Source: an uncultured Bacteroidia bacterium (GTDB taxonomy: Bacteria; Bacteroidota; Bacteroidia; Bacteroidales; F082). From it: a stretch of 64,000 bases of DNA. Positions within the stretch are counted from its first letter, which is position 1. Each line of letters begins with the position of its first letter. Shown piece by piece: positions 1 to 64,000 of this stretch. Position numbers and translations under genes: made by a program. The notes below the pieces were generated by a model. That model ran no database searches. It was not told where the DNA came from and worked only from the letters and a program-made list of their open reading frames with translations. The stretch is from assembly GCA_902801465.1 (NCBI GenBank), contig CADCIH010000012.1, positions 1 through 64,000 on the forward strand, written 5' to 3'.

Positions 1-54
1 GCCCGGCAGTGCCGATGATACTGCGGTGAAACGTGGGAAAGTAGGTCGCCGCCC
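1..54 (+). rRNA. rrf: 5S rRNA, 3' end (partial)
   Basis: The first ~54 bases match the conserved 3' half of bacterial 5S rRNA: a GATGATACTGCGGTG segment followed by GTGGGAAAGTAGGTCGCC, the usual helix IV/V region. The gene enters from the left edge, so the rest of the rRNA operon lies outside the window. An intrinsic terminator follows at once. The exact 3' end is estimated. Confidence 0.9.
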
Positions 55-65
55 ACCCATACGAG

Positions 66-100
66 AGAGCCCGCCAACGAGCGGGCTTTCTTCGTTTTAT
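66..100 (+). terminator. Intrinsic terminator of the rRNA operon
   Basis: A GCCCGC/GCGGGC hairpin (69-74 with 81-86, six-base loop) is followed by a T-rich run. It lies just after the 5S 3' end and before the convergent DUF2752 gene. Confidence 0.85.
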
Positions 101-117
101 TCATTTTGCATTCCACT

Positions 118-480
118 TTACACTCCTAAAATGTTTCTCCCTATCCACCACGCAATGAACACCCCAAACCATATCCAACAAGCCAAAGTGCCGGATAAAG
201 CTAAATGAACCTTCCCGTTCCTCGGGAAAATGGTTAGGGCTATTACATACAACAAAGCGGGAACCAATAGGTAATTGTACTGGATCCCCTCCCAAATGTG
301 ACCGTTTAAAATCGCATGAATTGCCCGCTGTGAGCCACATCCAGGACAATCATATCCTGTCAATAACTTGAAAATACACTTGGGCGCAAGGTGACTATGT
401 GCAGGGTCGAAATAATGGTAAAGAATACAAAAACAAGACAATCCTATGACCCATAGGATTATCTTGTATATTGCTTTCAT
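118..480 (-). CDS. DUF2752 membrane protein
   Basis: A 120-residue protein with about three hydrophobic segments (residues ~5-25, 65-85, 95-118). It carries the family signature CPGCGSQRA near residue 45, whose paired cysteines and arginine define DUF2752. The biochemical role of the family is unknown. It starts 12 bp after the stop of the CD225 gene and is probably cotranscribed with it. These two families often sit together in Bacteroidales. The start is the ATG at 480; no other start is convincing. Confidence 0.85.
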   Translation of the reverse strand: MKAIYKIILWVIGLSCFCILYHYFDPAHSHLAPKCIFKLLTGYDCPGCGSQRAIHAILNGHIWEGIQYNYLLVPALLYVIALTIFPRNGKVHLALSGTLACWIWFGVFIAWWIGRNILGV

Positions 481-492
481 CAGGAAAATTGA

Positions 493-885
493 TTACATGT
501 ATTGTTGAAGGGCACCCGAAGAGAAGAAAGCGGCGACATTGGCAACAAGTCCCACGATGGCAGTGATGATAATCCATTTCTTGGCCTTGTCCGATTCACT
601 CTTGGCCTGGTAAAAGTTACCCATTTGCCATGCCTTGTTCACCTTACTGGAACATACAATACACCAAACACCCAACGGTATGCAGCAGAATAACGTCGCA
701 AGAATGGACCAAACCATGTAGTTGTTAGGCTTCGGTCCAGCATACTGAGGCTGAGGGTTCGGCTGGCTGTTGATGTTAACTTGATACTGAGGTTGGGAAC
801 CAGCGGCTAGTGGCGCTCCACAATTGGTGCAGAAGCTGCAGTTGTCAGGAACAGCTTGTCCGCAATGGGTGCAAAAACGTGTCAT
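493..885 (-). CDS. Zinc-ribbon plus CD225/dispanin-like membrane protein
   Basis: A 130-residue protein. Residues 1-30 form a zinc ribbon with two CxxC pairs (FCTHCGQ and FCTNCGA). A Pro/Gln/Asn-rich linker follows to ~50, then a CD225-like membrane region: a helix containing LATLFCCIPLGVWCIVCSSK, a short amphipathic stretch (KVNKAWQMGNFYQAK), and a second transmembrane helix (~105-125). Eukaryotic members (IFITM/dispanin) act on membranes; the bacterial function is not established. It is the first gene of a leftward pair with DUF2752. Confidence 0.85.
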   Translation of the reverse strand: MTRFCTHCGQAVPDNCSFCTNCGAPLAAGSQPQYQVNINSQPNPQPQYAGPKPNNYMVWSILATLFCCIPLGVWCIVCSSKVNKAWQMGNFYQAKSESDKAKKWIIITAIVGLVANVAAFFSSGALQQYM

Positions 886-914
886 GAGTGTTTATTCTTT
901 AGGGTTTAGCTTTG

Positions 915-922
915 CAAAAATA
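915..922 (-). promoter_or_regulatory. Promoter -7 element for the CD225-DUF2752 pair
   Basis: On the minus strand this reads TATTTTTG, matching TAnnTTTG, and sits 30 bp upstream of the ATG. No clear -33 TTTG is visible. Confidence 0.5.
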
Positions 923-929
923 AAAATAA

Positions 930-1673
930 TTATGATTTCATCATAATCTCTGCCAAAATAATTCCAGTGGCCATCGAGGCATTCAACGATTCCGTCATGC
1001 TTCCCTCAGCCCGCGGGATGGTGATGGGATGGGTGATCAACGGTAAAATGTTGCCCCTGATACCATGCGACTCACTGCCAATGACAATGACACCCCCGGC
1101 CCAACGACCTTCTTTCTTGAAGATGTTCTCGCCCTCCAACAAAGCCCCGTAAATGGCTTTCCCGTTGCTTTTCGATTCCTCCAGAAAACGCCTCAGGTCA
1201 GTATAGACTGCCGATACTCTGAAGACAGATCCCATGGTGGCTTGGATCACCTTCGGATTCCAAAGCTCCACACAATCCTCGCTGCATACCACTTGCTTGA
1301 TGCCAAACCACTCCGCAGTGCGGATGATGGTGCCCATGTTGCCGGGATTGGCAATGCCGTCCAAAGCCAACACCATCTTTTCGTCAGAATTGATCTCCAT
1401 CTTGCGAATTTTGGCAACAGCTAGTATCCCCGGAGGGGTGTCCTGACCACTCATCTGCTCCATCTGAACTTCGGTGACGAGTTCCATCAACGAAGTGTCC
1501 ATGGGATGCTCGTGAAGATATTTCTCTGTAGCAAATAGATAGTTGACTTCAAACGGGGAACGCAACAACTCCTCAACCATCTTCCTGCCTTCCACAACGA
1601 AAAGCTGATGCTCGTTCCTGTATTTCTGTTGCTTGAGCGACTGGATGAACTTGACTGTGTTTTTTGTAATCAT
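930..1673 (-). CDS. SpoU/TrmH-family RNA 2'-O-methyltransferase
   Basis: A 247-residue protein. The N-terminal ~90 residues form the substrate-binding domain (NEHQLFVVEGRKMVEELL). The C-terminal SPOUT domain has the three knot motifs: ALDGIANPGNMGTIIRTAEWFG (motif 1), VIGSESHGI (motif 2) and IPRAEGSMTESLNASMATGII (motif 3). The family transfers a methyl group from S-adenosylmethionine to a ribose 2'-OH in rRNA or tRNA. The exact target cannot be told from sequence. The gene lies just downstream of the rplI terminator and has its own -7 box almost touching the ATG. Confidence 0.88.
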   Translation of the reverse strand: MITKNTVKFIQSLKQQKYRNEHQLFVVEGRKMVEELLRSPFEVNYLFATEKYLHEHPMDTSLMELVTEVQMEQMSGQDTPPGILAVAKIRKMEINSDEKMVLALDGIANPGNMGTIIRTAEWFGIKQVVCSEDCVELWNPKVIQATMGSVFRVSAVYTDLRRFLEESKSNGKAIYGALLEGENIFKKEGRWAGGVIVIGSESHGIRGNILPLITHPITIPRAEGSMTESLNASMATGIILAEIMMKS

Positions 1674-1677
1674 GTGG

Positions 1678-1685
1678 CAAAGATA
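1678..1685 (-). promoter_or_regulatory. Promoter -7 element for the SpoU gene, near-leaderless
   Basis: The minus strand reads TATCTTTG and ends only 4 bp before the ATG at 1673. Transcription would therefore begin at or next to the start codon. Confidence 0.5.
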
Positions 1686-1719
1686 AAAAAAAGAAGGCTG
1701 CCTCCAAAGAAACAGCCTT
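1685..1719 (-). terminator. Intrinsic terminator after rplI
   Basis: The hairpin AAGGCTG/CAGCCTT (1713-1719 with 1694-1700) is followed on the minus strand by a long T tract. It ends the rpsF-rpsR-rplI operon. Confidence 0.8.
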
Positions 1720-1747
1720 CCTTATCTGATTGCAATCTGAAGATACC

Positions 1748-2197
1748 TTATTCGGCAACCACTTCAAATTCGATTTCGGCTTGAACATCCTTGTGAAGTT
1801 TGATCTTGGCCTTGTAAGTGCCGAGTTCCTTCACAGCTTCTTCGTTCAGCACGATCTGCTTGCGGTCGACCTCGATGTTGCAGGCTTCCTTGATGGCGTT
1901 GGCGATCTGGATGGTGTTGACCGAACCGAAGATCTTGCCAGTGGCGGCTGCCTTGGCACCGATGGTGAGCTTCAAACCTTCAAGAGCCTTGGCCTTCTCG
2001 AGGGCCTCGTTCTTGATCTTCTCTTCCTTGTGAGCTTGTTGACGAATCTCTTCGGCCAGCATTTTGCGGTTTCTCTCGGTGGCGAGGATAGCCATTCCGT
2101 TCGGAATCAAATAGTTGCGGCCATATCCGTCCTTAACGGTCACGATTTCGTTCTTGTAGCCTAAGTTGGCGATGTCTTGTTTCAGAATAATTTCCAT
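1748..2197 (-). CDS. rplI: 50S ribosomal protein bL9
   Basis: A 149-residue protein with the bL9 N-terminal rRNA-binding domain (MEIILKQDIANLGYKNEIVTV, then GYGRNYLIPNGMA). A long central helix and a C-terminal domain (FGSVNTIQIANAIKE...) follow. Length is normal for the family. It is the last gene of rpsF-rpsR-rplI, 14 bp after rpsR, with an intrinsic terminator downstream. Confidence 0.97.
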   Translation of the reverse strand: MEIILKQDIANLGYKNEIVTVKDGYGRNYLIPNGMAILATERNRKMLAEEIRQQAHKEEKIKNEALEKAKALEGLKLTIGAKAAATGKIFGSVNTIQIANAIKEACNIEVDRKQIVLNEEAVKELGTYKAKIKLHKDVQAEIEFEVVAE

Positions 2198-2211
2198 TTC
2201 AAATCCTCCTA

Positions 2212-2484
2212 TTATTTCAACATGTCAGCAACGAACGGCATGAGGGCAAGGTGACGAGCTCTCTTGATGGCCTGTGCTACTTTCTTTTGATACTTGGTTG
2301 AGGTACCGGTGATGCGGCGGGGCAAAATCTTGCCTTGCTCGTTCACAAACTTCAGCAAGAAGTCGGCGTCTTTGTAATCGATGTACTTGATGCGGTTCTT
2401 CTTGAAGCGGCAGTATTTCTTTCTCTTGGTATCGACTGCGATAGGAGTCAAATATTTGATGTCGTTATTGGGTTGTTGTGCCAT
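2212..2484 (-). CDS. rpsR: 30S ribosomal protein bS18
   Basis: A 90-residue protein containing the bS18 core [18 protein letters not shown] and the basic segment [22 protein letters not shown] that binds 16S rRNA with bS6. It is the middle gene of the operon, 26 bp after rpsF. Confidence 0.97.
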
Positions 2485-2510
2485 TTCTTTAAGTTTTAAA
2501 GGTTAAACAA

Positions 2511-2861
2511 TTAGGCTTGGGCCTCGGCTTGCTCCTGGGCTTTCTTGCGTTTCTTCTCGTTGTAAGCGACAGCGTGCTTGTCAAGCTTCACAGTGAGGAA
2601 ACGAAGAACGCGCTCGTCGCGCTTCAGCTCGGTCTCAACATTTGCAATAACTTCACCCTCGGCTTTGAACTCTATCAGGTGATAGAAGCCAGTGGATTTC
2701 TTCTGGATCGGGTATGCCAACTTGCGCATGCCCCAGTGCTCTTCATGAACGATTTCTGCACCAGCATTGGCCAGATAATCTTCATACTTCTTTACCGCTT
2801 CCTTCATCTGATCGTCAGACAAAACGGGAGTTAAAATGAAAACGGTTTCGTACTGATTCAT
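2511..2861 (-). CDS. rpsF: 30S ribosomal protein bS6
   Basis: A 116-residue protein starting [16 protein letters not shown] and containing [20 protein letters not shown], the hallmark bS6 segment. It ends in a Lys/Glu/Ala-rich tail. It is the first gene of the bS6-bS18-bL9 operon and has a good promoter upstream. Confidence 0.97.
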
Positions 2862-2917
2862 AATTTGTTGATAATTAATGATTTAATGTTTTTATTACTT
2901 GCTCCGAAAAGCGAGTG

Positions 2918-2948
2918 CAAAGATAGACAAAAATCTTTAATAAACAAG
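2918..2948 (-). promoter_or_regulatory. Promoter of rpsF-rpsR-rplI
   Basis: On the minus strand there is a CTTG -33 element (2945-2948), a 19-bp spacer, and the -7 element TATCTTTG (2918-2925). A leader of about 50 bases would precede rpsF. Confidence 0.65.
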
Positions 2949-2961
2949 CAGTTGCTTAGAT

Positions 2962-3894
2962 TTATTTTTTGTAGAGGTCGAACACGTTCATATTGGTCCA
3001 CTCGGTGGGCTGTAGCTTGCTGTCGGTCATGGTGGCGTCGAGGCTTGTAATGCGGCCTGACAGGGCCTGGTCAACGAAAGCGCAAAAGATATCGACGCTG
3101 CCGGGGAACCAGGAAGCGACTTCGTGTCCGATACCCTCGAAACGAATGAACCAATGGGGGATGCCTTGCTTTCTCATCCTCCTGTCAAGGGTCATTGAAC
3201 CGTAAAGCTTGGGACTGAATGGCAATCCAAACCCCTTGAAGTTCACGATCTTGTCCTTAGTGCCGTGCATCAGCATCGTCGGTGCGGGATCAGTGTCGTA
3301 TCTGAGGTCGCGTTTTCGGCACATGATGCCCCCGGCGTAGGGAATCACCGCGGCAGGTTTCCAACCTTCAGGCAAAATGGTCGCTTCCGGCAAGTCGTTG
3401 GCCCTGCAATAGTCGAGTTGCAGTACGGTGATGGCTCCTGCGGAACTACCCGTCAGTACGATTTTCGAGGGATTGACGTCGATTTCTTCGGAATGTTCGA
3501 CAACCCATTTGACTGCCTCGGCACAGTCTTCTGTGGCGATGTCGATGCAGTATTGGAACAAGTTGTCGATGTTGAAAAAGCCTTGGTATTCCTCCAGTTT
3601 AGCCTTGTCTTTCAAACCTAGCCGATAATCGATATTAATCACCGTAAACCCTCTCTTGACCAGCGAATCGGCCAATGCCGTCTGGTAACTGTCGTCGCGT
3701 TTTCCCACGACGAATCCGCCGCCGAATACCGAGATCACCGCGGCCCTGTCTGGTCTAGCCACAAGGGGTTTGTGAACGTCAAGATACAAAGTCGAGTCGC
3801 GTTCAACAAATGGATAAGTCGTCTTGGTTTGCGCCTTCGCGAAAAGGATTCCAAGAAAACACAAGGTCATCAAAAACAGTATTTTTTTCTTCAT
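2962..3894 (-). CDS. Secreted alpha/beta-hydrolase (esterase-like)
   Basis: A 310-residue protein starting MKKKILFLMTLCFLGILF with a cleavable signal peptide ending near AKAQ. This start is chosen because the upstream in-frame extension overlaps the neighbouring gene. The fold shows an oxyanion-hole stretch FGGGFVVG, the nucleophile elbow GSSAG (~residue 155), an aspartate in LMHGTKDKIVNF and a histidine in GIGHEVASW. These match carboxylesterase/lipase-like hydrolases of the HGGG type. The substrate is unknown; the neighbours do not suggest one. It is probably periplasmic or outer-membrane associated. Confidence 0.8.
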   Translation of the reverse strand: MKKKILFLMTLCFLGILFAKAQTKTTYPFVERDSTLYLDVHKPLVARPDRAAVISVFGGGFVVGKRDDSYQTALADSLVKRGFTVINIDYRLGLKDKAKLEEYQGFFNIDNLFQYCIDIATEDCAEAVKWVVEHSEEIDVNPSKIVLTGSSAGAITVLQLDYCRANDLPEATILPEGWKPAAVIPYAGGIMCRKRDLRYDTDPAPTMLMHGTKDKIVNFKGFGLPFSPKLYGSMTLDRRMRKQGIPHWFIRFEGIGHEVASWFPGSVDIFCAFVDQALSGRITSLDATMTDSKLQPTEWTNMNVFDLYKK

Positions 3895-3920
3895 AATATC
3901 AATAGTTTGAGGGCGCAAAA

Positions 3921-4754
3921 TCATGAAAGAATACTGGTCAAACCCACTCGGAGTTCTGGCATCGGACACTTGGTGTCGCGTTCTACGATTAGGGTCTTGA
4001 GGCTGGCGAAGGGGAGGATCTCCTTTTCGATATCCTGGAGTGAACGGTTCCTGCCGAAATAGGCAGGGGCAAAGCACTCCCAGAACTTGATGGAAGTGGC
4101 CTTGTCCATGTGGAAGGTCTCCTTGATGAAAGCCTCGTCGGATAGCTTGCAGCAGAGGTACACCATGCCGACATCAAACAGGTGGTTGCCATAGCAAAAA
4201 TCGCCCAAATCGATGAAGTAGCGCTGGTCACCCACAAAGATGGCGTTCGAGAACTGTAGGTCGCCGTGGATTGCGGTGTCCTCCTCTGGAACGTCAGCGA
4301 TGAATTTGCGGAGTTTCTCTTTCTCCTCAGCGGTGAAAAACGGATTCTCGTTCAACAAGCGGTAGTAACGGTCCTTCACATTCTCAAACTGGGTGGTGTC
4401 GATGTGAGTGGCATGCAGTTGCTTACACATCATGGCGAACTCTTCAGCGTATTGCTGTACCTTCTCGGGATGGTCGCCCGTAGCCCTTGAATAGGAGGTC
4501 TTTCCCAAGATGCGCTTGAACCGGATTCCGTAACGGCCGTCCTCGGTAACGACATACTCGCCGGGCTCAGGGGTGGGGATGCCCATGGCATATACTTTTT
4601 TTGCAAGCATCATCTCATCCAAAGGCTGCTGTATCTTACCTGGGAAATAGAGTTTCAGCATCACCGAAGGGTCGGTCTTGTGGTCGTAACTTTCGCCGTT
4701 GGCGCCGCCGCCCGAAAGAATGTAATCGTTGAGCGTGATTTTAATGGCTTCCAT
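3921..4754 (-). CDS. Aminoglycoside/choline-kinase-like phosphotransferase
   Basis: A 277-residue cytosolic protein beginning MEAIKITLNDYILSGGGANG. It has a glycine-rich loop at the N terminus, a conserved lysine in MLKLYFPG (~residue 40), the catalytic loop HGDLQFSN (HGDxxxxN) and the metal-binding DLGDF. This is the protein-kinase-like APH/choline kinase fold; the closest description I recall is the TIGR02172 Fibrobacter paralog type. The natural substrate is unknown and resistance should not be assumed. Start at the ATG 4754, just below a -7 box. Confidence 0.75.
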   Translation of the reverse strand: MEAIKITLNDYILSGGGANGESYDHKTDPSVMLKLYFPGKIQQPLDEMMLAKKVYAMGIPTPEPGEYVVTEDGRYGIRFKRILGKTSYSRATGDHPEKVQQYAEEFAMMCKQLHATHIDTTQFENVKDRYYRLLNENPFFTAEEKEKLRKFIADVPEEDTAIHGDLQFSNAIFVGDQRYFIDLGDFCYGNHLFDVGMVYLCCKLSDEAFIKETFHMDKATSIKFWECFAPAYFGRNRSLQDIEKEILPFASLKTLIVERDTKCPMPELRVGLTSILS

Positions 4755-4775
4755 TTTGTAAATGTTAATAAAAAG

Positions 4776-4783
4776 CAAAAATA
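4776..4783 (-). promoter_or_regulatory. Promoter -7 element for the kinase gene
   Basis: Minus strand TATTTTTG, 21 bp upstream of the ATG at 4754. It is divergent from the promoter of the partner-switching operon. Confidence 0.5.
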
Positions 4784-4792
4784 GAAAAAATA

Positions 4793-4822
4793 CTTGGTTT
4801 TTGTTAACTTTTTGTATATTTG
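4793..4822 (+). promoter_or_regulatory. Promoter of the partner-switching/alarmone operon
   Basis: A CTTG element at 4793-4796, an 18-bp spacer and TATATTTG at 4815-4822 fit the Bacteroidota consensus. The first ATG follows 26 bp later. Confidence 0.6.
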
Positions 4823-4848
4823 TCTTTTATTATCCTTAATCTTTGTTT

Positions 4849-6279
4849 ATGGGGAAGAATTCATTTGCTAACAAACTGAGTTGGAGTATAATAGGCATCG
4901 TTTCCGTCATCTATCTGGCGGCATTGGTTATTATCGCAGTCATTTTTTATCAACTGATGACCGACGAGGCTACCCATCTCTCCCAGGAGTCGCTCGCCCA
5001 CGCCTCGCGCATGTATTTCAACTTGATAGTGGTAGGTCTGTTGGGACTGGTGGTGATTTTTTTCGTATGTCGTCATGTGATCAAGACCAAGACGCGTCCT
5101 GTCACCGAAGAGTTGGAAACCACCTCCATCGCCAACGAAAGGATGGAGTCGGAACTCAACGTGGCCCGTGCCATCCAGATGGGGATGCTGAACACCAAGT
5201 TTCCCGAACAGCTTTATGCGATGCTGTGTCCCGCAAAAGAGGTGGGAGGCGACTTTTACGACTTCTCACTTAAAGACGGCAAGCTTTATTTCGCCATAGG
5301 CGACGTGTCGGGGAAAGGCGTCCCGGCCTCGCTCATGATGGCCCTCACCAGCGTGATCATGCGATTTGTGGCTGGTCTTGGCTTGCCCATCAACACCATG
5401 CTGGAACGCATCAACAACAGTGTCAGCGAAGCCAACAGCCACGGCATGTTCGTCACCCTCTTCGTCGCCCGCCTCGATATCAGGTCGGGCCATTTGGAAT
5501 ACTGCAACGCAGGTCACAATCCCATCGTGGTGATTCCTCCCGAGGGAGACCCCTATTTCCTAAAAGCCAAGCCGAACATCGCCATCGGCCTGTTGGGCGA
5601 CTTCCATTACGAGGGCGAAAGCCTGGAACTGAAACCCGGAACGCGTCTCGTCGCCTACACCGACGGCGTGACGGAGGCTGAACAGGCGAGCCTGAGCCAA
5701 TTTGGCGACGACCGCCTAATGTCATGGGCTCAGGCGATAGCACAGGAGAATGCCACCATCCATGATAAAGAGGTGGTGGAAAGCCTTTATCAAACGGTGA
5801 AGCACTTCGCCGGTGACAATCCGCAGAACGATGACATCGCCATAATGAGTTTGAAATTTGACCCTAATAATATTATGACTAAAAGACGTTTCAATCCGAT
5901 TAAAGACAAAAGCATCGAGATCATTGAGTTCTTGATGGCTTCGCCCGATATGCCCGCCGACGAGGAGTTGCGCTTCAAGTTGCGCCTCTCCATCGAAGAG
6001 GCTGTTGAAAATGTAGTGCGCTATGCCTACGATGGCGGCATTGGTTGGCTTGAGGTGGGCACAAGCCTGGACCACGACGCACTGGTCCTCACCGTTGAAC
6101 TCCGCGATGCTGGCGTGCCGTTCAATCCTCTGGAACAACCCGATCCCGACACCACTTCGTCAGCCGAAGAACGCCAGGTCGGTGGTCTGGGAATCTATCT
6201 TTGCAAAAAATTAATGGATAGCATCGACTACCGCTACGAAGATGGAAACAATGTGCTTACAATGAAAAAATTAATATAG
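4849..6279 (+). CDS. Membrane PP2C (RsbU/SpoIIE-type) phosphatase fused to HATPase anti-sigma kinase
   Basis: A 476-residue protein. Two transmembrane helices (~11-36 and 56-78) flank a short periplasmic loop. A linker leads to a SpoIIE/PP2C domain (~105-335) with metal-binding motifs VGGDFYDF, GDVSGKGVPASL, YTDGVTEA and NDDIAIM. The C-terminal ~345-476 is an RsbW-like GHKL ATPase with N-box IEEAVENVVRYAY and G-box GGLGIYLCKKL. In partner switching the phosphatase dephosphorylates, and the kinase phosphorylates, a STAS protein; here both lie on one chain and the STAS gene is next. The ATG at 4849 is preferred over the in-frame TTG at 4843. Confidence 0.88.
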   Translation: MGKNSFANKLSWSIIGIVSVIYLAALVIIAVIFYQLMTDEATHLSQESLAHASRMYFNLIVVGLLGLVVIFFVCRHVIKTKTRPVTEELETTSIANERMESELNVARAIQMGMLNTKFPEQLYAMLCPAKEVGGDFYDFSLKDGKLYFAIGDVSGKGVPASLMMALTSVIMRFVAGLGLPINTMLERINNSVSEANSHGMFVTLFVARLDIRSGHLEYCNAGHNPIVVIPPEGDPYFLKAKPNIAIGLLGDFHYEGESLELKPGTRLVAYTDGVTEAEQASLSQFGDDRLMSWAQAIAQENATIHDKEVVESLYQTVKHFAGDNPQNDDIAIMSLKFDPNNIMTKRRFNPIKDKSIEIIEFLMASPDMPADEELRFKLRLSIEEAVENVVRYAYDGGIGWLEVGTSLDHDALVLTVELRDAGVPFNPLEQPDPDTTSSAEERQVGGLGIYLCKKLMDSIDYRYEDGNNVLTMKKLI

Positions 6280-6283
6280 ATAT

Positions 6284-6586
6284 ATGGAAACTATTATTAA
6301 TAACGAATCGGGAAAGACCCTGGTGGTCTTGAAAGGTCGAATCGACACCACCAACGCCGATCAATTTCAACAGGACATCGCTCCGCTGATGGAAGGCGAA
6401 CATCCGGATATCGAAATCGATTGCAGCGAGATGACCTATACCTCATCGCAAGGATTGCGAATCTTCCTCTTGCTTCAGAAAAGCGTCAACGCCCGGGGTG
6501 GTATAATGGTGCTGCGAAATATGAATCCTCAGGTGAAGGAAGTGTTCGACATCACAGGGTTTTCAAACATCATCACCATCCTATGA
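6284..6586 (+). CDS. STAS-domain anti-sigma factor antagonist
   Basis: A 100-residue single STAS domain. It has the strand ETIINNESGKTLVVLKGRI at the start and the phospho-acceptor region DCSEMTYTSSQGLRIFLLLQ (~residues 46-65); the serines before QGLR occupy the site phosphorylated in SpoIIAA/RsbV. It starts 4 bp after the phosphatase-kinase gene and its stop overlaps the ATG of the synthetase gene (ATGA), so translation is probably coupled. It is the likely substrate of both activities of the upstream protein. The downstream effector it controls is not evident. Confidence 0.88.
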   Translation: METIINNESGKTLVVLKGRIDTTNADQFQQDIAPLMEGEHPDIEIDCSEMTYTSSQGLRIFLLLQKSVNARGGIMVLRNMNPQVKEVFDITGFSNIITIL

Positions 6587-7665
6587 AACTGGACCTGCAT
6601 TGCGAAATGATACTCGACGAGTATCGGGCCAAACTGCCGGTGTTCGAACAGCTGAAAACGGTTGTCCTCAGTCAGTTGCACCGGTGCCTCGACGAGCACA
6701 ACCTCCTTGTCTCGGGTCTCGAGGCCCGTATCAAGACGGAAACAAGCCTGTCGGGGAAGTTGGAGCTGAAAGGGTACAAATACCATACGCTCGATGACAT
6801 CACCGATATCCTCGGTGCCCGCATCATCACGTTCTACAGCGACGAGGTGGATCTCATCTCTGCCTTGGTGGAGAAGCTCTTCGAAATCGACTGGGAGAAT
6901 TCGGTCGACAAGCGCAAGATGTTGGAGACGGACCGTTTTGGCTATCTGTCGCTCCATTATGTTTGCCGGATTCCCCGAAAACTTTATAACGATCCTTCGA
7001 TGCCGGAGCTGAACCAAATCCGATTCGAGTTGCAGATGCGCAGTACCTTGCAGCATGTGTGGGCCAACATGTATCACGACATGGGTTATAAGAGCGAGGT
7101 CGAAATTCCGGTGGAGTACCAACGCAACATGAGCCGGCTGGCGGGAATGCTGGAATTGGTCGATGAGCAATTCAGCCGCATCCGTCGTGAGATTACCGAT
7201 TACCGCCGCAACGTACAGTCACTGGTGGCCTCGGGCAACTTCAACGAGGTGCCGCTCAACGGTGATACCTTCCGCAGTTATCTGGAACTGAAACCCTTCC
7301 ATCGTCTGGCGCAGAAAATCGCTTCGATTAACCAGGCGGAGCTTTATGAAGATTCGTTGATGCCTTACTTTAAAGTGTTTTATCTGTTGGGAATGAAGAC
7401 GATAGGTGATATCCAGAACCTTCGTAACAAATATAGCGAAGGTGCCTACCAACTGGCCTTGCTCCAACTCGCAGGCACAGGACTCGATATCGTGGCTTGC
7501 TCTGTCGCCATCCAGAACCTCTGTATCGTCGCCATCCTGAAACAAGGCTTCGGTGAAGCTGGACTCCAACGGCTGTTCGGCTTGGTTTACGGCGAGAGCG
7601 ACTATAACGCCCAACGTGCCCATCGGGTCTTCGAACAGGCTCAAAAGATTAATCTGATTCAGTGA
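6583..7665 (+). CDS. RelA/SpoT-type (p)ppGpp synthetase (synthetase domain without HD)
   Basis: A 360-residue protein. A helical N-terminus leads to a RelA/SpoT nucleotidyltransferase domain (~40-185): RIKTETSLSGKL (ATP-site motif), DILGARIITFY, RFGYLSLHYVCRI and FELQMRSTLQHVWANMYHDMGYK, the ExQxR motif region. The C-terminal ~190-360 is a helical region I do not recognise, with no TGS or ACT domain. The synthetase residues appear intact, so it should make pppGpp/ppGpp from GTP/GDP and ATP. It overlaps the STAS gene by 4 bp and is followed after 1 bp by a hydrolase gene. The ATG at 6583 is chosen because the upstream extension runs antiparallel in frame to STAS coding. Confidence 0.85.
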   Translation: MKLDLHCEMILDEYRAKLPVFEQLKTVVLSQLHRCLDEHNLLVSGLEARIKTETSLSGKLELKGYKYHTLDDITDILGARIITFYSDEVDLISALVEKLFEIDWENSVDKRKMLETDRFGYLSLHYVCRIPRKLYNDPSMPELNQIRFELQMRSTLQHVWANMYHDMGYKSEVEIPVEYQRNMSRLAGMLELVDEQFSRIRREITDYRRNVQSLVASGNFNEVPLNGDTFRSYLELKPFHRLAQKIASINQAELYEDSLMPYFKVFYLLGMKTIGDIQNLRNKYSEGAYQLALLQLAGTGLDIVACSVAIQNLCIVAILKQGFGEAGLQRLFGLVYGESDYNAQRAHRVFEQAQKINLIQ

Positions 7666-7666
7666 C

Positions 7667-8227
7667 ATGAACAACCCTCTCAATACCGGGCTTTTCGACC
7701 GTGCAACCGTCTTCGCCACACAAGCCCATAGCGGCACCGAACGCCGTGGCAAAGGCTATCCCTATATCATCCATTGCATGGAAGCAGCCAGCATCGTAGC
7801 CACCATCACCAACGACCCCGAGATGCTTGCGGCAACCATTCTGCACGATACAGTGGAGGATACCTCGGTGACCATCGAGCAGATCCGCTCCGAATTTGGC
7901 AACCGTGTGGCCGACTTGGTGGCGCATGAGACCGCTCCATCGCCAGACGACGCTCCTTGGCGCAATCGCAAGGAAGCTCAACTGGCTCAACTAACCCAAG
8001 CACCTTACGACAGCAAGGTGGTGGCCCTGGGTGACAAACTCTCGAACATGCGGGCCCTGGCAGCCGATTACAAGACTATCGGCGACCAGCTTTGGAAGCG
8101 TTTCCACGCTCCCAACGGCAAAGAAGATGTCGCTTGGTATTACCGCTCCCTGGCCGAAGCGCTCTCTGAATTGGAAGAAACAGCCGCTTATCAGGAATTT
8201 GTCAAATTGATTTCCGATACTTTTTGA
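7667..8227 (+). CDS. HD-domain (p)ppGpp hydrolase (MESH1/SpoT-hydrolase-like)
   Basis: A 186-residue protein equal to a stand-alone SpoT hydrolase domain. Motifs in order: AHSGTERRGKGYPYIIHCMEAA (~20-41), the metal-binding HDTVEDT (~60-66) and ALGDKLSNMRAL (~120-131). It probably removes the 3' pyrophosphate of (p)ppGpp, balancing the synthetase encoded 1 bp upstream. Its stop codon abuts the stop of convergent wecB with no bases between. It could act on another nucleotide, but the tight pairing with a synthetase favours alarmone turnover. Confidence 0.82.
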   Translation: MNNPLNTGLFDRATVFATQAHSGTERRGKGYPYIIHCMEAASIVATITNDPEMLAATILHDTVEDTSVTIEQIRSEFGNRVADLVAHETAPSPDDAPWRNRKEAQLAQLTQAPYDSKVVALGDKLSNMRALAADYKTIGDQLWKRFHAPNGKEDVAWYYRSLAEALSELEETAAYQEFVKLISDTF

Positions 8228-9334
8228 TTAAAAGCTTTCCAACATCATCTCCAGCATGAATTCCGCTGCATGGCCATTGCCGAAAATTTCGGGGAAATCG
8301 ACAGGAGGCTGCTGCAGGTAATGACGGCTGGCTTCCAGGATCTTGCCAAAGTCTGCGTCCGTCAAAATGCCGGCGCCGGTCTCAACGATTTCCACCCACT
8401 CGGTCTCAGGGCGCATGATGACACAGGGTTTCTGAAAGAAATACGATTCTTTCTGCACACCGCCCGAGTCGGTGAGAATCAACTGGGCGTGTTTCTCCAG
8501 TTGGATCATCTCCAAAAACGAGACGGGCTCGATGACAATGACGTTGTCGGCATGGAAGTCTCCTGCTTTCTTGCGCGTGCGGGGATGCATGGGCAACACT
8601 ATGGTGATTTCTTTGGAGAGTTCCTTGAAAGCTTCCAAAATGGCATTCAAACGCTCGGATTGGTCAGTGTTGCTGTCCCGGTGCAAAGTGGCCAGCACGT
8701 AGGGCTTACCTTCCAAGCCAAGTTGTTTCAAGACTTGTGCTTTCTGGTCGGCGACCTTGGAGAAGTGCAAACTGTTGTCGTACATGATGTCGCCACAATG
8801 ATATACCTTGGGATGGTCGATGTCATAAGGGCCGTCGTTATCTATGGGAAAACCTTCGCGTACCAGATTGTCCAGTCCTGCATGGGTAGGGGTGAAGAGC
8901 AGGGTGGAGCAGTGGTCGCACACGATGCGGTTGATCTCCTCGGGCATGCTCTTGTTGAACGAGCGCAGTCCGGCTTCGATGTGGACCACTGGCACGTGAA
9001 TCTTGGAGGCGGCCACGGCACCGGCCAAGGTGGAGTTGGTGTCACCATACAACACGAGGCAGTCGGGCTTCTCATCCAGTAGAATCTTTTCGATGCCTTC
9101 GATCATCTTGGCGGTCTGTACGCCGTGCGTGGCGGAACCCACATGTAGGTTGTAGTCGGGGTGGGGGATGCCCAGCTCGTCGAAAAACACCTGCGACATG
9201 TTGTCGTCGTAATGCTGCCCCGTATGCACTATGATTTCCTGGATGCGCTCTGCATAATGACTCTTGATGGCGCGGCTCAGTGCTGCGGCCTTGATGATCT
9301 GGGGCCTTGCCCCGATGACGGTGACGATTTTCAT
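8228..9334 (-). CDS. wecB: UDP-N-acetylglucosamine 2-epimerase
   Basis: A 368-residue cytosolic enzyme starting MKIVTVIGARPQIIKAAALS. It has the family motifs HTGQHYDDNMSQVFF, VLYGDTNSTLAGA, HIEAGLRSFNKSMPEEINR and LTDSGGVQKES. It converts UDP-GlcNAc to UDP-ManNAc for surface polysaccharide synthesis. Length is normal. It lies 6 bp downstream of radC and may be cotranscribed with it. Confidence 0.94.
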   Translation of the reverse strand: MKIVTVIGARPQIIKAAALSRAIKSHYAERIQEIIVHTGQHYDDNMSQVFFDELGIPHPDYNLHVGSATHGVQTAKMIEGIEKILLDEKPDCLVLYGDTNSTLAGAVAASKIHVPVVHIEAGLRSFNKSMPEEINRIVCDHCSTLLFTPTHAGLDNLVREGFPIDNDGPYDIDHPKVYHCGDIMYDNSLHFSKVADQKAQVLKQLGLEGKPYVLATLHRDSNTDQSERLNAILEAFKELSKEITIVLPMHPRTRKKAGDFHADNVIVIEPVSFLEMIQLEKHAQLILTDSGGVQKESYFFQKPCVIMRPETEWVEIVETGAGILTDADFGKILEASRHYLQQPPVDFPEIFGNGHAAEFMLEMMLESF

Positions 9335-9340
9335 GATTTA

Positions 9341-10039
9341 TTAATTCATCATGCCGTTTTCGGCGAAGCTAAAATACGAATTTTCTCCGATAATGAGGTG
9401 GTCGAGGACGTTGATGTCCAAAATTTTTCCTGCAGAGATGATTTTCTTGGTCAATAATTGGTCTTCCTTACTGGGTCGAGCCACTCCTGAAGGGTGATTG
9501 TGGCAGATCATGAGGGCGGTGGCTTCCTTCAGCAATGCGTTCTTGAAGATGACCTTGGGGTCGGCCATCGTCTTTGTGATGCCTCCAATGCTGATGCGCT
9601 CGGTCTTGATGATCTTATTGCCTTGGTTGAGGTAGGCAACCACGAAATGCTCCTTGGTGGGGTCGTCTATGAGGGCGAGGAAAGTCTCGTAAGCCTCTTG
9701 GCTGTTGTTGATGGACTTGCGCTGCTCAGGCGAGGTGAGGCTCCAACGACGGCCTAGTTCCAATGCGGCCATGATGCTCACGGCTTTGGCCTCGCCGATG
9801 CCTTTATGCTGTTTTAGTTCGTCAATATTGAGTTTCGAGAGGTCGTAGAGGTTGTCGCCGATAGCGCTCAGCATCTGCCTGGCCAGTTCCACGGCGGATA
9901 ACTCGCCACTGCCCGAGCCAATCAAAATGGCAATGAGTTCAGCATTGCTCAGCGCCCCCTTGCCTTTGGCAATCATCTTCTCACGGGGACGGTCATCGGC
10001 AGCCCAATGCTTGATGGTTTTGCGACTGGTATTAATCAT
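9341..10039 (-). CDS. radC: RadC-family DNA repair/JAB1-MPN protein
   Basis: A 232-residue protein from the ATG at 10039 (MINTSRKTIKHWAADDRPREK). An N-terminal helix-hairpin-helix region (LKQHKGIGEAKAVSIMAALE) precedes the RadC/MPN domain, whose zinc-site motifs are HFVVAYLN and ICHNHPSGVARPSKED. The physiological role of chromosomal RadC is not settled. Confidence 0.93.
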   Translation of the reverse strand: MINTSRKTIKHWAADDRPREKMIAKGKGALSNAELIAILIGSGSGELSAVELARQMLSAIGDNLYDLSKLNIDELKQHKGIGEAKAVSIMAALELGRRWSLTSPEQRKSINNSQEAYETFLALIDDPTKEHFVVAYLNQGNKIIKTERISIGGITKTMADPKVIFKNALLKEATALMICHNHPSGVARPSKEDQLLTKKIISAGKILDINVLDHLIIGENSYFSFAENGMMN

Positions 10040-10097
10040 TGCTATATGATTATTTAAATGAGGTCGCAAATATAATTAAACTATTTCAACTAACCAA

Positions 10098-10126
10098 AAA
10101 AACCTCCCCTAATTGCTTAGAGGAGG
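10098..10126 (-). terminator. Intrinsic terminator of rpsT
   Basis: On the minus strand GGAGG... CCTCC pairing (10122-10126 with 10103-10107) is followed by a run of T. It lies 25 bp after the rpsT stop. Confidence 0.7.
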
Positions 10127-10151
10127 CCAACATTATGATGAAAAAACTCTA

Positions 10152-10406
10152 TTAAGCCAACTTGGCGGTGTATCTCGAGAGCTTTGACTTCAGATTACCG
10201 GCTTTGTTCTTGTGGATGATGCCGCGCTTGGCAACCTTGTCGATGATGGAATACATTCTCGACAGCTGGCTCTCGGCCTCTGATTTGTCGGTAAGGGTTC
10301 TGAATTTTCTGACTTCGTTACGCATCGACTTGGCGTAGTAACGGTTGTGCAGACGTCTCTTTTCAGTTTGACGGATACGTTTGATTGAAGATTTGTGATT
10401 TGCCAT
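10152..10406 (-). CDS. rpsT: 30S ribosomal protein bS20
   Basis: An 84-residue basic, all-helical protein starting [21 protein letters not shown], the bS20 signature, and ending in a second conserved helix ([23 protein letters not shown]). It is monocistronic, with its own promoter and terminator. Confidence 0.96.
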
Positions 10407-10450
10407 TTTCTAAATATCTCTTTTTTGTTTCTTCTTTTCTAATCGGGCTG

Positions 10451-10479
10451 CAAAATTACAACTTTTTTTGATATGCAAA
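10451..10479 (-). promoter_or_regulatory. Promoter of rpsT
   Basis: Minus strand TTTG (10476-10479), a 17-bp spacer, and TAATTTTG (10451-10458) give both elements of the Bacteroidota consensus 45 bp upstream of the ATG. Confidence 0.65.
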
Positions 10480-10505
10480 TTATTTTACGAGAATTTTTTT
10501 GGCTT

Positions 10506-11786
10506 TTATGCTTCAAAAGTCATTTTATCCTCGTTCTCTTTATGCTTTATCTCGTTGAGTGTTACGTCGATAAAGCTGTTTCTTTCGATGTTTTCACCCA
10601 TGGTCTGAATCGGAATATAATTCTCCCCATAACCTCTCGCTATACCCTTTGAATCAATTCTCTCCACCAACATCCTTTGGGTTTTGCCTTTCATCATCTC
10701 GAAATACTTGAGTTTGTTCTCCAAGGAGATGCCTCTCATAATCTCGCTTCGCCGCGTCTTTTCAGGTTCGGGCACCTGGTCGGGCATGGCTGCGGCTTTG
10801 GTGCCAGTGCGTTTGGAGTATTTGAAGGTGTGAATGTGGCTGAAGCCGATTTCACGTGCGAAGTCGCAGCTTTCCTGGAAGGTCTCCTCGGTCTCTCCCG
10901 GGAATCCCACGATGATGTCGGTGGTGAGGTTGAAGTCGGGTCTGAAGGCCTTGATGCGCTGGCACATCTCACGGAATTGTTCGGCGGAGTAGAAGCGGTG
11001 CATGCGTTTCAAGGTGTCTTCCGAGCCGCTTTGCAGGCAGATGTGCATGTGAGGGGCGAGTTTCTCGTGTTGGAACAGCTGCAGGAAACGGTCGCTGAAC
11101 TGGTCGGGTTCGATGGAGGAGACCCTGACGCGGAAATCGCCCTTTATATTAATAATGTGTTCAACCAAGGTCTCGAAATTGGTGTCGCCGTCATGATAAC
11201 GTCCCATGTTGACTCCAGTGAGCACGATTTCCTTAAATCCATGGTCTACTACTTTTCGGATGTTTTCGTAGATGTCGTTGGCGGGGCGGCTGGTCGACCT
11301 TCCTCTGACCATGGGGATGATACAATAGGAGCAGAAGTTGTTGCAGCCGTCGTGGATTTTGATGAGGCTTCGGGTGTGGAAGGTGTCGTAGGCAGGCTGG
11401 TAGCTGAATAGGTCGCGGTCGTAGCCTTCGGGGTCGCTATGGCCTGTCTTGAAGTGTTCGTCCACGATGTCGAAGATGGCCGATTTGCGCTCGTTGTCGA
11501 TGACATAGTCGGCAATACCCTCCTGGATCAGTTCCTCTTTCCGGTGGTTGACCATGCACCCCGTGACCACGATTAAAGCCTCGGGATTCTTCCTTCGGAT
11601 CTGGTGGATGGCCTGTCGGCATTTCTGGTCGCTGGTATTGGTGACGGTGCAGGTGTTCACCACGAAAATGTCGGCCTCGCCAGAATCCACAATTTCATAT
11701 CCACCTGCTTTGAACCTCGATGCCAAGGCATCGGTTTCGTAAAGGTTCAGGCGGCAACCTAATGTTTTGAAGGAGATTTTTTTCAT
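10506..11786 (-). CDS. mtaB: tRNA N6-threonylcarbamoyladenosine 2-methylthiotransferase
   Basis: A 426-residue radical-SAM methylthiotransferase. The N-terminal UPF0004 domain (MKKISFKTLGCRLNLYETDAL, then VVNTCTVTN and VVTGCM) supplies the auxiliary cluster cysteines. The radical-SAM motif is CNNFCSYCIIP, and a TRAM-like C-terminus follows. The sequence KTLGCRLNLYE points to the MtaB subgroup (ms2t6A37 in tRNA) rather than MiaB or RimO. Its start overlaps the stop of the upstream AlbA_2 gene by 4 bp. Confidence 0.92.
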   Translation of the reverse strand: MKKISFKTLGCRLNLYETDALASRFKAGGYEIVDSGEADIFVVNTCTVTNTSDQKCRQAIHQIRRKNPEALIVVTGCMVNHRKEELIQEGIADYVIDNERKSAIFDIVDEHFKTGHSDPEGYDRDLFSYQPAYDTFHTRSLIKIHDGCNNFCSYCIIPMVRGRSTSRPANDIYENIRKVVDHGFKEIVLTGVNMGRYHDGDTNFETLVEHIINIKGDFRVRVSSIEPDQFSDRFLQLFQHEKLAPHMHICLQSGSEDTLKRMHRFYSAEQFREMCQRIKAFRPDFNLTTDIIVGFPGETEETFQESCDFAREIGFSHIHTFKYSKRTGTKAAAMPDQVPEPEKTRRSEIMRGISLENKLKYFEMMKGKTQRMLVERIDSKGIARGYGENYIPIQTMGENIERNSFIDVTLNEIKHKENEDKMTFEA

Positions 11787-13666
11787 GTGTCGGCCTCCTT
11801 TCGTCTGGCACGGTATTTTTGTCTTGGATGGTTGGGAATGTTCTCGTACATCTTTTCAAGGACATTTGTCATTTGAGGCAAGACCTTGTTTCTGAGATAC
11901 TTTCTGTTACGTCCAATAAAAACGGAAATATCATCCAATGTTCGCCATTCAGTACAGTATTCAACAATTAATTCTCTTAACTTTTCCTTTGAATAATGCT
12001 TTTTGGAGGTTGCCACCTTTTGGTCGGAGGTTGCCACCTTTTGGTCGGAGGTTGCAACCTTTTGGTCAGAGGTTGCCACCTTTCGGTCAGAGGTTGCCAC
12101 CTTTCGGTCGGAGGTTGCCACCTTTCGGTCGGAGGTTGCCACCTTTCCCTTCTTAAATAAATCAACACCATAAACATGATACTTTGTTCCTCTCCCATAT
12201 CCCGAAGATTCCAGTAATTGAAGTTTACATAGTTTCCCTAACATTTTCGAGATATCCGCTTTATGCATTTCCAAAGCATATTGCAATCTTTCATTGGAGA
12301 TTTCTTCCTCGGAATAAGCCAAAGCCAATGCCATCAATTGATTATGGTCAAGGGTATCTAGTTTGTTGCCAAACATTTTTTGCAATGTCTCCTTGAGATC
12401 GTTGTCTAATAACGATTCCATGGAAAGCGTAAGTACGACTTTATTTGGCCGTTTTTTCTCAAAAAGATAAGGTCGTTTCCAATTCAACTCTTTCCAGCCA
12501 TTTAGAATCTTGTCAACGCCGCTTCCAGCCTTTTCGGCAGACCCTAAGAAAGTAAACATTGTCTGAAGATACTTGTTTCTGCAGATGCTTTCACCTCCTT
12601 GATAGTACTGTTTCAGCGAAATTAGCATGATGCCGGGATTTGAGAAAACCATTTTGTTATGGTATTTATAGATGTTCAGTGAAGCGTTTTCCGTATAATC
12701 AGCATGAATCAATGCGTTCACCAGAGCTTCTCTGACAGCTACATGGGCGGGGGTTTCTGTTTTGCGCTGGTTTTCTTCCAAGATAAATGGTTTAGGCAAA
12801 AAGTTTTGAAGAATTGGCAATACCCTACTATAGAACTGAAACAGGTTCGATTCCCAATTGCCATCCGGGCAAATGCGATTAATCCATCTGTCTTTTGGAT
12901 CTTCTATTTCCTGATAATCTGGGAAAAAGTTTGGGTTTTCGTCCATGATAGCGCTGTATGTTCCAAACATCAGCAATCCGGCATACGTTAGTCCGGATTC
13001 TCCTGTTTTTCTATCTTTTCTGAGCACATTTAACTTCTCAAGAAAAGTGTCTTCTGGTAATGAATTCCATACATGGTCGGGATTCCATTGCTCAAACTTG
13101 CGACGATACTGCTTGATTGACTCGGGGTCCAAATCATTTTTACTGAAGTTCTTTATTATTCTTCCATCCACAGGGTTTGCTAGGTTCGCATCAGCGAACA
13201 TGCTGTTTACTTCTTCGCGTGAACAATGGTAGTCGCCATCCAAATCACGGCGATAGGTTCCAGTATAGGGGTCAAGTCCGCAAAATACAGGCCTTAAGCT
13301 TCTATCCACTCTTGGTATATAGAAAAACAGGAAATAGGATCCTTTGAATTCTACGGCCTGTACGTCGTTTTCATTCAGCAAAGGAATGTTCACAATCTGT
13401 TTGTTGTGCATCCCATTGAAAAAGTCTTTCTCGTATTGCTCAACTTGTTCTTTTGTGAGACCGTCAAGGTAAAACCGCCCATCCTTCTCCTTGATGCCAA
13501 AAATGATGGCTCCTCCATCGGTATTGGCAAACGACGAATAGGTTTCCCACATTGAATGGGGGAAACCGCCTTTCGCCGTCTTGAACTCCATATCATTGGA
13601 TTCCTTGTCTTCAAGCAACCGCTCCAGTATGGGTTGCAGATCCTCGTATTCGTAAATTCGTCTCAT
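11783..13666 (-). CDS. AlbA_2 (Schlafen-like) DNA-binding plus ATPase-like transcriptional regulator with heptapeptide repeats
   Basis: A 627-residue protein. Residues ~15-130 form an AlbA_2/divergent AAA-4 domain (NDMEFKTAKGGFP, SSFANTDGGAIIFGIKE). Residues ~290-420 form a HATPase_c_4-like region with VREALVNALIHADYTENASL and GSAEKAGSGVDKIL. A winged-helix-like region follows (~440-500), then seven tandem KVATSDR/KVATSDQ heptads (~507-555) and a final helix-rich tail. Such proteins are usually regarded as putative regulators; the target is unknown. The repeat tract is encoded by a 21-bp minisatellite. The 4-bp overlap with mtaB suggests cotranscription. Confidence 0.8.
   Translation of the reverse strand: MRRIYEYEDLQPILERLLEDKESNDMEFKTAKGGFPHSMWETYSSFANTDGGAIIFGIKEKDGRFYLDGLTKEQVEQYEKDFFNGMHNKQIVNIPLLNENDVQAVEFKGSYFLFFYIPRVDRSLRPVFCGLDPYTGTYRRDLDGDYHCSREEVNSMFADANLANPVDGRIIKNFSKNDLDPESIKQYRRKFEQWNPDHVWNSLPEDTFLEKLNVLRKDRKTGESGLTYAGLLMFGTYSAIMDENPNFFPDYQEIEDPKDRWINRICPDGNWESNLFQFYSRVLPILQNFLPKPFILEENQRKTETPAHVAVREALVNALIHADYTENASLNIYKYHNKMVFSNPGIMLISLKQYYQGGESICRNKYLQTMFTFLGSAEKAGSGVDKILNGWKELNWKRPYLFEKKRPNKVVLTLSMESLLDNDLKETLQKMFGNKLDTLDHNQLMALALAYSEEEISNERLQYALEMHKADISKMLGKLCKLQLLESSGYGRGTKYHVYGVDLFKKGKVATSDRKVATSDRKVATSDRKVATSDQKVATSDQKVATSDQKVATSKKHYSKEKLRELIVEYCTEWRTLDDISVFIGRNRKYLRNKVLPQMTNVLEKMYENIPNHPRQKYRARRKEADT
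12005..12145. repeat. 21-bp minisatellite, seven copies, within the AlbA_2 gene
   Basis: Seven near-identical units with a period of exactly 21 bp, the seventh partial. The core read on + is GGAGGTTGCCACCTT followed by TTGGTC or TCGGTC. Three units carry TTGGTC (Gln) and three carry TCGGTC (Arg), and one core has a silent CC-to-AC change. The period is a multiple of three, so copy-number change keeps the reading frame. Confidence 0.95.
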
Positions 13667-13715
13667 CAGATGCAGCCGCTAATCAAGTTAGTGTTGGTTT
13701 TGTGATTTAATGCTG

Positions 13716-13723
13716 CAAAGATA
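13716..13723 (-). promoter_or_regulatory. Promoter -7 element for the AlbA_2-mtaB unit
   Basis: Minus strand TATCTTTG, 49 bp upstream of the ATG at 13666. No clear -33 element. Confidence 0.5.
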
Positions 13724-13755
13724 TGGAATTCTTTTTTTAAATATTAAATAATGGA

Positions 13756-13956
13756 TCAGAAATTACTGCAATCAACTACCGAATGACGACGGCTCACATG
13801 CTCTACCATCCATTGGATACGTTCACGGAGTTTCATCTCATAGTCGTTTTTCACCTTAAAATAGGCTATTTTCTTTGAATCAGCAATGTTTTTGCTTTTA
13901 ATTTGTCCACGAAACGCTTTTTTCTTTTCGAGGATGATTAGCGAACACTTATTCAT
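13756..13956 (-). CDS. Small hypothetical protein or gene remnant
   Basis: A 66-codon frame with an ATG start, rich in Lys/Arg, ending RERIQWMVEHVSRRHSVVDCSNF. I recognise no domain. It lies in a gene-poor stretch beside short repeated motifs and could equally be the remains of a longer gene. Listed because it is the only ATG-started frame of this length between the AlbA_2 gene and the CsgG cassette. Confidence 0.3.
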   Translation of the reverse strand: MNKCSLIILEKKKAFRGQIKSKNIADSKKIAYFKVKNDYEMKLRERIQWMVEHVSRRHSVVDCSNF

Positions 13957-14251
13957 CCATGAAATGTGTTTTTTCTGTTTCGTGGATGATTAGGGAGTGT
14001 CTATTTGCCTACATTTGACTTTCCCTGAAAAAGGTTGACAGATTTGGGAAGGTTAAACTGATATTTAACCACGACTTTTAGTGCTTCAAACAATGAAACG
14101 CCTAATAAATAAAGCGGAGCTTTCGTATCAAAATCCATGACACTTCCAGCACCGCTTTTTCGATGGCTCAATGCCACTCGTTTCGTTCCACATGTAGAAA
14201 CAGGACGGGAACTTGTTCAACTCTCGGACATCCATCCATTTGACACAAGGT
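13957..14251. other. Intergenic stretch with repeated GGATGATTAG motifs
   Basis: Together with 13667-13755 this is the longest gene-poor stretch here. GGATGATTAG occurs twice, inside 13929-13944 and 13981-13996, 52 bp apart. A 9-bp inverted repeat CCACGAAAC/GTTTCGTGG pairs 13907-13915 with 13977-13985. A 45-codon minus-strand frame (14138 down to 14001, starting MDFDTKAPLYLLGVSLFEAL) reads like protein but has no recognised family. The composition suggests decayed mobile or dispersed-repeat DNA. No terminator is obvious. Confidence 0.4.
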
Positions 14252-15325
14252 TCATTTCTCACAAACAGGTCTAATAGAAAAGCCATTAGCACGGCCTGAA
14301 CCGCTACGATCAAGAATATCGCATCCACTTGAATCAAAATTAAAGTACCATGCACAGAACGGGTAGACAGAATTGAGAGATCTTGACCAATAAAGCCCTG
14401 AAACTTTTTCTCCGGTATACACGGATCCGAAGTGCATACCTGCAGCTGGCAAGAAAAGACTTACACCATTACTTGCGGTAAAGAGTCTACCAATAACACC
14501 ATTTTGAACAGTCCACTTATTTGTGGTGTTTTGCAACAATTCGTCCCACTGCTCTTTTGATGGCATATGCCAATTACCACCCCATCTGATTGAAGCTGCG
14601 TCATCTCCATTCTGCAAAGCTATCAAACCATCCACGAAACCTTCATTACCAAAACTGCGATTAGTGCAATACTTTGTTAATTTCATACAGTCGTCATTTG
14701 CATATTTATAATGTTCCCAATCAAACATTAATTTATTGCCTGTCTCACCCCATGCATAATAATTGCCAAAGCTCTCCGGAGTTTCAGCCCCCACATTACA
14801 GGTAGCCCACAACGTGCCACTCGGCAGATTAAAGTCAACATATTCGTGGCCATCTACAATGCCGTAGCCGCCAAACAATTTAGTGCCCAATTCAACGCAA
14901 GCCGATTTAATCTCAGAAGCCGAACTACCACACAACACATCGTATGCGATGCCGAATTCGCCAGTTTCAACATCAAGCATCTTCACAATAATGTAGAAAT
15001 CTGACCCATCGGTGCTTGCTTCAGGTACTATGATATACTGAACACCAGCCATTTCACCCAATCGTTTTATATCTGACTCTTTCACTGCTCCAGAACGTTG
15101 GAAATTGTGTTCTTTTATTATAGCATCAAATGAAGTTCGGTCATAACCTATAAAGCCCACTGCATTTGATATTGCGGTTTCCATGCCACCACGTACTATA
15201 GTACTTTGTAACCCTGTAATGCTATTGTCACTACATTTGGTCTCCCAAACGGCAACTTTTTTAGTTTGTGCCGTAAGAGCAAAAGTAACTGCCAACAACA
15301 CGACAGTTAGAATGGATTTCTTCAT
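14252..15325 (-). CDS. Secreted CsgG/LpoB-like protein with FISUMP-type C-terminal domain
   Basis: A 357-residue protein starting MKKSILTVVLLAVTFALTAQ (signal peptide); the ATG at 15325 is preferred to the long N-terminal extension. Residues ~21-155 are a CsgG/LpoB-like domain (TKKVAVWETK, RGGMETAISN, HNFQRSGAVKESDIKRLGEM, KMLDVETGE). From ~165 a FISUMP/Fib_succ_major domain follows (VDFNLPSGTLWATCNVGAE, NYYAWGETG, ending GFSIRPVCEK). It shares its N-terminal half closely with the product of 17536-18771, which has a different C-terminal domain. It is the last gene of the cassette, 13 bp after the LPP20-like gene. Confidence 0.8.
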   Translation of the reverse strand: MKKSILTVVLLAVTFALTAQTKKVAVWETKCSDNSITGLQSTIVRGGMETAISNAVGFIGYDRTSFDAIIKEHNFQRSGAVKESDIKRLGEMAGVQYIIVPEASTDGSDFYIIVKMLDVETGEFGIAYDVLCGSSASEIKSACVELGTKLFGGYGIVDGHEYVDFNLPSGTLWATCNVGAETPESFGNYYAWGETGNKLMFDWEHYKYANDDCMKLTKYCTNRSFGNEGFVDGLIALQNGDDAASIRWGGNWHMPSKEQWDELLQNTTNKWTVQNGVIGRLFTASNGVSLFLPAAGMHFGSVYTGEKVSGLYWSRSLNSVYPFCAWYFNFDSSGCDILDRSGSGRANGFSIRPVCEK

Positions 15326-15338
15326 TTTTAGTATAGTT

Positions 15339-15905
15339 TTAATTTCCTTTGGCTGCGTCAATAATGGCTTGGTTGGCATCGATGAATTGTTGGAGGTCGT
15401 CGCCACCGAGGTTGTCGGGCTTGAAGCCCGAAGCGGCATCAAGGAGTTTGACGTAGCGGTCGCCTCGGATGCCCACCTTGGCGATGACATGGTAGAGCCC
15501 AGTGCTTTCGTCGTAGGTCGACTCTGCTTCTCCAAAAGGCTCGCTGGCGTGCTGGATGCTGGTGCTCACCTGCTGCCAATGCGACTTGAGGGCTTTCTGC
15601 ACGTTGCCATTGACGGCAATCGCGGCACGTTCAGATTCAGCCAACACCGCATTCTCGATAACGCGCGAAATGGCAGTATAAGCCTCCAACTGGGCCATCT
15701 CCACGGCCAACGATTCCACATCGGCCTCGGCCATGCCGGCAAACCAACGATAGGGCCGACGAATGAGGTCGGTGCCGTCTTCGTTGAGGGTTTCAACCAT
15801 CTCAATACCCTGCGTCTTGATGGTTTTTGTCACATTTTGCGCGTTCGTTGCCATTGCCGTTGCCATGGTTGCGGTAAGCAGCATGATTTTCATTGAATTG
15901 TTCAT
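15339..15905 (-). CDS. Secreted LPP20-like protein
   Basis: A 188-residue protein with a signal peptide (cleavage near NAQ, ~residue 23) and an LPP20-like domain: WFAGMAEADVESLAVEMAQL, then AISRVIENAVLAESE and YHVIAKVGIRGDRYVKLLD. It is clearly paralogous to the lipoprotein at 22575-23201 (shared IENAVLAESER, FKP-NL-GDDL and AAKGN ending) but has lost the lipobox. LPP20 domains resemble the N-terminal domain of flagellar FlgT. The role here is unknown. It starts 6 bp after the transglutaminase gene. Confidence 0.75.
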   Translation of the reverse strand: MNNSMKIMLLTATMATAMATNAQNVTKTIKTQGIEMVETLNEDGTDLIRRPYRWFAGMAEADVESLAVEMAQLEAYTAISRVIENAVLAESERAAIAVNGNVQKALKSHWQQVSTSIQHASEPFGEAESTYDESTGLYHVIAKVGIRGDRYVKLLDAASGFKPDNLGGDDLQQFIDANQAIIDAAKGN

Positions 15906-15911
15906 AGTGTT

Positions 15912-17387
15912 TTATTTGATGATGATTACTTCAGGTTGTAGATCTCCATAGCGTTTCGGCATCATTCCAATGCTGGAGCCGATGTAGGTAGGGTCGCAAA
16001 ACAAATAGCGCTTGCCATTCATCTCGAAATAGGCACCATTCACGATTTCAGGCAAGGCTATGGCAGTAGCCATGTGACCAGGATAGGCCAACAATACTGC
16101 ATCTATGCCCAAAAGCTCCTTGACAAGGATGCTATATAGTATGGCTCGATCTTCACAGTCATTATATGGGAACCAGAAAGACTCGTCGCCGAAGAACGGC
16201 CTCTCGTATCCAAACTGCTGGCCGTCGGACTGGTAGTCAAATGCCGTATGCATGAAGTTGAGGAGCATGTTGGCGGCATCGCTTATTGATTTTCCTTCCA
16301 AGGCTTTCCTCAAAATGGGATAAACCGCTTGTTTTGTGCGTTCGCTGAGGCCTGCATAGACGTAGTTTTCGTGGCTGCATTGCGGATAGCCGTCCAAGAA
16401 AGCCATAAGGTTCCTGTTTTGCCTGATTTGCACAGACATTTCAGGGTATTTTTCGGATTTGTAGGTTCTGCCCTCCGTCAGGTTTTCGGCAAGGATGGGC
16501 ATTTTGGGCCTTAGTGAAGGTATCCTCTCGTTAGGGAAAGCCTCTTGAAAGATGAGACAGCCCTTTTCAGATTGATTTTCTGTAATGTCGTAAAAAGCCT
16601 CACCATCGCGCCTATAAAAAGACATGCCATAAACCGTTCCGTCGAAAGGGACCAAGACGACCAAGCTTTTTTCAGTACGACCGATACGCGCCTTGAAGCC
16701 TGTTTGGGTGAGCAAATACATCTGCATAAGCGTAGCTTCGTTGCTGCCTTTGCCATAATAGGCATCGCCGATGGCCTTGAACAGCTTGATGGCCGCCCAA
16801 TCGCACAGGTTCATCTCTTCGATGAGCCTATAACAGTCGGCCACGAGTGCATCGCTGGCTTCGCCCGACAACTGTTGCCACACGGCAGCCACACTCTTTT
16901 CGTCGATCTTGTTCAATTTGAAATCCAGACGATGGTCTAAACGCACCTTACACGATGTGCCGTAAAAGCTAAACCCGAACCAATTGCCTTGTGGCTCATG
17001 GGGCTGGACAGGAACAGGTTGAGGTTTAGGACGTGGTTTGTTTGGTTCTACGGGTATTGGGGTAATCGTACCTCCTGGGATAATAGGTATATTGGGAATG
17101 GTTGGCTCGTTGTCGCTCACCAGTGGCGAAACAGGGTCTGGCTCTGCGGGATTGGGCATGGGAGGCTCCATGCCGACGCGTTGCCAAGCCTCAGCCATCT
17201 TGGCGGCAAACTGCGCGTTGGCCTGCCGGCGGAAGGCATCAAAGTCGTTTTCCTTCTGCTGTTGGTATTGGTTGAAGCCCTGCTGCCGCGCCTTCAGATA
17301 GTCTTCGAAGGTTGGGCGGTCGTCTTGGGCGCTGAGGTTGACTGCTGCGGCCATGAGTGCCACGATGAGTATGGTTTTCTTTTTCAT
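15912..17387 (-). CDS. Secreted transglutaminase-like protein
   Basis: A 491-residue protein. A signal peptide (to LSAQ, ~20) is followed by a Gln-rich coiled segment (~25-70), a Pro-rich linker (~75-135) and a transglutaminase-like papain-fold core (~330-490). The apparent triad is Cys in NDCEDRA, His in YPGHMATA and Asp in FCDPTY. It may cut or crosslink peptides in the periplasm or cell surface; the substrate is unknown. It lies inside the CsgG/LPP20 cassette and is separated from the upstream gene by 148 bp containing a GC-rich inverted repeat (GGGGCTTGCCCC). Confidence 0.75.
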   Translation of the reverse strand: MKKKTILIVALMAAAVNLSAQDDRPTFEDYLKARQQGFNQYQQQKENDFDAFRRQANAQFAAKMAEAWQRVGMEPPMPNPAEPDPVSPLVSDNEPTIPNIPIIPGGTITPIPVEPNKPRPKPQPVPVQPHEPQGNWFGFSFYGTSCKVRLDHRLDFKLNKIDEKSVAAVWQQLSGEASDALVADCYRLIEEMNLCDWAAIKLFKAIGDAYYGKGSNEATLMQMYLLTQTGFKARIGRTEKSLVVLVPFDGTVYGMSFYRRDGEAFYDITENQSEKGCLIFQEAFPNERIPSLRPKMPILAENLTEGRTYKSEKYPEMSVQIRQNRNLMAFLDGYPQCSHENYVYAGLSERTKQAVYPILRKALEGKSISDAANMLLNFMHTAFDYQSDGQQFGYERPFFGDESFWFPYNDCEDRAILYSILVKELLGIDAVLLAYPGHMATAIALPEIVNGAYFEMNGKRYLFCDPTYIGSSIGMMPKRYGDLQPEVIIIK

Positions 17388-17535
17388 TTTTCTTTTGTTT
17401 TGATGCAGAGACTCACGTCGCCTGCTTATTGTTCTGTCGCCCCTCCGCTGCCTTCGCTCGTCCCTCGCTTCGGCTACTCCGGGGCTTGCCCCTTTGAGCT
17501 TAAGTTGAATGGAATGAATGTGCCAGAGTTAATAC

Positions 17536-18771
17536 TCAGGGAACGAGGACCACGCGAAAGCCGAAGTAGCTGCCACGGTTGTCGGGGCCACTGAAGTTGC
17601 GATCCGCAACACGGCAGCACGAGGCATTGCCGTACCAGCTTCCGCCACGAAGCAAGCGGGCCTGACCCGTTGTTGCTCCCTTAGGGTTGTTGGTATCATA
17701 CGAAACATAGTTGCCGTACCAGTCTTCGCACCATTCCCAAACATTGCCACTCATATCATAAATGCCTAATGCGTTGGCTTGTTTGGTGCCACACGGATGA
17801 GTAGAATAGTTACTATTGTCACTATACCATGCCACATTTCCAAGATAGTTGCTTCCACTGTATTTTGTGCCCTCGTTTTTCTTTCCGCCTCGTGCGGCAT
17901 ATTCCCATTCGGCTTCGGTGGGCAAACGATAGGTTTTCCCCGTCTGCTGGCTCAGTCTGCGGCAAAACTCCTTGGCTTCTTCCCAACTTACATAGTGCAT
18001 AGGATAGTCGACGCCCGTTCCCCGCATAGGCCAATTCGGGTTCGCCTTGTTCTTTTGCTGGTAGACAGAGGTCCCCATCACTTTTTCCCATTGGCTTTGG
18101 GTCACTTCGAGCATACCCATATAAAAGGAGTTTACCGTAACATAGCGGGAGGGGCTTTCGTCGCTTTCGCAATCGCTGCCCTGCTCTGAGGTGCAACCCA
18201 TGGTGAAGGAACCGCCTTCCACAAAAATCATCCGCATATTGAGGCCAAAAGCAGTTTCGGAGAAGTCTTGGTTGCGCAAGGCGGGACGGCCTCCTCCACT
18301 ATTGCCAGAAACGCTTCCACCAAAAAGCTGGGATCCCAACTCATTGCTGGCCTTGTAGATTGCCTGCCCAGAGGCATCGCAGAAGGTGTTTGCCGCATTG
18401 CCATACTGCCCGGTCTCCACATCGAGGAGCTTGGCAAGGATGAAAAAGCCATCGCCATCAGAGCTGGCCTCGGTAACAAGCACATACTGCACCCCCGCCA
18501 TCTCACCCAAGCGCCGGATGTCGGCATCTTTTACCGCACCCGAGCGCTGGAAGTTTTGTTCCTTCATAATCATATCGAAAGCGGCTCGGTCATAGCCTTC
18601 ATAGCCTGGCGCATTGGCCACGGCCACCTCCATGCCGCCACGCACCATATTGCTTTGAAAAGCAGAAACGCCTTCGATGTTCTTGGTCTCCATGACGGCA
18701 ACTTTTTTGGTTTGGGCTGAAAGTGCCAGCACCGAAGCCAAACATATTACTATTAAAACAATTTTTCTCAT
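17536..18771 (-). CDS. Secreted CsgG/LpoB-like protein with FGE-sulfatase (SUMF1) fold C-terminal domain
   Basis: A 411-residue protein. A signal peptide (to SAQ, ~20) is followed by a CsgG/LpoB-like domain (~21-150; TKKVAVMETK, RGGMEVAVAN, QNFQRSGAVKDADIRRLGEM, KLLDVETGQ). The C-terminal ~180-411 is a formylglycine-generating-enzyme fold: MIFVEGGSFTMG, MLEVTQSQWEKVMG, YPMHYVSWEEAKEFCRRLS, YRLPTEAEWEYAARGG, LGIYDMSGNVWEWCEDWYG, LLRGGSWYG and GFRVVLVP. The paired copper-binding cysteines of true FGE are not both evident, so it is more likely a binding domain than an active oxidase. Its N-terminal half is a close paralogue of the 14252-15325 product. Confidence 0.85.
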   Translation of the reverse strand: MRKIVLIVICLASVLALSAQTKKVAVMETKNIEGVSAFQSNMVRGGMEVAVANAPGYEGYDRAAFDMIMKEQNFQRSGAVKDADIRRLGEMAGVQYVLVTEASSDGDGFFILAKLLDVETGQYGNAANTFCDASGQAIYKASNELGSQLFGGSVSGNSGGGRPALRNQDFSETAFGLNMRMIFVEGGSFTMGCTSEQGSDCESDESPSRYVTVNSFYMGMLEVTQSQWEKVMGTSVYQQKNKANPNWPMRGTGVDYPMHYVSWEEAKEFCRRLSQQTGKTYRLPTEAEWEYAARGGKKNEGTKYSGSNYLGNVAWYSDNSNYSTHPCGTKQANALGIYDMSGNVWEWCEDWYGNYVSYDTNNPKGATTGQARLLRGGSWYGNASCCRVADRNFSGPDNRGSYFGFRVVLVP

Positions 18772-18790
18772 TTTCTCTAGTTTTGTTATT

Positions 18791-20578
18791 TCACTTTACG
18801 TCTGCGATTAACCGAGCAAGACTTGCGATAGCTTCTTGATTGTTTTGTTCAGCCGCTTTTTTATACCAATATTTAGCTTTTTCAATATCTATTTCTTTCA
18901 CGCCCTTCCCTTTTTCATAACAATAACCTAATCTGCATTGAGCCAAATCAAATCCGTATTGTGCCGCAATTGAATAATAACCTACTGCTGTCGAAGCACT
19001 TCCAAATCCAATTTCCCCATTCTCATACATTAGTCCAATTCTATACATTGTACTCCTATATAATTCGAAATCCTCTTTTCTTTCAGATGCCTTATTATAC
19101 CAATGAAAAGCTTGAATATAATCCTGATCACACCCTTTTCCATGATAATAGCAATCTCCTAAAGCGACTTGTGAATAAACACAACCTTGTTCAGCTGATT
19201 TCTTAAACCATTCAAACGCCTTTTGTTCATCTTTCTCAACAGCAACACCCTTTTCATAGTAGATACCTAGATTATGCTGAGCTTGTTCATAACCTTGTTC
19301 GGCAGCTTTCTGATACCATTCAAATGCCTTTTTTTCATCTTTCTTAACAGCATAACCATTTTCATAGCATACGGCAAGATTATGCTGAGCATGTGCGACT
19401 CCTTTTTCCGCCGCTATTTTGTAACACACAAATGCGTATAATTCATTGTTATCTACACCGATACCAAAAAAATAGCATACGCCAAGAGAGTGTTGTGCAT
19501 CAGCGAAACCTTGTTCAGCAGATTTCTTATACCACTCAAATGCTCTTTTCTCATCTTTCTCAACCCCAATACCATATCTATAACACTGGCCCAGGAAATA
19601 CTGTGCCTCGGCACACCCCTGTTCGGCTGCTTTTTTACACCATTCAAAGGCTTTCTTTTCATCTTTCTCAATAACTTCCCCTTTTAGATAGAAAACGCCA
19701 AGAGCTAACTGCGCCCCGTCATACCCCTGTTCTGCGGATTTCTTGCACCATTCAAAAGCTATTTTCTCATCTTTTTCAACACCTACACCATTAGCATAAC
19801 ATGAGCCAGTATTATATTGTGCTTGAGCTAGCCCCTGTCTCGCAGATTTCAAATACCAATAAAATGCTTTGTTGAATTGTTGGTGCTCAAAATAATAGTA
19901 ATCTCCCAAGGCTAATTGCGCATTTGGATTCCCAATTGCTGCACGTAATCTAGTGAATACGTTGTCATAAAATCTGTGCTCTGCATCCCATAATAAGTGC
20001 ATCATCTCTGCATAATCAAGAATTTCAAGATCAGAAAAACGCAAAGCGACTATCTGGCCCAATAATTCATAAATATCAGAATATAAAGGTATTATAACCT
20101 CCATAATACTCCTCATCTCTATAGAGTTCTCTTCAGAAACAAGACGCTCAATATCATTTACTAAATCACATCCTAATGCAGAAACAACCGTTTCAACATC
20201 TCTAAGACAAAACAAATACTCTTGAACAATTGACTCCATCTTTTCAGATAATTCATTTTGTCTGGATGACAGCAATAACATCTTTAATCTATTCCATTTA
20301 GCATTGACATCTCTGACTATTGATTGTAATTGATTTTGGATAGCAATCAAGCCATTACTATCCACTTCCTTTTTATTAATAATTGCGATAGCATTATTAA
20401 GAACAGCATTGATTTCACCAACGCTAATGGAATCACACAATTCAATACAAGATTGCTTGAGTATTTCATTTTGCTTTTGTCTATGCCACAAAACACTCAA
20501 AAGAGCTACAATAGCCCCAATTACAGCAGCAATTATACTTACTATTGTCCAAACCAATCCATTTACAACAATTAACAT
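18791..20578 (-). CDS. Membrane-anchored Sel1-repeat protein
   Basis: A 595-residue protein from the ATG at 20578. One N-terminal transmembrane helix (~3-25) and a helical coiled region (~30-200) are followed by about ten Sel1-like repeats of ~36 residues (pattern AFEWYKKSAEQG-A-AQ--LG-CY--G-GVEKDEK). Sel1/SLR proteins are alpha-solenoid scaffolds that hold protein complexes. The gene is visibly more A+T-rich than its neighbours, which suggests separate acquisition. It interrupts the CsgG/LPP20 cassette, 19 bp upstream of the FGE-fold gene and 69 bp downstream of the next CsgG-like gene. Confidence 0.85.
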   Translation of the reverse strand: MLIVVNGLVWTIVSIIAAVIGAIVALLSVLWHRQKQNEILKQSCIELCDSISVGEINAVLNNAIAIINKKEVDSNGLIAIQNQLQSIVRDVNAKWNRLKMLLLSSRQNELSEKMESIVQEYLFCLRDVETVVSALGCDLVNDIERLVSEENSIEMRSIMEVIIPLYSDIYELLGQIVALRFSDLEILDYAEMMHLLWDAEHRFYDNVFTRLRAAIGNPNAQLALGDYYYFEHQQFNKAFYWYLKSARQGLAQAQYNTGSCYANGVGVEKDEKIAFEWCKKSAEQGYDGAQLALGVFYLKGEVIEKDEKKAFEWCKKAAEQGCAEAQYFLGQCYRYGIGVEKDEKRAFEWYKKSAEQGFADAQHSLGVCYFFGIGVDNNELYAFVCYKIAAEKGVAHAQHNLAVCYENGYAVKKDEKKAFEWYQKAAEQGYEQAQHNLGIYYEKGVAVEKDEQKAFEWFKKSAEQGCVYSQVALGDCYYHGKGCDQDYIQAFHWYNKASERKEDFELYRSTMYRIGLMYENGEIGFGSASTAVGYYSIAAQYGFDLAQCRLGYCYEKGKGVKEIDIEKAKYWYKKAAEQNNQEAIASLARLIADVK

Positions 20579-20647
20579 ATAAAATTGATAAACACTTCTA
20601 ATCAACAAATAACTATTGCAACAGCTTATCCTACTCTCTATATTTAA

Positions 20648-21523
20648 TTACAAATCATGAACTAGAATCAAAAATCCTCTCTCATATTCACACTTAATTT
20701 TGTCTCCAGACTTTTCCCAGAATTCTGTATATCTATTATAAATACCCCATGAACCAGGTAAAGTAAGCCTATAACCATCACTTTTCCATCGTTCTAATGT
20801 GAATTTAATTGTGATTAATTCAGATCGCGTAGGTATTCTCCAACCAGAAGCGTTTCCAAATCTTGCAGATTGCGCAGTCTCCATTGCTTCCCTCTTACTA
20901 CACATCGGATGAGATGTAGTCACCCACAAATCTCCAATTCTGACATATCCATTTATTAATGCAGACTCCAACATCGCTTCTGTTTCTTTCCGTTCTTTTT
21001 CTCTTTTTGCATTCTCTTCTTCTTGTTTTCGCTGCCTTTCAGCCTCCTTAGCCGCCTTTTCTTGGACGGTCTCTGCTGTCAAGTCTTTGGCCAATTTAGA
21101 GCACACGGATTTCATTTCATCCATATTGCTTAATGCACTATTCATGTTTGATGTGTTAAGAATTTCAGCGGTTTCTACATCAATCAATCTGGCTGAAACA
21201 TAATTCTCTCCAAACACCTCCGTTATTTCGGCAACACATACCAACTGCACACCGAATTGTTTTCCCAAACGGGATAGCTCATTGTCATCAACGGCACCCG
21301 TCCTTTGGTAACCTTGTTCCTTGCTAAGTTCTGAGAGGAAACTTGTAGTTCTTTCTATGGCGATATATTTCCCATCATTTGCAAAAGACGATACCAATTG
21401 GTCTCCTAACACTTTGGTTATTCCCGATTGTTGTCCTGTAACATAAACTGCGACTTTCTTTTGTTGTGCCATTGAAGTCATTGACAACACGAGCAATAAA
21501 AGGATAAACACTTTAGTTTTCAT
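20648..21523 (-). CDS. Secreted CsgG/LpoB-like protein with coiled coil and FISUMP-like tail
   Basis: A 291-residue protein. Signal peptide to MAQ (~20); CsgG/LpoB-like domain ~21-150 (KKVAVYVTGQ, GYQRTGAVDDNELSRLGKQFG, ARLIDVETAEIL), more divergent than the other two paralogues. A strongly charged coiled coil follows (~150-190, alternating Glu/Lys/Arg), then a ~100-residue C-terminal domain (IGDLWVTTSHPM, GWRIPTRSEL) reminiscent of FISUMP/DUF1566 modules. It starts 20 bp after the upstream gene. Confidence 0.72.
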   Translation of the reverse strand: MKTKVFILLLLVLSMTSMAQQKKVAVYVTGQQSGITKVLGDQLVSSFANDGKYIAIERTTSFLSELSKEQGYQRTGAVDDNELSRLGKQFGVQLVCVAEITEVFGENYVSARLIDVETAEILNTSNMNSALSNMDEMKSVCSKLAKDLTAETVQEKAAKEAERQRKQEEENAKREKERKETEAMLESALINGYVRIGDLWVTTSHPMCSKREAMETAQSARFGNASGWRIPTRSELITIKFTLERWKSDGYRLTLPGSWGIYNRYTEFWEKSGDKIKCEYERGFLILVHDL

Positions 21524-21543
21524 TGTTGTAATTGCTTAATTTG

Positions 21544-22572
21544 TTACAATTTAATATTCTCTTTCAATAAGTTACTGATTTCCTTGCTCACCTTTTTGTA
21601 GCCATCGCGGGCAGCCTCTTCGAAACCGAAGGTATGTGAGCCTTTCACCGAGATTTCATCCTCGAAAATGCGCTGGCCGGTAGCGTTTTTGTCGATGGCG
21701 ACGGCGGCATCCACATAACTGAAATAAGCCGAGCCACCGGCAGTGTTCATTCTGTTGTACTCACGCGCCGAGGCATCTATTTGGATGATGTAGTCGGCAA
21801 CGGTAGGATCGTCCACGAAGTTGCATCCCGAGGCCGACAGTTCGCCTTTCACTTCGTTTTGTAGTTTGACGTACTTTTTCCCGAAAATGTCGGCATTGCA
21901 CACCACGCAATACGTGGTGCCGTGCTCCAGTTCTGCCAATTTCGCTTTCACAATCTGCTCCAAGCGGTTCATCTCATCCAACAATGGTTGCAATTGATAT
22001 TGGGACATTCCAAACACGTTGATCCAAAAGAACGACTTACCAGCTCCGTCAAACTGAGGCTGCACGTTTTGTAGTTCCGTCTTGGCTTTCGTCTTGAAGC
22101 CCGTACTGATGTAATTATCGGCAATGCGCAAAGCGTTGTTGATTTTGCTGATGCGCATTTGGATGTCGTTCTTGTAATAGTTACATGCAGCCTCCTTATT
22201 AATATATACGATAGCATACCATTTTTCGGATGCAGGGTCGAAATGTGTCCGTGTTTCGGCAAGCTGCATGTCAACATCGGTGGAAACATTACGCATCGAA
22301 GTGTAGAGAATGCTGGAACGCCCGTCTACGACATTCTTGTCCATTTGGCTCACCTCGGCTACCCGCACTTGGATCTGCTTGGAGAGATTGGTGCGAGCCA
22401 AGTCCAAGAGGTCATTCTTGAACTTGGCTTCACTCAGGTTTTGGCTGTTGCTTCCATGTTCGATATCATGGAAATAGGCATCGGTGGTGTAGCGCATCCA
22501 TTCTGAAGGATAATTCTGAGCCTTAAGTTGTAGGGATGCAAGCAACAGTAATACAATTAATAATCGGTTCAT
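21544..22572 (-). CDS. Secreted LPP20/FlgT-like protein
   Basis: A 342-residue protein with a signal peptide to LKAQ (~19). The N-terminal half (ARTNLSKQIQVRVAEVSQMD, AETRTHFDPASEKWYAIVYINKE) fits an LPP20/FlgT-N-like domain. A helical segment follows, then a C-terminal domain with VVCNADIFGKKYVKLQNEVKG and ISVKGSHTFGFEEAARDGYKK that may bind other envelope proteins. It starts 2 bp after the lipoprotein gene, so the two are cotranscribed. No enzymatic motif is seen. Confidence 0.65.
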   Translation of the reverse strand: MNRLLIVLLLLASLQLKAQNYPSEWMRYTTDAYFHDIEHGSNSQNLSEAKFKNDLLDLARTNLSKQIQVRVAEVSQMDKNVVDGRSSILYTSMRNVSTDVDMQLAETRTHFDPASEKWYAIVYINKEAACNYYKNDIQMRISKINNALRIADNYISTGFKTKAKTELQNVQPQFDGAGKSFFWINVFGMSQYQLQPLLDEMNRLEQIVKAKLAELEHGTTYCVVCNADIFGKKYVKLQNEVKGELSASGCNFVDDPTVADYIIQIDASAREYNRMNTAGGSAYFSYVDAAVAIDKNATGQRIFEDEISVKGSHTFGFEEAARDGYKKVSKEISNLLKENIKL

Positions 22573-22574
22573 CT

Positions 22575-23201
22575 TCAGTTGCCTTTAGCAGCATTCATGA
22601 TGGATTTGTTTGTTTCGATGAACTTTTCGAGGTCATCACCGCTGAGATTAGAGGGTTTAAAATTGCCTGCTGAGTTAAGCAGTTGCTGAAAACGCTCGCC
22701 CTTGATGCCCACTTTGGCGGTGACAGTGTACATCTTCGTTGAAGGGCTGTACTCGATTTTAGTGTCGCCAATCGGTTCGCAAGCGTTCTGGATGGTTGCA
22801 CTCACCTGTTTCCAGTGTGAGGTGAGTGCTTTTTGCACATCGCCGTTGTTGGCTACAGTTCCTCGCTCCGACTCGGCCAGTACTGCATTTTCAATGATGC
22901 GTGAAATGGTGGCTCGGGCTTCCAACTCAGCCATTTCGATTGCGGTCTGTTTGTCGTTGGCTTTGCCAATCCCAGCATACCATTTGTATGGCACTTTCAC
23001 CATCTTGGTGCCATCATCGTTGAGTGCTTCCACCATTTCAATGCCATAAAGTTTGGTGGTTTCCACAACTACCTTTTCTCCTTCGAGACTTCTTTCTTTG
23101 TCGATTCTCGATTCAACAACTGTGCTTTTTTGGCTGCCGCAAGAAGCCAGCATAAAAATGGCGGCAAAAGCTAATCCGCTCAATAGAACACTTTTTTTCA
23201 T
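22575..23201 (-). CDS. LPP20-like lipoprotein
   Basis: A 208-residue lipoprotein with lipobox LASC (~residue 21) followed by GSQKS. The LPP20-like domain runs ~50-200 (YGIEMVEALNDDGTK, WYAGIGKANDKQTAIEMAEL, ARATISRIIENAVLAESER, YTVTAKVGIKGERFQQLL). It is a paralogue of 15339-15905. It is the first gene of the cassette; the structured RNA region lies about 110 bp upstream. Confidence 0.78.
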   Translation of the reverse strand: MKKSVLLSGLAFAAIFMLASCGSQKSTVVESRIDKERSLEGEKVVVETTKLYGIEMVEALNDDGTKMVKVPYKWYAGIGKANDKQTAIEMAELEARATISRIIENAVLAESERGTVANNGDVQKALTSHWKQVSATIQNACEPIGDTKIEYSPSTKMYTVTAKVGIKGERFQQLLNSAGNFKPSNLSGDDLEKFIETNKSIMNAAKGN

Positions 23202-23310
23202 AATAGATTAAATCTGATTTTAGTATTTATAATATTGATAATCAATATTTTTTTCATTTTTCCGTCAAATACCCAAACCCGGAATGAAACATTTCCATTT
23301 TTTTTGCTAC

Positions 23311-23559
23311 ATACAAAAAGAAAGCGGGGTATCTTTCGTCTGTTTGAATGTGGCTTAAGGTCCTGAGAAACCCGTGTAACACAACAAACAGATGGGATAC
23401 CCACGCTTTAGTACGCGAGCATCTACCTCTGCCATGTTTTCGTGTTACACTTATAGAATTTCTCAGGTTCTAAGCCACCAAAACAAAGCTCGGCAAACGC
23501 CTTCTTTCAATATGTATGTCTCCTCCTTAACAACCATAAAAGGTTGCAATCCGGAATTA
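23311..23559 (-). ncRNA. Candidate structured RNA (small RNA or leader) with competing pairings
   Basis: Read on the minus strand, 23478 to 23350 forms a long hairpin with three helices: TAAGCCAC/GTGGCTTA (8 bp; 23471-23478 with 23350-23357), TTTCTCAGG/CCTGAGAAA (9 bp; 23459-23467 with 23362-23370) and GTGTTACAC/GTGTAACAC (9 bp; 23442-23450 with 23374-23382). The loop part 23385-23409 is also complementary to the tail 23321-23346, giving a nested A-B-A'-B' layout. A -7 element lies at the 5' side and a short hairpin plus T run (from ~23320 downward) at the 3' side, implying a ~250-nt transcript. A 6S-like RNA or an attenuator for the downstream cassette are both possible; the family is not identified. 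Confidence 0.6.
23463..23510 (-). CDS. Possible 15-residue leader peptide
   Basis: A TTG-started frame reading MKEGVCRALFWWLRT and then stop. It is preceded 10 bases upstream by AAGGAGGA (23521-23528), a strong Shine-Dalgarno-like sequence that is unusual in this phylum. The frame ends inside the first arm of the structured RNA. It may be chance; included because its position would suit an attenuator. Confidence 0.2.
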   Translation of the reverse strand: MKEGVCRALFWWLRT

Positions 23560-23565
23560 ACGATG

Positions 23566-23573
23566 CAAATATA
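23566..23573 (-). promoter_or_regulatory. Promoter -7 element for the structured RNA
   Basis: Minus strand TATATTTG, a full match to TAnnTTTG. Transcription would start near 23559. No good -33 TTTG is visible. Confidence 0.5.
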
Positions 23574-23684
23574 AATAAAAAAAGCTAATAATAAAAGTGC
23601 GTTTTTAAAAATCTAAGACATGGATTGTCTTAAAAATGAAAAACAAAAGGAAAGGAGCGAAATCATCATTGGCGGTGGTGGATC

Positions 23685-24998
23685 CTAGGCGAGCAGTTCT
23701 CCTTCAATCGACAGCGCCGTCGCCGAAATCACCTTCACCGTCACGATTTGTCCGATCAAGCTCTCGTCCTGCGAAGCAAACCGAATCACAATCTTGCCCT
23801 CGGTGTGGCCGGTGAGGTAGCCGCTCTTGCGGTCGTAATCCTCAACGAGCATCTTCACGGTGGTGCCGACCAAAGCCTGATTATATATTAATGAGTGCTT
23901 CATTAATTCTTCGGTGAGGCGGTGATAACGCTGGCGTTTCACCTCTTTCGGCACGTCGTCTTCCCACTTTGAGGCCACGGCGCCTTCGCGTACGCTATAC
24001 TGGGCGATGTAAGCCATGTTGTACTTGAACTCCTCCATGGCCTTGCGGGTGTTCTCGAACTCCTCCTCGCTCTCGTGGGTGAAGCCCACGATGATGTCTG
24101 TGAAGATGGTGGCGGTGGGCAACACACGTCGGATGGTCTGGATGATGTGGCGGTAACGCTCCAGGTTGTGGTGACGGTTCATGCGTTGCAGCATCACGTC
24201 GTCACCCGACTGTATCGGGATGTGGATCTGCTTGGCGAGGCAGTCATATTGGGCCATCACCTCGATGATCTCGTCTTCCATGTCGCGGGGATGCGGGGCG
24301 GTATAATAAACCCAGAACTCTTTTCCAGAGGCCTTGCCGTATTCACCGATGCGGCGCAACAGCTCGGCGAAATTAATCTCTTCACCTTTCTTGTCGAGAC
24401 CGTAAGAGTTGACATTCTGCCCCAACAAGGTGATGCTCTTATAGTCTTTCTCCACCAATTCTTTAACCTCAGCCAAAATCTCTTCCGATGGCCTCGATAC
24501 CTCTCTGCCTCGGGTATAAGGCACGGCGCAGTAGGTGCAGAAGTTGTTGCAGCCGTTCTGAATAGGGATGTAGGCTTCGAAGCTGGAGGCGCGCATCGGG
24601 TTGATCTCCCAGAAAGGCTCCATGTTAGCCGAGGGGTTCACCTCTTTCGTCGGAGTGACCACGCCGTATTGGCGAATCAACTCGGGCAGGTTGGGCAGCT
24701 CGTTCATGGTGAACACCAGGTCGAACAGCTTCAAGAAACGCACTCTGTCGGCGGGCAAGATGCAACCTGAGACAAAAGTGATGACGTTCTTGCGATTCTT
24801 CATGGCGTTCCATTTCTCGATACGCCCGTACACCTTGTCGATGCCTTTCTGTCGTACCGAGCAGGCTACGATGCCGAGGATGTTGGCTTCCTCTTCGTTG
24901 TCGGTGGGCTCATAGCCCATCTGTTGCAGCACAGTGCGCACACGCTCCGTGTCGCTGAGGTTCATCTGGCATCCGAAGGGGAGGAGAAAGTATTTCAT
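23685..24998 (-). CDS. miaB: tRNA-2-methylthio-N6-dimethylallyladenosine synthase
   Basis: A 437-residue radical-SAM methylthiotransferase from the ATG at 24998 (MKYFLLPFGCQMNLSDTERV). The N-terminal cluster cysteines lie in FGCQMN, VACSVRQ and VSGCI. The radical-SAM motif is CNNFCTYCAVPYTRGRE, and a TRAM domain closes the protein (TVKMLVEDYDRKSGYLTGHT). The MiaB subgroup is indicated by FGCQMNLSDTE. An in-frame extension upstream translates a short tandem repeat and is rejected. Confidence 0.92.
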   Translation of the reverse strand: MKYFLLPFGCQMNLSDTERVRTVLQQMGYEPTDNEEEANILGIVACSVRQKGIDKVYGRIEKWNAMKNRKNVITFVSGCILPADRVRFLKLFDLVFTMNELPNLPELIRQYGVVTPTKEVNPSANMEPFWEINPMRASSFEAYIPIQNGCNNFCTYCAVPYTRGREVSRPSEEILAEVKELVEKDYKSITLLGQNVNSYGLDKKGEEINFAELLRRIGEYGKASGKEFWVYYTAPHPRDMEDEIIEVMAQYDCLAKQIHIPIQSGDDVMLQRMNRHHNLERYRHIIQTIRRVLPTATIFTDIIVGFTHESEEEFENTRKAMEEFKYNMAYIAQYSVREGAVASKWEDDVPKEVKRQRYHRLTEELMKHSLIYNQALVGTTVKMLVEDYDRKSGYLTGHTEGKIVIRFASQDESLIGQIVTVKVISATALSIEGELLA

Positions 24999-25030
24999 AG
25001 TGGAAAGTTGAAAAGTGGAAAGTTGAAAGT
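24999..25030. repeat. Short tandem repeat before miaB
   Basis: Two copies of a GTGGAAAGTTGAAA-type unit lie directly before the miaB ATG, in the predicted 5' leader. Confidence 0.7.
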
Positions 25031-25037
25031 TATATCC

Positions 25038-25054
25038 GCACCCCATCGGGGTGC
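25038..25054 (-). promoter_or_regulatory. Hairpin in the miaB leader
   Basis: A perfect 7-bp inverted repeat GCACCCC/GGGGTGC with a three-base loop, flanked on both sides by TATATC. It lies between the miaB promoter and ATG. It may be a REP-like dispersed element or affect translation. Confidence 0.45.
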
Positions 25055-25075
25055 TATATCAGTAGGATTCGTGTG

Positions 25076-25083
25076 CAAAATTA
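25076..25083 (-). promoter_or_regulatory. Promoter -7 element of miaB
   Basis: Minus strand TAATTTTG, giving a ~70-nt leader that contains the hairpin and the tandem repeat. Confidence 0.5.
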
Positions 25084-25090
25084 GGAAATT

Positions 25091-26056
25091 TTATTCACCG
25101 TAAACCAATTCAATGATATCCTTGATGATTTCTTGGCCATTATCAACCATAGGGGCAACCTTGGTGCTGCTTCCTTTAAGCATTTGCTCTGCGGTTCCAA
25201 TGATCTCAGTGTCAAGACAATCCGAGGCAATCTGGACCTCTTTGATAATGGATTGTACCTCGTCTACTTTCAAAGCAATCTCCACGCCGCCCCAACTGAA
25301 ACGGGCTTTCTTGGTGGTCTTGAACTGTTCCCAACGACCGAATAGGAATTCGTGGGACGAGATTTTTTCAAAGATGGCTTGAACTTCGGGCTTTTTGATC
25401 GTTTCGTCGAAGTCCATCACCGAAGCCTTGTCTCCGTAAACCTTTTCAAAAGAAGCAATCAGCGGCTGTTTGATGTTCTCAGAAGTCAGTTCCGGGACAA
25501 GTTCGCTGAGGTTGACCACCCGCGAGGCGACGCTTTTCACGCCGTTTTTCAACAGCTTGGCCTTGTCCACGGTGAGGTAGCGTTGCATCATTGCAGCATC
25601 GGTTTTTATTAATATGGTGCCATGATGTAGGTTGTTGTTTTGTCCCTTGGCAAAGGCGTTGCCGGAGAATTTCCTGCCTTGGCAGATGAGGTCATTGCGC
25701 CCAGAGATCTCGGCCTCCAGCCCATAGTTGCGAAGCGCGTCCTGAATCACGGAGAGCTGTTTTTTTACATCGTATAGGCTTTTGTCGGCAACAAACGAAA
25801 AATTAATGTTGCCCAAATCGTGGTAGACCGCTCCACCACCCGTGCCACGGCGCATGAGGTGTCCTCCTTCATCAAGCAGTAGCTTGACGTTGCATTCCGA
25901 GTAGGGGTTTTGGTTGTAACCGATGACCACTGTTTGCTGGTTCTTCCAAAGGTACATGGTCACGCAATCTTCTTCCTGCTTGTCAGTGAGATATTGCTCC
26001 ACAGCCCTGTTGAGATAAGGGTTGAATTGGCTGCTGATGAGAATTTGTAGTTTCAT
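25091..26056 (-). CDS. lplA: Lipoate--protein ligase
   Basis: A 321-residue protein with the catalytic biotin/lipoate ligase domain: MYLWKNQQTVVIGYNQNPY, MRRGTGGGAVYHDLGNINFSF, GRKFSGNAFAKGQ and the KSVASRVVNLSEL segment. A C-terminal accessory domain starts near residue 240. It attaches lipoate to E2 and GcvH proteins using ATP. It has a promoter immediately upstream. Confidence 0.92.
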   Translation of the reverse strand: MKLQILISSQFNPYLNRAVEQYLTDKQEEDCVTMYLWKNQQTVVIGYNQNPYSECNVKLLLDEGGHLMRRGTGGGAVYHDLGNINFSFVADKSLYDVKKQLSVIQDALRNYGLEAEISGRNDLICQGRKFSGNAFAKGQNNNLHHGTILIKTDAAMMQRYLTVDKAKLLKNGVKSVASRVVNLSELVPELTSENIKQPLIASFEKVYGDKASVMDFDETIKKPEVQAIFEKISSHEFLFGRWEQFKTTKKARFSWGGVEIALKVDEVQSIIKEVQIASDCLDTEIIGTAEQMLKGSSTKVAPMVDNGQEIIKDIIELVYGE

Positions 26057-26060
26057 CTGG

Positions 26061-26068
26061 CAAAGATA
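26061..26068 (-). promoter_or_regulatory. Promoter -7 element of lplA, near-leaderless
   Basis: Minus strand TATCTTTG ends 4 bases before the ATG at 26056, so the transcript would have almost no leader. Confidence 0.45.
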
Positions 26069-26155
26069 TGAAAAGCTTGCTTATTTTTGTATTTTTGTGG
26101 CTTTATTGGGCTCGTGTTGGGAACCAAGTAATGCCTTTTGTCAAGGAGTAGCTTG

Positions 26156-26194
26156 AATAAAAAAAACCCTAACTCGTTGTGTATCAAGTTAGGG
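26156..26194 (-). terminator. Intrinsic terminator of tRNA-Glu
   Basis: An 8-bp stem CCCTAACT/AGTTAGGG (26187-26194 with 26167-26174) is followed on the minus strand by a run of T. It lies 12 bp downstream of the tRNA 3' end. Confidence 0.85.
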
Positions 26195-26205
26195 ATTCGC
26201 TTTAT

Positions 26206-26282
26206 TGGTAGTCTCTCCGGGATTTGAACCCGAGTTACCAGGATGAAAACCTGACGTCCTGACCAGACTAGACGAAGAGACC
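26206..26282 (-). tRNA. tRNA-Glu (UUC)
   Basis: A 77-nt cloverleaf with encoded CCA. The 7-bp acceptor stem is GGTCTCT/AGAGACT, the anticodon stem TCAGG/CCTGG has loop TTTTCAT (anticodon TTC), and the T arm contains GGGTTCAAATCCC. It has its own promoter and terminator. The tRNA overlaps a spurious open frame. Confidence 0.95.
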
Positions 26283-26306
26283 ACTTCGTGTCAAAATTTG
26301 ACGCTG

Positions 26307-26340
26307 CAAAATTACACAAAAAAATCTTTCGTACAACAAA
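26307..26340 (-). promoter_or_regulatory. Promoter of tRNA-Glu
   Basis: Minus strand TTTG (26337-26340), a 22-bp spacer and TAATTTTG (26307-26314), 24 bp upstream of the tRNA. Confidence 0.55.
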
Positions 26341-26355
26341 TTCCTCGAATTTTTT

Positions 26356-27192
26356 TTATTCGAAGGTGAAAGATATCTGGAACTGCTTGTTTTTGAATGC
26401 ATTAAGTGGCTGGGCGTAGTAGAAAACCTGGTCGTCGTTCATAGCGTTGAGCAAACCGAAAGCGAATTTGAACTCCACACCCGTCTTAAACCACTGGTTG
26501 TAGATGTCGAAGCCGGTGCCGAACTCAATAGCCACGTCGAAAGCCTTCGACTTCAGCCAGTTGAAGTCCTGCCCCTTCTTCTTGAAAGAGAAATACAACT
26601 TCGGACTACCGCCGGCAAACAGGTAGGCGGCCACGTTGTTGTAACGTTTTGACCTGTATTTCAGATGCATGGGGAACTCCAAACAGGTCAGATAGGGGTT
26701 GTGCGAACGTCGTGAGAACTCCTTCGAACCATCGGTCTGGTTGACTTTGATGGTGTACCGGTAGTTGATCTCGCTCAAACTGAAAGTGAAGGGCGACATG
26801 CGGAAAGTGAGGTTGTCGGTGATGCGCAACGCACCAATAACACCAATGGTAAACCCTGCCCGAGGGATGTTGTGAAAAGCCCAACCCATGGTGTCGCGTT
26901 CAACCTTGGTGATCTGATAACTCACAAAGTTCTCCTCCGAGATGGGAATGTTGGTGTTGGGATCACCAACGGCTGTGGGCAGGTCCTGGTAATTGGTGTA
27001 AATGATGTCCTGATAGTTCTCCTTCAACATGAGATTGTAGTCCATGAAGTTGGAGCCAAGCAGGATTCCGAAATGATAGGGAGCCTTGTCGTAGTTCTGG
27101 AGGTAGATGACCTTGCGCGCCTGGGCCTGGACTTCTGACACAAACGCCAGCGCAAGGATGAACAGCAGTGCTATTTTAATGGTTTTCTTCAC
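26356..27192 (-). CDS. porT: PorT/SprT-type outer-membrane beta-barrel protein (T9SS)
   Basis: A 278-residue protein. A signal peptide (KKTIKIALLFILALAF..., cleavage near VQAQA) leads into an outer-membrane beta-barrel ending in the aromatic strand FQISFTFE. Conserved PorT features include HFGILLGSNFMDY, LRITDNLTFRMSPFTFSL and CLEFPMHLKYRSKRYNN. PorT/SprT is required for type IX secretion in Bacteroidota, and T9SS cargo genes occur in this window. The GTG at 27192 is chosen because it directly precedes the signal peptide; the ATG-less upstream frame overlaps ubiE. Adjacent placement to ubiE is common in the phylum. Confidence 0.85.
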   Translation of the reverse strand: MKKTIKIALLFILALAFVSEVQAQARKVIYLQNYDKAPYHFGILLGSNFMDYNLMLKENYQDIIYTNYQDLPTAVGDPNTNIPISEENFVSYQITKVERDTMGWAFHNIPRAGFTIGVIGALRITDNLTFRMSPFTFSLSEINYRYTIKVNQTDGSKEFSRRSHNPYLTCLEFPMHLKYRSKRYNNVAAYLFAGGSPKLYFSFKKKGQDFNWLKSKAFDVAIEFGTGFDIYNQWFKTGVEFKFAFGLLNAMNDDQVFYYAQPLNAFKNKQFQISFTFE

Positions 27193-27232
27193 GATTGTCA
27201 ATTTAAAATCAAATAACGGATAAGGCAGTTTA

Positions 27233-27952
27233 TTATTGTGATGATCGGTCGTTTTTCGATGCGTAACCGTAATATAAGGTGGCAATGCCGCCGCTGAAAA
27301 CACAGGTTCGGATATCAACAAGACCAGCCCGCTCCATCATCGCAATAAACGCATCAGTAGTAGGGAAGGACTCGACCGATGAAGGCAGATAGCTGTAGGC
27401 ACTTTCATGCTTCGACACTTTTTTTCCTATCCTTGGAATCAGATAACGCGAATACCACCGGTAAGGTACCTTCACCAAGACGTTGGTGGGATGCGAGAAC
27501 TCCAAAATGGCCACCAAGCCATCCTTGCGACATACCCTCACCATCTCGCGGAGACCAGCCTCACGATCGGCAAAGTTGCGAACGCCGAAAGCTACCGTCA
27601 CCGCATCGAAACTGTCGTTGGAGAATGGTAAATCAACAGCGTCGGCATTCGTTAAACGGATTCGCCCCGATAAGCCGTATCGGTTTACTTTTTGTTTTCC
27701 GATATTTAACATTTCTGTTGATAAATCAACAGCTTCAATTTGGGCGTCTGGATAGTCTTTTGCCATCCTGATGGCGAGGTCGGCAGTGCCGGTGGCCACG
27801 TCGAGAATGTTAAGAGGATGATGCTTGGAAACCAGCCTTGAGGTCCTTCTTCGCCAAATCCGGTCGATGCCGAAAGATAGCCGATGGTTTAACCCATCGT
27901 AGCTTTCAGCAATGCCGTCGAACATCTCGGTGACGGAGGCTTGTTGGGTCAT
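27233..27952 (-). CDS. ubiE: Demethylmenaquinone methyltransferase
   Basis: A 239-residue class I SAM methyltransferase from the ATG at 27952. Motifs: MFDGIAESYDGLNHRLSFG, the SAM-binding ILDVATGTADLAIRMA, VTVAFGVRNFADRE and LVAILEFSHPTN. It makes menaquinone from demethylmenaquinone, the last step of the pathway. Its start overlaps the stop of the heptose kinase gene by 4 bp. Confidence 0.93.
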   Translation of the reverse strand: MTQQASVTEMFDGIAESYDGLNHRLSFGIDRIWRRRTSRLVSKHHPLNILDVATGTADLAIRMAKDYPDAQIEAVDLSTEMLNIGKQKVNRYGLSGRIRLTNADAVDLPFSNDSFDAVTVAFGVRNFADREAGLREMVRVCRKDGLVAILEFSHPTNVLVKVPYRWYSRYLIPRIGKKVSKHESAYSYLPSSVESFPTTDAFIAMMERAGLVDIRTCVFSGGIATLYYGYASKNDRSSQ

Positions 27953-28917
27953 GACTGAATGCGGTTGACCTCCTCGGAGAACTTTTTCATGTTGATGGGT
28001 ACCACACCGACCTCCTCGCACACCAGTCCTCCAGCGATGTTCGATAGGGTGGCGATGGCCTCAGCTGTGGCGTTTGTGGCCACGCACAAGGCGGCAACGC
28101 TTAAGACTGTGTCGCCGGCTCCCGATACATCGACGATGTTTCGTGGAAAAGCTGGAATATAATGGAAACTGCCGTCATGAAGCATCATCACGCCTTTGTC
28201 GGAGAGGGTGACCATCAAGTATCCGCAGTTGATCCGTTGTTGGAGCGTAAGCATGGCTTGTTGAAGCTCCTCCGGGGTCTCGGCAGTCACACCGAGACCC
28301 TCGCGGAGCTCTTTGGCATTGGGCTTGAAGAGTGTCACGCCTTGATAGGCGAGGAAGTTCCTCTTCTTTGGGTCGACGACCACTGGGACGGAATTCTCAT
28401 GGCATAAGTCGATGACTTCACGAATGAGCTGTTCCGTGAGCACTCCCTTGTTGTAGTCTTGAAGCACCACCACCTGGACATCGCCCTGCTTGACGGCGCG
28501 ACGGATGAGGAGGCTCAGGATGCTGTGCTCCATATCGGAAAGGTCGAAAATGTCCTCATCGTCAATGCGCAACAGCTGCCGGTCCCCATTGAGAATACGG
28601 TGCTTGACGGTGGTCTTCCGGACGTTGCTGCTCACAATGCCGGCAACTTCCAGGCCTTGCTCCTGCATCAACTTGATGAACCGCTGTCCCGAATCGTCGT
28701 TGCCGACAACGGAGCATACCAAAGGCTCGGCACCCAGTGCTTTTAGGTTGAGCGCCACGTTGGCGGCACCCCCCAACCGCTCAAAACGGCTGCACTGGCT
28801 GACGATAGGCACAGGTGCCTCAGGCGACATCCGTTCGACCACGCCTTTTGAATAGGCGTCGATCATCACATCGCCAATCACCAATGCCTTCAGCCCGTTA
28901 AAACGCTCCTCCACCAT
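27949..28917 (-). CDS. rfaE1: D-glycero-beta-D-manno-heptose-7-phosphate kinase (PfkB family)
   Basis: A 322-residue PfkB-family kinase from the ATG at 28917. Features: LVIGDVMIDAYSKGVVERMSPEAPVPI, the sugar-binding loop LGGAANVALNLKALGAE, and the ATP/catalytic motif DVSGAGDTVLSV. MSPEAPVP and AANVA are typical of the HldE N-terminal kinase. The cytidylyltransferase half of bifunctional HldE is absent, as often in Bacteroidota, so this is the stand-alone kinase for ADP-heptose (LPS core) synthesis. Confidence 0.9.
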   Translation of the reverse strand: MVEERFNGLKALVIGDVMIDAYSKGVVERMSPEAPVPIVSQCSRFERLGGAANVALNLKALGAEPLVCSVVGNDDSGQRFIKLMQEQGLEVAGIVSSNVRKTTVKHRILNGDRQLLRIDDEDIFDLSDMEHSILSLLIRRAVKQGDVQVVVLQDYNKGVLTEQLIREVIDLCHENSVPVVVDPKKRNFLAYQGVTLFKPNAKELREGLGVTAETPEELQQAMLTLQQRINCGYLMVTLSDKGVMMLHDGSFHYIPAFPRNIVDVSGAGDTVLSVAALCVATNATAEAIATLSNIAGGLVCEEVGVVPINMKKFSEEVNRIQS

Positions 28918-28918
28918 C

Positions 28919-28958
28919 AACTTTTATCTTTTATCTCTTAACTTTTATCTTTTATCTT
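28919..28958. repeat. Short tandem repeat at the aspartate aminotransferase 3' end
   Basis: Two ~20-bp copies of AACTTTTATCTTTTATCT lie between the heptose kinase start and the aspartate aminotransferase stop. The second runs into the last codons of the aminotransferase gene. Confidence 0.7.
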
Positions 28959-30160
28959 AACTTCCCCAGCGCCTCCTTGATCCTTCTCGCGGCTTCAACC
29001 AGCTTGTCCAGCGAAGTGGCATACGACAGACGGATGCAGTCGTCGTTGCCAAACGAGTTGCCAGCCACGCAAGCCACATGGGCGTTGTAAAGCAGCCACA
29101 TGCAGAGGTCGTCGCTGCCCTTGATGACGGTCTGTCCGTCGGTCTTGCCGTAGTACGACTTCACTTCGGGGAACACGTAGAAAGCACCGGCAGGGGTGTT
29201 GCATTCCACGCCAGGAATCTCGTTCATCAGCTTCACGAGGGTGTCGCGGCGCTGACGGAAAGCCTTCAGCATCTCCTGAATCTCAGTTGAGTTCTCGGGG
29301 CAGAGCTCCATGGCCTTGCAGGCTGCAGCCTGGGCGATGGTGCAGATACCCGAGGTGATCTGGCCTTGGATCTTGTTGGTGGCTTTCACGATGGCCTGGG
29401 GAGCGGCGATGTAGCCGATACGCCAGCCGGTCATGGCATAGCCTTTGGCCACACCGTTGACGATGACGAGACGGTCCTTCAAGAAGTCGAACTGTCCCAT
29501 GCTCTCGTGCTTGTGCTCGTATTGGATGAACTCGTAGATCTCATCGGAGATAACGATGATGTTGGGGTATTTTCTCAGAACCTCGGCGATGGCAGTGAGC
29601 TCGGCCTTGGTGAACACAGAGCCACTGGGGTTGCAAGGAGTATTGATGAGGAAAGCCTTGGTCTTGGGTGTGATGGCCTTCTCAAGTTGCTCGGCAGTGA
29701 TCTTGAAGTCGTGAGCCATGTCGCTCTTCACGATGACGGGAACGCCACCGCTCAGTTTGACCATCTCGGGGTAGGAGACCCAGAAAGGAGCGGGGATGAT
29801 GACCTCGTCGCCGTCGTTGAGGATAGCCAGAAGCACGTTGTTGATGGCTTGCTTGGCGCCATTGGAGACCAGGATGTCAGTGTCCTTGTAGTCCAGACCG
29901 TTGTCACGTTTCAGCTTGTTGGCGATGGCTTTGCGCAGGGCAGGAGTGCCGGGAACAGGCGGATAGTGGGTGTCGTTGCCGTTGATGGCATCGATGCCGG
30001 CCTGTTTGGCCATCTCAGGGGTGTTGAAATCGGGTTCGCCGATGCTCAGACTGATCACGTCAACGCCTTGAGCCTTCAGTTCGCGGCTTTTGTTGGTCAT
30101 GGCCAATGTTGCTGATTCGGCCATGTTCAGGACTCTGTTGGAGAGAATGATTTCGCTCAT
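28952..30160 (-). CDS. aspC: PLP-dependent aspartate aminotransferase (class I)
   Basis: A 402-residue fold-type I aminotransferase. Motifs: LSIGEPDFNTPEMAKQA, HYPPVPGTPALRKAIA, NTPCNPSGSVFTK, ISDEIYEFIQYEHKH and the PLP-lysine segment VNGVAKGYAMTGWRIGY, in which the second lysine-containing SK-type motif reads AKGYAMTGWR. The C-terminal arginine region is IRLSYATS. The likely reaction is aspartate plus 2-oxoglutarate to oxaloacetate plus glutamate; related class I substrates cannot be excluded. Confidence 0.9.
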   Translation of the reverse strand: MSEIILSNRVLNMAESATLAMTNKSRELKAQGVDVISLSIGEPDFNTPEMAKQAGIDAINGNDTHYPPVPGTPALRKAIANKLKRDNGLDYKDTDILVSNGAKQAINNVLLAILNDGDEVIIPAPFWVSYPEMVKLSGGVPVIVKSDMAHDFKITAEQLEKAITPKTKAFLINTPCNPSGSVFTKAELTAIAEVLRKYPNIIVISDEIYEFIQYEHKHESMGQFDFLKDRLVIVNGVAKGYAMTGWRIGYIAAPQAIVKATNKIQGQITSGICTIAQAAACKAMELCPENSTEIQEMLKAFRQRRDTLVKLMNEIPGVECNTPAGAFYVFPEVKSYYGKTDGQTVIKGSDDLCMWLLYNAHVACVAGNSFGNDDCIRLSYATSLDKLVEAARRIKEALGKLR

Positions 30161-30201
30161 GATTTTTTATTTAAAGTTTTATTGATCAAAAATTAAGTCT
30201 G

Positions 30202-30209
30202 CAAAGTTA
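30202..30209 (-). promoter_or_regulatory. Promoter -7 element for aspC
   Basis: Minus strand TAACTTTG, 41 bp upstream of the aspC ATG. Confidence 0.5.
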
Positions 30210-30215
30210 CGATAA

Positions 30216-30243
30216 TTCCGCATTCCGCATTCCGCATTCCGCA
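30216..30243. repeat. Heptanucleotide tandem repeat between divergent promoters
   Basis: Four perfect copies of TTCCGCA lie between the aspC and lpxD-operon promoters. They occupy the position where the -33 element of the rightward promoter should be. Confidence 0.85.
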
Positions 30244-30251
30244 TTTATTTG

Positions 30252-30259
30252 TACTTTTG
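30252..30259 (+). promoter_or_regulatory. Promoter -7 element for the lpxD operon
   Basis: TACTTTTG, 17 bp upstream of the ATG at 30277. The -33 region is filled by the TTCCGCA repeat. Confidence 0.5.
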
Positions 30260-30276
30260 CCCAAAATCTGACCAAC

Positions 30277-30735
30277 ATGGGCTACTTTTTCAACCGTAAA
30301 ATGAAGATGAAGGACCTGGAATACCGTCTGAAAGCCAGGACCGAGATGCGTGTCGCCACCACCAAGATGGTGGTTCCCCTTAAAATCCAAGCATGTGAGC
30401 GTCTCCTGCTCTTCCTGCAACGTTCGCAACTGCCCGTGCTGGTCAAGAGAGTCTTTTCACCCGGCATCACCAAAGAGGCTTTTCATATTGCCTTGCTTCA
30501 AAACATAGAAGATGAGTTTGAGCACAATATGGCACAGCAATTATACGTTAGTAACGAGGCTTGGGAGGCTGTGCAACGTGCCAAGGAGGAACTGGTGGGG
30601 CAGATCAATGCCACGTTCGACAAGACCGTCGATGGCACGGATGTTGTTATGGTGGCCCAGGCTTTGGTGGCAGTGCCCAACCCGTTTGTCGAACAGGCCG
30701 TCACCGTCTTGAAGAAAGAGTTTAACGAAATCTGA
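30277..30735 (+). CDS. Conserved hypothetical protein upstream of lpxD
   Basis: A 152-residue soluble protein, mainly helical by composition (KMKMKDLEYRLKARTEMRVATTKM, then LQNIEDEFEHNMAQQLYVS). There is no signal peptide, transmembrane helix or catalytic motif that I recognise. It is first in the operon and 9 bp upstream of lpxD; position alone suggests a link to envelope synthesis. Confidence 0.75.
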   Translation: MGYFFNRKMKMKDLEYRLKARTEMRVATTKMVVPLKIQACERLLLFLQRSQLPVLVKRVFSPGITKEAFHIALLQNIEDEFEHNMAQQLYVSNEAWEAVQRAKEELVGQINATFDKTVDGTDVVMVAQALVAVPNPFVEQAVTVLKKEFNEI

Positions 30736-30744
30736 TCCCTAACG

Positions 30745-31785
30745 ATGAAATTTTTAGCTTCACAAATCGCAGCCTTGCTCAACGGCACCGTAGAAGGCAA
30801 TCCCGACACCGAGGTTTGGAACGTGGCCAAAATAGAGGAAGGCGCAACTGGCATGTTGAGTTTCCTGGCCAACCCGAAATATACCCCCTATATCTATGAG
30901 ACCAAGTCGTCAGTGGTCATCGTCAACAAGGACTTCGTGGCCGAAAAGCCCATCGAAACCACCTTGATACGTGTCGATGACGCCTACGCCTCCTTTGCCA
31001 AGCTGCTGGCCTTCTACGACCAGGTGTCGCAGGACAAGAAAGGGGTTTCCTCACTGGCTTTCGTCTCATCTTCAGCCAAATGTGGCGAGGACCTGTATCT
31101 CGGTGAGTTTGCCTTCATCGGCGAGAATGTCACCATTGGCAACAACGTGAAAGTGTATCCCCAAGTGTATGTAGGCGACGGATGTGTCATCGGGGACAAT
31201 ACGATACTGTATCCAGGAGTGAGGCTTTACCGCAATACCGTGGTGGGCCGTCGTTGCATCATCCATGCAGGCGCCGTCATCGGTGCCGACGGCTTCGGAT
31301 TTGCTCCTCAGGAGGACGGCCATTACGAGAAGATTCCGCAGGTTGGCAACGTCATGATCGACGATGACGTGGAGATAGGCGCCAACACCACCATCGACCG
31401 CTCCACCATGGGCTCCACCCATATCCATAAGGGTGTGAAACTCGACAACCTGATCCATCTCGCTCATAACGTCGAAATCGGAGAAAACTCCGCCCTGGCA
31501 GCCCAAGTGGGCGTGAGCGGCTCCACCCATCTCGGCAAGAACTGCGTGGTCGGGGGACAGTCAGGCTTCGTCGGGCATCTGCATATCGCCAACGGGTCCA
31601 AGTTCGGAGGACAATGCGGCATCATGGGAAGCATCAAGGAAGAAAACCAGGAGTTCATGGGAACGCCCATACAGCCCTTGCGCCAATACCTAAAGACCAA
31701 CGCGCGTTTCCGTCATCTCGACGAGATGGCTCGTCAACTGGAAACCCTTGAAAAAGAACTGGCAGAATTGAAAAGCCGACTTTGA
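30745..31785 (+). CDS. lpxD: UDP-3-O-(3-hydroxyacyl)glucosamine N-acyltransferase
   Basis: A 346-residue left-handed beta-helix acyltransferase. The N-terminal uridine-binding domain ([16 protein letters not shown]) is followed by hexapeptide repeats (~100-290) with the catalytic His region [17 protein letters not shown], and a C-terminal helix ([18 protein letters not shown]). It adds the N-linked hydroxyacyl chain in the third step of lipid A synthesis. lpxC and lpxA follow. Confidence 0.96.
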
Positions 31786-31797
31786 GACGTAATTTTT

Positions 31798-31827
31798 TTT
31801 GACATTATGAAATTTTCTCTATCTTTG
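31798..31827 (+). promoter_or_regulatory. Promoter of lpxC-lpxA
   Basis: TTTG (31798-31801), an 18-bp spacer and TATCTTTG (31820-31827), 42 bp before the lpxC ATG. This is one of the clearest consensus promoters in the window. Confidence 0.7.
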
Positions 31828-31869
31828 CTCGTTTTTTCTTGAGATATAATGTGAACTCAAGCTTGTTTT

Positions 31870-32796
31870 ATGGAAGAAAAACAGTGTACGCTTAGAAGAA
31901 AAGTCAGTGTTACGGGAGCAGGCCTGCATACGCGTCAATGCGGAACTCTGACATTCAACCCGGCTCCAGCCAACACGGGCATCCGATTCCGTCGCGTTGA
32001 CCTTGAGGACCAGCCTATCATCGAGGCTGATGTAGATAACGTCATCGACACCACAAGAGGCACCACCCTGGGTAAGGGCGGTGTTAAAATATATACCGTT
32101 GAACATGTGCTCGCCTCGCTGAGAGGTATGGGAATCGACAATGTGCTGATCGACATCGATGTGGAGGAAATGCCCATCATGGACGGTAGCGGAAGAGAAT
32201 TCGTCAGAGTGCTTAAAGAAGCTGGCATCGTCCAACAAAAGGCACTGCGCGACTACTATGTTGTCAAGGAACCCATCAGCTACCGCAACGAAGTGCTTGG
32301 CATCGAACTTTCCATCGAGCCTTGCGAGACCTTCAAAATCGACGTCACCGTGAAATACAACACCAAGGTGCTCGACAAACAAAGTGCCTCACTTCACGAC
32401 ATGAAAGACTTCGAAAGCGAGATCGCCCCTTGCCGCACCTTCGTGTTCCTTCACGAATTGGAGACCCTCCTCAGCCGTAACCTCATCAAAGGCGGCGACC
32501 TGACGAATGCCATCGTGTTTGTCAACAAAAACGTCTCTTCCGAGGAATTGGATCACATCGCGGCTTTCTTCAAGAAACCTAAAGTCGAAGTCAAAGAAGG
32601 TGGTATCCTCAACAACGTGGACTTGTATTTCGACAACGAGCCGGCGCGCCATAAACTGCTCGACGTCATCGGCGACCTCACCCTGGTGGGCAAACCCATC
32701 AAAGGTCACGTCACCGCCTACAAGCCGGGCCACTTCTCCAACACGGCCTTCGCCCGCAAGATCAAACACACCATGCTACAACAAGAAAACCAGTGA
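31870..32796 (+). CDS. lpxC: UDP-3-O-acyl-N-acetylglucosamine deacetylase (stand-alone)
   Basis: A 308-residue zinc amidase. Motifs: VTGAGLHTRQCGTL, the zinc-site histidine in TVEHVLASLRGM, DGSGREFV, and the catalytic HKLLDVIGDLTL with GHVTAYKPGHFS. It catalyses the committed step of lipid A synthesis. In most Bacteroidota this gene is fused to fabZ (about 460 residues). Here the frame stops just after the LpxC core (KIKHTMLQQENQ) and lpxA follows 5 bp later, so the FabZ half is missing from this locus. Confidence 0.95.
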   Translation: MEEKQCTLRRKVSVTGAGLHTRQCGTLTFNPAPANTGIRFRRVDLEDQPIIEADVDNVIDTTRGTTLGKGGVKIYTVEHVLASLRGMGIDNVLIDIDVEEMPIMDGSGREFVRVLKEAGIVQQKALRDYYVVKEPISYRNEVLGIELSIEPCETFKIDVTVKYNTKVLDKQSASLHDMKDFESEIAPCRTFVFLHELETLLSRNLIKGGDLTNAIVFVNKNVSSEELDHIAAFFKKPKVEVKEGGILNNVDLYFDNEPARHKLLDVIGDLTLVGKPIKGHVTAYKPGHFSNTAFARKIKHTMLQQENQ

Positions 32797-32801
32797 TTGC
32801 C

Positions 32802-33587
32802 ATGAATCAACCTCTTGCCTATATCCATCCGAACGCTCGCATCGCAGAGGATGTCAAAATCGAACCGTTCGCTTGGATTGGCGAAGACGTTGAAATCGGC
32901 TCCGGCACTTGGATTGGCCCCAACGCCACCATCATGGATGGAGCACGCATCGGATGCAACTGCAAGATATTTCCTGGCGCGGTGATCTCAGCCGTTCCCC
33001 AAGACCTGAAATACAAAGGTGAACTCACTTATTGCTATATCGGCGACGGCACCACCGTGCGTGAGTCAGCCACCGTCAACAAAGGCACCGCCGCCTCGGG
33101 AAAGACCGTGGTGGGCAAGGACTGCCTGCTGATGGCCTTCACCCATGTGGCGCACGACTGCTATCTCGGCGACCATGTCATCATGTCGAACGTGGCTTCC
33201 CTGGCAGGCCATATCATCGTCGACGACTGGGCCATCCTCGGGGGCTTGGCCGCAGTGAGCCAGTTCTGCCGTATCGGCGCCCATGTGATGATATCAGGCG
33301 GTGCCATGATTAATAAGGATATTCCGCCGTTTGTCAAGACGGGTACAGGCTATCCTGTCTCATACGCTGGCGTCAATTATATCGGCCTGGGTCGCAGAGG
33401 CTTCACCAAAGAGCGTATTTATGCCATCCAAGATATCTATCGCGTGATATACAGCGGAGGCATGAACGTCTCACAAGCGGTTCAATACATCAAGGAAAAC
33501 CTTCCTGAGTCGGAAGACCGCGACTTGATTGTGAAATTCATCGAGGAGTCGAAAATCGGTATCATGAAGAATACAGTCGGTGAATAA
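32802..33587 (+). CDS. lpxA: UDP-N-acetylglucosamine O-acyltransferase
   Basis: A 261-residue hexapeptide-repeat acyltransferase starting MNQPLAYIHPNARI at the ATG 32802. The catalytic histidine lies in LMAFTHVAHDCYLGD. The C-terminal helical domain is RRGFTKERIYAIQDIYRVIY. It performs the first acylation of lipid A synthesis. Its last 26 bp overlap the 3' end of the convergent glycosyltransferase gene. Confidence 0.96.
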   Translation: MNQPLAYIHPNARIAEDVKIEPFAWIGEDVEIGSGTWIGPNATIMDGARIGCNCKIFPGAVISAVPQDLKYKGELTYCYIGDGTTVRESATVNKGTAASGKTVVGKDCLLMAFTHVAHDCYLGDHVIMSNVASLAGHIIVDDWAILGGLAAVSQFCRIGAHVMISGGAMINKDIPPFVKTGTGYPVSYAGVNYIGLGRRGFTKERIYAIQDIYRVIYSGGMNVSQAVQYIKENLPESEDRDLIVKFIEESKIGIMKNTVGE

Positions 33588-34671
33588 TCTCCCCGACGTA
33601 TTCGTAGCTGTATCGTTCCACAACCTGTTTCCTTAGTTCATCAGAATGGTAGCGGCCATAGTTGCGGCAGCATAGCTCCATGGCCATGGCTAATGCGTGG
33701 GTGTCTCCGGGTTCCACCAAGAAGCCATTGCGTTCGTTGACGATCTCTGGGAGCGCTCCTACCCGTGTGGCTACCACGGGGAGTCCGCAAGCCATCGCCT
33801 CAAGCAACACGATGCCTCCAGTTTCATAGTGGCTAGGGAGTACGAAAAAGTCGCCCGTGGCCAACTCGTCGACCAATGCCTGGTCTTGCAACAGTCCAGT
33901 GAAGCGAACGTATCCTGTCAATTCCAAATCGATGGCGCGTCGTTTCATCGTCTCCAGGTCCATCCCTTCACCAATCAACACTGCCTGAAATGCATCCCCG
34001 CGGTCTCTCATGACCTTAAATGCTTCCAACAAGCCACTGATGTTTTTCGACTTGTCCTCGAAACAGCTGACGTGGACGATCTTCGGAATCTCGTTGTGAT
34101 GGGGGATGGGCTTGAACTTGTTGACGTCAACCACGTTGGGCAATAGCTGATAGTTCGTGTTGTTCAACCCGTGCCCTTGCATGGCCTTTGCCAAGATCTC
34201 ACTCACGGTGGTGACTGCTTTGGCGTTGCGTACCACCCGTTGGGTCAGCGCCTTCCTGAAGGTGCCGCTAAAGTCGTTGCCGGGGAGGTAACGCGACCAG
34301 TGCTCTGTAATGATATAAGGTGTGCCGTGAAGCACTTTCTGCCGATAGGCCACCAGCCCCATCCTTGTCAACACATGGACGTGGATGATGTCGGGTTTGC
34401 CAGCGAGTTCCAAACCTTTCAGGCAGGCACGGTAATAACGCCAAGCGGAGCTGATCCGTCCTTCCTTTTTGTAATAGATGCGTATGGTGTCAACGCCATT
34501 TTCCTGAGTTCGGTCGATTTCGTATTTGTCTTTGGCATTCTCGTCGGGGTGGACATAAACCACCGTGACCTTGTCGTGAATGGCTGCAGCCTCGGCATGA
34601 CGCTGCACAAACAACCCGAACATCGGGTCGTATTTGTGCGGATACCATCGAGCCAGAAAAACAACCTTCAT
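33562..34671 (-). CDS. GT4-family glycosyltransferase
   Basis: A 369-residue GT-B enzyme. The N-terminal domain starts MKVVFLARWYPHKYDPMFGLF; DIIHVHVLTRMG and ITEHWSRYLPG follow. The C-terminal donor-binding domain has FVLPSHYETGGIVLLEAMACGLPVV (the E-x7-E motif, here ETGGIVLLE). Acceptor and donor are unknown; surface polysaccharide is likely. It overlaps lolA by 4 bp and overlaps lpxA tail-to-tail. Confidence 0.88.
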   Translation of the reverse strand: MKVVFLARWYPHKYDPMFGLFVQRHAEAAAIHDKVTVVYVHPDENAKDKYEIDRTQENGVDTIRIYYKKEGRISSAWRYYRACLKGLELAGKPDIIHVHVLTRMGLVAYRQKVLHGTPYIITEHWSRYLPGNDFSGTFRKALTQRVVRNAKAVTTVSEILAKAMQGHGLNNTNYQLLPNVVDVNKFKPIPHHNEIPKIVHVSCFEDKSKNISGLLEAFKVMRDRGDAFQAVLIGEGMDLETMKRRAIDLELTGYVRFTGLLQDQALVDELATGDFFVLPSHYETGGIVLLEAMACGLPVVATRVGALPEIVNERNGFLVEPGDTHALAMAMELCCRNYGRYHSDELRKQVVERYSYEYVGEIIHRLYSS

Positions 34672-35210
34672 CGCATGTCAATTACATCAACTTCGGGGTG
34701 CGCTTTCTCGTCGAAGGTAAAGAAACCTTCCTTATAGTCTTTGTCGAACTTCATCTCTGTGATGCTCAGAATCAGTTTGACGCCTTCGGCCATTTCAATC
34801 TCCAGCCCTTTGAGGTTGCCTTTCTGGTCCATGATAGGGGTGAGGCCGGAGCTGTCACGCTCAATCTCGTCAAGCACCTTGAAGGGGCTGTCGTCCTCGG
34901 AGACATTGCCCACCATCACCTCCTCGTCCTCAACTAGATATCGCCATGTTGTCGTTCCGTCGGAGATGGTCTGCTGGTCAGCAAGAATGACTTTATAGGC
35001 TTTGTCTTGGAAATAGGCCTGGCCTTCCTTCACTTCCTCCGACTGGTTGGGATCGCCAACGGTCTGGTAGGTGAAACTCACCTCCATGCTTTTGTGGCTG
35101 CGGATGGATTGTGAAAGGGTATGAATGACGTTTTTGTTGCCTTGGGCAAACATTGTATGGGTGGCAATCATTAATAAAATGACTGCGACGAATGAGAGGT
35201 GTTTTTTCAT
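34668..35210 (-). CDS. lolA: LolA-like outer-membrane lipoprotein carrier
   Basis: A 180-residue periplasmic protein with a signal peptide (to MFAQ, ~23) and the LolA half-barrel pattern (SQSIRSHKSMEVSFTYQTV, GQAYFQDKAYKVILADQQTISDGTTTWRY). It carries lipoproteins from the inner to the outer membrane. It overlaps ftsK by 4 bp; the lepB-ftsK-lolA order indicates an envelope operon. Confidence 0.85.
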   Translation of the reverse strand: MKKHLSFVAVILLMIATHTMFAQGNKNVIHTLSQSIRSHKSMEVSFTYQTVGDPNQSEEVKEGQAYFQDKAYKVILADQQTISDGTTTWRYLVEDEEVMVGNVSEDDSPFKVLDEIERDSSGLTPIMDQKGNLKGLEIEMAEGVKLILSITEMKFDKDYKEGFFTFDEKAHPEVDVIDMR

Positions 35211-37864
35211 ATTCCTTGATCTTTGAGTTCCAGATCCTTCAAAATCTGTTCCAAAGCGAATTCGTTAGCTACTTTTACCTCTCTCGACTTGCTTCCTGAG
35301 AAGGGACCTACGATGCCAGCGGCTTCCAGTTGGTCGATGATTCGGCCGGCGCGGTTGTATCCGAGTTTCAGCTTGCGCTGGATCATCGAAGTGGAGCCTT
35401 GCTGGGTCTGCACCACGATGCGGGCGGCATCTTCAAACAACGGGTCACGTTCGTCACCGTCTTCAAAGTCGTTGCCTTCACCGCTTTCTTCGTCGGGCAC
35501 CTCGGGCAGCAGGAAGGGCTCGCTGAAGCCACGCTGCTCGCCGATGAAGGTGGTCACCTCTTCCACTTCGGGCGTGTCGATGAAGGCGCATTGCAGACGC
35601 ACCAGGTCGTTGCCGGTGGAGAGCAGCATGTCGCCGCGACCGATGAGTTGGTTGGCACCGCTCTGGTCGAGGATAGTCTTGGAGTCGACTTGCGAGATGA
35701 CGCGGAAGGCGATACGGGCAGGGAAGTTGGCCTTGATGGAACCAGTGATGATGTTCACCGAAGGACGCTGGGTGGCGATGATCAAGTGAATGCCGATGGC
35801 ACGGGCCAACTGGGCCAGTCGTGCGATGGGGGCTTCCACGTCGCGGCCTGCCGTCATGATGAGGTCAGCGAACTCATCAACCACGAGCACAATGTAAGGC
35901 AGGTAACGGTGTCCCTCTGTGGGAAGCAACCTGCGGGTCTTGAACTTCTCGTTATATTCGATGATGTTGCGGCACTGGGCGGCCTTCAGTAGGTCGTAGC
36001 GGGCATCCATCTCGATACAGAGTGAGTTGAGCGTACGCACCACCTGTTTCACGTCGGTGATGATGGCGTCCTCCGAATCGGGCAGCTTGGCCAAGTAATG
36101 GCGCTCGATGCGGTTGTAGAGGGTCAACTCCACCTTCTTCGGGTCGACCATGATGAACTTCAGGTCGGTGGGATGTTTGCTGTAAAGCAACGAGGTGATG
36201 ATGGCGTTCAGGCCGACCGACTTACCTTGTCCGGTGGCACCTGCCATCAGGATGTGCGGCATCTTGGCCAGGTCGAACACGTAGGTCTCGTTTGAGATGG
36301 TCTTGCCAATGGCACAGGGCAGCGCGAACTTGTTGCTCTGGAACTTCTCGGAGGCGAGAACGCTCTTCATGGAGACGGTCTCGGGTTTCTTGTTGGGGAC
36401 CTCGATGCCAATGGTACCTTTGCCTGGGATGGGGGCGATGATACGGATGCCCAAGGCGGCCAGGCTCAACGCGATGTCGTCCTCCAGGTTCTTGATCTTG
36501 GAGATGCGCACACCTGCGGCGGGGACGATCTCGTATAAGGTGACGGTGGGACCGATGGTGGCCTTGATCTTGTCGATCTGGATGCCGTAGTTGCGAAGGG
36601 TCTCCACGATCTTGTTCTTGTTGGCCTCCAACTCCTCGTTGCTGACCTCGGCGCGTTTGTCACCATAGTCTTTGAGCAGGTCAAGGGTGGGGAACTTGTA
36701 TTCGCGAAGTTCGTAATGCGGGTCGTAAGGAGTGTCGATGGTATGATGCTCCTCTCCGTCTTGGACGGTCTTCTCTTCTGGGGTCTCTTCAATCACCAGC
36801 TCTATCCCTTGGCTTTGACCGTTGTCTGATGTCTTTGGCTCCGTGGGTATCTCGGGCTCTATGGGTTTCTCAATCTCTAAAGGTTTTTCGGAATCATCTT
36901 CTTCCTCGTCTGAACTTTCCACTATCCACTTTCCACTTTCCTCTTTGATGGTGTTTGGTGCTGGATGATGGACTATGGTAATGGGGGGTAGGTCGTCGTC
37001 AAAGTCATCGGGATTGATCTCGGAATCGTCCTCCAATTCTTGTTCTTCGTTTTCCGTTTTACCTCCCGTTCGGTCGGTGAGCCCTTCGGGGTTCCGTTCT
37101 CCGTTTTCCGTTTCCTGTTCTCCGTTTTCTGTTTCCATTTTTTTCAATGCCCTGCGCTCGCGCCATTCACGTATGGCGTCAATGTTGAGGTTGTACTCGA
37201 AGAGCAGGTAAAGGAGGAACACGAAGACCAGAGCGAGGATGACGCCTGAGTTGCCCATGAAGTCATGGATGCCGTTGTTGAGGAATTTGCCCACGGCGCC
37301 ACCGAAGATCTGGCAGGCTTTATTGGGTGCTATAGAGTGGATAAAGGCAAACAACAAGGGGGTCCAGGTCAGGAGCATGACGGCGTGTTTCCAGAGGTGC
37401 CACATCCTGATTCGGGTACCGATGGTGAGGTGGAGGCCGATGACGGCCAGCAGGTAGGGAAAGAACACGGCGCCCAGGCCGAACGACTCCTTGATGAGCA
37501 CTTGTGAGAGGTAGGCGCCGAATTTGCCTGTGATGTTATCGAACTGGATGGCTTTGTTGAAGATGATGGTCTCAGTCTCGTGATATGAGCCGCTGAAGTA
37601 ACTCACGAAGAACGAGATGAAGGCTAGGGAGAGAAACAAGGAAAGGCATAGCAGCAGGAATCCCGCCACATATCCGTATCTCGGGTCTTTTTCACGAGGC
37701 CCTTTTTTCTCCTTGGGAGCTTTTTCTTTCTTGGGCTTCTCGACTTGCTTCTCTTTCTTTGCGACTGGTTTCTTCTTGGGTTCCGTCGGGCTGCTCGCTA
37801 TGGGAGTCTCCTCTTCGGGCACAACCGGCGTGGGCTTGGGTTCTCGTATCTTGTTCTCTGCCAT
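35207..37864 (-). CDS. ftsK: DNA translocase FtsK/SpoIIIE
   Basis: An 885-residue protein. A Lys/Pro-rich cytoplasmic N-terminus (~1-60), about four transmembrane segments (~65-225), an acidic low-complexity linker (~240-390), then the motor: Walker A AGATGQGKSVG, Walker B VLVVDEFADL, and TQRPSVNIITGSIKANFP. The C-terminal winged-helix gamma domain (STSMIQRKLKLGYNRAGRI) reads KOPS-type polarity sequences. It coordinates chromosome segregation with division. It lies 8 bp downstream of lepB. Confidence 0.96.
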   Translation of the reverse strand: MAENKIREPKPTPVVPEEETPIASSPTEPKKKPVAKKEKQVEKPKKEKAPKEKKGPREKDPRYGYVAGFLLLCLSLFLSLAFISFFVSYFSGSYHETETIIFNKAIQFDNITGKFGAYLSQVLIKESFGLGAVFFPYLLAVIGLHLTIGTRIRMWHLWKHAVMLLTWTPLLFAFIHSIAPNKACQIFGGAVGKFLNNGIHDFMGNSGVILALVFVFLLYLLFEYNLNIDAIREWRERRALKKMETENGEQETENGERNPEGLTDRTGGKTENEEQELEDDSEINPDDFDDDLPPITIVHHPAPNTIKEESGKWIVESSDEEEDDSEKPLEIEKPIEPEIPTEPKTSDNGQSQGIELVIEETPEEKTVQDGEEHHTIDTPYDPHYELREYKFPTLDLLKDYGDKRAEVSNEELEANKNKIVETLRNYGIQIDKIKATIGPTVTLYEIVPAAGVRISKIKNLEDDIALSLAALGIRIIAPIPGKGTIGIEVPNKKPETVSMKSVLASEKFQSNKFALPCAIGKTISNETYVFDLAKMPHILMAGATGQGKSVGLNAIITSLLYSKHPTDLKFIMVDPKKVELTLYNRIERHYLAKLPDSEDAIITDVKQVVRTLNSLCIEMDARYDLLKAAQCRNIIEYNEKFKTRRLLPTEGHRYLPYIVLVVDEFADLIMTAGRDVEAPIARLAQLARAIGIHLIIATQRPSVNIITGSIKANFPARIAFRVISQVDSKTILDQSGANQLIGRGDMLLSTGNDLVRLQCAFIDTPEVEEVTTFIGEQRGFSEPFLLPEVPDEESGEGNDFEDGDERDPLFEDAARIVVQTQQGSTSMIQRKLKLGYNRAGRIIDQLEAAGIVGPFSGSKSREVKVANEFALEQILKDLELKDQGI

Positions 37865-37872
37865 GTTGGTTC

Positions 37873-39387
37873 TTATTTTGGTATCTTAAACATCCGTTTC
37901 CATCTGATGCCGCCTTTTTCCTTGTCGATCGAGAGCCAAACGAAAACGGGCTTGCCCACGATATGGTCTTCGGGTACGAAGCCCCAGTAGCGCGAGTCGG
38001 CTGAGTTGTGACGGTTGTCGCCCATCATCCAGTAGTAGTCCATCGCGAAGGTGTAGCTGTCGGCGGGTTGGCCGTCGATGTAGATGACGTCGCCTTTGAC
38101 TTGCAGGTCGTGCAGCTCATAGGCATGGATGACACGTTCATAGATTGGGAGGTTCTCGAGGGTGAGTTGTATGGTTTGGCCTTTGTGGGGTATTTCGAGG
38201 GGACCATAGTTGTCGACGTTCCAGGGGTAGAGGTCGGGGCGGTGCGGGAAGAGCTCGTAGTTGGTGCCTTCGCCTGCGGGGGTGATGTTGCGTTCCACCG
38301 AGGTGATGAACGAGAGGCCTCTCAGCTCTTCGGCGACTTTTTCACTGATGTTGAGGATGGCTTCGCTGGGGCTGGCGCCGCGGTAGCCTTCGGTGATGTC
38401 ATATTTGTCGAGGATGCGTTTGTTGATGCCGTTGCCGGTGGTGGTGACGGTGTAGTTGAACTGCATGTTTTCGGGCTGGAAGCCTTTCTCGCCGTTGATG
38501 TACACGATGCCGTCGATGATCTGAAGTTTGTCGCCAGGCATGCCTATGAGACGTTTCACGTAGTTCTCGCGCTTGTCGACAGGGTGGGCGATGACGTTGC
38601 CGAAGCTCTCGTGGTCGTTCCACACGCGTTGGCGTCCATATTCGCGGATGAGGTCATAATAGCTCACGCTGCTTTGGAACTTGTCGCACACGGTATCGCC
38701 TGCAGGGTAGTTGAACACGATGGGGTCGTAGCGTTTGATGGTGGAGGTGCCGGGAAAGCGGTGGTAGGGCAGTTTGATCCATTCCAGGTATGATTTCTTG
38801 GTGCTGCTGAAGGGCAGGGTGTTATGTACGAACGGGAACGACAGGGGGGTGTTTGGTCTTTTGGGTCCGTAATGTATCTTGCTGACGATGAGGTAATCGC
38901 CCACGCAGAGTGATTTCTCCATGCTGGAGGTGGGGATGGTGAAGGCCTCGAAGACGTAGGTGCGGATGATGAGGGCGGCCACTACGGCGAACACGATGGC
39001 GTCGAACCATTCGCGGGCTGTGGATTTCTTGGGACGTTTGGTCTTCTCAGGATCCTGATACGGGGTGTCTTTCACAATGAATGGGAAGAAGATGAAGGGC
39101 AGTACGGCTGCCATGAACTCCTCCCAGACCTTGAACTTGCCGAAGCATTTACCCAGTTCGATGAGCATCAGCAGGAGCATGAAGATGTTGATATAGGGGA
39201 AGATGATGAAGAACCACCACCAAAACTTCTTGTGTTTGCGGATGATCTTCAGCATCACGAAGATGTTGACGTAGGGGATGAAGGCAAGCCAGCTCTTCTG
39301 TCCTGCGGCCTTGAACTGTTTCCAGCAGAAGGCGAACGGCACGGTGAACAGGGCGGGAACGATAAGTATTAATAATATCAGCGACAT
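37873..39387 (-). CDS. lepB: Signal peptidase I
   Basis: A 504-residue membrane protease, longer than the enterobacterial enzyme as usual in Bacteroidota. The N-terminal ~110 residues are a multi-helix DUF5684-like membrane part. The catalytic serine is in IPTSSMEKSLCVGDYL, the lysine in NYVKRLIGMPGDKL, and box E is MMGDNRHNSADSRYWGF. It cleaves Sec signal peptides. It is the first gene of lepB-ftsK-lolA-GT4. Confidence 0.93.
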   Translation of the reverse strand: MSLILLILIVPALFTVPFAFCWKQFKAAGQKSWLAFIPYVNIFVMLKIIRKHKKFWWWFFIIFPYINIFMLLLMLIELGKCFGKFKVWEEFMAAVLPFIFFPFIVKDTPYQDPEKTKRPKKSTAREWFDAIVFAVVAALIIRTYVFEAFTIPTSSMEKSLCVGDYLIVSKIHYGPKRPNTPLSFPFVHNTLPFSSTKKSYLEWIKLPYHRFPGTSTIKRYDPIVFNYPAGDTVCDKFQSSVSYYDLIREYGRQRVWNDHESFGNVIAHPVDKRENYVKRLIGMPGDKLQIIDGIVYINGEKGFQPENMQFNYTVTTTGNGINKRILDKYDITEGYRGASPSEAILNISEKVAEELRGLSFITSVERNITPAGEGTNYELFPHRPDLYPWNVDNYGPLEIPHKGQTIQLTLENLPIYERVIHAYELHDLQVKGDVIYIDGQPADSYTFAMDYYWMMGDNRHNSADSRYWGFVPEDHIVGKPVFVWLSIDKEKGGIRWKRMFKIPK

Positions 39388-39437
39388 GGTAAAAAGGTAA
39401 AATTCTTTGTAAACGTCATTTTATAAAAATGCGTGTG

Positions 39438-39445
39438 CAAAGATA
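39438..39445 (-). promoter_or_regulatory. Promoter -7 element of lepB
   Basis: Minus strand TATCTTTG, 50 bp upstream of the lepB ATG. Confidence 0.5.
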
Positions 39446-39540
39446 CCTTTTTTATATGAAAAATATTGTGGTAATGGTTTTTTGTTGAAAACTTTTCAAA
39501 CTATTATTTGGAATAATATCATAAACTATGTGCTATAATT

Positions 39541-39570
39541 AAAAATCCCGCTCTTTTGAGCGGGATTTTT
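39541..39570. terminator. Bidirectional intrinsic terminator
   Basis: A perfect 13-bp stem (39541-39553 with 39558-39570) with a TTTT loop. The A/T ends give T tracts on both strands. No gene ends directly at it; on the minus strand it lies just past the CRISPR-like repeats, so it could end a transcript through them. Confidence 0.8.
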
Positions 39571-39622
39571 ATTTCAAAAACAGCTTTTAAGTTACTGATA
39601 CTCTTTGAATTACATAAATTGT

Positions 39623-39739
39623 GCTGTTTTCAAAGAGCAAAGATACGTTAAATGAAAGCAATTCACAACGATGTTTGGTGTGTCCGGTCTGTCCCATGCG
39701 CTGTTTTCAAAGATACGTTAAATGAAAGCAATTCACAAC
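39623..39739 (-). CRISPR. Remnant type II-C-like CRISPR array: two repeats, one spacer
   Basis: Copy 1 (39623-39669) is 47 bp. Read on the minus strand it starts GTTGTGAATTGCTTTCATTT and ends TTTGAAAACAGC, the form of Bacteroidota type II-C repeats (GTTGTG... ACAGC). A 30-bp unique spacer (39670-39699) follows. Copy 2 (39700-39739) is identical except for a 7-bp internal deletion between two CAAAG words. Repeat and spacer lengths both match type II-C. No cas gene is in the window and the flanks (39388-39540 and 39740-39855) are A/T-rich without coding signal. Confidence 0.7.
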
Positions 39740-39855
39740 CGGAATTATTAATATTTGATTGAACAATTGTTACGACTTAATGAAGTGATGAGAATGAAAG
39801 TTAAAAAATACAATTAATATATTATTAACTAAACAATAAAAATAATATATTATCT

Positions 39856-39886
39856 ATTGCTTTTTGAATTGTTTTGTGTATTTTTG
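39856..39886 (+). promoter_or_regulatory. Promoter of the toxin-antitoxin pair
   Basis: ATTG (39856-39859), a 19-bp spacer and TATTTTTG (39879-39886). This places the start near 39893, ruling out antitoxin starts upstream of it. Confidence 0.6.
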
Positions 39887-39919
39887 CGAGTGAAAAACAT
39901 AAACACAACCTTGCCTTTT

Positions 39920-40237
39920 ATGAGAAATATGACTACTTTTGCATCTGGAAGCAAAATAATAATGTGCACGCGAACGATTAAAATCAATGATGCCCTTATG
40001 GATCGGGTAAAACCGTTGTTCTCTAATGACGAAGATCTTCAGCGTTGGCTTGAGGAACAGATAGAAACTGCTCTGTTGAGCATTTCATCAGGACAAGAAG
40101 CAGAAATGCCGTGTTGTTCCGACGATGAAATGTGTAAAATCGTAAAGGAAAGGCTTGAATTGATGGAATCCGGTGAAGCTACTTATATTGATGGAGAGGA
40201 AGGCTTTGCCCAAATACGTGCTAAATATGGTTTATAA
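39920..40237 (+). CDS. Antitoxin of a RelE/ParE-type toxin-antitoxin system
   Basis: A 105-residue protein from the first ATG below the promoter; ATG 39962 (MCTRTIKINDALMDRVKPLF) is a good alternative. The N-terminal ribbon-helix-helix-like part would bind the operon promoter. The acidic C-terminus (CCSDDEMCKIVKERLELMES, then YIDGEEGFAQIRAKYGL) would wrap the toxin. The 3' end overlaps the toxin gene by 11 bp, the usual antitoxin-first order. Confidence 0.8.
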   Translation: MRNMTTFASGSKIIMCTRTIKINDALMDRVKPLFSNDEDLQRWLEEQIETALLSISSGQEAEMPCCSDDEMCKIVKERLELMESGEATYIDGEEGFAQIRAKYGL

Positions 40238-40547
40238 GTATCGTTGGCTTGATCAAGCACTCGACGATATGACCAAGGAAATTGATTTTGTTTTACGTGA
40301 GTATGGAGTTAATGAAGCTCGTAAGGTAGAAGAAGAAATCCGTAAGCGAGTGCTTCAATTATGTCGGTTTCCATTCAGCGGAGTGGAGTACGAGGGGCTG
40401 CTTTTCCATGGCAAGGAAGTTCGGACAATTCGAATGAATCGAATCTCCATAATCTATTGTTTTCAAAACGAAATTGTTACGTTAGTTGCGATTTGGAACA
40501 ATTCTCAGAATCCAGATAAACTTTCAGCAATTGTTAAGGAAAGGTGA
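40227..40547 (+). CDS. RelE/ParE-family toxin
   Basis: A 106-residue basic protein from ATG 40227 (MVYKYRWLDQALDDMTKEID). It has the RelE/ParE fold pattern: a helical hairpin (YGVNEARKVEEEIRKRVLQL) and a C-terminal beta-sheet with EVRTIRMNRISIIYCFQ and VTLVAIWNNSQNP. Members act as ribosome-dependent mRNA nucleases or gyrase inhibitors; which applies here cannot be told. It partners the overlapping antitoxin. Confidence 0.8.
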   Translation: MVYKYRWLDQALDDMTKEIDFVLREYGVNEARKVEEEIRKRVLQLCRFPFSGVEYEGLLFHGKEVRTIRMNRISIIYCFQNEIVTLVAIWNNSQNPDKLSAIVKER

Positions 40548-40564
40548 TTTGAGTTTTACCTAGA

Positions 40565-41281
40565 TCATTTGCTTAAGAACAAATTTTCCATCGTGAACAC
40601 CCCAGTCTTGCCGATAAGGAATTGTGCGGCGGCCAGTGCGCCCTGGGCGAGACCCTCTCGGCTGAAAGCCTCGTGGGTCAAGGTGATGCGGTCGGCGGAA
40701 GAACGAGCGGTGACGCTATGGATGCCAAACACCTCACCCTCACGGGTGACCTCAATCGGCAAGGTGTCGGCAGGATAGGGCTCGTTGATGCTCCAACATT
40801 GGTAACGGCTGCTCTCTGCGATGATGTCGTTGGCGAGCTTGGCTGCCGTGCCGCTGGGCTTGTCCAACTTGTGGATGTGATGGGTCTCAGCCAACGACAT
40901 GGCATAGCCGTACTTCTCGGCAAACTGCGCCAACTGCTTGTTGATGCGAAACACCATGTTCATCCCAATGCTGAAATTGGGAGCGTAAAACAGACTTTGA
41001 TGCTCTTTAATGCAACGATTTTTGATCTCATCCAAACGATCATACCAAGCGGTGGTACCCACCACAATGGGCAGGTGCAGGTCGAAACAACGGCTGATGT
41101 TTGCGAAAGCCTGGTCGGGCTGGCTGAACTCGATGGCGACATCGGCGGTTTTCAGCTGTTCAAGACGTTCGTCCCATTCCTGCTCGTTGTCGATGGTGAC
41201 TACAACCTCATGGCCTTTGGCAAGGGCGAGGCGCTCCACCTCGTGGCCCATCTTCCCGTATCCTAAAAGTGCGATTTTCAT
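40565..41281 (-). CDS. dapB: 4-hydroxy-tetrahydrodipicolinate reductase
   Basis: A 238-residue enzyme. The N-terminal Rossmann motif is MKIALLGYGKMGHEVE (GYGKMG); the catalytic segment HHIHKLDKPSGTAAKLA contains the conserved HH and KxxSGT residues. It acts in lysine/diaminopimelate synthesis. It starts 1 bp after the DUF5683 gene stop. Transcription runs parA-parB-DUF5683-dapB. Confidence 0.95.
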   Translation of the reverse strand: MKIALLGYGKMGHEVERLALAKGHEVVVTIDNEQEWDERLEQLKTADVAIEFSQPDQAFANISRCFDLHLPIVVGTTAWYDRLDEIKNRCIKEHQSLFYAPNFSIGMNMVFRINKQLAQFAEKYGYAMSLAETHHIHKLDKPSGTAAKLANDIIAESSRYQCWSINEPYPADTLPIEVTREGEVFGIHSVTARSSADRITLTHEAFSREGLAQGALAAAQFLIGKTGVFTMENLFLSK

Positions 41282-41282
41282 G

Positions 41283-41864
41283 TCAAAAATTGAGTGAGAA
41301 AGTTAGCCCCGTCTGCCGTAACCCAGCCAAAGCAAGGTTAGGCGTGTTGGGGGTGGTGAAGACGGGGTCGATGTGTAAACTCAAGTCGTCACCAATGTCG
41401 TAAGTGTAAAGATGCCCGTCAACGATGGCATCGACGATATTGAGCCCGTACCAGGCGGCCGCGATGATGCAAAATAGCTCGAAGTCACGACGGTACGACT
41501 CCTTGTAGCTCTGAAGCTGACTGGCCTGATAGCTTTCTGAAAGCTGTATCTCGTATTCGCTCGGTATCTCGCCCTCATCGAGGTTGCCGGTCTTGATCTT
41601 GTAGGCGGTGAGGAAGGTCTTGTAGTCGGAATAGTTGCTGTATGCCATGTAACCGATACCTCCGAACCCTGCGTAGATGATAGGGGTCTTCCACCATTTG
41701 CCGTTATAGATTTGGCCCGATCCGGGAAGGATGGCCGACATGATGGCGGCTTTCTTGGCACTATGTTCCTTCTTCGCCACCAAGGTGTCCTGCGCCTGTG
41801 CCGTTGCCGATAGCAACAGCAGGGCAGCAAGCGTGATGAAAAAGTGTGCGTGCCGGCGTGACAT
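41283..41864 (-). CDS. DUF5683 membrane/envelope protein
   Basis: A 193-residue protein with a signal peptide (to ATAQAQ, ~25). The core KKAAIMSAILPGSGQIYNGKWWKTPIIYAGFGGIGYMAYSNYSDY is the DUF5683 hallmark, with hydrophobic segments. Function is unknown. It lies directly between parB (its ATG abuts the parB stop) and dapB, its usual place in Bacteroidota. Confidence 0.85.
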   Translation of the reverse strand: MSRRHAHFFITLAALLLLSATAQAQDTLVAKKEHSAKKAAIMSAILPGSGQIYNGKWWKTPIIYAGFGGIGYMAYSNYSDYKTFLTAYKIKTGNLDEGEIPSEYEIQLSESYQASQLQSYKESYRRDFELFCIIAAAWYGLNIVDAIVDGHLYTYDIGDDLSLHIDPVFTTPNTPNLALAGLRQTGLTFSLNF

Positions 41865-42764
41865 TTATTTCTTGCTGAATGACTCGATGATGCGGTTGAA
41901 CTCTTCCTCGTTCTTGAAGTCGATGACCACGCTGCCCTGTCCCTTGAGGTTTCGTTTCACCTTGACCCGGGTGTTGAGGGCTTGTGAGAGGGTCTTGATC
42001 TGGGCTTTGAAATGCTCTGGCAGGTAGTTGGTTTGCTTGCGGGCTTCCTTGCCTTCCTCGACGTTGGTTTTGGCTCTCTGGGCAAGCTCCTCGGTCTGGC
42101 GCACGCTGAGGTCGTCCTCGATGATCTGTTGCAGGATGCGGAGTTGGCTTTCCTTGTCCTCGACGTTGATGAGGGCGCGGGCGTGGGCCATGCTGATGTG
42201 CCCGTCGCGTAGGGCGATCTGAATCTCGGCGGGGAGTTTCAGCAGACGCAGGAAGTTGGCTATGGCGGAGCGGCTCTTGCCCACGCGTTCGCTGAGCTGT
42301 TCTTGGGTGAGGCTGCACTCGTCGATGAGGCGCTGGTAGGAGATGGCCACCTCAATGGCGTTGAGGTTCTCACGGTGGATATTCTCAATCAAGGCCAGCT
42401 CAAGCATCTGTTCGTCATTGGCGATACGGATGAAGGCCGGTATCTTCGAAAGGCCTGCCAGCTTGGATGCCCTCAAGCGGCGCTCACCTGAGATCAGCTG
42501 GTAGCGGTTGTAGCCGAGCTTGCGTACGGTGATGGGCTGGATGATACCTTGTTCCTTGATCGACTGGGCCAACTCAGCCAAGGCTTCCTCGTCGAATTCG
42601 ATGCGAGGCTGGAAGGGGTTGGCCTCGATGAGGTTGATGTCGATCTCGGCAACGGCTCCTGCTACATAGTCGCCGCTGATGTCGCGGCTGGTGATATCTG
42701 TTTCAGGACTTTCCAGTATGGCGTCAAGGCCACGTCCCAGTCCTCTTTTCTTATTATCTGCCAT
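41865..42764 (-). CDS. parB: Chromosome-partitioning protein ParB
   Basis: A 299-residue protein. The N-terminal start KKRGLGRGLDAIL is typical. The ParB/Srx CTPase domain contains NPFQPRIEFDEEALAELAQSI and SGERRLRASKLAGL, with the ENIHRENLNAIE stretch. A helix-turn-helix follows (TQEQLSERVGKSRSAIANFLRLLKL), then a C-terminal dimerisation region (GSVVIDFKNEEEFNRII). It loads at parS to segregate origins. No parS site was confidently seen. Confidence 0.95.
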   Translation of the reverse strand: MADNKKRGLGRGLDAILESPETDITSRDISGDYVAGAVAEIDINLIEANPFQPRIEFDEEALAELAQSIKEQGIIQPITVRKLGYNRYQLISGERRLRASKLAGLSKIPAFIRIANDEQMLELALIENIHRENLNAIEVAISYQRLIDECSLTQEQLSERVGKSRSAIANFLRLLKLPAEIQIALRDGHISMAHARALINVEDKESQLRILQQIIEDDLSVRQTEELAQRAKTNVEEGKEARKQTNYLPEHFKAQIKTLSQALNTRVKVKRNLKGQGSVVIDFKNEEEFNRIIESFSKK

Positions 42765-42765
42765 T

Positions 42766-42795
42766 CTAAATTCTTAATTCTTAATTCTTAATTAA
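42766..42795. repeat. Short tandem repeat between parA and parB
   Basis: Three to four copies of an ATTCTTA-type unit fill most of the parA-parB gap. Confidence 0.75.
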
Positions 42796-42797
42796 TT

Positions 42798-43568
42798 TTA
42801 ACTTTTCCCATTTTTCTCCAACACCTCTCTCGCCAAATTCAAATAGTTGATGGCTCCCACCGAACCGGCGTCGTGCATGATGATGGTCTTTCCGAAGCTG
42901 GGGGCCTCGCCGAGACGGGTGTTGCGGTTGATGATGGTGTCGAACACCATGTCCTGAAAGTGCATCTTCACCTCTTCGACAACCTGTTTGGAGAGACGCA
43001 GACGGGTGTCGAACATCGTGAGCAGGATTCCCTCGATGTCGAGGTTGGGGTTGAGACGGGTCTGCACTATCTTGATGGTATTGAGCAGTTTGCCAAGCCC
43101 CTCGAGGGCGAAATACTCGCATTGCACGGGGATGATGACCGAGTCGGACGCGGTGAGGGCGTTCACGGTGACCAGTCCCAGCGAGGGAGAACAGTCGATG
43201 ATGATGAATTCGTACTCGTCTTTGATTTGGTCGAGGGTCTTCTTCATCATCTTCTCACGTTCGGGCAGGTTAATCATCTCAATCTCGGCTCCCACCAAGT
43301 CGATGTGGGCGGGGAGTAGATAAAGGTTGGGCGTCTCGGTCTCCAAGATGACACCATGAGGATCGGTACCCTCGATGATGCATTCATAGACGCTGGTGGT
43401 GATCTCCTTGGGGTTGAGTCCCACACCGGAAGTGGCATTGGCTTGCGGATCGGCGTCGATTAAAAGGGTTTTATGGTCGAGGACGGCGAGGCTGGCAGCC
43501 AGGTTGATGGCCGTGGTGGTCTTGCCTACGCCGCCTTTTTGGTTGGCTATTGCTATGATTTTTCCCAT
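42798..43568 (-). CDS. parA: Chromosome-partitioning ATPase ParA/Soj
   Basis: A 256-residue deviant-Walker ATPase. P-loop KGGVGKTTTAINLAASLA with the signature lysine, A' motif LLIDADPQANATSGVG, and Walker B FIIIDCSPSLGLVTVNAL. No N-terminal HTH, so it is the chromosomal Soj type. First gene of the parA-parB-DUF5683-dapB operon. Confidence 0.96.
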   Translation of the reverse strand: MGKIIAIANQKGGVGKTTTAINLAASLAVLDHKTLLIDADPQANATSGVGLNPKEITTSVYECIIEGTDPHGVILETETPNLYLLPAHIDLVGAEIEMINLPEREKMMKKTLDQIKDEYEFIIIDCSPSLGLVTVNALTASDSVIIPVQCEYFALEGLGKLLNTIKIVQTRLNPNLDIEGILLTMFDTRLRLSKQVVEEVKMHFQDMVFDTIINRNTRLGEAPSFGKTIIMHDAGSVGAINYLNLAREVLEKNGKS

Positions 43569-43594
43569 GAAATTTTCTGATTAATTCGAGTTAG

Positions 43595-43602
43595 CAAAAG
43601 TA
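43595..43602 (-). promoter_or_regulatory. Promoter -7 element of the par operon
   Basis: Minus strand TACTTTTG, 26 bp upstream of the parA ATG. Confidence 0.5.
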
Positions 43603-43669
43603 CGTCTTTTGCCACGTTTTTGTTGTGAAGGCTTGATGAAAGTTATCAACAAAGGGCGTTTTTGTTGAT

Positions 43670-43702
43670 AAAAAAAAGCCGCACTTTTCGGGTGCGGCTT
43701 TC
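43670..43702 (-). terminator. Intrinsic terminator of the DUF3276 gene
   Basis: A 10-bp stem AAAGCCGCAC/GTGCGGCTTT (43692-43701 with 43675-43684) is followed on the minus strand by a T run. Confidence 0.85.
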
Positions 43703-43720
43703 TTTGTGTCTGGTGACGGA

Positions 43721-44071
43721 TCAATAGTTCTTTCCCAGGTCGTCGAACCACTTGTCGATGCCTTCCTCGGTGTTGGTGGCAGGCTCCTCGTTGTAGTCTT
43801 CAGGATATACGCCAGTTTCAACGAAGTTGATGGCGTCGTTCAAGGCTTTTGACACCTTTTGGAAGTCTTCCTTGTAAAGGAAAATCTTGTGCTTTTCATA
43901 GAAAAAGCGGTTCTGTTCATTGTCAAAACGCCTCTTGCTCTCCGTTATCGTGAGGTATTTCTCGTCGTTTCTAGTGGTTTTCACATCGAAGAAATATGTT
44001 CTTTTGCCAGCCTTCACAGCCTTCGAGAACAGTTCTTCCCTTTCATTCATCGATTCATTTTCTTCCATCAT
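43721..44071 (-). CDS. PUR-alpha-like DUF3276 nucleic-acid-binding protein
   Basis: A 116-residue protein with the DUF3276/PUR repeat KRTYFFDVKTTRNDEKYLTITESKR and KIFLYKEDFQKVSKALNDAI. It ends in an acidic tail (EEPATNTEEGIDKWFDDLGKNY). PUR domains bind single-stranded DNA or RNA; the bacterial role is unclear. Either of two adjacent ATGs (44071, 44068) may be used. Confidence 0.85.
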   Translation of the reverse strand: MMEENESMNEREELFSKAVKAGKRTYFFDVKTTRNDEKYLTITESKRRFDNEQNRFFYEKHKIFLYKEDFQKVSKALNDAINFVETGVYPEDYNEEPATNTEEGIDKWFDDLGKNY

Positions 44072-44117
44072 GTCTTAATAAGTTTTAAAAAGCGCACAAA
44101 AGTAAAATAAAATCTCC

Positions 44118-44125
44118 TATCTTTG
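44118..44125 (+). promoter_or_regulatory. Promoter -7 element of the exonuclease-FAH-protease operon
   Basis: TATCTTTG, 27 bp before the exonuclease ATG. No clear -33 element. Confidence 0.5.
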
Positions 44126-44152
44126 CAACAATGATTCAATTTTTTTTACCCC

Positions 44153-44971
44153 ATGGAACTTAACCTAAAACGTCCCATCGCCTTTTTCGACTTGGAGACG
44201 ACGGGACTTAACACCACCCACGACCGCATCGTTGAAATCAGCATTTTGCGAGTGAATGTCGACGGCTCCGAAGAGCAGCGCACTTGGTTGCTCAATCCCG
44301 AGATGCATATCTCAGAAGAGTCCTCTTCAGTGCATGGCTATACCGACCTGATGGTCGCCAACCAACCTACCTTCCGTGAAAAAGCACCCGAGATCGCAAG
44401 GTTTATTGGGAATGCCGACCTTGCTGGATATAATATCTTGAAGTTTGACCTCCCGATGCTCATGGAAGAGTTCCTGAGGGTGGAGTTCGACTTCGACCTG
44501 AAGAGCCGCGATTTCATTGATGTGATGAACATCTTCATGAAGATGGAACCCCGTACACTGAAGGGCGCCTACCGCTTCTTCTGCCATGAGGAACTCGAAG
44601 GAGCCCACGGCGCGGGAGCCGACACCAAAGCAACGTACGAAGTGCTGAAAGCCATGCTCGACAAATACGACGGCGTCGATTATGAGGATTCGAAAGGTGT
44701 CAAGTCACAAGGACCCGTCAACGACATGAAAGAATTGTCGAAGTTCTCCGCCCATCATCAGAACGCCGACCTCTCAGGACAGATCATCTATGACGCCGAA
44801 GGGAAAGAAGTGTTCCAATTTGGTAAACACAAAGGCAAGCGTGTGGAGGACGTGTTCCGGATGGAACCTTCCTATTACTCGTGGATGATGAACAGCGAAT
44901 TCCCTCTCTATACCAAGAAACTCATTACCGCCATCAAACTCCGTATGGGCGGCAAGGCAGCACACTTCTGA
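44153..44971 (+). CDS. DnaQ-like 3'-5' exonuclease
   Basis: A 272-residue protein. The DEDDh core has Exo I IAFFDLETTGLNTTHDRIVEI, Exo II GYNILKFDLPML, and Exo III HGAGADTKATYEVL, with the catalytic His and Asp. The C-terminal ~70 residues (QFGKHKGKRVEDVFR, YYSWMMNSEFP) form a DUF3820-like module found in bacterial exonucleases. It probably acts in DNA repair or RNA turnover. It is the first gene of a rightward operon, 2 bp before the FAH gene. Confidence 0.88.
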   Translation: MELNLKRPIAFFDLETTGLNTTHDRIVEISILRVNVDGSEEQRTWLLNPEMHISEESSSVHGYTDLMVANQPTFREKAPEIARFIGNADLAGYNILKFDLPMLMEEFLRVEFDFDLKSRDFIDVMNIFMKMEPRTLKGAYRFFCHEELEGAHGAGADTKATYEVLKAMLDKYDGVDYEDSKGVKSQGPVNDMKELSKFSAHHQNADLSGQIIYDAEGKEVFQFGKHKGKRVEDVFRMEPSYYSWMMNSEFPLYTKKLITAIKLRMGGKAAHF

Positions 44972-44973
44972 TC

Positions 44974-45585
44974 ATGAAAATCATCTGCATCGGCCGTAAC
45001 TATCTGGCGCACGTCAAAGAGTTGGACAACGCCCTGCCCTCCGAACCCATGTTCTTCATGAAACCGGACACGGCACTGCTTCCGCCAGGCCAACCTTTCC
45101 CTTATCCTGAATTCAGCAAGGAGGTCCATTACGAGACAGAACTTGTACTGCGTATCAGCAAGACAGCCAAACAAGTTGCTGAGAAAACGGCCTCGCAGTA
45201 TTATGACGCCATCGCCGTCGGAATCGACTTCACCGCACGTGACCTGCAAAGCGAATGCAAGGCCAAAGGTCATCCTTGGGAAAAAGCAAAGTCCTTCGAC
45301 TATTCAGCCCCCGTCGGAGTCTTCAAACCGATTACGGCACTGAATGACCCCTCAGACATCCGATTCGGCATGAAGCTTAACGGAAAATGGGTACAGCAAG
45401 GTAGCAGCGTTGACATGATCTTCAACTTCGACCTGCTCGTTTCCTACGTCTCACGCTACGTTACCCTCAACGTTGGCGACTACCTCTTCACCGGTACTCC
45501 CCAAGGCGTTGGAGAAGTACACCCCGGCGACCATCTGGAGTTGTTCCTCGAAGAGGAATCTGTTTTGAAATTTGAAGTAAAATAA
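44974..45585 (+). CDS. Fumarylacetoacetate hydrolase-family protein
   Basis: A 203-residue protein from ATG 44974. FAH-fold motifs: MKIICIGRNYLAHVKELDN, FMKPDTALLPP, HYETELVLRISK (metal-binding glutamates), AVGIDFTARDLQ and YLFTGTPQGVGEVHPGD. Length fits short acylpyruvase or oxaloacetate-decarboxylase members (FAHD1-like). The substrate is unknown. It is cotranscribed with the exonuclease and protease genes. Confidence 0.88.
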   Translation: MKIICIGRNYLAHVKELDNALPSEPMFFMKPDTALLPPGQPFPYPEFSKEVHYETELVLRISKTAKQVAEKTASQYYDAIAVGIDFTARDLQSECKAKGHPWEKAKSFDYSAPVGVFKPITALNDPSDIRFGMKLNGKWVQQGSSVDMIFNFDLLVSYVSRYVTLNVGDYLFTGTPQGVGEVHPGDHLELFLEEESVLKFEVK

Positions 45586-45603
45586 ATATAAATATTGAAT
45601 AAT

Positions 45604-48600
45604 ATGAAAAAACTTCTCGTTGTTGTGCTTTTGATGATAGGCGCTCAGCTGATGGCCCAGCCGCTGTGGATGCGCTATAATGTAATCTCGCCTCAAGGCG
45701 ACAAGATCGCCTTCTGCTACAAAGGTGACGTGTATGTGGTGCCCGTTGGCGGTGGCAAAGCAATGCAACTGACAACTACCTCATCGTACGAGACCACCCC
45801 TGTGTGGTCGCCCGACGGCAAGACCTTGGCCTTTGCCACCGACCGAAACGGCAACTACGACGTCTATGTGGTCTCATCAGAAGGCGGCGTGGCACAACGT
45901 GTCACCACCAACTCGGCATACGAGACGCCGTTGGCCTTCTCTCCCGACGGCAAGGAGATCTACTTCTCGGCCCAGATACAGAAAGGGGCCGACAACGTGC
46001 AGTTTCCCGCCAGTTGGATCACCGAATTATATAAGGTGAGCGTCAAAGGTGGCCGCCCCGAACAGGTGGTGGCTGTGCCAGTGGGAAGCATGTCGTTCGA
46101 CCAAGATGGCAAGTCGTTCCTCTACTACGACCGTAAAGGCAGCGAGAACGTGTGGCGCAAACACCATGTATCATCAGTGGCGCGCGATGTGGTTTATTAT
46201 GACGCCAAGAAAGAGACTCATACCATCATGACGACCAACGTGGGCGAGGACCGTGACCCACGTTACCTTCCCGGCTATCAAGAAGTGGTGTTCCTCAGCG
46301 AGCGCAACGGAGGTAGTTTCAACGTGTACAAGGCTCCTGCCAACGACCTTGAGAAGGCAGAGGCGGTCACCCGCTACAAGACCCATCCCGTGCGGTTCCT
46401 GAGCGTCGCCAACAATGGCGTGATCTGCTATGGTTACATGGGTGAGATCTATGCGCATCACGTAGGAGAGAAACCTAAGAAAGTCCATGTCGAGATTGTC
46501 AACGATCAGCCCACCGAACAGCTGGAGAAGAAAAGCTTCGGAGGCATCGGCGACTTCGACCTGAGCCAAGACGGTAAACTGGTGGCCTTCACCTCACGCG
46601 GAGAAGTGTTCGTGACCGGTACCGACGAATACGCCACCACCAAACAGGTCACCCATACCGCCCAACCGGAACGTAGCCCTTCGTTCTCCAAAGACGGACG
46701 TACCTTGGTGTATGCCTCCGAACGCGATGGCTACTGGAACATCTATCAGGCTACCATAGAGCGTAAGGATGACTATAACTTCGCATACGCCACCCTCGTC
46801 GATGAGAAACCGCTGTTTCCCAATGACGGTGTGGAACGCCTCGACCCGACTTATTCGCCCGACGGCAAGGAGATCGCCTTCATCGAGAATCGCAACATCC
46901 TGAAAGTGTATAACACCGAGACAGAAGAGACACGTACCATCACCAACGGCTGCCAACACTATGAGACGGGCGACTATGGCTTCGCATACGAGTGGAGTCC
47001 CGACGGACAGTGGTTCGTGATTACCCTGATCACCCACATGCGCGACCCATACGCCGATATCGGCATCGTGAAAGCCGACGGCGAGCAAAAGATCTATAAC
47101 ATCACCGAGAGCGCCTATATCGACGGCAACCCGCATTGGGCGCTCGACGGCAACGCCATCATCTATCGCTCCAACCGCTATGGCATGCGCTCACACGCCT
47201 CATGGGGTAGCCAAAACGATGCATTCATCGCCTTCATGAACCAAGATGCGTACGACCGCTTCCGCTTGAGCAAAGAGGAATACGCCCTTTTGAAGGAAAC
47301 CGAGAAGGCTGACAAGAAATCCGATAAAAAAGACGAGAAGAAAGACGAGAAAAAAGATTCAAACAAGGAGGAAAAGAAAGACGACAAGTCAAAGGAAACC
47401 AAGAAGATAGAAATCGACCTTGACCACCTCCAGGACCGAGTGGCACGCCTTACCCCAATGTCATCAAGCATGGGAGGGATGGCTTTGTCGAAAGACGGTG
47501 AGAAGTTCTATTTCATGGCTTCATTCGAGAAGGGATACGACCTGTGGGAGATGGATGTTCGTGAGAAGTCGATGAAAATCCTGAAGAAGATGGGACAAGG
47601 TGGCGGAGGCCTTAAGATGCAGGGTGACAACCTCTTCCTGCTCTCGGGTGGAAACCTTCAGAAGATTGACAAGAGCGGCAAGTCGAGCTCGATCAAATAC
47701 GACGCCACTATGCGACTCGACTACGCCGCCGAACGCGAGTATATGTTCAACCACGTGTTCCTGCAAATCGAGAAGCGGTTCTTCATGAAAGACCATCATG
47801 GTGTGGACCTCGAAATGATGAAGGAAGCCTATCGGCCATTCCTGGCTCATATCAACAACAATTACGACTTCTCGGAGATGCTGAGCGAGATTTTGGGCGA
47901 GCTCAACGTGTCGCACACCGGTTCCGGCTACCGTCCCTCCAGCCGTGGAGGCGATGCCACCGCCGAGTTTGGTGTGTTGCTTGATCTCGACTATAACGGC
48001 GACGGACTGAAGATCGCTGAGGTGGTGGAAGGTGGTCCTTTCGACAAACAGAAGTCGAAAGTAAAGGCTGGCTGCATTATCCAGAAGATTGACGGCGTGG
48101 AGATTAAGAAAGGAATGGACTACTATCCGCTGCTCAATAACAAATCTGGCAAGACCGTGCTGGTGTCCATCGCAGATGGCAAGGATTCCTGGGAAGAGAC
48201 CGTGAAGCCCATCAGCCACGGCGCCATGAACGATTTGCTATACGACCGTTGGGTGAAACATAACGAGGCCGAGGTTGAACGCCTGTCGAAAGGCCGTCTC
48301 GGCTATGTCCATATCAAGAGCATGGGCGACGCCAGCTATCGTGACGTGTATTCACAGATACTGGGCAAATACAACCTGTGCGATGGCGTGGTCATCGACA
48401 CCCGTTTCAACGGAGGCGGACGCCTGCACGAGGATATCGAAATCCTCTTCAGCGGTGAGAAATATCTGGAACAGGTGGTCAACGACAGCGTGGCTTGTGT
48501 GATGCCCTCGCGGCGTTACAACAAACCCTCAGTGATGCTCATCGGCGAAGCCAACTACAGCAACGCCCACGGCACGCCTTGGGTGTATAAGCACAAACAG

Positions 48601-48867
48601 ATGGGTACCTTGGTGGGCATGCCCGTGCCCGGCACCATGTCTAGCGTGACTTGGGAGACCCTGCAAGATCCTTCACTGTATTTCGGACTGCCCGTGGTGG
48701 GCTACCGCACCGAACAAGGCAACTGGCTTGAGAACACCCAACTGGAACCTGACGTGAAAGTGCGTAACACACCTGAGAAGTTGGCCAAGGGTGAGGATGA
48801 ACAGCTGGAAGCCGCAGTCCGCGAACTGCAAAAAGAAGTTAAAAGTTTTAAATATTGGGGGAAATAA
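45604..48867 (+). CDS. Tricorn-type S41 protease
   Basis: A 1087-residue periplasmic protease from the ATG 45604, with a signal peptide (to LMAQ, ~19). It has beta-propeller WD40/TolB-like repeats (TPVWSPDGKTLAFATDRNG, FSPDGKEIYFSA and others, ~30-540), a Lys/Asp/Glu-rich linker (~560-600), a second propeller part, a PDZ domain (~800-870) and the S41 core. Probable catalytic residues are Ser-His in LNVSHTGSG, the nucleophile Ser in ANYSNAHGTP, and a Glu in WLENTQLEPDV, as in tricorn. It likely degrades peptides from damaged envelope proteins. Confidence 0.9.
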   Translation: MKKLLVVVLLMIGAQLMAQPLWMRYNVISPQGDKIAFCYKGDVYVVPVGGGKAMQLTTTSSYETTPVWSPDGKTLAFATDRNGNYDVYVVSSEGGVAQRVTTNSAYETPLAFSPDGKEIYFSAQIQKGADNVQFPASWITELYKVSVKGGRPEQVVAVPVGSMSFDQDGKSFLYYDRKGSENVWRKHHVSSVARDVVYYDAKKETHTIMTTNVGEDRDPRYLPGYQEVVFLSERNGGSFNVYKAPANDLEKAEAVTRYKTHPVRFLSVANNGVICYGYMGEIYAHHVGEKPKKVHVEIVNDQPTEQLEKKSFGGIGDFDLSQDGKLVAFTSRGEVFVTGTDEYATTKQVTHTAQPERSPSFSKDGRTLVYASERDGYWNIYQATIERKDDYNFAYATLVDEKPLFPNDGVERLDPTYSPDGKEIAFIENRNILKVYNTETEETRTITNGCQHYETGDYGFAYEWSPDGQWFVITLITHMRDPYADIGIVKADGEQKIYNITESAYIDGNPHWALDGNAIIYRSNRYGMRSHASWGSQNDAFIAFMNQDAYDRFRLSKEEYALLKETEKADKKSDKKDEKKDEKKDSNKEEKKDDKSKETKKIEIDLDHLQDRVARLTPMSSSMGGMALSKDGEKFYFMASFEKGYDLWEMDVREKSMKILKKMGQGGGGLKMQGDNLFLLSGGNLQKIDKSGKSSSIKYDATMRLDYAAEREYMFNHVFLQIEKRFFMKDHHGVDLEMMKEAYRPFLAHINNNYDFSEMLSEILGELNVSHTGSGYRPSSRGGDATAEFGVLLDLDYNGDGLKIAEVVEGGPFDKQKSKVKAGCIIQKIDGVEIKKGMDYYPLLNNKSGKTVLVSIADGKDSWEETVKPISHGAMNDLLYDRWVKHNEAEVERLSKGRLGYVHIKSMGDASYRDVYSQILGKYNLCDGVVIDTRFNGGGRLHEDIEILFSGEKYLEQVVNDSVACVMPSRRYNKPSVMLIGEANYSNAHGTPWVYKHKQMGTLVGMPVPGTMSSVTWETLQDPSLYFGLPVVGYRTEQGNWLENTQLEPDVKVRNTPEKLAKGEDEQLEAAVRELQKEVKSFKYWGK

Positions 48868-48869
48868 TC

Positions 48870-49295
48870 ATGAGTAACGGAAGAGGAAAAAAGTTTTTTG
48901 GTTGGTTTTTCGGAATAGCCTTTGTGGGCTTGGCCATCTGGTTTTTCTTCAAGTTCTACTTTGTGTTCGGCGCTGGCGTGAAGGCGGGCGAGTTGAACCT
49001 GTTCGTGTATAAAGGATACGTCTTCAAGACATACGAAGGCCGCTTGATCCAGGCAGGATACAACTCGAAGAACTCCAACGCTACCATCCAGTCGAATGAG
49101 TTCAACTTCTCCGTAAAGGACGAGAACGTGGCCCGTCAACTGGAACGTTGCGCCGGAAAGACCGTGGAACTGCATTACAAAGAATATCTCGGAGCTTTGC
49201 CTTGGAGGGGAATGAGCTGCTATGTGGTTGACAGCGTGCTTTCAGTAAGCACCAGCACAGAGCCATTGCCGTTCCCTGTTACAGAAGGGGAATAA
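48870..49295 (+). CDS. Conserved small membrane protein
   Basis: A 141-residue protein from ATG 48870, 2 bp after the protease stop. One N-terminal transmembrane helix (FFGWFFGIAFVGLAIWFFFKFY), then an extracytoplasmic beta-rich domain (KAGELNLFVYKGYVFKTYEGRL, TVELHYKEYLGALPWRGMSCYVVD). The function is unknown. Cotranscription with the protease suggests a shared envelope role. Confidence 0.78.
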   Translation: MSNGRGKKFFGWFFGIAFVGLAIWFFFKFYFVFGAGVKAGELNLFVYKGYVFKTYEGRLIQAGYNSKNSNATIQSNEFNFSVKDENVARQLERCAGKTVELHYKEYLGALPWRGMSCYVVDSVLSVSTSTEPLPFPVTEGE

Positions 49296-49299
49296 TCAG

Positions 49300-49335
49300 C
49301 GGGAGGGCGACGGCTCTGTCACCCTCCCGTTTATA
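49300..49335. terminator. Terminator between convergent operons
   Basis: A 12-bp inverted repeat CGGGAGGGCGAC/GTCACCCTCCCG (49300-49311 with 49318-49329, nearly perfect) is followed by a T-rich stretch. It separates the protease operon from the RHS gene. Confidence 0.75.
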
Positions 49336-49338
49336 GTT

Positions 49339-52300
49339 TTACCATAATGTACTTCCAGTCTCTGTCCCAAAATAGAAGTAAGTCTGTCTTGGCCGGTCGA
49401 GAACCTTGAAGTAGGGCGAATCTTTCATGCATAGGAAATCGTGGGCAAAACGGTTCTGGAAAAAGTTCCTGATCTGTTCACTATTGACACCGATCTTGAA
49501 AGGCCCCAATCCAACATATAACAGTCCTGCACGGTACTCATCGGGATTGTCGCCATTGGCACTGATGGTATAGGTCTCCCTTCCACCGGCTTCAGGATCC
49601 TCAAAGGTCCGACGACTATCATGGTCAAAGCCCGGATCTCCAGTGAAGATGTTTACGCCGATTGACAAAGCCGTCAACCTGAATCTTGCAGCAGCACTTC
49701 TGTAACGGTCGCCGTTGTCGGCTGCAGGAACCAGAGGGATGTATTTCCCAAAGTTGAACATGTAGTCGTTTTCATACTTGAAGTCGCACCAATAAGTGCC
49801 TAGGATGATGGAGTTGGTGGTCTGCTTGTTTTGGCCTTGGTAGAACGTGGTTCCAGAGAAACCTATGCAACCTTTGACACACCATTCCCCTCCCAGCCGG
49901 AATTCGAAACCACTGTAACTGTTATCGAAATAACGCCAATAATAAGTGGCTCCCAGATTGGAGCGATAACTGATGCCGTATTTTTTCGGAACGCCAAAAG
50001 AAATATCAAAGCCGATGCCGATCTGTTGTGATGACAGGTGCAAGTCGATATGAAAAGCGAATGCCTCGTTGAATTTTTGGAACTCATAGCCGAAATCAGT
50101 ACAGTAGACAAGATAGAAAATCAACGCTGCATCGACAAAACTGTTTCCGTCAGGGTCGGTGTAAATCAACGGATTGTTGAGACAATAGGCATAACGGTTG
50201 AAGTTTTGCGTGAAATCGGGCATCTGGATATTGTTGTCAGGGCTGAGCATGCTTGAAGTGAGAGGATCGTAAAGACGTCCGTTCATGTTGATCAAGCCCA
50301 TGCCCTTGATGTGTTCATGTCCCGTAAACCCTCTGTCGAACATCAAATCGTCGGGGTTCTCACAATTGCCCCAAGCATCGAAATGATTTTCTTGCTCAAC
50401 GTGGCCATCGCTGTCGGTGATGGCTACCCAACTGCCGAGATGGTCTTTGTGGATGTAATGCATCGTAGTACTGCCTTTGACGGTCTCAACAACGGCAAAC
50501 ACCCCCATGGGTCCTGAAATGAAAGTCCTAACCACATCGCTGCCATCTGACTTGGTAATGAACTCGCAACTGTTGACGTAGGTTTTGTACCGGACCGTCC
50601 CATTGACGTTCTCTTCCGAGCGAATCCGTTGGTGGTCATAGCCATAAATGAAACGAACGTTGCTCGTGCCTTCGCTGATGGACTCGACTTTGTCAAACAT
50701 ATTGAATACTATGTCCATACGTTCCTGAGGGAAGATACCACTTTGAGCCTCAACCACCTTGATGGCGTGTGGCTTGGGCCCGGAGTAATCTGCATTGTTG
50801 AATACCGTCCCCTGGGGACCGCTTTTGAAGGTCATTCGCCCCAAAAGGTCATAACGATATTCGCTGTGTCCCTCGCTGTTGTCAGTGCTCGTCAAACGGT
50901 TCAATGGGTCGTAGGTGAACTGCTCGCTGTTTCCGTGAACTAAGTCGCTCCGATTGATGATGTTTGAATAAATATCATAGTTATATGTAATATTTTGAAT
51001 TTTATCAGAGGCATTAGTGGTTAGGATAGAGACAAGCCGGTTGGTGCTTTTGTCATAGCCGTATTCCGAGACACAGCCGTTACCCAAGACGAATTTGGAT
51101 GGTTGCGACAAAGGGGTGGCCTCCAGCGTGTTCCAAAGATTGGTTGAATTGTTATCGGTGATGCATTTCAGGTCACCTTCGGACGTGTAATGGTAGTTCA
51201 CATGATAGCCTGATGGATAGGTGATGCCTGAAACTCTTGAAGCTTGGTCGTATTCGTATACAGTGTGATAGTCTACTCCCTGGATTTGTTCGCTGAGTTC
51301 AGTCAGTCTGAGGAGAGGGTCGTAAAAGTAACGTATGACTTGGTTGGAGGTGTTGATTTGTGTCAACAAGCCACGTTGACCTTGACCTGTGCCATAGATC
51401 CACTCGGTGACTTCCTCCTCGCTGGTTTTCTTGTCGGTCTCAACACGGGTGACTGTTCTACCGAGTGCGTCATGGGAAAAGGTTACTTCATCTTGCTTGG
51501 GTGATGTCTGTCGTGTCAGTTCGCCAAAGGCATTGTGCTCATACACAATTGTGCCATAGTCAGGGTCTGTTAGTCGTGACTGGTTTCCCAGAGCATCATA
51601 TTCCATTTCAATGCGTGTTTCCGGATGGCCTTCAATTTGTGACCAAAGGGGTTTCCCGTCAGCTCGGTAGTCGTAGATGACGCTATTGCCTTCGGCATCG
51701 GTGCTTTTTACGACCCAGCCCATTACATTGAAGGTCTTGGAACTGCTTTGCGAGTTCCCATCAGGTGCAAGATAAGTGGTTGTAGCCTCGTTGCCGTCAT
51801 GTTCGATTTTCTCGAAGGATCCGTCGGAATGGACTATCCGTCGAATCTGGTTGTGTGCATCGTATTCGTATTTGACGAAGGTGTTGGTTTCACCTATCCT
51901 GCTCGGATCGCTTTTCTTGACGACCCTTCCGAAATCGTCATACTCGATTTTGCTTGCCAGCAGTTCTCCGTTGATGTCGTAGCTTTGGTTTCGGATGAGG
52001 TCTCCGGTAGTGGCGTGTACGGTTTCCTTGGTCTCTTGGCCGGTTCGTTTTTCCCATTGGTAATAGCCGTTGCCGCTCCAGCGAATGGCTTTGCACGTTA
52101 CGGTCCCATCGGGATGGTGCGTATAGGCCGTGATTCCCCAAGGGTCTTGCTCGTTTTCGGTGACCAAACCGTTGTAGTCGGTGACGGAAGCGCAGTAGCT
52201 ATAGATTGGATCGTAAGTATAGTGTGATTCTTGACCTAAAGCGTCTGTTCGTCTGGTCAGGAGTCTTCTTCCGTATGTCTTGCTGTATTCGAATTGTTCG

Positions 52301-55300
52301 ACACGAGGCGTTAGTGGGACGTTAGGGGTGCCTAACGTTTGTGAAGTGACGTTTCCTGTGGCGTCGTATTCGAATTCTGTTTTGAGAACCAAAGGATCTT
52401 CAGGGTGACTCCCGTCATTGGGAATGTCGAGGATGCTTTTTACCCGATGGGGCTTGTCGCTGTAATAGGAGAACGTTTTTTGATGGCAGATGTCGGGGTA
52501 GTTGCCTGTCCGCCGTGCGATACTGTTAGTCGTAGCGGGACGGTTGATGAGCCATTGGGCAAGATTGTCGTCGAGATAATTGGTGAAGTATAGCTCTTGG
52601 TATTCGCAGTGACTGACCAGGTAATGGTTTTGCTGTGAAGTGGTCCCTTTGGCCTGGCTGACCACGCTGAGGACCTCGTCGTATTTGTTGGTTTGCGGGC
52701 AATGGCCCTCCACAAGGGTCTCGTAAATCTCTTTTTTCAACAACCTGTCGGGGTGTGTTACATCATATTCCTCGACGCTTTTGTTTGATATGGGGATGTA
52801 GACCTTGTCGTTCTTGGTGTGGCCATAGATGCGGATGCTATAGTCTGATCTTGCCATCAAACTGCCGTCACGGTCATAAACGTCTTCTTCTGACAAATCC
52901 AAATGAATCACATCATAAGAGTAGTCGATCTCGTATTGTCGGACGCTCCTTTTCTGAAGCTGTCCATTGCAATAATCGTCTTGCCGGGTCTTGGTGAATC
53001 CCAAGAATCCCTTGCCTTGGTTGTGTATCAAAGCTCCTTCATAGAAGCACTGCGTCGTTACGGGTTTCTGGTTGACATTGTATGTGGTCAGTTTCTTGAG
53101 TGCCCGTAAAGGGAGGGCTTTATTGTGAACATGATAGCTTCGATTGGCATAGAGGCTGTATACATGGTAGAAGTCGTCATCCGAGGGATTGTTGGGGTTA
53201 GGAGAGAGATAGTCATAGACAAACTCGGTCATTCGCCCCATGCCGTCAATGGCTTTTTTGACTTCAAGCCGTGTGGTGTGGGATGGTAGCCGTGATAGGG
53301 TGTTCGGTCCTAGGAAAGAAAGTCTTTCCTGCCCCAGGAAATTGTCGATGCAGACCCCCATGTTGTCGTATAATCCGAAAGATTGTATGCTGATTTGTTG
53401 TGTGTTTGCAAAAGGAGCGACGGTGCCATCGGCTCGGACAGGGCCGTAAAACACATGCAACTTGGTGTCTTTGTAAAGGGCGAGGTCGGAACAGCCATTG
53501 CCATCGAAGTCGGCCACTTTGATGTATTGGCTCGTGTGATGCGGCCGGTCGAGAGAGAATTGGTAGTCGCCAGGGGAGCTGTAGGGGAAGGTTTGTGGCA
53601 ATGGGAAACTTGTGTTGCTGATTCCCGATTGATTGGCTAGGTGGATCATCCATTTCTGGGAGGCATTGCCGTTGTAAAGCAAGATGTCGATTAAACCGTC
53701 GCCATTGTAATCCCCAGGGAAACAGTCGTCCCAGTCGTTTGGCGTGCCATTGTAGACCTCTTGGTATTGGTAAGTGTTGCCATTTTGGACTAAGCGGACT
53801 ATGGCGGTGTTTCCGTTTCCTTTCTTGTAAAGGATTTCCGTGATCCCGTCTCCGTTGAAGTCGGCAGGGTAAAACCGTGCTGCAAAGAGATGTTCAGGGA
53901 TTTGGATCTGCTGGAATTCCCCCGAAGCGTTATCGTATCGGTACATCAGCGAAGATTCGGGACCTGAGATGTTCTCGGAGGCTGCTTGGACGATGATGGA
54001 ATTCATGCCTTCGCCAAAGAAATCGCCGATGAGATGGGTCTCAACAACGTCGCTTGGGACCGAACAGATGGGAACGTATTTCCTGACAAACTCAAAACCT
54101 CCGGAAACAGTAGGCTTACAGAGATAGAATTCTGTTTCGACATGGTCGGGAAAAGGGAAATAACCGCGAATTCGGTTGGAAAACATGATGTCGTCGTAAC
54201 CGTCGCCATTGATGTCGGCTACCTGGATCCAACTGATGTCGGAGCTTAGGTTGAGGGACATGAAATAATCGAATGTAAGATTGCCCGACACTCCTTTGTT
54301 GAAAAACACATCGGCTTGAGTGTAGTGACCGTTGCCATTTGGCCGTAGGGCGAGGATGTCGGCAAATCCATCACCGTTGAAATCTCCGCTGAACTTCACG
54401 GCGTTGTTAAAAGCATTGTTGATGCCATTGGTTGTTACATTGTATTTTAGATTGGAACCGGATATGGCGGTGTAGTTGTTTTCTGACCATTGTATTATTG
54501 TCGGATTTAGATGTTCCTCTCCAGCATTGAGGCGTATTTTTGAGAGACGGTTGTAGTAATACCCTTCATCAGCCTTCGGGCCAAGGTAGGTGAGTGAATA
54601 AGAGTACATCTCAGCATCGCCGTTGAATACAGTGATTTTATTCAATAGTTGTTTTTTACGATAAAGGCAATTGCCCACATAAGTGATGTCGACGTCATCC
54701 CTGTCTTTGTAACTGAAAGCCACACGAAAAGAGGGATCGATGTTGTCGGCAGTGTTCCCTGAATAAACGATTTCATCGAGTTGATAGGTGTCGGTGCCTT
54801 TCGAATAATGGAACTCCATGATGTTGCCGTCACGGTCTTCTACTTTATTTAGCAGCCAAAGGTTGACGTGGTCGGAGTTGTCGATGAGCGCCTTGGAATC
54901 GTTGGTGTTTCCATAATACAAGATGTTGCCATTGGCCGACCAGACCTTGAAATAGGAGGGACCCGTGATGCCAGCTTCTGTGTACGACACAATCTTGCTC
55001 ATTTGGTCCTGTTCGGTGCGATAAGATACCCCGTCGGCACCATAGTTACCGGAGCTTACCTTGAGGAGTCGCTTCCCGTCGAGGCAGAATCGGTTGCCAG
55101 CGCCGCAATGGCCGTCATGATAAGGAGTGCTTCCAACTCGGGTGATGGCCGATGTGCCTCCCAAGTTCCATCCCCATCCCAATAGCCCATTTCTATCTTG
55201 GCTGTTGTAATAGATGGATAGTTGTGGTGTCAGTCCTCCAAGACCTTTTGGAAGGTCGATCGGGATGGAATACACAACGCCGCCTAATAGGCTGATATCC

Positions 55301-55584
55301 ACGACTCCGCCTAAAGAGCCGACTACACCGTTGGTGTTGTTGACGAGAGAACCTCCTGTGATTCCGCCTTCGGGTGGAAAAACGCCGAAGGCATCGATGC
55401 TCAAGACCACCTCGTGCCCGTCATGTGGCTCAGCGAAAAAACCGTTCGTGAGCGTGATGTGGCTATTGGCGGTATAATGGTAGTCTTGCCCTCCGTCGAG
55501 AGGGCTTGACAAGAGATAGCTGTGCTCGGCCTGGACTACCAGACACGATAGCAATAATAAGAAAGTGAAGCCAATCCGTTTCAT
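49339..55584 (-). CDS. Giant SpvB/RHS-repeat protein with type 23 polymorphic-toxin C-terminus
   Basis: A 2081-residue secreted protein with signal peptide MKRIGFTFLLLLSCLVVQAE. In order: an SpvB-like segment (~70-380; LGGLTPQLSIYYNSQDRNGLLG), FG-GAP/VCBS repeats (~390-790; DFNGDGFADIL, DFNGDGITEIL), TcdB/YD-type RHS repeats (~1000-1660) and the RHS core (LGSWVAITDSDGHV, NRYAYCLNNPLIYTDPDGN, ending ~1814). The ~267-residue C-terminal region (FDISFGVPKKYGISYRSNLG, RYRSAAARFRLTALSIGVNI, VLDRPRQTYFYFGTETGSTL) resembles Bacteroidota polymorphic toxin type 23. RHS shells encapsulate their C-terminal toxin. No immunity gene follows; the next gene is convergent. Confidence 0.85.
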   Translation of the reverse strand: MKRIGFTFLLLLSCLVVQAEHSYLLSSPLDGGQDYHYTANSHITLTNGFFAEPHDGHEVVLSIDAFGVFPPEGGITGGSLVNNTNGVVGSLGGVVDISLLGGVVYSIPIDLPKGLGGLTPQLSIYYNSQDRNGLLGWGWNLGGTSAITRVGSTPYHDGHCGAGNRFCLDGKRLLKVSSGNYGADGVSYRTEQDQMSKIVSYTEAGITGPSYFKVWSANGNILYYGNTNDSKALIDNSDHVNLWLLNKVEDRDGNIMEFHYSKGTDTYQLDEIVYSGNTADNIDPSFRVAFSYKDRDDVDITYVGNCLYRKKQLLNKITVFNGDAEMYSYSLTYLGPKADEGYYYNRLSKIRLNAGEEHLNPTIIQWSENNYTAISGSNLKYNVTTNGINNAFNNAVKFSGDFNGDGFADILALRPNGNGHYTQADVFFNKGVSGNLTFDYFMSLNLSSDISWIQVADINGDGYDDIMFSNRIRGYFPFPDHVETEFYLCKPTVSGGFEFVRKYVPICSVPSDVVETHLIGDFFGEGMNSIIVQAASENISGPESSLMYRYDNASGEFQQIQIPEHLFAARFYPADFNGDGITEILYKKGNGNTAIVRLVQNGNTYQYQEVYNGTPNDWDDCFPGDYNGDGLIDILLYNGNASQKWMIHLANQSGISNTSFPLPQTFPYSSPGDYQFSLDRPHHTSQYIKVADFDGNGCSDLALYKDTKLHVFYGPVRADGTVAPFANTQQISIQSFGLYDNMGVCIDNFLGQERLSFLGPNTLSRLPSHTTRLEVKKAIDGMGRMTEFVYDYLSPNPNNPSDDDFYHVYSLYANRSYHVHNKALPLRALKKLTTYNVNQKPVTTQCFYEGALIHNQGKGFLGFTKTRQDDYCNGQLQKRSVRQYEIDYSYDVIHLDLSEEDVYDRDGSLMARSDYSIRIYGHTKNDKVYIPISNKSVEEYDVTHPDRLLKKEIYETLVEGHCPQTNKYDEVLSVVSQAKGTTSQQNHYLVSHCEYQELYFTNYLDDNLAQWLINRPATTNSIARRTGNYPDICHQKTFSYYSDKPHRVKSILDIPNDGSHPEDPLVLKTEFEYDATGNVTSQTLGTPNVPLTPRVEQFEYSKTYGRRLLTRRTDALGQESHYTYDPIYSYCASVTDYNGLVTENEQDPWGITAYTHHPDGTVTCKAIRWSGNGYYQWEKRTGQETKETVHATTGDLIRNQSYDINGELLASKIEYDDFGRVVKKSDPSRIGETNTFVKYEYDAHNQIRRIVHSDGSFEKIEHDGNEATTTYLAPDGNSQSSSKTFNVMGWVVKSTDAEGNSVIYDYRADGKPLWSQIEGHPETRIEMEYDALGNQSRLTDPDYGTIVYEHNAFGELTRQTSPKQDEVTFSHDALGRTVTRVETDKKTSEEEVTEWIYGTGQGQRGLLTQINTSNQVIRYFYDPLLRLTELSEQIQGVDYHTVYEYDQASRVSGITYPSGYHVNYHYTSEGDLKCITDNNSTNLWNTLEATPLSQPSKFVLGNGCVSEYGYDKSTNRLVSILTTNASDKIQNITYNYDIYSNIINRSDLVHGNSEQFTYDPLNRLTSTDNSEGHSEYRYDLLGRMTFKSGPQGTVFNNADYSGPKPHAIKVVEAQSGIFPQERMDIVFNMFDKVESISEGTSNVRFIYGYDHQRIRSEENVNGTVRYKTYVNSCEFITKSDGSDVVRTFISGPMGVFAVVETVKGSTTMHYIHKDHLGSWVAITDSDGHVEQENHFDAWGNCENPDDLMFDRGFTGHEHIKGMGLINMNGRLYDPLTSSMLSPDNNIQMPDFTQNFNRYAYCLNNPLIYTDPDGNSFVDAALIFYLVYCTDFGYEFQKFNEAFAFHIDLHLSSQQIGIGFDISFGVPKKYGISYRSNLGATYYWRYFDNSYSGFEFRLGGEWCVKGCIGFSGTTFYQGQNKQTTNSIILGTYWCDFKYENDYMFNFGKYIPLVPAADNGDRYRSAAARFRLTALSIGVNIFTGDPGFDHDSRRTFEDPEAGGRETYTISANGDNPDEYRAGLLYVGLGPFKIGVNSEQIRNFFQNRFAHDFLCMKDSPYFKVLDRPRQTYFYFGTETGSTLW

Positions 55585-55605
55585 GATGCTAACCCTTTCT
55601 GACAG

Positions 55606-57303
55606 TTATCGTTTAATGACTTTCCAAGCCTGATGTCCTTCGGGGCTGTCGATCTCCAATACATACATTCCTTCAGGCTGCCCTGACAGGTCGAAACTGG
55701 TTTGCCTGTCTTTGATGTCTTTCTCTTCGAGGATCACCCCGTTTACATTGAGCAAGGTGGCATGCATGTGCTTCGTGGCGCTTTGTTCTTTGAAAACGAT
55801 GGAAAACTCCCCTGATGTCGGGTTGGGAAACAAGTCGTAAGACAGTGTTTGTGAACTTGGATTCGCTTGTTTGGGGTCTAAGATCCTCTGAAACACTATG
55901 TTTCGTGCGATGCGGTTGCCGTTGCTGTCGTAACTGAACACGATGCTGTCGCCCGAGAGGGTCTCTTTGGACTTCAATTGGTCTATTTCATCTTGTAACA
56001 ACAGTATGTAACGGGTCAACTCTTCGATTTTTTCCATCATTAGGACTTGCATCTCGCCCATGTCGTAACCGTTGTTGAGGATCTCTTCTTCCGAAGGAAT
56101 GCCCGGGAGATGGTGCTTTTCATCCAAGTATTGCTTGAGATCCGCCAACCCTAAAAGCAAATAATCGGATGAAAATACATAGTCGGGCCATTGCTTTACT
56201 TCTTTGATATACACTTTCGTGGAGATGATGCCTCCATCCACGGCCAAGGCGTATCCGTTGGTGGTATTTGTTGTGTTGATGCCTACCTTCCCAAAGAAAG
56301 TGATATTGCCGGATTGCATGTCGATGGCACTGGGGGCGTGCATTTTCAGGGTGTTTTCGGCAACACTCTCGATATAGGTGTTCTTTGAGCCGATGCCGAC
56401 TTTCCCGTCGGTGCAAAGCAATAGGGCTTTCTTCCAGTTGGAGATCTCAGATCCTCGTGGGTTTTGGTAGACGGCACTCCGGAACACCATGGCGTTGTTG
56501 TCGAAATCGATGGCGAAAGAACTACCTTCCCCGGTCCTGGTTTCCGAAGCCCCGTTCCTTGCAGCGTTGATATAGAGGGAGGGAGTGCCGCTCGTATAGA
56601 GGCGTGCTTTCCTTTCGTTGTTTATGCCAAAGCCATAACTTTCTCCTTTGAAGTTGATAGCCCCGCTTCCGGAATTGAGTTCCATGGCAGCGGTCTTGTC
56701 AACCATGATGCAGTGATTGTTGTCGAAAAGTTTGATGAAAGCTTTATAGGTACTGGTGTTGGCGGGTTCGATGAATACTCCGGCGTCTTCGTTGTTGTCG
56801 GACTTGATGTGCAGTTTCGCTTGAGGGTTGGTGATTTGTCCAATCGCCACCTTACCCGTGTAGTTGTTGTTCAGCGATTTGGTGATGAGCAGGGTGGGTT
56901 TGTTGCTGTTGACGCCAAAGGCGATGCTGTTATCCGTGTTGTTGGTGAGTGGATAGTTGGTGGAGGTCCCAGAACCGATAACAAATGAGTTTTGGGCGGT
57001 CGCCTTGACGTAGTTGCCCAATGCCATGCTTCCTGCCCCAGAGGCGGTAGCTGTATTGCCTAGGGCGGTAGTGGTGGACTGGGTAGCCTTGCTGTTGTAA
57101 CCGAAGGCGAAGCTGTTGCTTCCAATGCTTTGGGAGTTATATCCTCCAGCGAAAGAATTGTTGCCAGATGCAGTGTTGTTCTTGCCGATGGCAGACGCGT
57201 AGGTGCCGGTTGCGCTGCATCCGTTATATTGAACTTGGGCTTTGGCGTTGAGGGCGAGCAAGATGGGGGCGAGATATAGAAGGTGTTTTATTATGGTTTT
57301 CAT
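55606..57303 (-). CDS. YadA-head-repeat adhesin with T9SS sorting domain
   Basis: A 565-residue secreted protein with a signal peptide (to NAKAQ, ~22). Residues ~28-110 are YadA/Hia head repeats (ASGNNSFAGGYNSQSIGSNS, then NSFAFGYNSKATQ). A beta-rich stalk with repeated KVGIGS/KVGINT motifs follows, then a tail-fibre-like region (DLKQYLDEKHHLPGIPSEEE) and coiled coil (MMEKIEELTRYILLLQDEID). The last ~85 residues are a T9SS type A sorting domain (LFPNPTSGEFSIVFKE, ending GHQAWKVIKR). So a trimeric-autotransporter head is exported by T9SS instead of its own barrel. It lies 21 bp upstream of the RHS gene. Confidence 0.85.
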   Translation of the reverse strand: MKTIIKHLLYLAPILLALNAKAQVQYNGCSATGTYASAIGKNNTASGNNSFAGGYNSQSIGSNSFAFGYNSKATQSTTTALGNTATASGAGSMALGNYVKATAQNSFVIGSGTSTNYPLTNNTDNSIAFGVNSNKPTLLITKSLNNNYTGKVAIGQITNPQAKLHIKSDNNEDAGVFIEPANTSTYKAFIKLFDNNHCIMVDKTAAMELNSGSGAINFKGESYGFGINNERKARLYTSGTPSLYINAARNGASETRTGEGSSFAIDFDNNAMVFRSAVYQNPRGSEISNWKKALLLCTDGKVGIGSKNTYIESVAENTLKMHAPSAIDMQSGNITFFGKVGINTTNTTNGYALAVDGGIISTKVYIKEVKQWPDYVFSSDYLLLGLADLKQYLDEKHHLPGIPSEEEILNNGYDMGEMQVLMMEKIEELTRYILLLQDEIDQLKSKETLSGDSIVFSYDSNGNRIARNIVFQRILDPKQANPSSQTLSYDLFPNPTSGEFSIVFKEQSATKHMHATLLNVNGVILEEKDIKDRQTSFDLSGQPEGMYVLEIDSPEGHQAWKVIKR

Positions 57304-57361
57304 AATTAACTGAATATTAGATATTTATAATAGTTGGTACGAATTGGAAAGGGCGAGTTGT

Positions 57362-57410
57362 GGCTTAGAGCCAGTCCGAAGGTTTATTTTCCAGGGGACT
57401 GGCTTAAGCC
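57362..57410. repeat. Long inverted repeat without T tract
   Basis: GGCTTA/TAAGCC (57362-57367 with 57405-57410) and GCCAGTCC/GGACTGGC (57370-57377 with 57396-57403) form a 14-bp interrupted stem around an 18-base loop. It lies between two T9SS genes. No T run follows on either strand, so it is not a typical terminator. Confidence 0.6.
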
Positions 57411-57435
57411 GGTTTTATGGAAAGATAAATAGCGT

Positions 57436-58944
57436 TTACTTTTTGATAAACTTCTCCGTCAGGAGTGTCGTGTCAGAGGTGTAGAGTGTGTAATGGTACA
57501 AGCCGGGTTTGAGTCCCGAGATGTCGAGTCGGATGAGAGAGGCGTCCTGTTCCACTATGCGGTCGACGACGACAAGGCCTTTCGTGTCAGAGATTCTGAT
57601 TCGACGATGGGTCGTCTCTTTGTCGGGCAAAGGTATATGTATCACGTCGTCTGCCGGATTGGGGTAGGGCATCGTGAGCTCAGCTGTGTTATCGGTTGTG
57701 GCTTCTACTGATAAGAAGACCTGTTCGAAATCATTTGGCGACAGTTTTTTGATGACTGGATGTTTGGTCCTAGTCATAAATGCATAAGCGCAAGAGTCGT
57801 AAACAACGACGCACCCGTTGTCGGAAGAGGGCAGGATGATTCGGCTCTGATAACTTTGGTGCTCATCGTCAAGATGTCTCCCGACGATCTCCAATCTGTC
57901 GTTAAGTTGGTAAACACAACCAGTCCCTGGGTAGAGCACGGGTACGTGGTAATGAAACAGGAAATAGAATGTAGTGTCGTTGACGGCGGCCATGCATCGG
58001 GATGATGCCGCATCGTCGATGGTGTCGGTTCGTTCGTTGAGGCAGATGAAATCAAGGAATTCTCCATGGGTGTTGACCCGTGAGACCCTTAGCTTGTTGC
58101 GCTCGTAGTCGCCGATGCTACTGAAGAAGAGGGCTTCGTCTTCATTGTACCAATAGTCGGTATATCCGTCGTCCCGGTTGATGCTGTGCTCGAATTTGTC
58201 ATGTTCGCTGCGCCAGATGGGGTGTTCCTCTATATAGTTGAAAGCAGAGTCGAAAGTGACAAAAGAGAGCACACCTCCATAACCAGTGCAGAGGCAGAAC
58301 AACGTCTCGTCGTCCTTGTACCACATCTGTCTTAAGCGGAAATCCATGAAGTAAAAGAGCGGGTCTGGATATTCCTCGATGAGATAACGATGGCTTACCA
58401 GTTCGCCTTGGTAGTTGAATTTGAAGAATACACCGCGGTAGTCCTGACCTTGGTATTGGTTGTCTTGGACCACTGCCGTGGAGACGATGACGTGTTCGTG
58501 GCTGTCGAGAGTTGCTTGGCAGCTTCTGAACGACACGGCTTCCACTTCTTTCTCGTATTGGCGTTCAACAAGGAGGTTGAGATGTTTGTCGAAGATGAGG
58601 ACCATGATGTAATCGTCGCTGTCGTCAGAGAGATTTCCGGCCACGAAAAGGTTGTGGTTTCTCATTTCGAGGATGCAGGTGGCTCTGGAGTGGTATCCTT
58701 CCCGGTCATACCGGAACTCGGTATGTGCCCCGTCGGGCTCAATTCGCATCAAGAGTGCGTCAGAGAGGCCTTCTTCAACGTCTTCTCTTCCGGCAAGAAA
58801 AGTGACACCATCCTCATCGATAAACCCATCGACAAATGTTGTGTGTCCCGGAAGATGTTCGCCGACATAGCGGACGACCCATTCTTGCGCGGACAAATGA
58901 AAACAGGCCAAACATAGGGCAAAAGTGAAAAGCAGTTTTTTCAT
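57436..58944 (-). CDS. Secreted T9SS type A sorting-domain protein
   Basis: A 502-residue protein from ATG 58944 with a signal peptide (MKKLLFTFALCLACFHLSAQ). The body (~20-420) has beta-propeller-like repeats (GVTFLAGREDVEEG, NLFVAGNLSDDSDDYIM, VIVSTAVVQDN) with no recognised enzyme motif. The C-terminal ~80 residues match a T9SS sorting domain (MPYPNPADDVIHIPLPDKE, then GLKPGLYHYTLYTSD and EKFIKK). Probably surface-exposed or released. It lies between the lipoprotein gene and the YadA-head gene. Confidence 0.8.
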   Translation of the reverse strand: MKKLLFTFALCLACFHLSAQEWVVRYVGEHLPGHTTFVDGFIDEDGVTFLAGREDVEEGLSDALLMRIEPDGAHTEFRYDREGYHSRATCILEMRNHNLFVAGNLSDDSDDYIMVLIFDKHLNLLVERQYEKEVEAVSFRSCQATLDSHEHVIVSTAVVQDNQYQGQDYRGVFFKFNYQGELVSHRYLIEEYPDPLFYFMDFRLRQMWYKDDETLFCLCTGYGGVLSFVTFDSAFNYIEEHPIWRSEHDKFEHSINRDDGYTDYWYNEDEALFFSSIGDYERNKLRVSRVNTHGEFLDFICLNERTDTIDDAASSRCMAAVNDTTFYFLFHYHVPVLYPGTGCVYQLNDRLEIVGRHLDDEHQSYQSRIILPSSDNGCVVVYDSCAYAFMTRTKHPVIKKLSPNDFEQVFLSVEATTDNTAELTMPYPNPADDVIHIPLPDKETTHRRIRISDTKGLVVVDRIVEQDASLIRLDISGLKPGLYHYTLYTSDTTLLTEKFIKK

Positions 58945-58982
58945 CATATCGGTTTGTTTTTGAGGTGGTGTCACATGGAAAT

Positions 58983-59984
58983 TTATTGCTGAATTAATAG
59001 GTCTTCGATTTCGCCGAATTCATCTGTGCTGATTTCAGTCCGGATGCCGTATTCGATTTCGTTGCGGTGTGTGACGGCATATTCGTTGGCAGGGGCGCCG
59101 TAAATCTCTATGGAGATGGGGGAATAGCCCGTCATCTGGTATTGGCTGGGAATGGTTTCGGTGATGATCCTTTTCTCCGCGTAGTAGTGGTCGTTCATGA
59201 ACTCATGCTCAATGCATAGGTCGCTCAGGTCGGTGTTGTAATAGACTCCAGCATAGTTGGACCCGTCGAAAATGAACCGCCTACGGTCGATATAGATATT
59301 CCTGAATCCGGCATCAGTGTTGACGAAAGGCTCGATGAGTTCCATGTAAAGCTTTTCTTGAAGTTGTTCATCGGCGCCTGAAGGGATGTCGGGATCGTCA
59401 CATTTTCCCATTGGGGAGGCGAACATCCAGTTGTCATCCACGCCAAAGGGACCGTCTACATGGGATATCGGTGGGTTGTAGTTGCTTCGTTGGCCTGTCT
59501 TCCCAGAGAAGGTGACGAGTGTTCCTCGGTTGTTGGTGTTGACCTCCTTGACGGTCAAGGAGAGAAATCCCTTGTCGTCGAATTCGTCTGAACTCAAGGC
59601 TTCGCGGGCTTGGATGACCGCTTGCTCGTAGAGGCTGACAGCGTCTGAGACCGAGACGTTCTGATTGGCGTCTGTGGGGATGGACAGAGTGAACTCATGC
59701 TCATTGATTTGGGCATAATAACATTCCACGTCGGAGTAGGTGAGGTTAAAGTAATTCTCGACATCCCAGAGGGCGTCTGAAAGGGGAATGGTCTCGTTGT
59801 TTTTGGCTTCGGGGTTGGATTTGACAGCTTCAATCTGCTTCTTGAAGGTGTGCAACTGTTCCAGTGGGTTGTGGGGCAGCGAGGCCTCCCCGTTTTGGGT
59901 AGGACTGCTTCCATTCTTGTTGCACCCGCTGAGAACCAAGGTGAGGCAAAACAAGGACAAGGCTTTTAAGAGTTTGTTTTTCAT
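58983..59984 (-). CDS. Hypothetical lipoprotein
   Basis: A 333-residue lipoprotein with lipobox LSGC (~residue 21). The body contains DALWDVENYFNLTYSDVECYY, LYEQAVIQAREAL and FRNIYIDRRRFIFDGS; I recognise no family. It is first in the leftward set leading to the RHS gene and has a good promoter, so it may be part of the same surface system. Confidence 0.7.
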   Translation of the reverse strand: MKNKLLKALSLFCLTLVLSGCNKNGSSPTQNGEASLPHNPLEQLHTFKKQIEAVKSNPEAKNNETIPLSDALWDVENYFNLTYSDVECYYAQINEHEFTLSIPTDANQNVSVSDAVSLYEQAVIQAREALSSDEFDDKGFLSLTVKEVNTNNRGTLVTFSGKTGQRSNYNPPISHVDGPFGVDDNWMFASPMGKCDDPDIPSGADEQLQEKLYMELIEPFVNTDAGFRNIYIDRRRFIFDGSNYAGVYYNTDLSDLCIEHEFMNDHYYAEKRIITETIPSQYQMTGYSPISIEIYGAPANEYAVTHRNEIEYGIRTEISTDEFGEIEDLLIQQ

Positions 59985-60037
59985 AATGTTGAATGTTTTG
60001 AATTAATTTATTAAATAGATTTTGACTAAATCGTTTG

Positions 60038-60069
60038 CAAATATACAACCGAAACAAAATTTTGTCAAT
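60038..60069 (-). promoter_or_regulatory. Promoter of the lipoprotein-T9SS-RHS set
   Basis: Minus strand ATTG (60066-60069), a 20-bp spacer and TATATTTG (60038-60045), 53 bp before the lipoprotein ATG. Confidence 0.6.
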
Positions 60070-60115
60070 ACCTTTTAGTGAAAAAATTCAAAAAAAATCA
60101 ACGAAAATATTACAC

Positions 60116-62668
60116 CTAATTAATTAATAGCTCGTCCATAAAAATCCAAGAGTCGTATCCGGCACCAGGTAGTCCTTCGGGGATAAGGCCGGGGTTCTTC
60201 ACCACCACACGGAGGTAACGTGTGCGCAGGTTCAGGGGGATGTGCTTGCGAATCACAGTGTTGTTGGCTCGGGCGACTTCGGCGGAGATGTCGTGGGTGG
60301 AGAACAAACGATAATTTTGGCCATCGTCCGAAACATAAAACTCCATAAGTTGTGGCAGCAGAATCCAATCGTGCGGATTGGCCAGGAAACCGATTTCAAT
60401 GTCATGAATCTCCTCAGCTTGTTTGAAGTCCAGCTCTACATCGGCATCCACGCCATAAAATCCTTGCCAACGTCCATCTTTGTAGTCGTTGCCTCCCAAC
60501 AATCCGTCAATCAAGGCATTGTCACCTCCGCCAGAGTATTCTGGACGATAATTGCCTGCGGGGCTGTTCAATGCCTTTAACTTGCCCATGCCTTTGTGGT
60601 AAAGGAAATAACGCCCAGTACCGACTGCGTGGCCCTCGTGGTCGAAACAGGCGGCCTTTACCCAACAGGAGTGGTTGATGACAAGAGGGCTTTTGTAAAT
60701 GGGGTCAGAAGGGGTGACATCTTTCCCGTCAAGGGTGTATCGAATGGTCTGGTTGCTGTAAACCGTTCGCAACGATACCACTACATGGCCTTCAGCATCG
60801 CTGCTTGTTTCGATGAAAGGCTGATAGGGTAACGCGATGAGCTCTTTTGCGACATCGTCGTATTTCCGCATGTTGACATCCAACCAATAAGGTCGGCACT
60901 CCCTTTCCCAAATCCGGACATACTCGCGTTTCAGTTGTGGTAACGCCACGAGCAGACTGTCGATCTGGCGTTGCGACTCGAGGATGTTTTCCTCGGTGGG
61001 GTTTTGATAGGTCCTGTACAACTGGCATCGGGCGAGGTTGCGGTAAACACACCATTTCATGCGATGTACGGCATACAAAGCGTTGTCGAAGATGCCTTCG
61101 TTCCATTTAGCGTATTCTTGAGCGTGGCGAAGACGGTACTCGATGCCGTCGTGAGGATTGAGCCATGATGACAGCCATTCCTCATAATACGCTTCAAGCG
61201 TATCGCCTACAAGACTCGGATAAAATGGCGTCATGGGCTCGGTCATAGAGACAAACTTGCCAAAATCGTTTTTGGCTAGTGACCAGACTTCTTCCAATTG
61301 TTGGTAGAGGTAGCTGGAAGTGTATCCAAAGAAATGGATGGAGAAATTCTCTCGCACATAGCGGTTTGATTCTTCGTAGAAAGCTTGCTTGAAAACAGTG
61401 TTTTTCACAGGGTTCCAGCTCATCTCCGCGCCTAAAGCCAGGCCGTATAAAGCACTGCTGGTCAGGGATTCGCCAAAGTCGTCCCAGCAGGTGTTGAGCA
61501 CCCCGAAAGCACCATTGAGAAAACCGTCGCGGCAGAGATAGGGAATGTTGAAGATAAACTCCCCATAGCTGGGCCAAACCCTCTCTGAGAGGCTGACTCC
61601 AGGAGCGACCATGAACTCGTGACCTGATTTGGCGTAGGGCTGCAGGAAGTCATCATAGCTGTAACGACCAGCATAGCTCCATGCCAAAAAGATAATGTCC
61701 TTGTCAAGGTTTTCAAAAATCACGGGGTCCTGGTCGGCAATGTCCCCCCACATCATGGCGCGTTTGCCGTGTCGTTTCACGATCTCATTCACGCGGTTGA
61801 TGTGCCTCCAGTAGGCCTCGGAACGGCCGATGGAATCGACGTAGGCCTTTGCCTTGCCGCTGCCCAGGCTCTCGGTCTCGTCGCAATTGATGTTAAACAA
61901 AGGCGACGAGTAGGCTTGTGTCTCCTCGCTGATGAGGTCTTCCAAAAACTCATAGGTGGCCTTGATGCCTGGGTTGAGGTTATCGGGAGCATCGGCCAGG
62001 TACTCGTAAGCGGGGTTTTTGAGAATCTCCTCAAAGTGAGCGAAACATTGCTGGTTGCCGATGAGTTCGATGTGATACCGTTTGCAGAAAGCATCCAACT
62101 CACGGATTTCCTCGGCGGTGAAGGCATCGGGTGGAGCTGCGTCGGGGTGGCTCTGGGTGCGAAAGGTGTGTTCGGTATAGAGCGAGAAGCAGTTGAGCTT
62201 GCATTCCGCAAGCTGTGGGATGAGCCGCTTGAGATACTCCATGCAGACGATGGGCCCTCGGCTGATGTCGTCCTGCCAGCCACGCAGCTTGAAGTCGGGC
62301 CAGTCGAGGATGGTCATGCAAGGAATCTGGACGTTGCCTTCCTTGTGGGTCGGGGTGGCGTGACGATAGCTGGTCAGAGAAGCGTAACGGTATAGCTGGT
62401 TCAGACTTTGCCGGGCGTAGAACAGGCCCGTCTCGGTGGTGGCTTCCATTAGAATGCCTTTGCTGGTGACGGTGAGTCGGTATGCTTGGTCTTCGTTTCT
62501 CGGTACGTCGAGATGGTCCACCAACATAGAGTCGATGGCTTGGGCGTTCCAAAGGAAGACGCCTTCGTTCCATTCCACATGTTGTGGAGTGGGGAGGATA
62601 TGTGTGGAGTTTTGTGCTGTGATGGCGGTTGCGATCAGGCACAAAAAGAATAGGAGTATCTTTTTCAT
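60116..62668 (-). CDS. GH20 beta-N-acetylhexosaminidase with C-terminal discoidin-like domain
   Basis: An 850-residue secreted enzyme from ATG 62668, with a signal peptide (to ITAQ, ~20). An N-terminal GH20b domain (THILPTPQHVEWNEGVFLWN) is followed by the GH20 barrel (~125-480) with the catalytic Asp-Glu pair in FNINCDETESLGSG. Then come a helical region, a chitobiase C-terminal-like module (RYTLDGKDVTPSDPIYKSPL) and a discoidin/F5-F8C domain (EIHDIEIGFLANPHDWILLP, ending SWIFMDELLIN). It releases terminal GlcNAc/GalNAc from glycans; host mucin or chitin-like substrates are plausible. Confidence 0.9.
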   Translation of the reverse strand: MKKILLFFLCLIATAITAQNSTHILPTPQHVEWNEGVFLWNAQAIDSMLVDHLDVPRNEDQAYRLTVTSKGILMEATTETGLFYARQSLNQLYRYASLTSYRHATPTHKEGNVQIPCMTILDWPDFKLRGWQDDISRGPIVCMEYLKRLIPQLAECKLNCFSLYTEHTFRTQSHPDAAPPDAFTAEEIRELDAFCKRYHIELIGNQQCFAHFEEILKNPAYEYLADAPDNLNPGIKATYEFLEDLISEETQAYSSPLFNINCDETESLGSGKAKAYVDSIGRSEAYWRHINRVNEIVKRHGKRAMMWGDIADQDPVIFENLDKDIIFLAWSYAGRYSYDDFLQPYAKSGHEFMVAPGVSLSERVWPSYGEFIFNIPYLCRDGFLNGAFGVLNTCWDDFGESLTSSALYGLALGAEMSWNPVKNTVFKQAFYEESNRYVRENFSIHFFGYTSSYLYQQLEEVWSLAKNDFGKFVSMTEPMTPFYPSLVGDTLEAYYEEWLSSWLNPHDGIEYRLRHAQEYAKWNEGIFDNALYAVHRMKWCVYRNLARCQLYRTYQNPTEENILESQRQIDSLLVALPQLKREYVRIWERECRPYWLDVNMRKYDDVAKELIALPYQPFIETSSDAEGHVVVSLRTVYSNQTIRYTLDGKDVTPSDPIYKSPLVINHSCWVKAACFDHEGHAVGTGRYFLYHKGMGKLKALNSPAGNYRPEYSGGGDNALIDGLLGGNDYKDGRWQGFYGVDADVELDFKQAEEIHDIEIGFLANPHDWILLPQLMEFYVSDDGQNYRLFSTHDISAEVARANNTVIRKHIPLNLRTRYLRVVVKNPGLIPEGLPGAGYDSWIFMDELLIN

Positions 62669-62684
62669 AAAAACCAATTTACGA

Positions 62685-62692
62685 CAAAGATA
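62685..62692 (-). promoter_or_regulatory. Promoter -7 element of the GH20 gene
   Basis: Minus strand TATCTTTG, 16 bp upstream of the ATG. Confidence 0.5.
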
Positions 62693-62727
62693 CTCCTATT
62701 TTTTCAAACAGGAAATTCCAAGGGGAA

Positions 62728-63702
62728 TTATTGTCCGATTTCGAACATCATGCCGTGATAGGTGAGTTCGGCGTCGAGGATGGGGAAGAAGAACTCGTTG
62801 TCGTGTTCAACATTCTTCAGTTTGAGGTTTCTCATGGTGACGGTCTTGGTGCCATCGGGGTTGGTGACGATTGTCAGGGTGCCTTCCTTGGCTACATAGC
62901 CAGTCTGGGGCTGCATGGTCCAGAAGTCGGAGTCCAAAGCGACATGGACGCAAGGCAGTGTCGGCAGGTAAGGGGTGATGAAGTATCCCAGTTGGTATTC
63001 ACCGTCGACAGTCTCGTCGCCGACGAAGCTGACGATGAAGGAACGCTTATGGTTAGCCGACATGAACAGCATGGAATGTACGCCCTGATACTGGCCGATG
63101 CTGTTCAGGCCACCGATGGAGGTGATACCTGCCAGGCCGATGGGGCTTTCATAGCCGTCGATGACAAACTTGTTGTCGGTGTTGACAACGTAGGGAGTCA
63201 GAGTGCCATTGAAATTGACAGAGAGGTTGATGTTGGCGTTGTTGGCGTTGGTGGCGGAGCATTGTGACAAAATGATGGTGTAGGTGCCGTTGCTTTCAGT
63301 GATGGAGAGTTCACCGTTGATCCAGAAATAAACATCTCCGAAGAAAACGCTGTCAGCGTCGATGACGAACTGGATTTCGCCCATGTTGAAGTCTTTGAGG
63401 CCTACCACACGAGGTGTGCCGCCCTTGGAGTCTTCCAAGTTGTAATTACCAGGAGTAATGGCGCCGTCGAAAATGACCGCAACGCCTTCATTGTCAGCCG
63501 AAGTCATAGCTTTTGAGGCAAGGACGATGGCGTTTTTCTGACCATAGTTGACGGCGTCAGCGGTGGTGATGTTAAGGGTGCTGCTTCCCACGATCATCTT
63601 CCCGTTTTCGGTTCCAGGGTTGACGACAGGGTCTTTCTTGCAGCTGGTGCTGATCATGGCAATACCACAAAGGAGCATCATACATAAAAAAACTTTCTTC
63701 AT
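62728..63702 (-). CDS. Hypothetical lipoprotein
   Basis: A 324-residue lipoprotein with lipobox ending STSC (~residue 21) followed by KKD, a charged stretch that in Bacteroidota can favour surface export. The body is beta-rich (KMIVGSSTLNITTADAV, FDGAITPGNYNLEDSKGG, VYFWINGELSI) in two similar halves. I recognise no domain. It may be cotranscribed with GH20, but that gene has its own -7 box. Confidence 0.7.
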   Translation of the reverse strand: MKKVFLCMMLLCGIAMISTSCKKDPVVNPGTENGKMIVGSSTLNITTADAVNYGQKNAIVLASKAMTSADNEGVAVIFDGAITPGNYNLEDSKGGTPRVVGLKDFNMGEIQFVIDADSVFFGDVYFWINGELSITESNGTYTIILSQCSATNANNANINLSVNFNGTLTPYVVNTDNKFVIDGYESPIGLAGITSIGGLNSIGQYQGVHSMLFMSANHKRSFIVSFVGDETVDGEYQLGYFITPYLPTLPCVHVALDSDFWTMQPQTGYVAKEGTLTIVTNPDGTKTVTMRNLKLKNVEHDNEFFFPILDAELTYHGMMFEIGQ

Positions 63703-63770
63703 GTTGATGAAATTTAATGGTTACACAAAATACAAACGATGGAATATCGCAAATAGTGTGCCGATTCGCG

Positions 63771-64000
63771 TCAAAGGTTCAGTTTTAATTGGATTTCCTC
63801 CACCTTCCGTTGCAGCTCCTGCACGGTCTGCAGCAGCTGTTCCTCGCGCAGGGTGTTCTCGCTTCGCTGTGGCATCTCGGCACTGATGTAATGCACAAAA
63901 CGCCACACCTCTTTGATATCGGCGGCGGCCAGGTCGTAGGGCTTGTACAAGGGGTTGAGCGAGCTCAAAGTGAGCTTGCCCTCGCTCTCGATTTTGTTCT
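63771..64000 (-). CDS. 3' end of a probable S24/LexA-like regulator (partial)
   Basis: The frame is open to the right edge and ends at a TGA (63771-63773). The visible ~75 residues read NKIESEGKLTLSSLNPLYKPY, then DIKEVWRFVHYISAEMP, which fits the last strands of a peptidase S24/LexA-like C-terminal domain (pattern L-S-NP-Y-P-I--lW-V-g-I). A C-terminal coiled coil follows (LREEQLLQTVQELQRKVEEI). Most of the gene lies outside the window, so the assignment is tentative. Confidence 0.5.
   Translation of the reverse strand, partial: NKIESEGKLTLSSLNPLYKPYDLAAADIKEVWRFVHYISAEMPQRSENTLREEQLLQTVQELQRKVEEIQLKLNL

Follow-up and report, generated by a model that had tools for sequence, protein, structure and literature searches.

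What does an interval of ~480 nt without a recognised gene encode, when it lies on the minus strand between a miaB-type gene and a downstream operon and is dense in self-complementary sequence? It forms part of the window, by which we mean the whole 64,000-nt stretch of Bacteroidales DNA analysed here. An initial annotation had read the interval as a structured RNA with two mutually exclusive long pairings and had offered three identities: a 6S-like regulator, a pseudoknotted small RNA or an attenuator for the operon. Here we describe a family of RNAs, roughly 300 nt long, with a conserved core of ~155–250 nt (helices P4a–c, hairpin P5 and pseudoknot B). The core has three covarying, mutually exclusive pairings and, in most copies, follows a promoter box and precedes a reading frame on its own strand. 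The reading that we prefer, at a probability of roughly one half, is that of a cis-acting, attenuator-like leader RNA that would switch expression of the next gene.

Locus and flanking genes

The miaB-type gene (minus strand, ending at 23685) carries Radical_SAM, UPF0004 and TRAM domains in Pfam. The downstream operon begins with three minus-strand genes: gene 1 (22575–23201) has a lipoprotein-like N-terminus by eye and no Pfam match at E ≤ 0.01, gene 2 (21544–22572) matches TraT under the cut-off of that family, and gene 3 (20648–21523) scores 20.6 bits against CsgG, for which the cut-off is 20.8. The label CsgG/LPP20, by which the operon was initially known, is therefore weak. Behind these genes, on the same strand, lies the gene of a 605-aa Sel1-repeat protein (18791–20608). 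A 19-codon ATG frame, MKKILIINIINTKIRFNLL (23198–23257, minus strand), starts 2 nt past the 3′ hairpin of the element, and its TGA shares nucleotides with the following ATG. The frame forms the 3′ part of a longer one with a GTG start (23198–23404) that crosses the RNA. By overlapping the start of gene 1, this short frame could couple translation to the leader.

When the whole window was compared with Rfam 15 at the gathering score, a tRNA at 26209–26282 was the sole match. At E ≤ 1, the region 22800–24000 gave one sub-threshold lncRNA match, on the plus strand and outside the element, and 40 homologous loci likewise gave matches outside the element only. A tmRNA was rejected, only a tRNA having been found in the search, and a known riboswitch or small RNA was rejected because the element itself matches no Rfam family. 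None of the open-literature titles and abstract starts searched names this RNA; an entry in a published catalogue is possible.

Architecture of the element

All coordinates of the element refer to the minus strand. At its 5′ end is TATATTTG (23566–23573), a sequence match to the TAnnTTTG-type box of Bacteroidota sigma-A, the spacing of which predicts a transcription start near 23561. A hairpin directly past the predicted start (GCAACC/GGTTGT, 23530–23547) varies in sequence among copies. Strand 0, AAAGAAGGCG (23498–23507), can form 10 bp with CGCTTTCTTT, the terminal part of strand 3 (−11.1 kcal/mol), and this pairing is present in the minimum-energy fold; strand 0 also overlaps a local hairpin, GGCGTTTGCC (23492–23501). 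The three helices of 8, 9 and 9 bp that had been annotated over 23350–23478 are all present: P4a (GTGGCTTA/TAAGCCAC, 23471–23478 with 23350–23357, 8 bp), P4b (CCTGAGAAA/TTTCTCAGG, 23459–23467 with 23362–23370, 9 bp) and P4c (GTGTAACAC/GTGTTACAC, 23442–23450 with 23374–23382, 9 bp).

Enclosed by P4 are strand 1, GATGCTCGCG (23414–23423), and strand 2, CGTGGGTATC (23396–23405), which together form hairpin P5 (10 bp, −12.8 kcal/mol). Strand 2 is also the partner, in pseudoknot B, of strand 3 (B′), GATACCCCGCTTT (23321–23333). This 2:3 pairing (AAAGCG.GGGTATC/GATACCC.CGCTTT) comprises 13 bp with one bulged T (−18.2 kcal/mol) and is lengthened by 7 bp between CTGTTTG (23385–23391) and CAAACAG (23340–23346), partners that, by eye, co-vary in some copies. 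The loop-to-tail pairing of the initial annotation thus exists, with its one bulge, as 20 bp (7 + 13) separated by an internal loop instead of the claimed more than 20. The initial observation was real and understated. The loop strand has a third, local partner (GATGCTCGCG with CGTGGGTATC).

Directly 3′ of strand 3 is a T-rich, terminator-like tract (23314–23324); a box before the hairpin and a T run after it had both been annotated correctly. The extent given for the element, 23311–23573, is too short: the conserved unit continues through a 3′ hairpin (23260–23284), the loop of which holds strand 4, GGGTATTTG (23266–23274). Strand 4 can pair with GATACCC of strand 3 (7 bp, −8.8 kcal/mol), so that strand 3 as a whole may pair with strand 2, with strand 4 or, through its 3′ part, with strand 0. 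The pairings form a chain, 1:2, 2:3 and 3:4, in which the first two share strand 2 and the last two share strand 3; mutually exclusive helices of the kind that define a transcription attenuator are therefore present in the leader. The minus-strand RNA folds at −96.3 kcal/mol (z = −7.75; 0 of 200 shuffles as good), compared with z = −2.74 for the plus strand, for which 0 of 200 shuffles were likewise as good.

A family of copies in Bacteroidia

BLAST against the own genome found, besides the window copy, three others, each 72–77% identical to it, and a covariance model found eight copies. A strict DNA pattern derived from two conserved blocks retrieved 60 stretches from named genomes. Of these, 59 belong to records titled Prevotella, Prevotellaceae, Bacteroidaceae, Bacteroidales or Bacteroidia, and many derive from ruminant samples. 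The Xanthomonas stretch (L088) and a viral contig (L093) were excluded as chance pattern matches, so the tally stands at 59 of 60 for genome stretches and at 0 of 1 for viral ones. This left 63 distinct pattern copies, of which 59 with a 5′ anchor were placed in alignments A1 (18 copies) and A2 (41 copies).

A covariance model built from 18 copies (R1) found the element in 65 of the 173 family genomes, which belong to a single genus out of 16, and in 50 of 393 genomes of the order, in 32 of 206 genera. A third alignment, A3, covers 99 of 151 loci with 103 matches (101 distinct rows), and the model built from these 103 aligned matches (R2) detected the element in 92 of 99 genomes from the genus, the highest number of matches in one genome being 18. 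When five candidates were scored per genome, R2 matched 107 of 393 genomes of the order (60 of 206 genera); it further matched 17 of 295 genomes of the class, 11 of which lie outside the order, and 5 of 296 genomes of the phylum, all inside the class. The low count at phylum level also argues against frequent false R2 matches.

Between the anchors, the copies fall into two size classes, one of 155–187 nt and one of 231–249 nt, the latter with an extra hairpin domain in the P5 loop. Several loci bear more than one copy. In two species a more diverged copy lies in tandem just upstream of an intact one (L010:1839–1993 and L026:1215–1374), one stretch holds two near-identical RNA-plus-gene units in succession (L147:1265–1413 and 2390–2538), and in another a second, divergent copy follows ~0.8 kb downstream (L048:7634–7788). 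A decayed copy was also seen (L184, G020:C10, ~2400–2560 of the reversed stretch), in which the 5′ half runs straight into the 3′ flank (TGTAGC...GTTACA), as though the middle part were lost by deletion.

Covariation of the helices and the alternative pairings

Across the 101 distinct rows of A3, 93.1% of the 3020 cells of P4a–c and P5 are paired, and 28 of the 31 pairs have changes on both sides. Double-changed cells number 776, against 193.9 in shuffles and 99–135 in slid controls; the relatedness of the rows inflates significance and the alignment was itself fitted to the model structure, so the size of the effect weighs more than the shuffle count. A less striking measure, the number of further pair types, gave 88 against 82.7, a value of 88 being reached in 22 of 500 shuffles. 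By helix, both sides have changed in all counted pairs of P4a (6 of 6; 97.2% of cells paired), P4b (9 of 9; 92.3%) and P4c (6 of 6; 89.5%), and double changes occur in 7 of the 10 pairs of P5 (93.6% paired). Compensatory changes, for which the initial annotation had recommended a homologue alignment, are thus found in P4a–c and P5. A G–U pair is retained in 70 of 91 copies. Each P4b strand is flanked by short stems with mostly conserved letters, and a possible loop–loop contact of P4b is no more than weakly supported.

The alternative pairings were assessed by swapping strands among copies. Because the strand letters of the main class hardly vary, this was done on 40 divergent copies, namely those of the 82 distinct strand-2/3 pairs that lack the invariant main-class letters. 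Native partners paired more stably than swapped ones in all three cases, with mean energies of −14.0 versus −11.3 kcal/mol for 1:2, −16.4 versus −13.0 kcal/mol for 2:3 and −10.3 versus −8.1 kcal/mol for 3:4; in each case, 0 of 5000 permutations reached the native value. Single swaps were better than the native partner in 17.6% (1:2), 18.6% (2:3) and 29.7% (3:4) of cases, and a poor 3:4 rank is seen in a minority of the 40 (for example, L117, L142, L048 and L148). The B and B′ strands change together in divergent copies, which supports the pseudoknot as first proposed. Strands 3 and 4 likewise change together, examples being CAATCCC/GGGATTG, CACCCA/TGGGTG and GATTCCCG/CGGGAATC. Strand 4 sits in a hairpin loop, mostly 20–45 nt downstream of strand 3; by eye, it was not recognised in several copies (L003, L007, L008, L021, L024, L038, L049 and L090). 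Helix covariation and the strand-swap test together strongly support the claim that a functional RNA lies here outside any protein gene.

Promoter box, U tract and the following frame

In 81 of 101 copies the 170 nt preceding the core contain a TAnnTTTG box, whereas mononucleotide shuffles predict 10.0 such copies; the boxes are concentrated 60–110 nt before the core. Within 70 nt downstream of the core, the same box is found in 4 of 101 copies (5.3 expected). PMC9723704 gives TAnnTTTG as the consensus recognised by sigma-A of a flavobacterium at positions −12 to −5. At the other end of the core, at least 8 T in 11 nt are present in 80 of 103 copies, compared with 101 of 6901 background 11-mers, three of the 11 positions belonging to the model itself. 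A GC-rich helix directly before a U tract, the arrangement of a terminator, is accordingly present in those 80 copies and missing from the 23 others, which have no U-rich tract; L118, L135, L142, L144, L149 and L151, all of one sub-type, are among the poorest.

A same-strand frame of at least 60 aa starts within 260 nt of the core in 110 of 120 copies, the other 10 having none. In a rough mirror control, diverging frames on the 5′ side were counted in 49 of 120 copies, an inexact comparison given that these frames start 60–320 nt beyond that side. In this setting the RNA reads as the leader of the next gene. The distance from core to frame has a median of 68.5 nt and an interquartile range of 49–78 nt, with the start taken as the earliest in-frame ATG, which in some copies (for example, L011, L021, L022 and L106) lies upstream of the likely start. 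A preliminary count of first genes gave 87 on the same strand and 12 on the opposite strand out of 99, with four more copies having none; some of the 12 look mis-called (L007 and L062).

Genes behind the RNA

Pfam was scanned with 60 of the 110 first genes, chosen for variety. Twenty-four have no match at E ≤ 0.001, six are Acyl_transf_3, and the remainder are of many kinds, among them MBOAT, GDSL lipases, a glycosyltransferase, CotH, WG repeats, zinc ribbons, a response regulator, a restriction enzyme and two DNA methylases. Some look like housekeeping genes, for instance the S-adenosylhomocysteine hydrolase of L038, a copy without strand 4 in which the gene seems to have a promoter box of its own. 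Overall, the genes behind the RNA include acyltransferases, secreted proteins, restriction and defence genes, and plasmid cargo. The element has a conserved core and platform-like strands, but a shared ligand-related pathway, as would mark a riboswitch, was not found among these first genes. The lack of a common pathway disfavours an ordinary metabolite riboswitch and favours a general signal or antitermination.

Ten first genes were suspected of a role in defence, and seven of these have PADLOC matches at E ≤ 0.001; two are strong matches to SspB, and the match of L132 is weak. The RNA stands before SspB-type defence genes (DUF4007) in L122 and in L156, the latter a locus of the own genome (G000:C6). 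In one species the RNA heads a ~10.7-kb run of eight same-strand genes (L183:2455–13136, G033:C4); in a relative that is 96% identical in the flanks, the only trace of the run is a remnant of the last gene, 82% identical. The eight-gene operon starts with a lipoprotein-like gene, includes weakly ZorA-like and weakly ZorB-like proteins and a below-cut-off DUF4357, and ends with a DNA/RNA non-specific endonuclease; it is possibly an undescribed defence system. By eye, its first gene also has a homologue in the own genome, where it follows the RNA copy on C17 (L004).

One locus, with uvrB (by eye) as the upstream gene, carries the RNA before different genes in different species, and this raised the idea of an integron-like cassette site. 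The idea was rejected when four species were compared there and no clean cassette exchange was seen: one has the eight-gene run behind the RNA, its relative keeps the remnant of the last gene, and in a third the RNA is decayed. The difference between relatives is consistent with a deletion or with another version of the operon.

Copies on plasmids and phages

The window copy gave no BLAST match to phages and plasmids. A divergent copy, L149, matched seven records of a plasmid collection (from Bacteroides uniformis, B. finegoldii, Phocaeicola massiliensis, Parabacteroides distasonis and an oral Prevotella) and three phage records; L118 matched the same seven plasmid records, and L147 and L128 matched none. 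R2 confirmed the element in all six of the plasmid records examined. On the B. uniformis plasmid pBUN1 (NZ_AP019725.1; L178:5096–5250), the RNA is flanked by a mobV relaxase gene on one side and a cargo beta-lactamase gene on the other. On a P. distasonis plasmid, AAA ATPase, toprim and hypothetical genes precede it and a DUF4433 gene follows directly; as an exception, the next annotated gene of one P. distasonis plasmid starts 380 nt away.

A proposed attenuator-like leader and its alternatives

The order of promoter, bistable core, U tract, strand 4 hairpin and start codon fits a transcription attenuator-like leader. Among the three identities first offered, an attenuator fits best, given the frame within 260 nt in 110 of 120 copies, the promoter box before the core and the U tract after strand 3; the earlier restriction to the downstream operon does not hold, as this is a family-wide device used before many genes. 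In the proposed mechanism, strands 1 and 2 would be transcribed first and fold into P5. As long as P5 held strand 2, the polymerase would pass strand 3 and the U tract, and after read-through the strand 4 loop would capture strand 3 and the gene would be transcribed. If strand 2 instead paired with strand 3, the resulting GC-rich helix before the U tract would cause termination, leaving a short RNA and an unexpressed gene. The structured P4 core presumably acts as the sensor of an input (a ligand, a protein, or the state of the polymerase or ribosome) that would set the balance. Termination cannot be universal, because 23 of 103 copies lack a U-rich tract. Nor can 3:4 itself decide termination, because strand 4 is made after the U tract; the 3:4 pairing may be a lock on the open state or a translation step.

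Such a translation step could also be the whole function: 3:4 pairing near the start region would open or close ribosome access, with the core reading a small molecule or protein. The distance from core to ATG (interquartile range 49–78 nt), the covariation of strands 3 and 4, and one sub-type that has lost the U tract and keeps the other helices all suit a translational switch, and yet the U tract is strongly enriched elsewhere and is needless for translation control alone; we hold this to be distinctly unlikely. Processive antitermination or relief of polarity, by an RNA that stays with RNA polymerase and crosses terminators or resists Rho in long, poorly translated accessory operons, would account for the unrelated genes behind the RNA (surface-type acyltransferases, restriction and defence genes, plasmid cargo) and for its place at the head of the eight-gene run that a close relative lacks. 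However, that run is one closely examined locus, and exclusive pairings with a U tract resemble a decision point more than a single fixed fold, which leaves antitermination unlikely in our judgement. The U tract could also mark the end of a free-standing small RNA that acts in trans, strand 3 pairing with loops that resemble strand 4 in other mRNAs from the same genome. A separate TAnnTTTG box seems to precede the next gene in a few of the copies that lack strand 4 (L023, L038, L049 and L090), and strands 3 and 4 are nearly alike among three main-class copies of the own genome (L001, L002 and L004); strand 3 nevertheless covaries with the strand 4 of its own locus, and a same-strand frame follows in nearly every copy, making action in trans improbable.

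The RNA fold would be incidental if the element acted at the DNA level, either as a miniature transposable element or as a site at which cargo inserts. Genomes do carry many copies, plasmid and phage records hold copies as well, and one locus has the same RNA before different next genes in different species; against this, compensatory changes keep the helices and the alternative pairings, including the G–U pair, the fold energy is strand-specific, and the difference at that locus fits deletion or replacement within an operon. We judge a DNA-level feature very improbable. A miniature element or transposon end in the strict sense was rejected, near-identical dispersed copies not being found (the three other BLAST copies of the own genome are 72–77% identical to the window copy) and the helices being compensated, and with it falls the initial concern that the region might be a transposon-end palindrome present in many copies. 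A 6S RNA-like regulator of RNA polymerase would share the long irregular hairpin of similar length; we give this identity practically no credence, as no Rfam family matches the element at E ≤ 1, genomes carry many copies, nearly always before a frame, and the pseudoknot covaries.

A broader reading, which we consider rather unlikely, is that of a class-wide, general-purpose expression-licensing RNA. One leader architecture would have spread among the genes of Bacteroidia, plasmids and mobilizable elements included, so that arbitrary accessory operons (defence, surface glycan, secreted proteins and cargo) would answer a single cellular signal by way of a pseudoknotted four-strand switch. A single signal driving all copies would show how newly acquired genes join host control in Bacteroidia. 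The element adds an apparently abundant structured RNA family, largely attached to accessory genes, to a major gut phylum, and since its carriers include culturable species, the input signal and the mechanism can be tested there.

Comparison with known systems

Trp-type transcription attenuators are leaders with 1:2, 2:3 and 3:4 pairings. The present element resembles them in its four strands, in the opposition of 1:2 plus 3:4 to 2:3, in its position as a leader between promoter and gene, and in its U tract. It differs in that the U tract follows strand 3 and not strand 4, in that 2:3 is a pseudoknot wrapped round P4, and in that the downstream genes are not of one pathway. The EAR RNA of B. 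subtilis, which we take to be the epsC motif, and the phage put RNA are processive antitermination RNAs, smaller than this element and without a chain of exclusive pairings. Like EAR and put, the element is a structured cis RNA of surface-polysaccharide or mobile operons; no Rfam family matches it. JUMPstart/ops leaders, which are read by RfaH, mark accessory and surface operons, as this leader does, but are short, whereas the covarying core here spans 155–250 nt.

In the table of PMC2864571, the epsC motif is listed as RF01735, JUMPstart as RF01707, and the GUCCY-hairpin motif of Bacteroidetes and Proteobacteria in a row without an Rfam number. In Prevotella-type copies, a GTCCG...CGGAC stem is common in the 3′ hairpin, and either that motif or the HMP2 candidates (PMC8040213) could contain a fragment of this family; compared by description and not by alignment, neither source has an RNA of this layout in its accessible descriptions (PMC8040213 and PMC2864571). 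The orphan riboswitch candidates of PMC7266159, as far as the accessible part of that source describes them, share with this element a conserved complex core and an alternative pairing before a gene; unlike those candidates, the genes here have no shared pathway and the RNA is absent from Rfam 15. Cis-acting switching leaders as such are already known; what appears new here is a pseudoknotted layout of four strands that stands before unrelated genes, most of them accessory.
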